Assembly: GCA_016930435.1 (NCBI GenBank)
Contig: JAFGGQ010000020.1
Location: 1-14,319, forward strand
Length of the DNA: 14,319 nucleotides
Origin: a bacterium
GTDB taxonomy: Bacteria; UBP14; UBA6098; JAFGQG01
Direction of reading: 5' to 3'
The notes under the pieces were generated by a model. That model worked only from the letters and a program-made list of their open reading frames with translations, had not been told where the DNA came from and did not search any database. Both the position numbers and the translations under genes were made by a program. Below, piece after piece: positions 1 through 14,319 of the stretch; the stretch's first letter is position 1, and the number at the start of each line of letters is the position of its first letter.

Positions 1-779
1 AACTGGTATTCAAATTGATCCTTGCCATCAGATTTTGATGCTGAAAATTTTACAGTTGCTCCGGTATCCAGTTTACGGTAAACCTCCACTTCATCGGGTA
101 TAGTACCGAATGCATTGATTTTAACCGTCAATTGAGAATACTTGACCGTTTCGTAATTTCCTGGTATAATAGTAAGGATGGTTTCGGTGGGTTTTAGCAG
201 ATGTGCAGTTGGATTGACGGTTCGGGCGAACCCCTTATGGAAGAAGGAGGGGGTAATAGTCATAAAAGCCAGGGTAATCAATATGAATAGAACCAGCCAC
301 CTTGATGTATTCAAGATGGTGGATTTAGGGAATAGTTTTTTATAATCCAGTTCACGGGCTACCGAGTAAGCTTTTTGGGCAAAGGAATCGATCAGGTTGG
401 TGGAATAACCAAAACTGGATTGGCGGTCCTTCAGGAGATCCCATGAGCCCACCAATCGGGCATCCAGTTCGGGGTACTGATGTTCATAAAGGAGGGCGAC
501 GTGTCTGCGGGGAGGCTTGTTTATAAGTGGTTTCAAACCCAGCCAAAAAAAGAAGAAGAAGGCTTGGACTAACCATATTAAAACTAAAAGTGTGCGGAAT
601 CCTTCACCCAGAAGGAAGAGCGAATTCTCAAGGATGATCAGCAATCCAACCAGCCAGGTTATGGTCAGGGCTAACAGAAAGCCGTGGGAACTGCGCATTC
701 GGCTGACGTATATACCCGCTTTGTCCAGAAGGCCTGTCAGCTTTTTATGATAGTTGTCGGGTTCTTTAATTTTCATCAT
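1..779 (-). CDS. DUF4175-like membrane protein, N-terminal part (runs off left edge)
   Basis: The frame stays open from an ATG at 779 (a second in-frame ATG follows at 776) down to base 1, so about 259 N-terminal residues are visible and the C-terminus is outside the window. Three hydrophobic segments are visible, at about residues 34-51, 62-82 and 161-180. Between the second and third lies a soluble stretch containing YPELDARLV (102-110). After the third segment comes a beta-rich region with the start of an Ig-like look (LTIIPGNYETVKYSQLTVKI). This layout is like DUF4175-family proteins, which are encoded beside DUF4159, MoxR and VWA genes in many FCB genomes. The start is 10 bases after the DUF4159 stop, so the two are almost certainly cotranscribed. 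The molecular function of the family is not established. The coding call is strong; the family name is by resemblance only. Confidence 0.75.
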   Translation of the reverse strand, partial: MMKIKEPDNYHKKLTGLLDKAGIYVSRMRSSHGFLLALTITWLVGLLIILENSLFLLGEGFRTLLVLIWLVQAFFFFFWLGLKPLINKPPRRHVALLYEHQYPELDARLVGSWDLLKDRQSSFGYSTNLIDSFAQKAYSVARELDYKKLFPKSTILNTSRWLVLFILITLAFMTITPSFFHKGFARTVNPTAHLLKPTETILTIIPGNYETVKYSQLTVKINAFGTIPDEVEVYRKLDTGATVKFSASKSDGKDQFEYQ

Positions 780-789
780 ACGTTCGGTT

Positions 790-1464
790 TTACCTTTGAC
801 TCAGGGCGTAGATGAGGATGTTTGCTCCCATCTTGAGGGCTTCCAGTCTTTTCTCGGGAGGGTCATTATGGACCTGTGGATCCTCCCAGCCATCACCAAG
901 GTCGGACTCATAAGAATAAAAGACTACCATTCTACCCTCGTGAAATATCCCAAAACCCTGAGCTGGTTTTTCATCATGTTTGTGGATCTTGGGCAACCCA
1001 GCCGGAAAATCATAATAAATATGGTAGATTTCATGGGAGAACGGTAATTCCACCAGCTCTTTGTCAGGGAATACCTTCTTCATTTCCCTTCGGAATGACT
1101 CATCCATACCGTAATTATCGTCAGCATGGAGGAAGCCACCGCTGGTGAGATAGGTCCTTAACCTTTTGACTTCCTCATTGGAAAAGCTGATATTCCCGTG
1201 ACCCGAGATGTAGAGGAAGGGATAATTAAAAAGGTCTTCGTCAGTAAGCTTAACCGCTTTACCAAGGTCCACGGCTGGAATATCCGTGTTTTCCCGAACG
1301 AATTCCATCAGGTTGGGTAAGGAGGATGGGTCGCAGTACCAGTCACCTCCACCGGTATATTTTATACGGGCGACAGTGATCAGATTGGGATTCAGGATGG
1401 CTTCCTGAGCCCACAAACCCACAATACAGAAAAATGTAATCCACAGTACAACTATTGTTTTCAT
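790..1464 (-). CDS. DUF4159 domain protein, exported
   Basis: The protein is about 224 residues. From the ATG at 1464 it begins MKTIVVLWITFFCIVGLWAQ, a clear Sec signal peptide with likely cleavage after WAQ. A longer frame exists from a TTG at 1503, but that codon lies upstream of a good -10 box (1495-1500), so the ATG at 1464 is preferred. The mature part has typical DUF4159 features: an early ARIKYTGGGDWY block, a central YISGHG strand-loop, and SGGFLHADDNYG, resembling the glutamine-amidotransferase-like fold proposed for the family. The C-terminal MGANILIYALSQ helix is also typical. DUF4159 proteins usually sit in clusters with MoxR ATPases and VWA or DUF4175 membrane proteins, matching the downstream neighbour. 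Biochemical role is unknown; a periplasmic location is inferred from the signal peptide. Confidence 0.85.
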   Translation of the reverse strand: MKTIVVLWITFFCIVGLWAQEAILNPNLITVARIKYTGGGDWYCDPSSLPNLMEFVRENTDIPAVDLGKAVKLTDEDLFNYPFLYISGHGNISFSNEEVKRLRTYLTSGGFLHADDNYGMDESFRREMKKVFPDKELVELPFSHEIYHIYYDFPAGLPKIHKHDEKPAQGFGIFHEGRMVVFYSYESDLGDGWEDPQVHNDPPEKRLEALKMGANILIYALSQR

Positions 1465-1494
1465 AGCATTATTCAGCCTTTTAATTAAGCTATT

Positions 1495-1522
1495 AATATA
1501 CAACTTCTATTGTATAAGTCAA
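1495..1522 (-). promoter_or_regulatory. sigma70-type promoter for the DUF4159 gene
   Basis: Read on the minus strand there is TTGACT (1517-1522), a 16-base spacer, and TATATT (1495-1500). Transcription would begin near 1488, leaving a leader of about 24 bases before the ATG at 1464. Its position downstream of the TTG at 1503 is the main reason for choosing the shorter reading frame. Confidence 0.6.
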
Positions 1523-1993
1523 AAGGAAAGTGAAAAATATAGTAGAGTTTGAGGTTGATAAGGTTGGTTTGTTTGAAATTCGGAGATGATAAGATATGCT
1601 TCTAATTAAAATTCCAGTTTTTTGGGGATAAACTTATCTTTAAATTATCAATTTTATGATCACCTGCAATTTAGTTCCAATTTTAGCATACAAGCCGGTC
1701 GTTTCCACGTGTTTTTTAAAGGAGATGTTATATTGAGTGGTCTTATACGGAGTTGATTGCAAGGCAATTGGCATCAGTCTGAGGGGTCAGGGCGATGGCT
1801 TAAGCATACCAACCCTACAGAACGGAACCAATGATACCATTACCCTAATGTATATTAAGGGGACAAAAATAAAAAATACTTGCGAATTTTTAAAGCTACT
1901 TTATATTTCCAATCCTGTTTTGCTCTCTAAAATAATATGCAGTAGTAAGCTTATGAATCACAATAAATAATACTAAAAACGAAGGAGTCGCTA
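1504..1993. other. divergent intergenic region, about 490 bp, AT-rich
   Basis: This region separates the minus-strand DUF4159 gene from the plus-strand oxidoreductase operon and contains no convincing gene. Visible elements are the two promoters listed separately, a short perfect dyad GATAA-AC-TTATC at 1627-1638 with related GATAAG words nearby, and a bulged hairpin around 1843-1861 (CCCTAAT against ATTAAGGG). A Shine-Dalgarno-like AAAGGAG at 1718-1724 precedes a GTG-initiated frame (1737-1970). That frame looks non-coding: its second half is low-complexity Lys/Asn/Ile/Leu translation of AT-rich DNA. Part of 1740-1840 is less AT-biased than its surroundings and could be gene debris, but I recognise no family in it. 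Confidence 0.5.
1880..1907 (+). promoter_or_regulatory. candidate promoter of the 2-oxoacid oxidoreductase operon
   Basis: TTGCGA (1880-1885) is followed after 16 bases by TATATT (1902-1907), a moderate sigma70-like match. Transcription from here would give a leader of about 80 bases before the ferredoxin start at 1994. The -35 box matches only four of six consensus bases, so confidence is limited. Confidence 0.4.
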
Positions 1994-2206
1994 ATGCCCA
2001 GAATGGAGGTTTATACCGATCATTGCAAAGGGTGCGAATTATGTGTTGAAATCTGTCCGGCGGGGGTTATAGAGATGTCGGAGGAAATCAATAAATTAGG
2101 CTATCATCCTGCCCGTTACAAGGGGGAGGGTTGCACCGGTTGCGGTTTTTGTTTTTATGCTTGTCCGGAGCCGGATGCAATTACTGTTTACAAAAAAGAG
2201 GATTAA
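1994..2206 (+). CDS. 2 x [4Fe-4S] ferredoxin subunit of 2-oxoacid:ferredoxin oxidoreductase (delta)
   Basis: This is a 70-residue protein with two complete cluster motifs: C11-x2-C14-x2-C17-x3-C21-P and C47-x2-C50-x2-C53-x3-C57-P. It is thus an 8Fe-8S ferredoxin-like protein of the size usual for the delta subunit of KOR/VOR-type oxidoreductases. It would pass electrons from the TPP/FeS core to soluble ferredoxin in the cytoplasm. A good Shine-Dalgarno (GAAGGAG at 1981-1987) sits 7 bases before the ATG. The alpha subunit begins 18 bases after its stop, and the gene order delta-alpha-beta is the common one for this enzyme family. Subunit assignment is strong; the substrate of the complex cannot be read from this subunit. 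Confidence 0.9.
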
Positions 2207-2224
2207 ATACATCTGGAGGTTATT

Positions 2225-3271
2225 ATGGCTAAAGAACTAATAAAGGGTAATGAAGCAGTTATAAAAGGAGCCTTATTGGCCGGCTGCCGGAATTATTTCG
2301 GTTATCCGATCACTCCGGCTTCCGAGATCGCCCATGCCGCTTCTAAATATTTTCCATTGTTAGGGCGCTCATTTTTGCAGGGTGAAAGCGAGGTTGCCTC
2401 GATCAATATGTGTTATGGCGCAGCGTCGGCGGGGGTCCGCACGATGACCGCCTCGTCGGGCCCGGGTATCAGCCTGAAACAGGAGGGAATCTCCTATGCC
2501 GCCGGTTCCGAATTACCCATAGTCATTGTAGATATTCAGCGCGGTGGACCGGGTTTGGGTAATATCGCGCCTGAACAGGGAGATTACAACCAGGTTACCA
2601 AAGGCGGCGGTCATGGGAATTACAAGACTATAGTGCTTGCTCCCAATTGCGCTCAGGAGATGTGTGACCTTACTATGCTGGCCTTTGATCTCGCTGACGA
2701 ATACCGCACCCCGGTTTATGTTTTTACCGATGGCTATATTGGGCAAATGATGGAGCCGGTTGAATTTCCAAAAGCCAGGGAAATCAAAGTTGAAAAGGAT
2801 TGGGCAGTGTGGGGAAATCGTGAATCCAGGGATAATTTGATCAATTCAATTTACCTTGAGCCGCTGGAACTGGAAGCCCACAATCAAAAATTACAGGATA
2901 AATACCAGCTTATAGAAGAAAAAGAAGTAATGTTCGATACCTATCGGTTGGATGATGCAGAATTGGTTACGATGGGTTATGGAATTGTATCCCGGATACT
3001 TAAAACAGCGATTGATAAAGCGAGGAAAAAAGGGTTAAAAGTGGGATTGTTGAGGCCCATCACGCTTTTTCCTTTTCCGAACAAGAAGATTCAGGAACTG
3101 GGGAACCGGGTAAATTCATTCCTGGTGGTCGAGATGAGCAATGGCCAGATGGTTCAGGATGTTAAGTTAGCTCTGTTGGGTGCCAAACCCGTCTATTTCT
3201 ATAATAGAATGGGTGGAGTGGTTCCCACGGTTAATGAGGTACTGAATAAAATTGAGGAAATATTGAAGTGA
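2225..3271 (+). CDS. vorB: 2-oxoacid:ferredoxin oxidoreductase alpha subunit (VorB/KorA family)
   Basis: This 348-residue protein is the pyrimidine-binding (alpha) subunit, with the usual family length. Near the N-terminus is the [10 protein letters not shown] block (residues 32-41). This is followed by the family blocks [20 protein letters not shown] and [10 protein letters not shown] that build the TPP/substrate pocket. Residues from about 230 to 345 form the C-terminal transketolase-like domain ([17 protein letters not shown]). The enzyme oxidatively decarboxylates a 2-oxoacid to an acyl-CoA with reduction of ferredoxin, or runs in reverse. The overall look, especially the GGPGLGN and GGGHG segments, is closest to proteins annotated as 2-oxoisovalerate (branched-chain) VorB. 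2-Oxoglutarate and 2-oxobutyrate cannot be excluded. The gene lies between the ferredoxin gene and the beta-gamma fusion, 9 bases before the latter. Confidence 0.9.
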
Positions 3272-3280
3272 GGTAATAGA

Positions 3281-4717
3281 ATGGCGAAAGATATTTTAAG
3301 AAAACCTAAGGGATTTAATGACGTTTATTTTAATAAGCCAGGCGCTGACAAGGAAAATACTCATTATTGTCCTGGCTGTGGGCACGGTGTTGTACATAAA
3401 CTAATCGCCGAAGCGCTTGAGGATTTTGGTGTTGCGGACAGGGCAATCATGATCAGTCCGGTCGGATGCAGTGTGTTCGTTTATTATTATTTTGCTACCG
3501 GCAATGTCCAGGCTGCTCATGGCCGCGCGCCGGCTGTCGCTACCGGCCTGAAGCGAGCCAACCCTGATAGCATTGTGATAAGTTATCAGGGAGATGGCGA
3601 TCTGGGTGCGATAGGGGGGAACAATATCCTCCAGGCGGCTAACAGGGGTGAAAATATTACGGTTATCTTTGTGAATAATGCTATCTACGGGATGACCGGT
3701 GGACAAATGGCCCCAACTACCCTGGTGGGCCAAAGGACAATGACTACTCCCTACGGCAGATCGGTAGAAAACGAGGGCTACCCTATAAAAATATGCGAAT
3801 TACTAGCCTCCCTGGAATCTCCCGCTTACCTTGAAAGAACGGCAATCACCGATGTGAAAAACATAATGAAGACCCGGCTGGCCATAAGGAAGGCAATTAA
3901 AGTCCAGATAGATAACAAGGGATTCTCCCTGGTCGAAATTCTTTCTGCCTGCCCCAGTGGCTGGCGAATGACCCCCCGAAAAGCCAAAGAATGGATAACC
4001 ACCAATATGATGCCCTATTTTAAACCGGGGGTCTATAAGGACGTGTTGAATGAACGCAAACCTTATGCTCCGGCAAAATTGAACCTATCCCTCGATGAGA
4101 TAGATGAGAAGCTGGGCTTGAAAGAGGAAGCCCCTTCTTTCCCCGGCGATATGTCCGGACTCAAGGAAAATCACCGCAATCCCCGTATCAAAGTAGCCGG
4201 GTTCGGAGGTCAGGGGGTACTCATGCTGGGAAATGTCCTCGCCGAAGCGGGGATGTTGCAAGGTTATGAAGTAAGCTGGCTGCCATCCTACGGACCGGAA
4301 ATGAGGGGAGGCACCGCGAATTGCCAGGTGCATATTGACGAGGATAAGATCGGCTCGCCGGTGGTCTCCGATTCAACAGTGCTTATAGCCATGAACAAGC
4401 CCTCTCTGGACAAGTTTGTACCGGACGTAGTGCCTGGCGGTGTGGTACTTTATAATACCTCCATGATAGACCAGGCTCCCAGGCGAAAAGACCTGGAAAT
4501 TATTCCGGTTCCGGCTTCTGAAATAGCCGATGCAACGGGCGATCTGAAAGTTGCTAATATGGTGATGATAGGAGCTTACCTTGAAACAACCAAGGTAGTC
4601 TCCAAAGAGGCGGTATTTGCTGCCCTGGATATTGCCATTAAGCATAAAGGATTTATTCCCATGAATCAGAAGGCTATTGAACAGGGAATAGAGCATGTTC
4701 GTAAAATAAAGGGATAG
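3281..4717 (+). CDS. 2-oxoacid:ferredoxin oxidoreductase, fused beta (TPP-binding) and gamma subunits
   Basis: The 478 residues hold two subunits that are usually separate. Residues about 26-255 are the beta subunit: CPGCG (C30, C33), C63 and C224 are positioned as the ligands of the proximal [4Fe-4S] cluster of OFOR beta subunits. GDGD (104-107) with NNAIYG (132-137) is the TPP/Mg motif. A linker of roughly 45 residues leads to a gamma domain (about 302-478). It begins [11 protein letters not shown] and contains SYGPEMRGG, both hallmarks of the POR/KOR gamma family. The gene begins 9 bases after the alpha stop with a weak GAGG Shine-Dalgarno. Both halves look intact, so this is a real fusion and not a missed stop. 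The complex would couple 2-oxoacid oxidation to ferredoxin; substrate is uncertain (branched-chain type favoured from the alpha subunit). Confidence 0.9.
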
Positions 4718-4775
4718 CCCTCATTATTGAGTTGTTGGTATTTTTAAACCATTCTTACCAATCTGGAGAGGCTGG

Positions 4776-5459
4776 ATGGATAGGTTATCATATACCCGGT
4801 TTTGTGCAATTTTAATGGCCGTAATGGTATTATTTTCATCCTTATGGAGTCAGGTTGAGATAGATGGTTTCCATCTTGATTACGCCCCTGATTCCAGCGC
4901 GGTTTTAATTCCGGAGAATGCTACCTATGAGAATCCCCGGGCACTTCTGGTATTATTGAACTGCAAAGGGGGTACGGTACAGGATATCTATACTAATGTC
5001 GCAGTTGCAGAAACACTTCGCTGGTTTATGGCTTCCTGCAAGGGGCCCCGTAACCATCGTGAAACCGCTTTGAACGAGCATGATATTCTGAACCTTGTCC
5101 AGTATTTGTGCGACGCCTATCCGGTAGATACCAACCAGGTTTATATATTTGGATTTTCGGGTATGGGGGCTCAGGCTCTGGCGACCGCCTGCAATAATCC
5201 GATGAGGTTCGCCGGGGTGATCTCAACCTGTGGGCATAATGCCGGATTGCAGGATGTTGACTGGGATAAAGCCAGTTCCCTCAAATTCTATCTTATTACA
5301 AGGGAGAAGGATTGGAACCGGGTACATAACGAAAATCTAAACTCCTTTTTTCAGGGCAAAGGCATCAGGAGCTGGTTACTCTTAACCCCGGGAGAACATC
5401 AGGAAGGCCCCCCTCAGGAATGCTATAATGGTTGCCGGTGGATGTACCTGACCCGTTAA
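4776..5459 (+). CDS. exported alpha/beta-hydrolase, esterase-like
   Basis: The protein has 227 residues. Residues 1-26 are a signal peptide (hydrophobic FCAILMAVMVLFSSLW, probable cleavage after WSQ). The mature part has ALLVLLNCKGG (strand plus oxyanion region). Its nucleophile elbow is G126-F-S128-G-M-G131, preceded by the PVDTNQVYIFGFSGMG pattern seen in PHB-depolymerase/phospholipase-type carboxylesterases, where the residues after PVD form the approach to the Ser. H208 in PGEHQ is the probable catalytic His; D179 (REKDW) is a candidate acid. The domain is small and lacks a visible lid. It starts 58 bases after the oxidoreductase fusion (GGAGAGG Shine-Dalgarno) and ends 43 bases before the dehydrogenase, so it shares the operon although it is periplasmic or secreted. 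Substrate is unknown. Confidence 0.75.
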   Translation: MDRLSYTRFCAILMAVMVLFSSLWSQVEIDGFHLDYAPDSSAVLIPENATYENPRALLVLLNCKGGTVQDIYTNVAVAETLRWFMASCKGPRNHRETALNEHDILNLVQYLCDAYPVDTNQVYIFGFSGMGAQALATACNNPMRFAGVISTCGHNAGLQDVDWDKASSLKFYLITREKDWNRVHNENLNSFFQGKGIRSWLLLTPGEHQEGPPQECYNGCRWMYLTR

Positions 5460-5502
5460 AGCCATGGGTTTGATAACACTTTAAGGAAATAAGGAAATCA
5501 AA

Positions 5503-6615
5503 ATGACTGATTTTATGAAGGCGGTTGTAAAAACGGAACCCAGAATAGGTGCTTGTTACAAGGATGTTCATTTCCCCCAACTGCAACCTGATTGGGTCAT
5601 CGTTAAAGTCAAAGCCACTTCTATCTGTGGCACTGACGTGCATATTTATAAATGGGACGAATGGAGTGCCACCCGCATTGGAGAACATAATCTGCCTCAG
5701 ACACTGGGCCACGAGGTAGCAGGATATGTGGTTGAAGTAGGAGCCCATTGCAAGCGGATCAAGGTCGGAGATTATATCTCTGCGGAAACCCATATCTATG
5801 ATCCTGCTGATATCCCCTCCCTTATGGGCCAATTCCATGTGGGTGACAATATGAGGATTCTGGGGGTAGATTGTGATGGCGCTTTCGGAGAGTATTTTGC
5901 CATACCAGAATCAGTTTGCTGGGTTAACGATAGCAGTATCCCATTTGAATTCGCGACGGTGCAGGAGCCAATGGGAAACGCCGCTTATGCGGTTCTTGGA
6001 GAGGATAATGATATCGCAGGCAAAAGTATGGCATTTATAGGCGACGGACCGATAGCCCTGTTCGGCATCGGGATTGCCCGGGCTTGCGGAGCCGCCAATA
6101 TATTCGCCATTGGGCTGAGCGAATATAATCTGTTGATCGCCTCAAAAATGGGCGCCGACCATATTCTCTATGCGGATGGCCGGGACGGGGTGGATCGCTT
6201 TAGCTATATTCGCGATAACACTTATGGCGCCGGCGCGGACATAGTCCTGGATATGGTTGGAGTTCCACAGGCAATTCAGGATGGCTTTAAATATCTTCGT
6301 AAAGGAGGACGATTTTCCGCATTTGGGATCTCGGGAAAGCCTCAATTCCCAATAGATTATAATAATAGCATTGTATTTAAGGGAGCTCAGATCTACGGAA
6401 TTAGCGGACGAAAAATATTCGATACCTGGTACAGGGTTAGAAATCTGCTGGCCCACAACCGTATCGATATTGCCCCGGTAATTACCCACATGTTCGAACT
6501 GAAGGATTTTCAGAAGGGATTTGATCTTCTTTTAGCAGAGCCCCGGGAGTGTGCCAAGGTAGTTTTATTCCCGGAAGAAGATGAACTAAAAAAAGCCTTG
6601 AAAAGAAAACAATAA
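5503..6615 (+). CDS. tdh: zinc-dependent MDR dehydrogenase, L-threonine 3-dehydrogenase-like
   Basis: This 370-residue medium-chain dehydrogenase resembles E. coli Tdh throughout: SICGTDVHIYKWDEW (40-54), GHE (69-71), GNAAYAVL (158-165) and ITHMFELKDFQKGFD near the C-terminus. Tdh oxidises L-threonine to 2-amino-3-ketobutyrate, the substrate of Kbl encoded downstream. Catalytic-zinc residues C42, H70, E71 and E155 are present. The structural-zinc loop has the normal length, but all four cysteines are replaced (D100, D103, S106, G114). The Rossmann motif is G180-D-G182-P-I-A. The usual Asp at the end of the second strand is Gly204, so cofactor preference may not be ordinary NAD. A Lys-rich tail of about 15 residues extends past E. 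coli Tdh. A related polyol or amino-alcohol dehydrogenase role is possible, but the Kbl neighbour favours threonine or a close analogue. Confidence 0.8.
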   Translation: MTDFMKAVVKTEPRIGACYKDVHFPQLQPDWVIVKVKATSICGTDVHIYKWDEWSATRIGEHNLPQTLGHEVAGYVVEVGAHCKRIKVGDYISAETHIYDPADIPSLMGQFHVGDNMRILGVDCDGAFGEYFAIPESVCWVNDSSIPFEFATVQEPMGNAAYAVLGEDNDIAGKSMAFIGDGPIALFGIGIARACGAANIFAIGLSEYNLLIASKMGADHILYADGRDGVDRFSYIRDNTYGAGADIVLDMVGVPQAIQDGFKYLRKGGRFSAFGISGKPQFPIDYNNSIVFKGAQIYGISGRKIFDTWYRVRNLLAHNRIDIAPVITHMFELKDFQKGFDLLLAEPRECAKVVLFPEEDELKKALKRKQ

Positions 6616-6634
6616 AATATATCTTGTTATTAAA

Positions 6635-7009
6635 GTGATTTTAGGCGCTGGTATAGATATTATTGAAGTAAACCGGATCAGAAGGGTGATAGAGCGATAT
6701 GGCCGTTATTTTACTGCAAGGCTTTTTTCTGAAACTGAAATCGAATATTGCGAGGGAAAAGCCCGTTCGTGTCCATATTTTGCAGCCCGGTTCGCGGCAA
6801 AGGAGGCATTCCTGAAGGCGTTGGGAACCGGTCTTGCGGATGGTATCCGCTGGAAGGATATACAGGTATTGAACGATTCCAGAGGCAAACCCTTTATCAA
6901 ATGTACGGGTAAAGCACAAGAACGGCTTGAAGCCAGAAAAGTATCACAGATCCAGCTTTCGATCACACATACAGATAACTATGCGGCTGCAATCGTAATA
7001 CTGGAATAA
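6635..7009 (+). CDS. acpS: holo-[acyl-carrier-protein] synthase
   Basis: The protein is 124 residues, the normal AcpS length. The N-terminal GAGIDIIEVNRI (4-15) contains the Mg-binding D8, and FAAKEAFLKALGTGL (53-67) contains E57; these are the two metal-binding residues of the family. LSITHTDNYAAA near the C-terminus is the usual last strand region. It transfers 4'-phosphopantetheine from CoA to the Ser of a carrier protein in the cytoplasm. The start is a GTG at 6635, 19 bases after the dehydrogenase stop, with no strong Shine-Dalgarno, which suggests translation coupled to the upstream gene. Two genes downstream lies a stand-alone carrier protein (8872-9117), a natural substrate. Whether it also serves the fatty-acid ACP of this organism cannot be told from the window. 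Confidence 0.93.
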   Translation: MILGAGIDIIEVNRIRRVIERYGRYFTARLFSETEIEYCEGKARSCPYFAARFAAKEAFLKALGTGLADGIRWKDIQVLNDSRGKPFIKCTGKAQERLEARKVSQIQLSITHTDNYAAAIVILE

Positions 7010-7123
7010 TTGGATTCCTTTCAATAACAGTAAAGGCGGTTCAAAAATTTTATAATGGTTATATGGTTATAGAAGAAGAAAAGAAAATGAACATAGTACC
7101 AGGGAAGAAAAAGGAGGTTATTT

Positions 7124-8824
7124 ATGTACGACTTCGGTCCTTATGAAAAAACTTATAAAGAATTTAACTGGGATCTGGCTAAAGAATTCCTTGAATATAA
7201 AGAAGGCGATCCTTTGAATATCGGATGGTATTGCAGCGACCGTATTTGCCAGCAGGGTAAAGCTCAAAAGATTGCCATGATCTGGGAAGGTTTTGATGGC
7301 GAGGTAAGGAAGTACAGTTTTAATGATCTTAGATTGCTTAGCAACACTTATGCCCATTACCTTAAGGGTTTAGGGATAAAACCGGGTGACCGGGTTTGTA
7401 TTTTTATGGATAAGATCCCGGATCTTTATATATCTTTTCTTGGGATACTGAAGCTGGGTGCAATTGCCCAACCGCTTTTCTCCGCATTTGGGGAGGAAGC
7501 CCTCTTCACGCGAATGGATGATGCCGATTCCATTGCCGTTATAACTACCCGCAAACATTTCCGGAAGGTTCGCCGGATCAAAGACCAGCTCCCCCACCTG
7601 AAACATATCATTGTTGTTGATGATGAAAATGTGAGACTGGAGGAAAGGGAAAAAGTCTTCATATTGGATAAGGCGGAAAGGGTGGAGGATTTTAATATTT
7701 ATCCTACTAATCCAGAAAGCCCATCGGTACTTCATTATACTTCAGGAACGACTGGCAAGCCCAAGGGTGCTTTGCATGTACATGCCAGTATATTTGCACA
7801 AAGCCTTTCCAGTAAATGGGTGCTTGACCTCAAGGATGAGGATATTTACTGGTGTACTGCCGACCCGGGTTGGGTTACCGGAACCAGCTACGGAATCATT
7901 GGGCCCTGGTCTTTAGGGATCACCCAGGTAGTCTATTGCGGTGGTTTCGGCAGCGAAAAATGGTATAAACTGATGGAAAAGTTCAGGGTTTCAGTATGGT
8001 ACACCGCTCCTACTGCAATTCGAATGCTTATGAAGGATGGTACGGACCTGGTCAAGCAGCATGACCTTTCGGCGTTGCGTTATATGTGCAGCGTCGGGGA
8101 GCCCCTAAACCCGGAAGCGGTCCACTGGGGTATAGAAGCCTTCGATATGCCTTTTTATGATACGTATTGGCAGACTGAAACAGGTGCTATTGTGATCACT
8201 AACTTCCCGGGTATGAAGGTTAAACCGGGTTCAATGGGCCGGGCTTTCCCGGGGATCACTGCAGTGGTGCTGGACCTCAAAAGCTATGAGGTTATCCGGG
8301 AACCCAATAAGGTGGGTTTGATCGCCCTGAAACCGGGATGGCCCTCAATGATGAGGGAATATTGGAATAATCCCACCGTTTACCAGTCTAAATTCATCAA
8401 TGGCTGGTATATTACCGGTGACCGTTCTTCAATCGATTCAGAAGGCTACTTTTGGTTTGTGGGCCGCGATGATGATGTTATCAATACTGCCGGGCACCTG
8501 GTGGGCCCATTCGAGATCGAATCCGCATTAATCGAGCACGAAGCGGTTGCGGAAGCCGCCGCAGTAGGAAAACCCGATCCCGTCAATATGGAAGTGGTAA
8601 AAGCCTTCGTTGCCCTTAAACCCGGCTTTGAAGGTAGTAGCGACCTGGAACTCTCTATTATGAATTTCATCAGGAAAAAACTCTCCCCACTGGCTATGCC
8701 ACAGGAAATAGAATTCGTAGATAAACTGCCCAAAACCCGTTCTGGAAAGATCATGAGAAGATTGCTCCGGGCAATGGAATGGGGGGAAGAAATCGGTGAT
8801 ACCTCTACACTGGAAGATGATTAA
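7124..8824 (+). CDS. acsA: acetyl-CoA synthetase-type AMP-forming ligase (AcsA-like)
   Basis: This 566-residue ANL-superfamily ligase is close to the short Bacillus AcsA type. Motifs in order are YTSGTTGKPKG (205-215, P-loop), YWQTETG (348-354), TGD (431-433), GRDDDV (447-452, hinge Asp450) and KTRSGK (537-542, K542 being the catalytic and usually acetylatable lysine). The ending GDTSTLED also matches AcsA. W349 before QTETG corresponds to the Trp that limits the acyl pocket of Acs to acetate-size acids, so acetate is the likely substrate. At TAGHLVG (455-461) L459 replaces the Arg found in the GHR or GER of ordinary Acs and AcsA. The Shine-Dalgarno is very strong (AAAAAGGAGG). A TATAAT at about 7054 lacks a good -35 partner. 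The carrier-protein gene 47 bases downstream raises the possibility that the acyl acceptor is holo-ACP and not CoA. Confidence 0.85.
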   Translation: MYDFGPYEKTYKEFNWDLAKEFLEYKEGDPLNIGWYCSDRICQQGKAQKIAMIWEGFDGEVRKYSFNDLRLLSNTYAHYLKGLGIKPGDRVCIFMDKIPDLYISFLGILKLGAIAQPLFSAFGEEALFTRMDDADSIAVITTRKHFRKVRRIKDQLPHLKHIIVVDDENVRLEEREKVFILDKAERVEDFNIYPTNPESPSVLHYTSGTTGKPKGALHVHASIFAQSLSSKWVLDLKDEDIYWCTADPGWVTGTSYGIIGPWSLGITQVVYCGGFGSEKWYKLMEKFRVSVWYTAPTAIRMLMKDGTDLVKQHDLSALRYMCSVGEPLNPEAVHWGIEAFDMPFYDTYWQTETGAIVITNFPGMKVKPGSMGRAFPGITAVVLDLKSYEVIREPNKVGLIALKPGWPSMMREYWNNPTVYQSKFINGWYITGDRSSIDSEGYFWFVGRDDDVINTAGHLVGPFEIESALIEHEAVAEAAAVGKPDPVNMEVVKAFVALKPGFEGSSDLELSIMNFIRKKLSPLAMPQEIEFVDKLPKTRSGKIMRRLLRAMEWGEEIGDTSTLEDD

Positions 8825-8871
8825 AAACTAACTAATTTAAACCTGGCAGCTAAATACAAAAGGAGTGAGAA

Positions 8872-9117
8872 ATGGAAGACATAGAAAATACTATTCTGGA
8901 ATACGTTATTGATGAATATCTGGAGGACGAGGATGATGAAATTGGCCCGAACAGCCCACTGATCTCTTCGGGTATCGTGGACAGTTTCTCCATGGTGAGT
9001 TTAAAGACCTTTCTGGAGAGAAAATATAATATAAGCATTCCGGACGATAAGGCTACACCTGAGGCGTTCGATACGGTTAACAGGATCGCCGATGTGGTCC
9101 GTAGTTTTATTTCCTGA
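8872..9117 (+). CDS. stand-alone acyl carrier protein
   Basis: The protein has 81 residues and is acidic, with the four-helix carrier-protein pattern. The phosphopantetheine site is S38 in SGIVDSFSMVSL (33-44). The DSF motif, in place of the DSL of fatty-acid AcpP, points to a specialised carrier such as those paired with ligases (DltC or PKS/NRPS-related) and not to the housekeeping ACP. Helix 1 carries the run EDEDDE (18-23). A good Shine-Dalgarno (AAAGGAG) lies 7 bases before the ATG. It is encoded between an AMP-forming acetate ligase and Kbl, with acpS two genes upstream. The likely role is to carry an acetyl or other short acyl group between these two enzymes; that role is inferred from position only. 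Confidence 0.9.
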   Translation: MEDIENTILEYVIDEYLEDEDDEIGPNSPLISSGIVDSFSMVSLKTFLERKYNISIPDDKATPEAFDTVNRIADVVRSFIS

Positions 9118-9231
9118 AAGAGAAGTTCAAAAATGTGATTATTTCTGGGGAAGATTCTTCGAATAATGATAAGCGGAACCCGGGAATTCGATGACTATTA
9201 CATAGAATAAAGCCTAATCAAGGAGGGTGTT

Positions 9232-10479
9232 ATGGCTTATAGCGAGAAAGCCCGTAATTTTTATCAGGGCGAGCTGAGGGACATTAAAGAGGGCGGTTTG
9301 TTTAAGGAGGAACGCTTTATTCAGAGCCCTCAATCAGCGGAGATCAAGGTGGAATATCCCTCCGGCGCTCAGCCCATGGATGTAATTAATATGTGTGCCA
9401 ACAATTATCTTGGATTATCCAGCCATCCGGAAGTGATAAAGGCTTCACATCAGGGACTGGATGATCGGGGTTTCGGGATGAGCTCGGTCCGTTTTATCTG
9501 CGGTACACAGGATATTCACCGGACCCTGGAGGATAAGCTTACAAAATTCCTGGAAACCGAGGATACTATTCTTTTTGCAAGTTGCATGGATGCTAACGCC
9601 GGTGTATTTGAGGCTGTTTTCAATGATCAGGATGTGCTTATTGCAGATCGCCTGGTGCATGCCTCTATCGTTGATGGGATGAGGCTCTGCAAAGCCCTTA
9701 ATGAAAGCTACAAGCATTCCAATATGGAGCATTTGGAAAAGAAATTGCAGACCTATCAGGATGCCCGTTTTCGGTGTATAGTGACCGATGGGGTATTCTC
9801 AATGGACGGGGACACCGCTAAACTTGATGAGATCTGTGACCTGGCGGAAAAGTACGACGCTCTGGTTTTCGTTGATGATTCCCACGCTACCGGTTTTCTG
9901 GGCAAACGGGGCAAGGGAACACATGAGCTTAAAGGGGTGTTAGGGCGGATAGATATCATAACTACAACGCTGGGGAAAGCCCTTGGGGGAGCCTCAGGCG
10001 GTTGTGTCAGCGGTCGCAAGGAGATAGTGGAGATGTGCCGGCAAAGAGCCCGTCCATACCTCTTCAGTAATGCAATGCCTCCGGTGGTCGTAGCCGCCTC
10101 AAATAAGGTAATGGACTTGATCATGGGAAGTACGGAAAGGCGGGATAAGCTGGAAAATAATACAAAGTTCTGGCGGAAAAGCCTGTTGGAAGCCGGTTTT
10201 GATATCAAGGATGGGGATACCCCCATCGTACCCATTATGCTCTATAACGCCAAACTATCCCAGGATATGTCCCGGGATCTTTACCAGGAGGGTATCTATG
10301 CTATAGGTTTCTTTTTCCCGGTAGTTCCCAAGGGCCAGGCTCGAATTCGTACACAGATCTCGGCAGGGCATGATATAAATCACCTGGAAAGAGCCCTGGA
10401 AGCCTTTATCAAGGTTGGAAAGAAATATAACATACTGGGTAAGACCAAAGATGAGATAATTGAGATGTATGGCCTCTGA
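9232..10479 (+). CDS. kbl: glycine C-acetyltransferase (2-amino-3-ketobutyrate CoA ligase)
   Basis: This 415-residue PLP enzyme of the alpha-oxoamine synthase family is very similar to E. coli Kbl: EGLFKEER-like start (GGLFKEER, 21-28), CANNYLGL (55-62), SVRFICGTQD (85-94), DGVFSMDG (186-193), VDDSHATGF (214-222), GKALGGASGG and FFFPVVPKGQARIRTQ. K249 in TTLGKALGG is the PLP lysine, D215 and H218 bind the cofactor, and H143 is the probable ring-stacking residue. It cleaves 2-amino-3-ketobutyrate to glycine plus acetyl-CoA, or condenses them. It is slightly longer than E. coli Kbl (398), with a short insert near residue 45 and a C-terminal tail of about 12 residues. The Shine-Dalgarno is very strong (AAGGAGG), 114 bases after the carrier protein. 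Among alpha-oxoamine synthases some members take acyl-ACP, so acetyl-ACP is a possible substrate here. Confidence 0.93.
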   Translation: MAYSEKARNFYQGELRDIKEGGLFKEERFIQSPQSAEIKVEYPSGAQPMDVINMCANNYLGLSSHPEVIKASHQGLDDRGFGMSSVRFICGTQDIHRTLEDKLTKFLETEDTILFASCMDANAGVFEAVFNDQDVLIADRLVHASIVDGMRLCKALNESYKHSNMEHLEKKLQTYQDARFRCIVTDGVFSMDGDTAKLDEICDLAEKYDALVFVDDSHATGFLGKRGKGTHELKGVLGRIDIITTTLGKALGGASGGCVSGRKEIVEMCRQRARPYLFSNAMPPVVVAASNKVMDLIMGSTERRDKLENNTKFWRKSLLEAGFDIKDGDTPIVPIMLYNAKLSQDMSRDLYQEGIYAIGFFFPVVPKGQARIRTQISAGHDINHLERALEAFIKVGKKYNILGKTKDEIIEMYGL

Positions 10480-10505
10480 TCCAGTGGCTAATCAACAATT
10501 TATTG

Positions 10506-10536
10506 GGGCGGCTTTTAAAAGGTCGCCCTTTTTTTT
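10506..10536 (+). terminator. intrinsic terminator downstream of kbl
   Basis: GGGCGGC (10506-10512) pairs with GGTCGCCC (10521-10528), with one G-T pair; the A/T bases between can extend the stem, and a run of eight T follows at once. It is a strong rho-independent terminator in the plus direction. It lies 27 bases after the kbl stop and only 30 bases before the satP start. Confidence 0.85.
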
Positions 10537-10566
10537 GAATCTGATCTATAAATCAAAGGAGTACTG

Positions 10567-11136
10567 ATGAATGAAAAACTTGGCAATCCAGCCCCTTTGG
10601 GCTTAATGGGTTTCGGGATGACCACCGTGCTGCTCAACATCCATAATGCCGGATTCTTTCCACTGGGATCAATGATATTGGCCATGGGGATTTTCTACGG
10701 CGGAATAGCCCAGATTATCGCCGGCATAATGGAATATAAAAAGGGCAATACCTTCGGTATTACCGCCTTTACAAGCTATGGGCTTTTTTGGTTGAGCCTG
10801 GTCGCCCTGATATTAATGCCCGAAATGAACCTAATTCACCCTCCCTCAAATGCCTTTATAGGATGGTACCTGTTCATGTGGGGACTTTTTACTTTTGGTA
10901 TGTGGTTTGCCACCTGGGGTAAAAACAGGGCACTGCAGACAATCTTCCTTACCCTTACAATATTATTCTGGTTACTGGCTATCCGGGATTGGAGTGGGAG
11001 TTCTTTGATCGGGACGATTGCCGGTTTCGAAGGCATTATCTGCGGCTTCTCCGCTATATACCTGGCCCTGGCTGAAGTAATAAATGAATCCCACGGAAAA
11101 GAGATCATTCCCATTGGACTGATCAAAAAAGCCTGA
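10567..11136 (+). CDS. satP: acetate permease, SatP/YaaH (GPR1/FUN34) family
   Basis: This 189-residue integral membrane protein has the length and six hydrophobic segments of the SatP family. The signature NPAPLGLMGFGMTT (7-20) lies at the start of the first segment. FYGGIAQIIAGIMEYKKGNTFG follows, then an FTSYGLFWLSL segment, all characteristic of the AceTr family. These proteins move acetate, and in E. coli also succinate, across the inner membrane, probably with protons. Here it would supply acetate to the ligase encoded upstream, or export acetate. The Shine-Dalgarno AAAGGAG lies 5 bases before the ATG. An intrinsic terminator directly upstream leaves no room for a full promoter, so expression depends on readthrough or on a promoter inside or before the terminator. 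Confidence 0.9.
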   Translation: MNEKLGNPAPLGLMGFGMTTVLLNIHNAGFFPLGSMILAMGIFYGGIAQIIAGIMEYKKGNTFGITAFTSYGLFWLSLVALILMPEMNLIHPPSNAFIGWYLFMWGLFTFGMWFATWGKNRALQTIFLTLTILFWLLAIRDWSGSSLIGTIAGFEGIICGFSAIYLALAEVINESHGKEIIPIGLIKKA

Positions 11137-11284
11137 TCCCAAAGGGCTGTGATCCGATGGTTCACTTATTGCCGTAAGGCTTTTATCTGTCTTAGTGACT
11201 TGGCACAAACCTTTGGGCAAAGCATTTCGAAGAAATGAGGACTTTACATCAAATCCGTATTTGTAAAAATAAAAATAAGGAATA

Positions 11285-11331
11285 ACCGCAAAGACCGCTA
11301 AAAAAACAAACCGCCAAGCACGCAAAGAAGG
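11285..11331. repeat. degenerate CCGCAAAGA-type short repeat tract
   Basis: Four imperfect units (CCGCAAAGA, CCGCTAAAA, CCGCCAAGCA, CGCAAAGAAG) lie in the convergent gap between satP and the VWA gene. Sequences of the style CGCCAAGACGCAAAG occur as dispersed intergenic repeats in many environmental genomes. Nothing else stands out in this 236-base gap apart from a 3-bp GCC-GTAA-GGC stem followed by TTTT at 11171-11184, too weak to call a terminator. Confidence 0.35.
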
Positions 11332-11372
11332 GAACAAACAAAACAGAGTTTGAAACTGAATTAATGAGAGCT

Positions 11373-12770
11373 TTAATCTGAAAAGTATGCGCTTTGTTCG
11401 AATTGAATGATGGTCTTAATGGTTACCCTGCGGTTCAAAGCCCGTTCTGAAGGAGTAGCATTGGAATTAATGGGTTTGGACTCCCCATACCAGTGCAATT
11501 CGGTGGAACCATTGCAGGGTAATCGAGGGGTAATATAATCATCCACACTGATAGTCCGTTCCGATGATAGTAATAAGTTGCTCTCATCCGAACCTACATC
11601 GCAGGTGAAGCCTTCTACGATAACCCGTATCGAATAATTTTCCGGGACCTCTTTAAGCAATTCCAGATAGGTGTCCAGTTTCTGTTTTGCGGAAGGATAA
11701 ATAACGGCATTGCCCATATCGTAAAATGGAATCAATAGTACTTCCTGAAGCTCCTGAGGGATTTGGAAGGGGTCATCATTTAGATCACTATCAACTATAT
11801 TCAGGGAATCTTTGTAACTTTCAAATTGGAAGGGATCATAGGGTACCTTATATTCCCCCTTGAATTTGATAGGGGTATAGAAAACGTTAAAGGAAACCAG
11901 ATGGCACTGGCCGTCGAGTTTTTTGGATTTCGGAGAATAAGTAAGCTTATAGTAATTTGTAATCCAGTTATACAAGGAAGCAGCGATCTCGGGTGATGTC
12001 CTCTGGTCATCCATAATAAAAATTCCGCCCGTATTCTTTGCCAACTCGCTTAAAAGGCCAGGTTGAATGGTTCCGAAACCCACTACGAATATTCGGATAT
12101 TTACTTCTTTTGCCCATTTTATAAGGTTTTCATAGCTTTCTGCAGATGAGACGTTCCCATCGGTAAAGAGGATCAGGTTCTTATTGGATGACTGTGATCC
12201 CAGATAATCGATGCCTAATTGCAAAGCATCGAATAACGGTGTGCCGTTGGGCCGGGGGAGCTCTCCCTGTTCTATCCATAATATAGCAGCATTTTTGTCA
12301 TTTGTAAAGCTTTTCATTGCCCTGGTAGTACCGCCGAACTGGATTATCCTGAAATCGTCAAGATCCCCCGCAAGGGCAATGAAATTATTAATACAGCTCT
12401 TTACACCGTCAATGTAAGGGCGCATACTGCCACTGCAATCCTGGATCAGTAAAAAGCTGTTCGGACCGCTATTACCGTACCTGATAAGATTATAGGGTAG
12501 CGAATCTGTTTGAGTTCCTACTATCTCTACAAGATTACCGTCGCGCGGATGAAGATCAAGCTGGTAAGGGGAATTGAAAAACAGGGATATTGAATCGGGG
12601 AAAAGATAGGAGTTTAAAATGTATTCCGGGCTATTTTGACGTTTTAAGCACACAATATCCTGATCATGATGAGCGCATCCTCCAAGGCAACAGGACAGAA
12701 CTGCGCAGAAAATAGAAGCAAGGTGCCGCTTGCTAACAGGAGAAAGATGAAGAAAAGATTTTTTGGGCAT
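11373..12770 (-). CDS. lipoprotein with VWA domain and OmpA-like C-terminal domain
   Basis: The protein has 465 residues. The N-terminus has a basic region, a hydrophobic stretch and lipobox L29-G-G-C32, so it should be a lipid-anchored envelope protein. A von Willebrand factor A domain spans about 105-270, with a complete MIDAS: D111-C-S113-G-S115, T177 (NGTPLFDAL) and D204 (LFTDGN). Residues about 345-455 are an OmpA/MotB-like peptidoglycan-binding domain. GFTCDVGSDESN (387-398) contains D391 and LSSERTISV (401-409) contains R405, the pair that binds diaminopimelate in OmpA. YGESKPI and NATPSERALNRRV complete the family pattern. C390 and C419 could form a disulfide. It would tether a metal-dependent adhesion or scaffold domain to the cell wall. 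Neighbouring genes are metabolic and give no clue; it has its own promoter. Confidence 0.85.
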   Translation of the reverse strand: MPKKSFLHLSPVSKRHLASIFCAVLSCCLGGCAHHDQDIVCLKRQNSPEYILNSYLFPDSISLFFNSPYQLDLHPRDGNLVEIVGTQTDSLPYNLIRYGNSGPNSFLLIQDCSGSMRPYIDGVKSCINNFIALAGDLDDFRIIQFGGTTRAMKSFTNDKNAAILWIEQGELPRPNGTPLFDALQLGIDYLGSQSSNKNLILFTDGNVSSAESYENLIKWAKEVNIRIFVVGFGTIQPGLLSELAKNTGGIFIMDDQRTSPEIAASLYNWITNYYKLTYSPKSKKLDGQCHLVSFNVFYTPIKFKGEYKVPYDPFQFESYKDSLNIVDSDLNDDPFQIPQELQEVLLIPFYDMGNAVIYPSAKQKLDTYLELLKEVPENYSIRVIVEGFTCDVGSDESNLLLSSERTISVDDYITPRLPCNGSTELHWYGESKPINSNATPSERALNRRVTIKTIIQFEQSAYFSD

Positions 12771-12826
12771 TGGACTTTACAATTAAATTATCATTAATTA
12801 CAGACAAATGTAAATAATTTTGAAGT

Positions 12827-12855
12827 ACAATAATAAACTTTTTTAATTTTGTCAA
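12827..12855 (-). promoter_or_regulatory. near-consensus sigma70-type promoter for the VWA-OmpA lipoprotein
   Basis: On the minus strand there is a perfect TTGACA (12850-12855), a 17-base AT-rich spacer, and TATTGT (12827-12832). The expected start near 12820 leaves a leader of about 50 bases before the ATG at 12770. The remaining gap down to nadB (12856-12899) holds a 5-bp stem CAAGG/CCTTG at 12876-12891 without a T-run, a poor terminator at best. Confidence 0.7.
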
Positions 12856-12899
12856 GAATTTTTTTGTGGAATTTACAAGGGATTAACCTTGCAAGGGTT

Positions 12900-14319
12900 T
12901 CAAATATGGTTTTCCCGAAATAATCCGCGATTTCTAATGATAGTATTTTTCAGGAAATTCTGATCGTCTTTGTTGGGATAATTGATATTATAGTGCAGTC
13001 CACGGCTCTCCTTCCGGCTTATAGCTGCCCGAATAACCAGTTCGCCGACAGAGAGCATATTCCGCAGTTCCAGCATTTCCTTTTTCACCGGATTTTTTCG
13101 ATAAAAACTATTGATCTCTGCTATAAGAGGGAAGATCCTTCGACTGGCTCGTTCCAATCGGGTGTTAGAACGGACGATGCCGACATAGTTCCACATAAAG
13201 TCTCTCAGTTCTTTCCAGCTATGGGAGATAACCACCCATTCCTGAGCGTCGAAAACACCTGTATCATCCCATTGGGGTATTTCCGGAAAGGTTCTTTTTT
13301 CTTTATAGCGAGATTGAATATCCAGGTAGATGAATTGGGCGAAGGTAATTCCTTCCAGGAGGGAATTGCTAGCCAGCCGGTTTGCGCCATGTAATCCCAC
13401 CGATGCGACTTCACCGCAGGCATAAAGCCTGTCAACATCAGTTGCGCCATGTTCGTCGGTCAAAACCCCTCCACACATGTAGTGAGTGCTGGGGACCACT
13501 GGTATCCAATCCTTGGTGATATCCAGCCCTTCCTCCAGGCAGGTATTATAAATATTGGGAAAGCGATGGATAAGGAACTCGGGCTTCTGGTGAGTTATAT
13601 CCAGGTAAACGCATTCCTCGCCGCTTTTTTTTAACTCGTGATCGATTGCCTGGGATACGATGTCCCGGGGAGCAAGGTCTTTGAGTGGATGGTATTTAGT
13701 CATGAATTTTTCACCATTCCCCAGGCGTAATAATCCCCCTTCTCCCCGGAGGGTTTCAGAGATCAAAAAGGAATGCTTCAACTTCTTTGAAAATAGCATG
13801 GTGGGATGAAACTGGATAAACTCCATATCCCGGATTCGAGCACCTGCCCGGTAGGCCATAGCCACTCCGTCGCCGGTAGCAATTGAAGAATTTGTCGTGT
13901 GTTTATAAAGCAGACCCAGTCCACCCGTGGCTAATACGGTAAAATTGGCAAGAATGGTTCTTACTTTGTTCTGCTCTATATCAAAAGCATAAACCCCAAA
14001 ACAGGTTATCTTTTCTCCCCTGGAAAGAGTATAATTTTTTAAATGGTGCTGGGTAAGAAGATCCACAGCTACATGATGGGTTAATATATCGATATTCTTA
14101 TGAGCTTGGGCATGGGCTAACAGGGTTTCCTGGAAGGAACGGCCGGTATAATCTCCTACATGAAGCACGCGTTTGCGGGAGTGCCCACCCTCCTTCCCCA
14201 GATCATAATCGCCAGTGGTTTCATTGCGGGTGAACGGTACCCCATATTGGATCAGTTCATGGATAGCCTGAGGAGCATATCCGACAATCTTTCGCACTAT
14301 CTTCTCATCACATAATCCA
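12900..14319 (-). CDS. nadB: L-aspartate oxidase (5'-truncated by window edge)
   Basis: The frame is open to the last base; the visible start GLCDEKIVRKIVGYAPQAI is the normal NadB continuation, so the GTG at 14297 is an internal Val codon and not the start. About 472 residues are visible. The FAD-binding N-terminus (roughly 65 residues) is outside the window. Diagnostic blocks are KEGGHSRKRVLHVGD, FIQFHPTML, ETLRGEGG, PRDIVSQAI, PSTHYMCGG and CGEVASVGLHGANRLASNSLLEG. HGANRLASNSLLE and the GGHS block separate NadB from succinate dehydrogenase and fumarate reductase flavoproteins. It oxidises L-aspartate to iminoaspartate, the first step of de novo NAD synthesis, with oxygen or fumarate as electron acceptor. 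In an anaerobe fumarate is expected. The last residues before the stop look intact, and no nadA or nadC is visible here. Confidence 0.93.
   Translation of the reverse strand, partial: GLCDEKIVRKIVGYAPQAIHELIQYGVPFTRNETTGDYDLGKEGGHSRKRVLHVGDYTGRSFQETLLAHAQAHKNIDILTHHVAVDLLTQHHLKNYTLSRGEKITCFGVYAFDIEQNKVRTILANFTVLATGGLGLLYKHTTNSSIATGDGVAMAYRAGARIRDMEFIQFHPTMLFSKKLKHSFLISETLRGEGGLLRLGNGEKFMTKYHPLKDLAPRDIVSQAIDHELKKSGEECVYLDITHQKPEFLIHRFPNIYNTCLEEGLDITKDWIPVVPSTHYMCGGVLTDEHGATDVDRLYACGEVASVGLHGANRLASNSLLEGITFAQFIYLDIQSRYKEKRTFPEIPQWDDTGVFDAQEWVVISHSWKELRDFMWNYVGIVRSNTRLERASRRIFPLIAEINSFYRKNPVKKEMLELRNMLSVGELVIRAAISRKESRGLHYNINYPNKDDQNFLKNTIIRNRGLFRENHI

Follow-up and report, generated by a model that had tools for sequence, protein, structure and literature searches.

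A conserved ligase–carrier protein–Kbl gene module that may hold a two-carbon acyl group for threonine and glycine metabolism

The window, i.e. the whole stretch of 14,319 nucleotides of contig JAFGGQ010000020.1 analysed here, carries six intact genes on its plus strand between positions 5503 and 11136. They encode a Tdh-like protein of the zinc-type (MDR) L-threonine 3-dehydrogenases (5503–6615), a holo-ACP synthase (AcpS, a 4'-phosphopantetheinyl transferase; 6635–7009; TIGR00516, 105 bits against a cut-off of 60), an AcsA-type AMP-forming ligase that is a putative acetyl-ACP synthetase (7124–8824), a dedicated acyl carrier protein (ACP) of 81 amino acids (8872–9117), a Kbl (glycine C-acetyltransferase; 9232–10479) and a SatP/YaaH acetate permease (10567–11136; NF038013, 275 bits against a cut-off of 50), separated by gaps of 19, 114, 47, 114 and 87 bases respectively. 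A purine-rich, Shine-Dalgarno-like stretch lies just 5' of the Tdh, ligase, ACP, Kbl and SatP genes; unlike these five, the AcpS gene, which starts with GTG, has no such stretch upstream. Because a strong terminator-like hairpin with a T run (10505–10529, plus strand; 11 pairs, fold −16.9 kcal/mol, z −3.4) sits between Kbl and SatP, the permease is probably separate from the main transcript. The preliminary description had seen one co-directional six-gene run with intact motifs, which stands for the genes themselves but is weakened for SatP as a member of the operon. SatP recurs near the module in several phyla (loci L048, L055, L061, L218, L219 and L232).

The co-directional run starts upstream of Tdh, with a ferredoxin, a VorB-type alpha subunit and a fused TPP/gamma subunit of a 2-oxoacid:ferredoxin oxidoreductase (1994–4717, plus strand). 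Between this oxidoreductase and Tdh lies a protein weakly resembling PHB depolymerases/esterases, with a hydrophobic segment at its N terminus (4776–5459), which is kept in G001 with 52% identity; this genome, from the window's own family, shows the same gene order as the window up to Kbl (locus L172). The neighbours on the minus strand are a DUF4159 protein (790–1503), a VWA-OmpA lipoprotein-like protein (11373–12770) and the L-aspartate oxidase NadB (12900–14297), which is cut at the window's end.

The carrier matches PF00550 (26.4 bits against a cut-off of 20.8) and has the serine of the family's DS motif, Ser38 in DSF, within GIVDSFSMVSLKxFLE. Its closest solved relatives are pyrrole/prolyl carriers (6cxt, PltL and PigG), and it is more like peptidyl/prolyl carriers than like FAS ACP. 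Those proteins carry proline in secondary metabolism, whereas the partners of the window's ACP are an acetate ligase and Kbl. When the ACP was searched in relatives, all eight other strong matches were adjoined by the ligase and/or Kbl, and an alignment of the nine ACPs has an invariant GIVDSFSMVSLK core. This alignment was searched against the GTDB species set, which gave 457 relatives, and 80 loci were kept. Kbl directly follows the ACP in 78 of the 79 loci with room for it, and an AcsA-type ligase directly precedes it in 70 of 77, the latter count being biased since the loci were picked by their ACP. The Kbl counts were verified without that bias by independent ACP and Kbl searches of 386 genomes, where all 30 strong ACP matches (better than 1e-26) adjoin a Kbl. 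The expectation that the ligase–ACP–Kbl triplet would be conserved in relatives was thus borne out, and conservation across the 386 genomes rules out a chance neighbourhood. AcpS, often found beside the triplet, precedes the module in 43 of the 70 loci that have room, and a second Kbl occurs nearby in 21 of the 80. Record titles give about 15 phyla or candidate phyla for the module; we state the spread as about a dozen because the Kbls of L069 (Fibrobacter) and L071 (Latescibacterota) are nearly identical and one of the two genomes may be misbinned. No fusion of the ACP to the ligase or to Kbl was found. The sole locus with room in which the ACP–Kbl pair is broken is L051 (CP070707.1, a chromosome of 4.06 Mb), where ligase and ACP are present but a Kbl is lacking within 8 kb.

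The ligase is less tightly bound to the module. Four genomes contain ACP and Kbl without the cassette ligase (G040, 100% complete; G335, 97%; G187, 97%; and G081, 100%), the order in G335 being Tdh-AcpS-ACP-Kbl-Kbl2. No alternative loader of the ACP was evident among the ORFs beside these modules, ORF calling being poor in GC-rich contigs. Because all four genomes are near-complete, ACP and Kbl make up the more tightly linked core, with the ligase as one way of filling or emptying the carrier, which weakens the preliminary description's view of the ligase as an obligatory part. It follows that in such genomes either another loader exists or acetyl-ACP derives from threonine.

The window's Kbl scores 597 bits with TIGR01822 (cut-off 493) and has its PLP-binding lysine, Lys249, in TLGKALGG. 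ACP-adjacent Kbls cluster in a single clade, within which four positions change with the carrier (R140, V142, H167 and F362 in the window); if the carrier role proposed below is right, these proteins would be a compact test case for the CoA/ACP switch of oxoamine synthases. The combination of V or I at 142 with H167 occurs in all 106 ACP-linked Kbls and in only one of 66 others. Residue 142 corresponds to N135 of Escherichia coli Kbl and directly precedes His136, which we take to be the PLP-stacking residue; in E. coli numbering, linked Kbls are changed at the conserved positions F112 (to M), N135 (to V), S268 (to A) and Y357 (to F). What appears to be a natural experiment, and the best evidence that these residues follow the ACP, comes from G010 and G015, two genomes of the window's own class in which neither ACP nor cassette ligase was found, an absence that is likely rather than certain at completeness values of 92% and 74% respectively. 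Their Kbl is nested in the linked clade beside the window's class (support 100/97 with the four tracking columns masked) and keeps other residues inherited from that clade, yet it has the canonical states E140, N142, D167 and Y362. Two Kbls lacking a recognised ACP are exceptions, that of G252 (L211) showing the linked state RIHY and that of G380 (L214), which is adjoined by AcpS, the half-linked RIDF. Second Kbls within module loci have N142, as in canonical Kbl. In Delongbacteria (L029, L036, L053, L074, L080 and others) such a second Kbl with N142 follows the ACP-linked one in tandem; one tree placed it within the linked clade, at the end of a long branch.

The ligase likewise exceeds the cut-off of its CoA family, the AcsA acetate–CoA ligases (NF003313, 780 bits against 729), and shares fold, motifs, acetate pocket and catalytic lysine with Bacillus-type AcsA acetyl-CoA synthetase (closest solved chain 9g79). 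Its pocket residues V251, T252, V324 and W349 are the equivalents of V310, T311, V386 and W414 of E. coli Acs, which are kept in 96 of 97 cassette ligases. The differences from AcsA lie elsewhere. The A8 arginine of acetate–CoA ligases (Acs R526) is leucine in all 97 cassette ligases, including the window's (Leu459), against Arg in 20, Met in one and Leu in none of 21 other AcsA proteins; in AasR of E. coli BL21, too, this arginine is absent, Asn taking its place. A KG loop has become NM, and three new, near-invariant basic residues (K144, K148 and R150) stand where Acs has its CoA loop. The equivalent of R191, a variable position, is lost in most cassette ligases and that of Arg584 is kept; R191, R194 and R584 of Acs presumably contact CoA, and A8 presumably lines the pantetheine tunnel. 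Loss of the Arg194 loop was dropped as a cassette marker, since some other AcsA-type ligases also lack it. Cassette ligases group apart from other AcsA, and ligases reaching about 700 bits with NF003313 (117 genomes) belong to ACP-bearing genomes, except for the canonical AcsA of G067 and of G113, the latter genome having only a weak ACP-like match. Our reading of these residues is that the acetate side would be unchanged and the thiol-acceptor side changed, which points to ACP, not CoA, as the thiol partner.

The link to threonine comes from the dehydrogenases. The window's Tdh-like protein stays below the curated cut-off of TIGR00692 (344 bits against 458) and lacks the structural-zinc cysteine quartet of E. 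coli Tdh; it keeps the catalytic Cys and His-Glu/Glu motifs, and its best solved matches are archaeal L-threonine dehydrogenases (3gfb/2d8a), so that by sequence it is classed as a divergent Tdh. A threonine dehydrogenase recurs in 18 of the 80 loci, which supports the preliminary description, being of the SDR type in 10 and of the MDR type in eight, never both in one locus. The SDR protein, which gives up to 440 bits against solved L-threonine dehydrogenases, is encoded directly upstream of AcpS or the ligase in several loci. Among the whole cassette genomes tested, a good MDR match was obtained for G000, G001 and G021, whereas G004, G007, G009, G022 and G084 have the SDR type. The two types are non-homologous, and because two unrelated enzymes of the same reaction have been recruited beside one cassette, there is strong evidence that 2-amino-3-ketobutyrate would be the intermediate. 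Threonine synthase (ThrC) is present in several cassette genomes, so threonine synthesis through the module would not be generally needed; its occurrence is uneven both in relatives with the cassette and in those without it, and only in G021 does ThrB exceed its cut-off.

In textbook chemistry Tdh and Kbl convert threonine to glycine and acetyl-CoA, and Acs converts acetate to acetyl-CoA, neither needing an ACP. The tdh-kbl pair for threonine degradation in E. coli shares both enzyme families with the module, and some cassette-less relatives of the window have a canonical Kbl beside or near a threonine dehydrogenase; the E. coli system differs in having neither ACP nor ligase, and linked Kbls form a clade of their own with changed residues. 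Closer in logic is AasR-AcpR-SPT, which starts sphingolipid synthesis in Caulobacter and E. coli BL21 (PMC9386255); in Caulobacter, AasR loads acyl groups on AcpR but not on CoA, and acyl-AcpR is the preferred substrate of SPT (PMC9386255). Both systems have an AMP-forming ligase for a dedicated ACP (a predicted function in our case) followed by an alpha-oxoamine synthase, both consist of clustered, co-conserved genes with a dehydrogenase/epimerase gene nearby, and in both the ligase lies elsewhere in some genomes. They differ in substrate, i.e. a long-chain acyl group and serine there against the acetate and glycine proposed here, in ligase type (AasR is a fatty acyl-AMP ligase, that of the window AcsA-like) and in that Kbl does not decarboxylate, unlike the synthase of the sphingolipid system. 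As the BL21 proteins are only remotely homologous (ligase 22%, synthase 29%, ACP matched over 35 residues only), the window's module resembles AasR-AcpR-SPT in logic but is not a member, and the likeness to sphingolipid logic drawn beforehand was apt. No description of an ACP with a glycine C-acetyltransferase as a module was found in the literature searched, which left out most subscription journals; the module is real and widely conserved, and apparently undescribed.

We propose that AcpS would attach phosphopantetheine to Ser38 of the ACP, as its family predicts, and that the ligase would convert acetate to acetyl-AMP and hand on its acetyl moiety to holo-ACP instead of CoA, a role suggested by the kept acetate pocket, the changed acceptor side and the confinement of its clade to ACP-bearing genomes. 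The linked Kbl may then move the acetyl group between ACP and glycine, making or cleaving 2-amino-3-ketobutyrate, as conserved adjacency and the residues tracking the ACP suggest, and the threonine dehydrogenase (zinc type in the window, SDR elsewhere) would interconvert this compound and threonine. The net reaction would be acetate + glycine <-> threonine, with an acetyl pool held apart from acetyl-CoA. Taken as a whole, the gene set is probably best explained as an alpha-oxoamine-synthase module with its own dedicated carrier for a two-carbon acyl group, and the central idea of the preliminary description finds support in these comparisons. We lean slightly towards the synthetic direction, in which acetyl-ACP and glycine would be driven by ATP toward threonine. 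A private carrier recharged with ATP would drive the unfavourable condensation whatever the acetyl-CoA/CoA ratio; 21 of the 80 loci keep a second Kbl in the canonical state, which would fit a division of labour with CoA for breakdown and ACP for synthesis; and the related precedent is synthetic. Marcus and Dekker reportedly found in 1993 that threonine can be formed in vitro by Kbl and Tdh of E. coli acting together. The fuller proposal of a primary-metabolic acetyl carrier in about a dozen phyla, in which an ATP-charged acetyl-ACP pool would be used by Kbl with glycine and by threonine dehydrogenase to form threonine, is plausible, though we hold it only tentatively.

The flow may instead be opposite, with threonine dehydrogenase and Kbl breaking threonine down to glycine and acetyl-ACP in an energy-conserving fermentation of threonine; the AMP-forming ligase would then run backward, releasing acetate while AMP and PPi yield ATP, or the acetyl group would go to a different enzyme. 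In keeping with this, the window's run begins with a VorB-type oxidoreductase, typical of amino-acid fermentation, the hosts are largely MAG lineages taken as anaerobic fermenters, ORFs similar to ADP-forming acetyl-CoA ligases occur near L049, L052, L077 and L079, ThrC is present in several cassette genomes, and G335 combines Tdh-AcpS-ACP-Kbl with no ligase. We nevertheless think it rather unlikely, as acetyl-ACP brings breakdown no obvious gain over acetyl-CoA and the second canonical-state Kbls could already perform it in the loci that have them; to our knowledge, AMP-forming ligases running in reverse are also rare.

Improbable as well is a different product, i.e. Kbl using some other small acyl-ACP or some other amino acid, or aminoacetone leaving toward a specialised metabolite: the four conserved positions altered in linked Kbls and a carrier nearer to peptidyl/prolyl carriers than to FAS ACP would fit this, but the ligase keeps its acetate pocket, SatP and the two threonine dehydrogenases recur, and no recurrent tailoring genes occur nearby. 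Slightly more doubtful still is that the genes are mere neighbours, the ligase an ordinary acetyl-CoA synthetase, Kbl an ordinary CoA enzyme and the ACP serving something else, since scores above both CoA-family cut-offs and a textbook chemistry that needs no ACP are set against a fixed order in about a dozen phyla, unbroken ACP–Kbl adjacency in the separate search, and clade-specific residues that follow the ACP and are canonical in G010 and G015.

If the dedicated-carrier explanation is true, many uncultured lineages have their threonine/glycine metabolism misannotated, the labels "acetate--CoA ligase" and "glycine C-acetyltransferase" hiding enzymes that act on a protein carrier. The principle of a dedicated ACP with an oxoamine synthase, known from lipids and natural products, would then apply in central metabolism as well, to a C2 unit, and possibly provide an ATP-driven route from acetate and glycine to threonine.

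Aminoacetone and methylglyoxal chemistry are related, and in Saccharicenans/Aminicenantes (L058, L064–L066, L068, L076, L082 and L097) an ORF resembling methylglyoxal synthase precedes the module at a distance of about 6 kb; being confined to this one group, it was treated as synteny and set aside as a part of the module. In L046 (3600–5974) the ligase is flanked by two copies of the ACP. A P-II-like protein (PF00543), possibly a regulator of the module, is encoded between ACP and Kbl in G004 and G007 (L173, 9500–9835, and L174, 10043–10378), both of the window's class.
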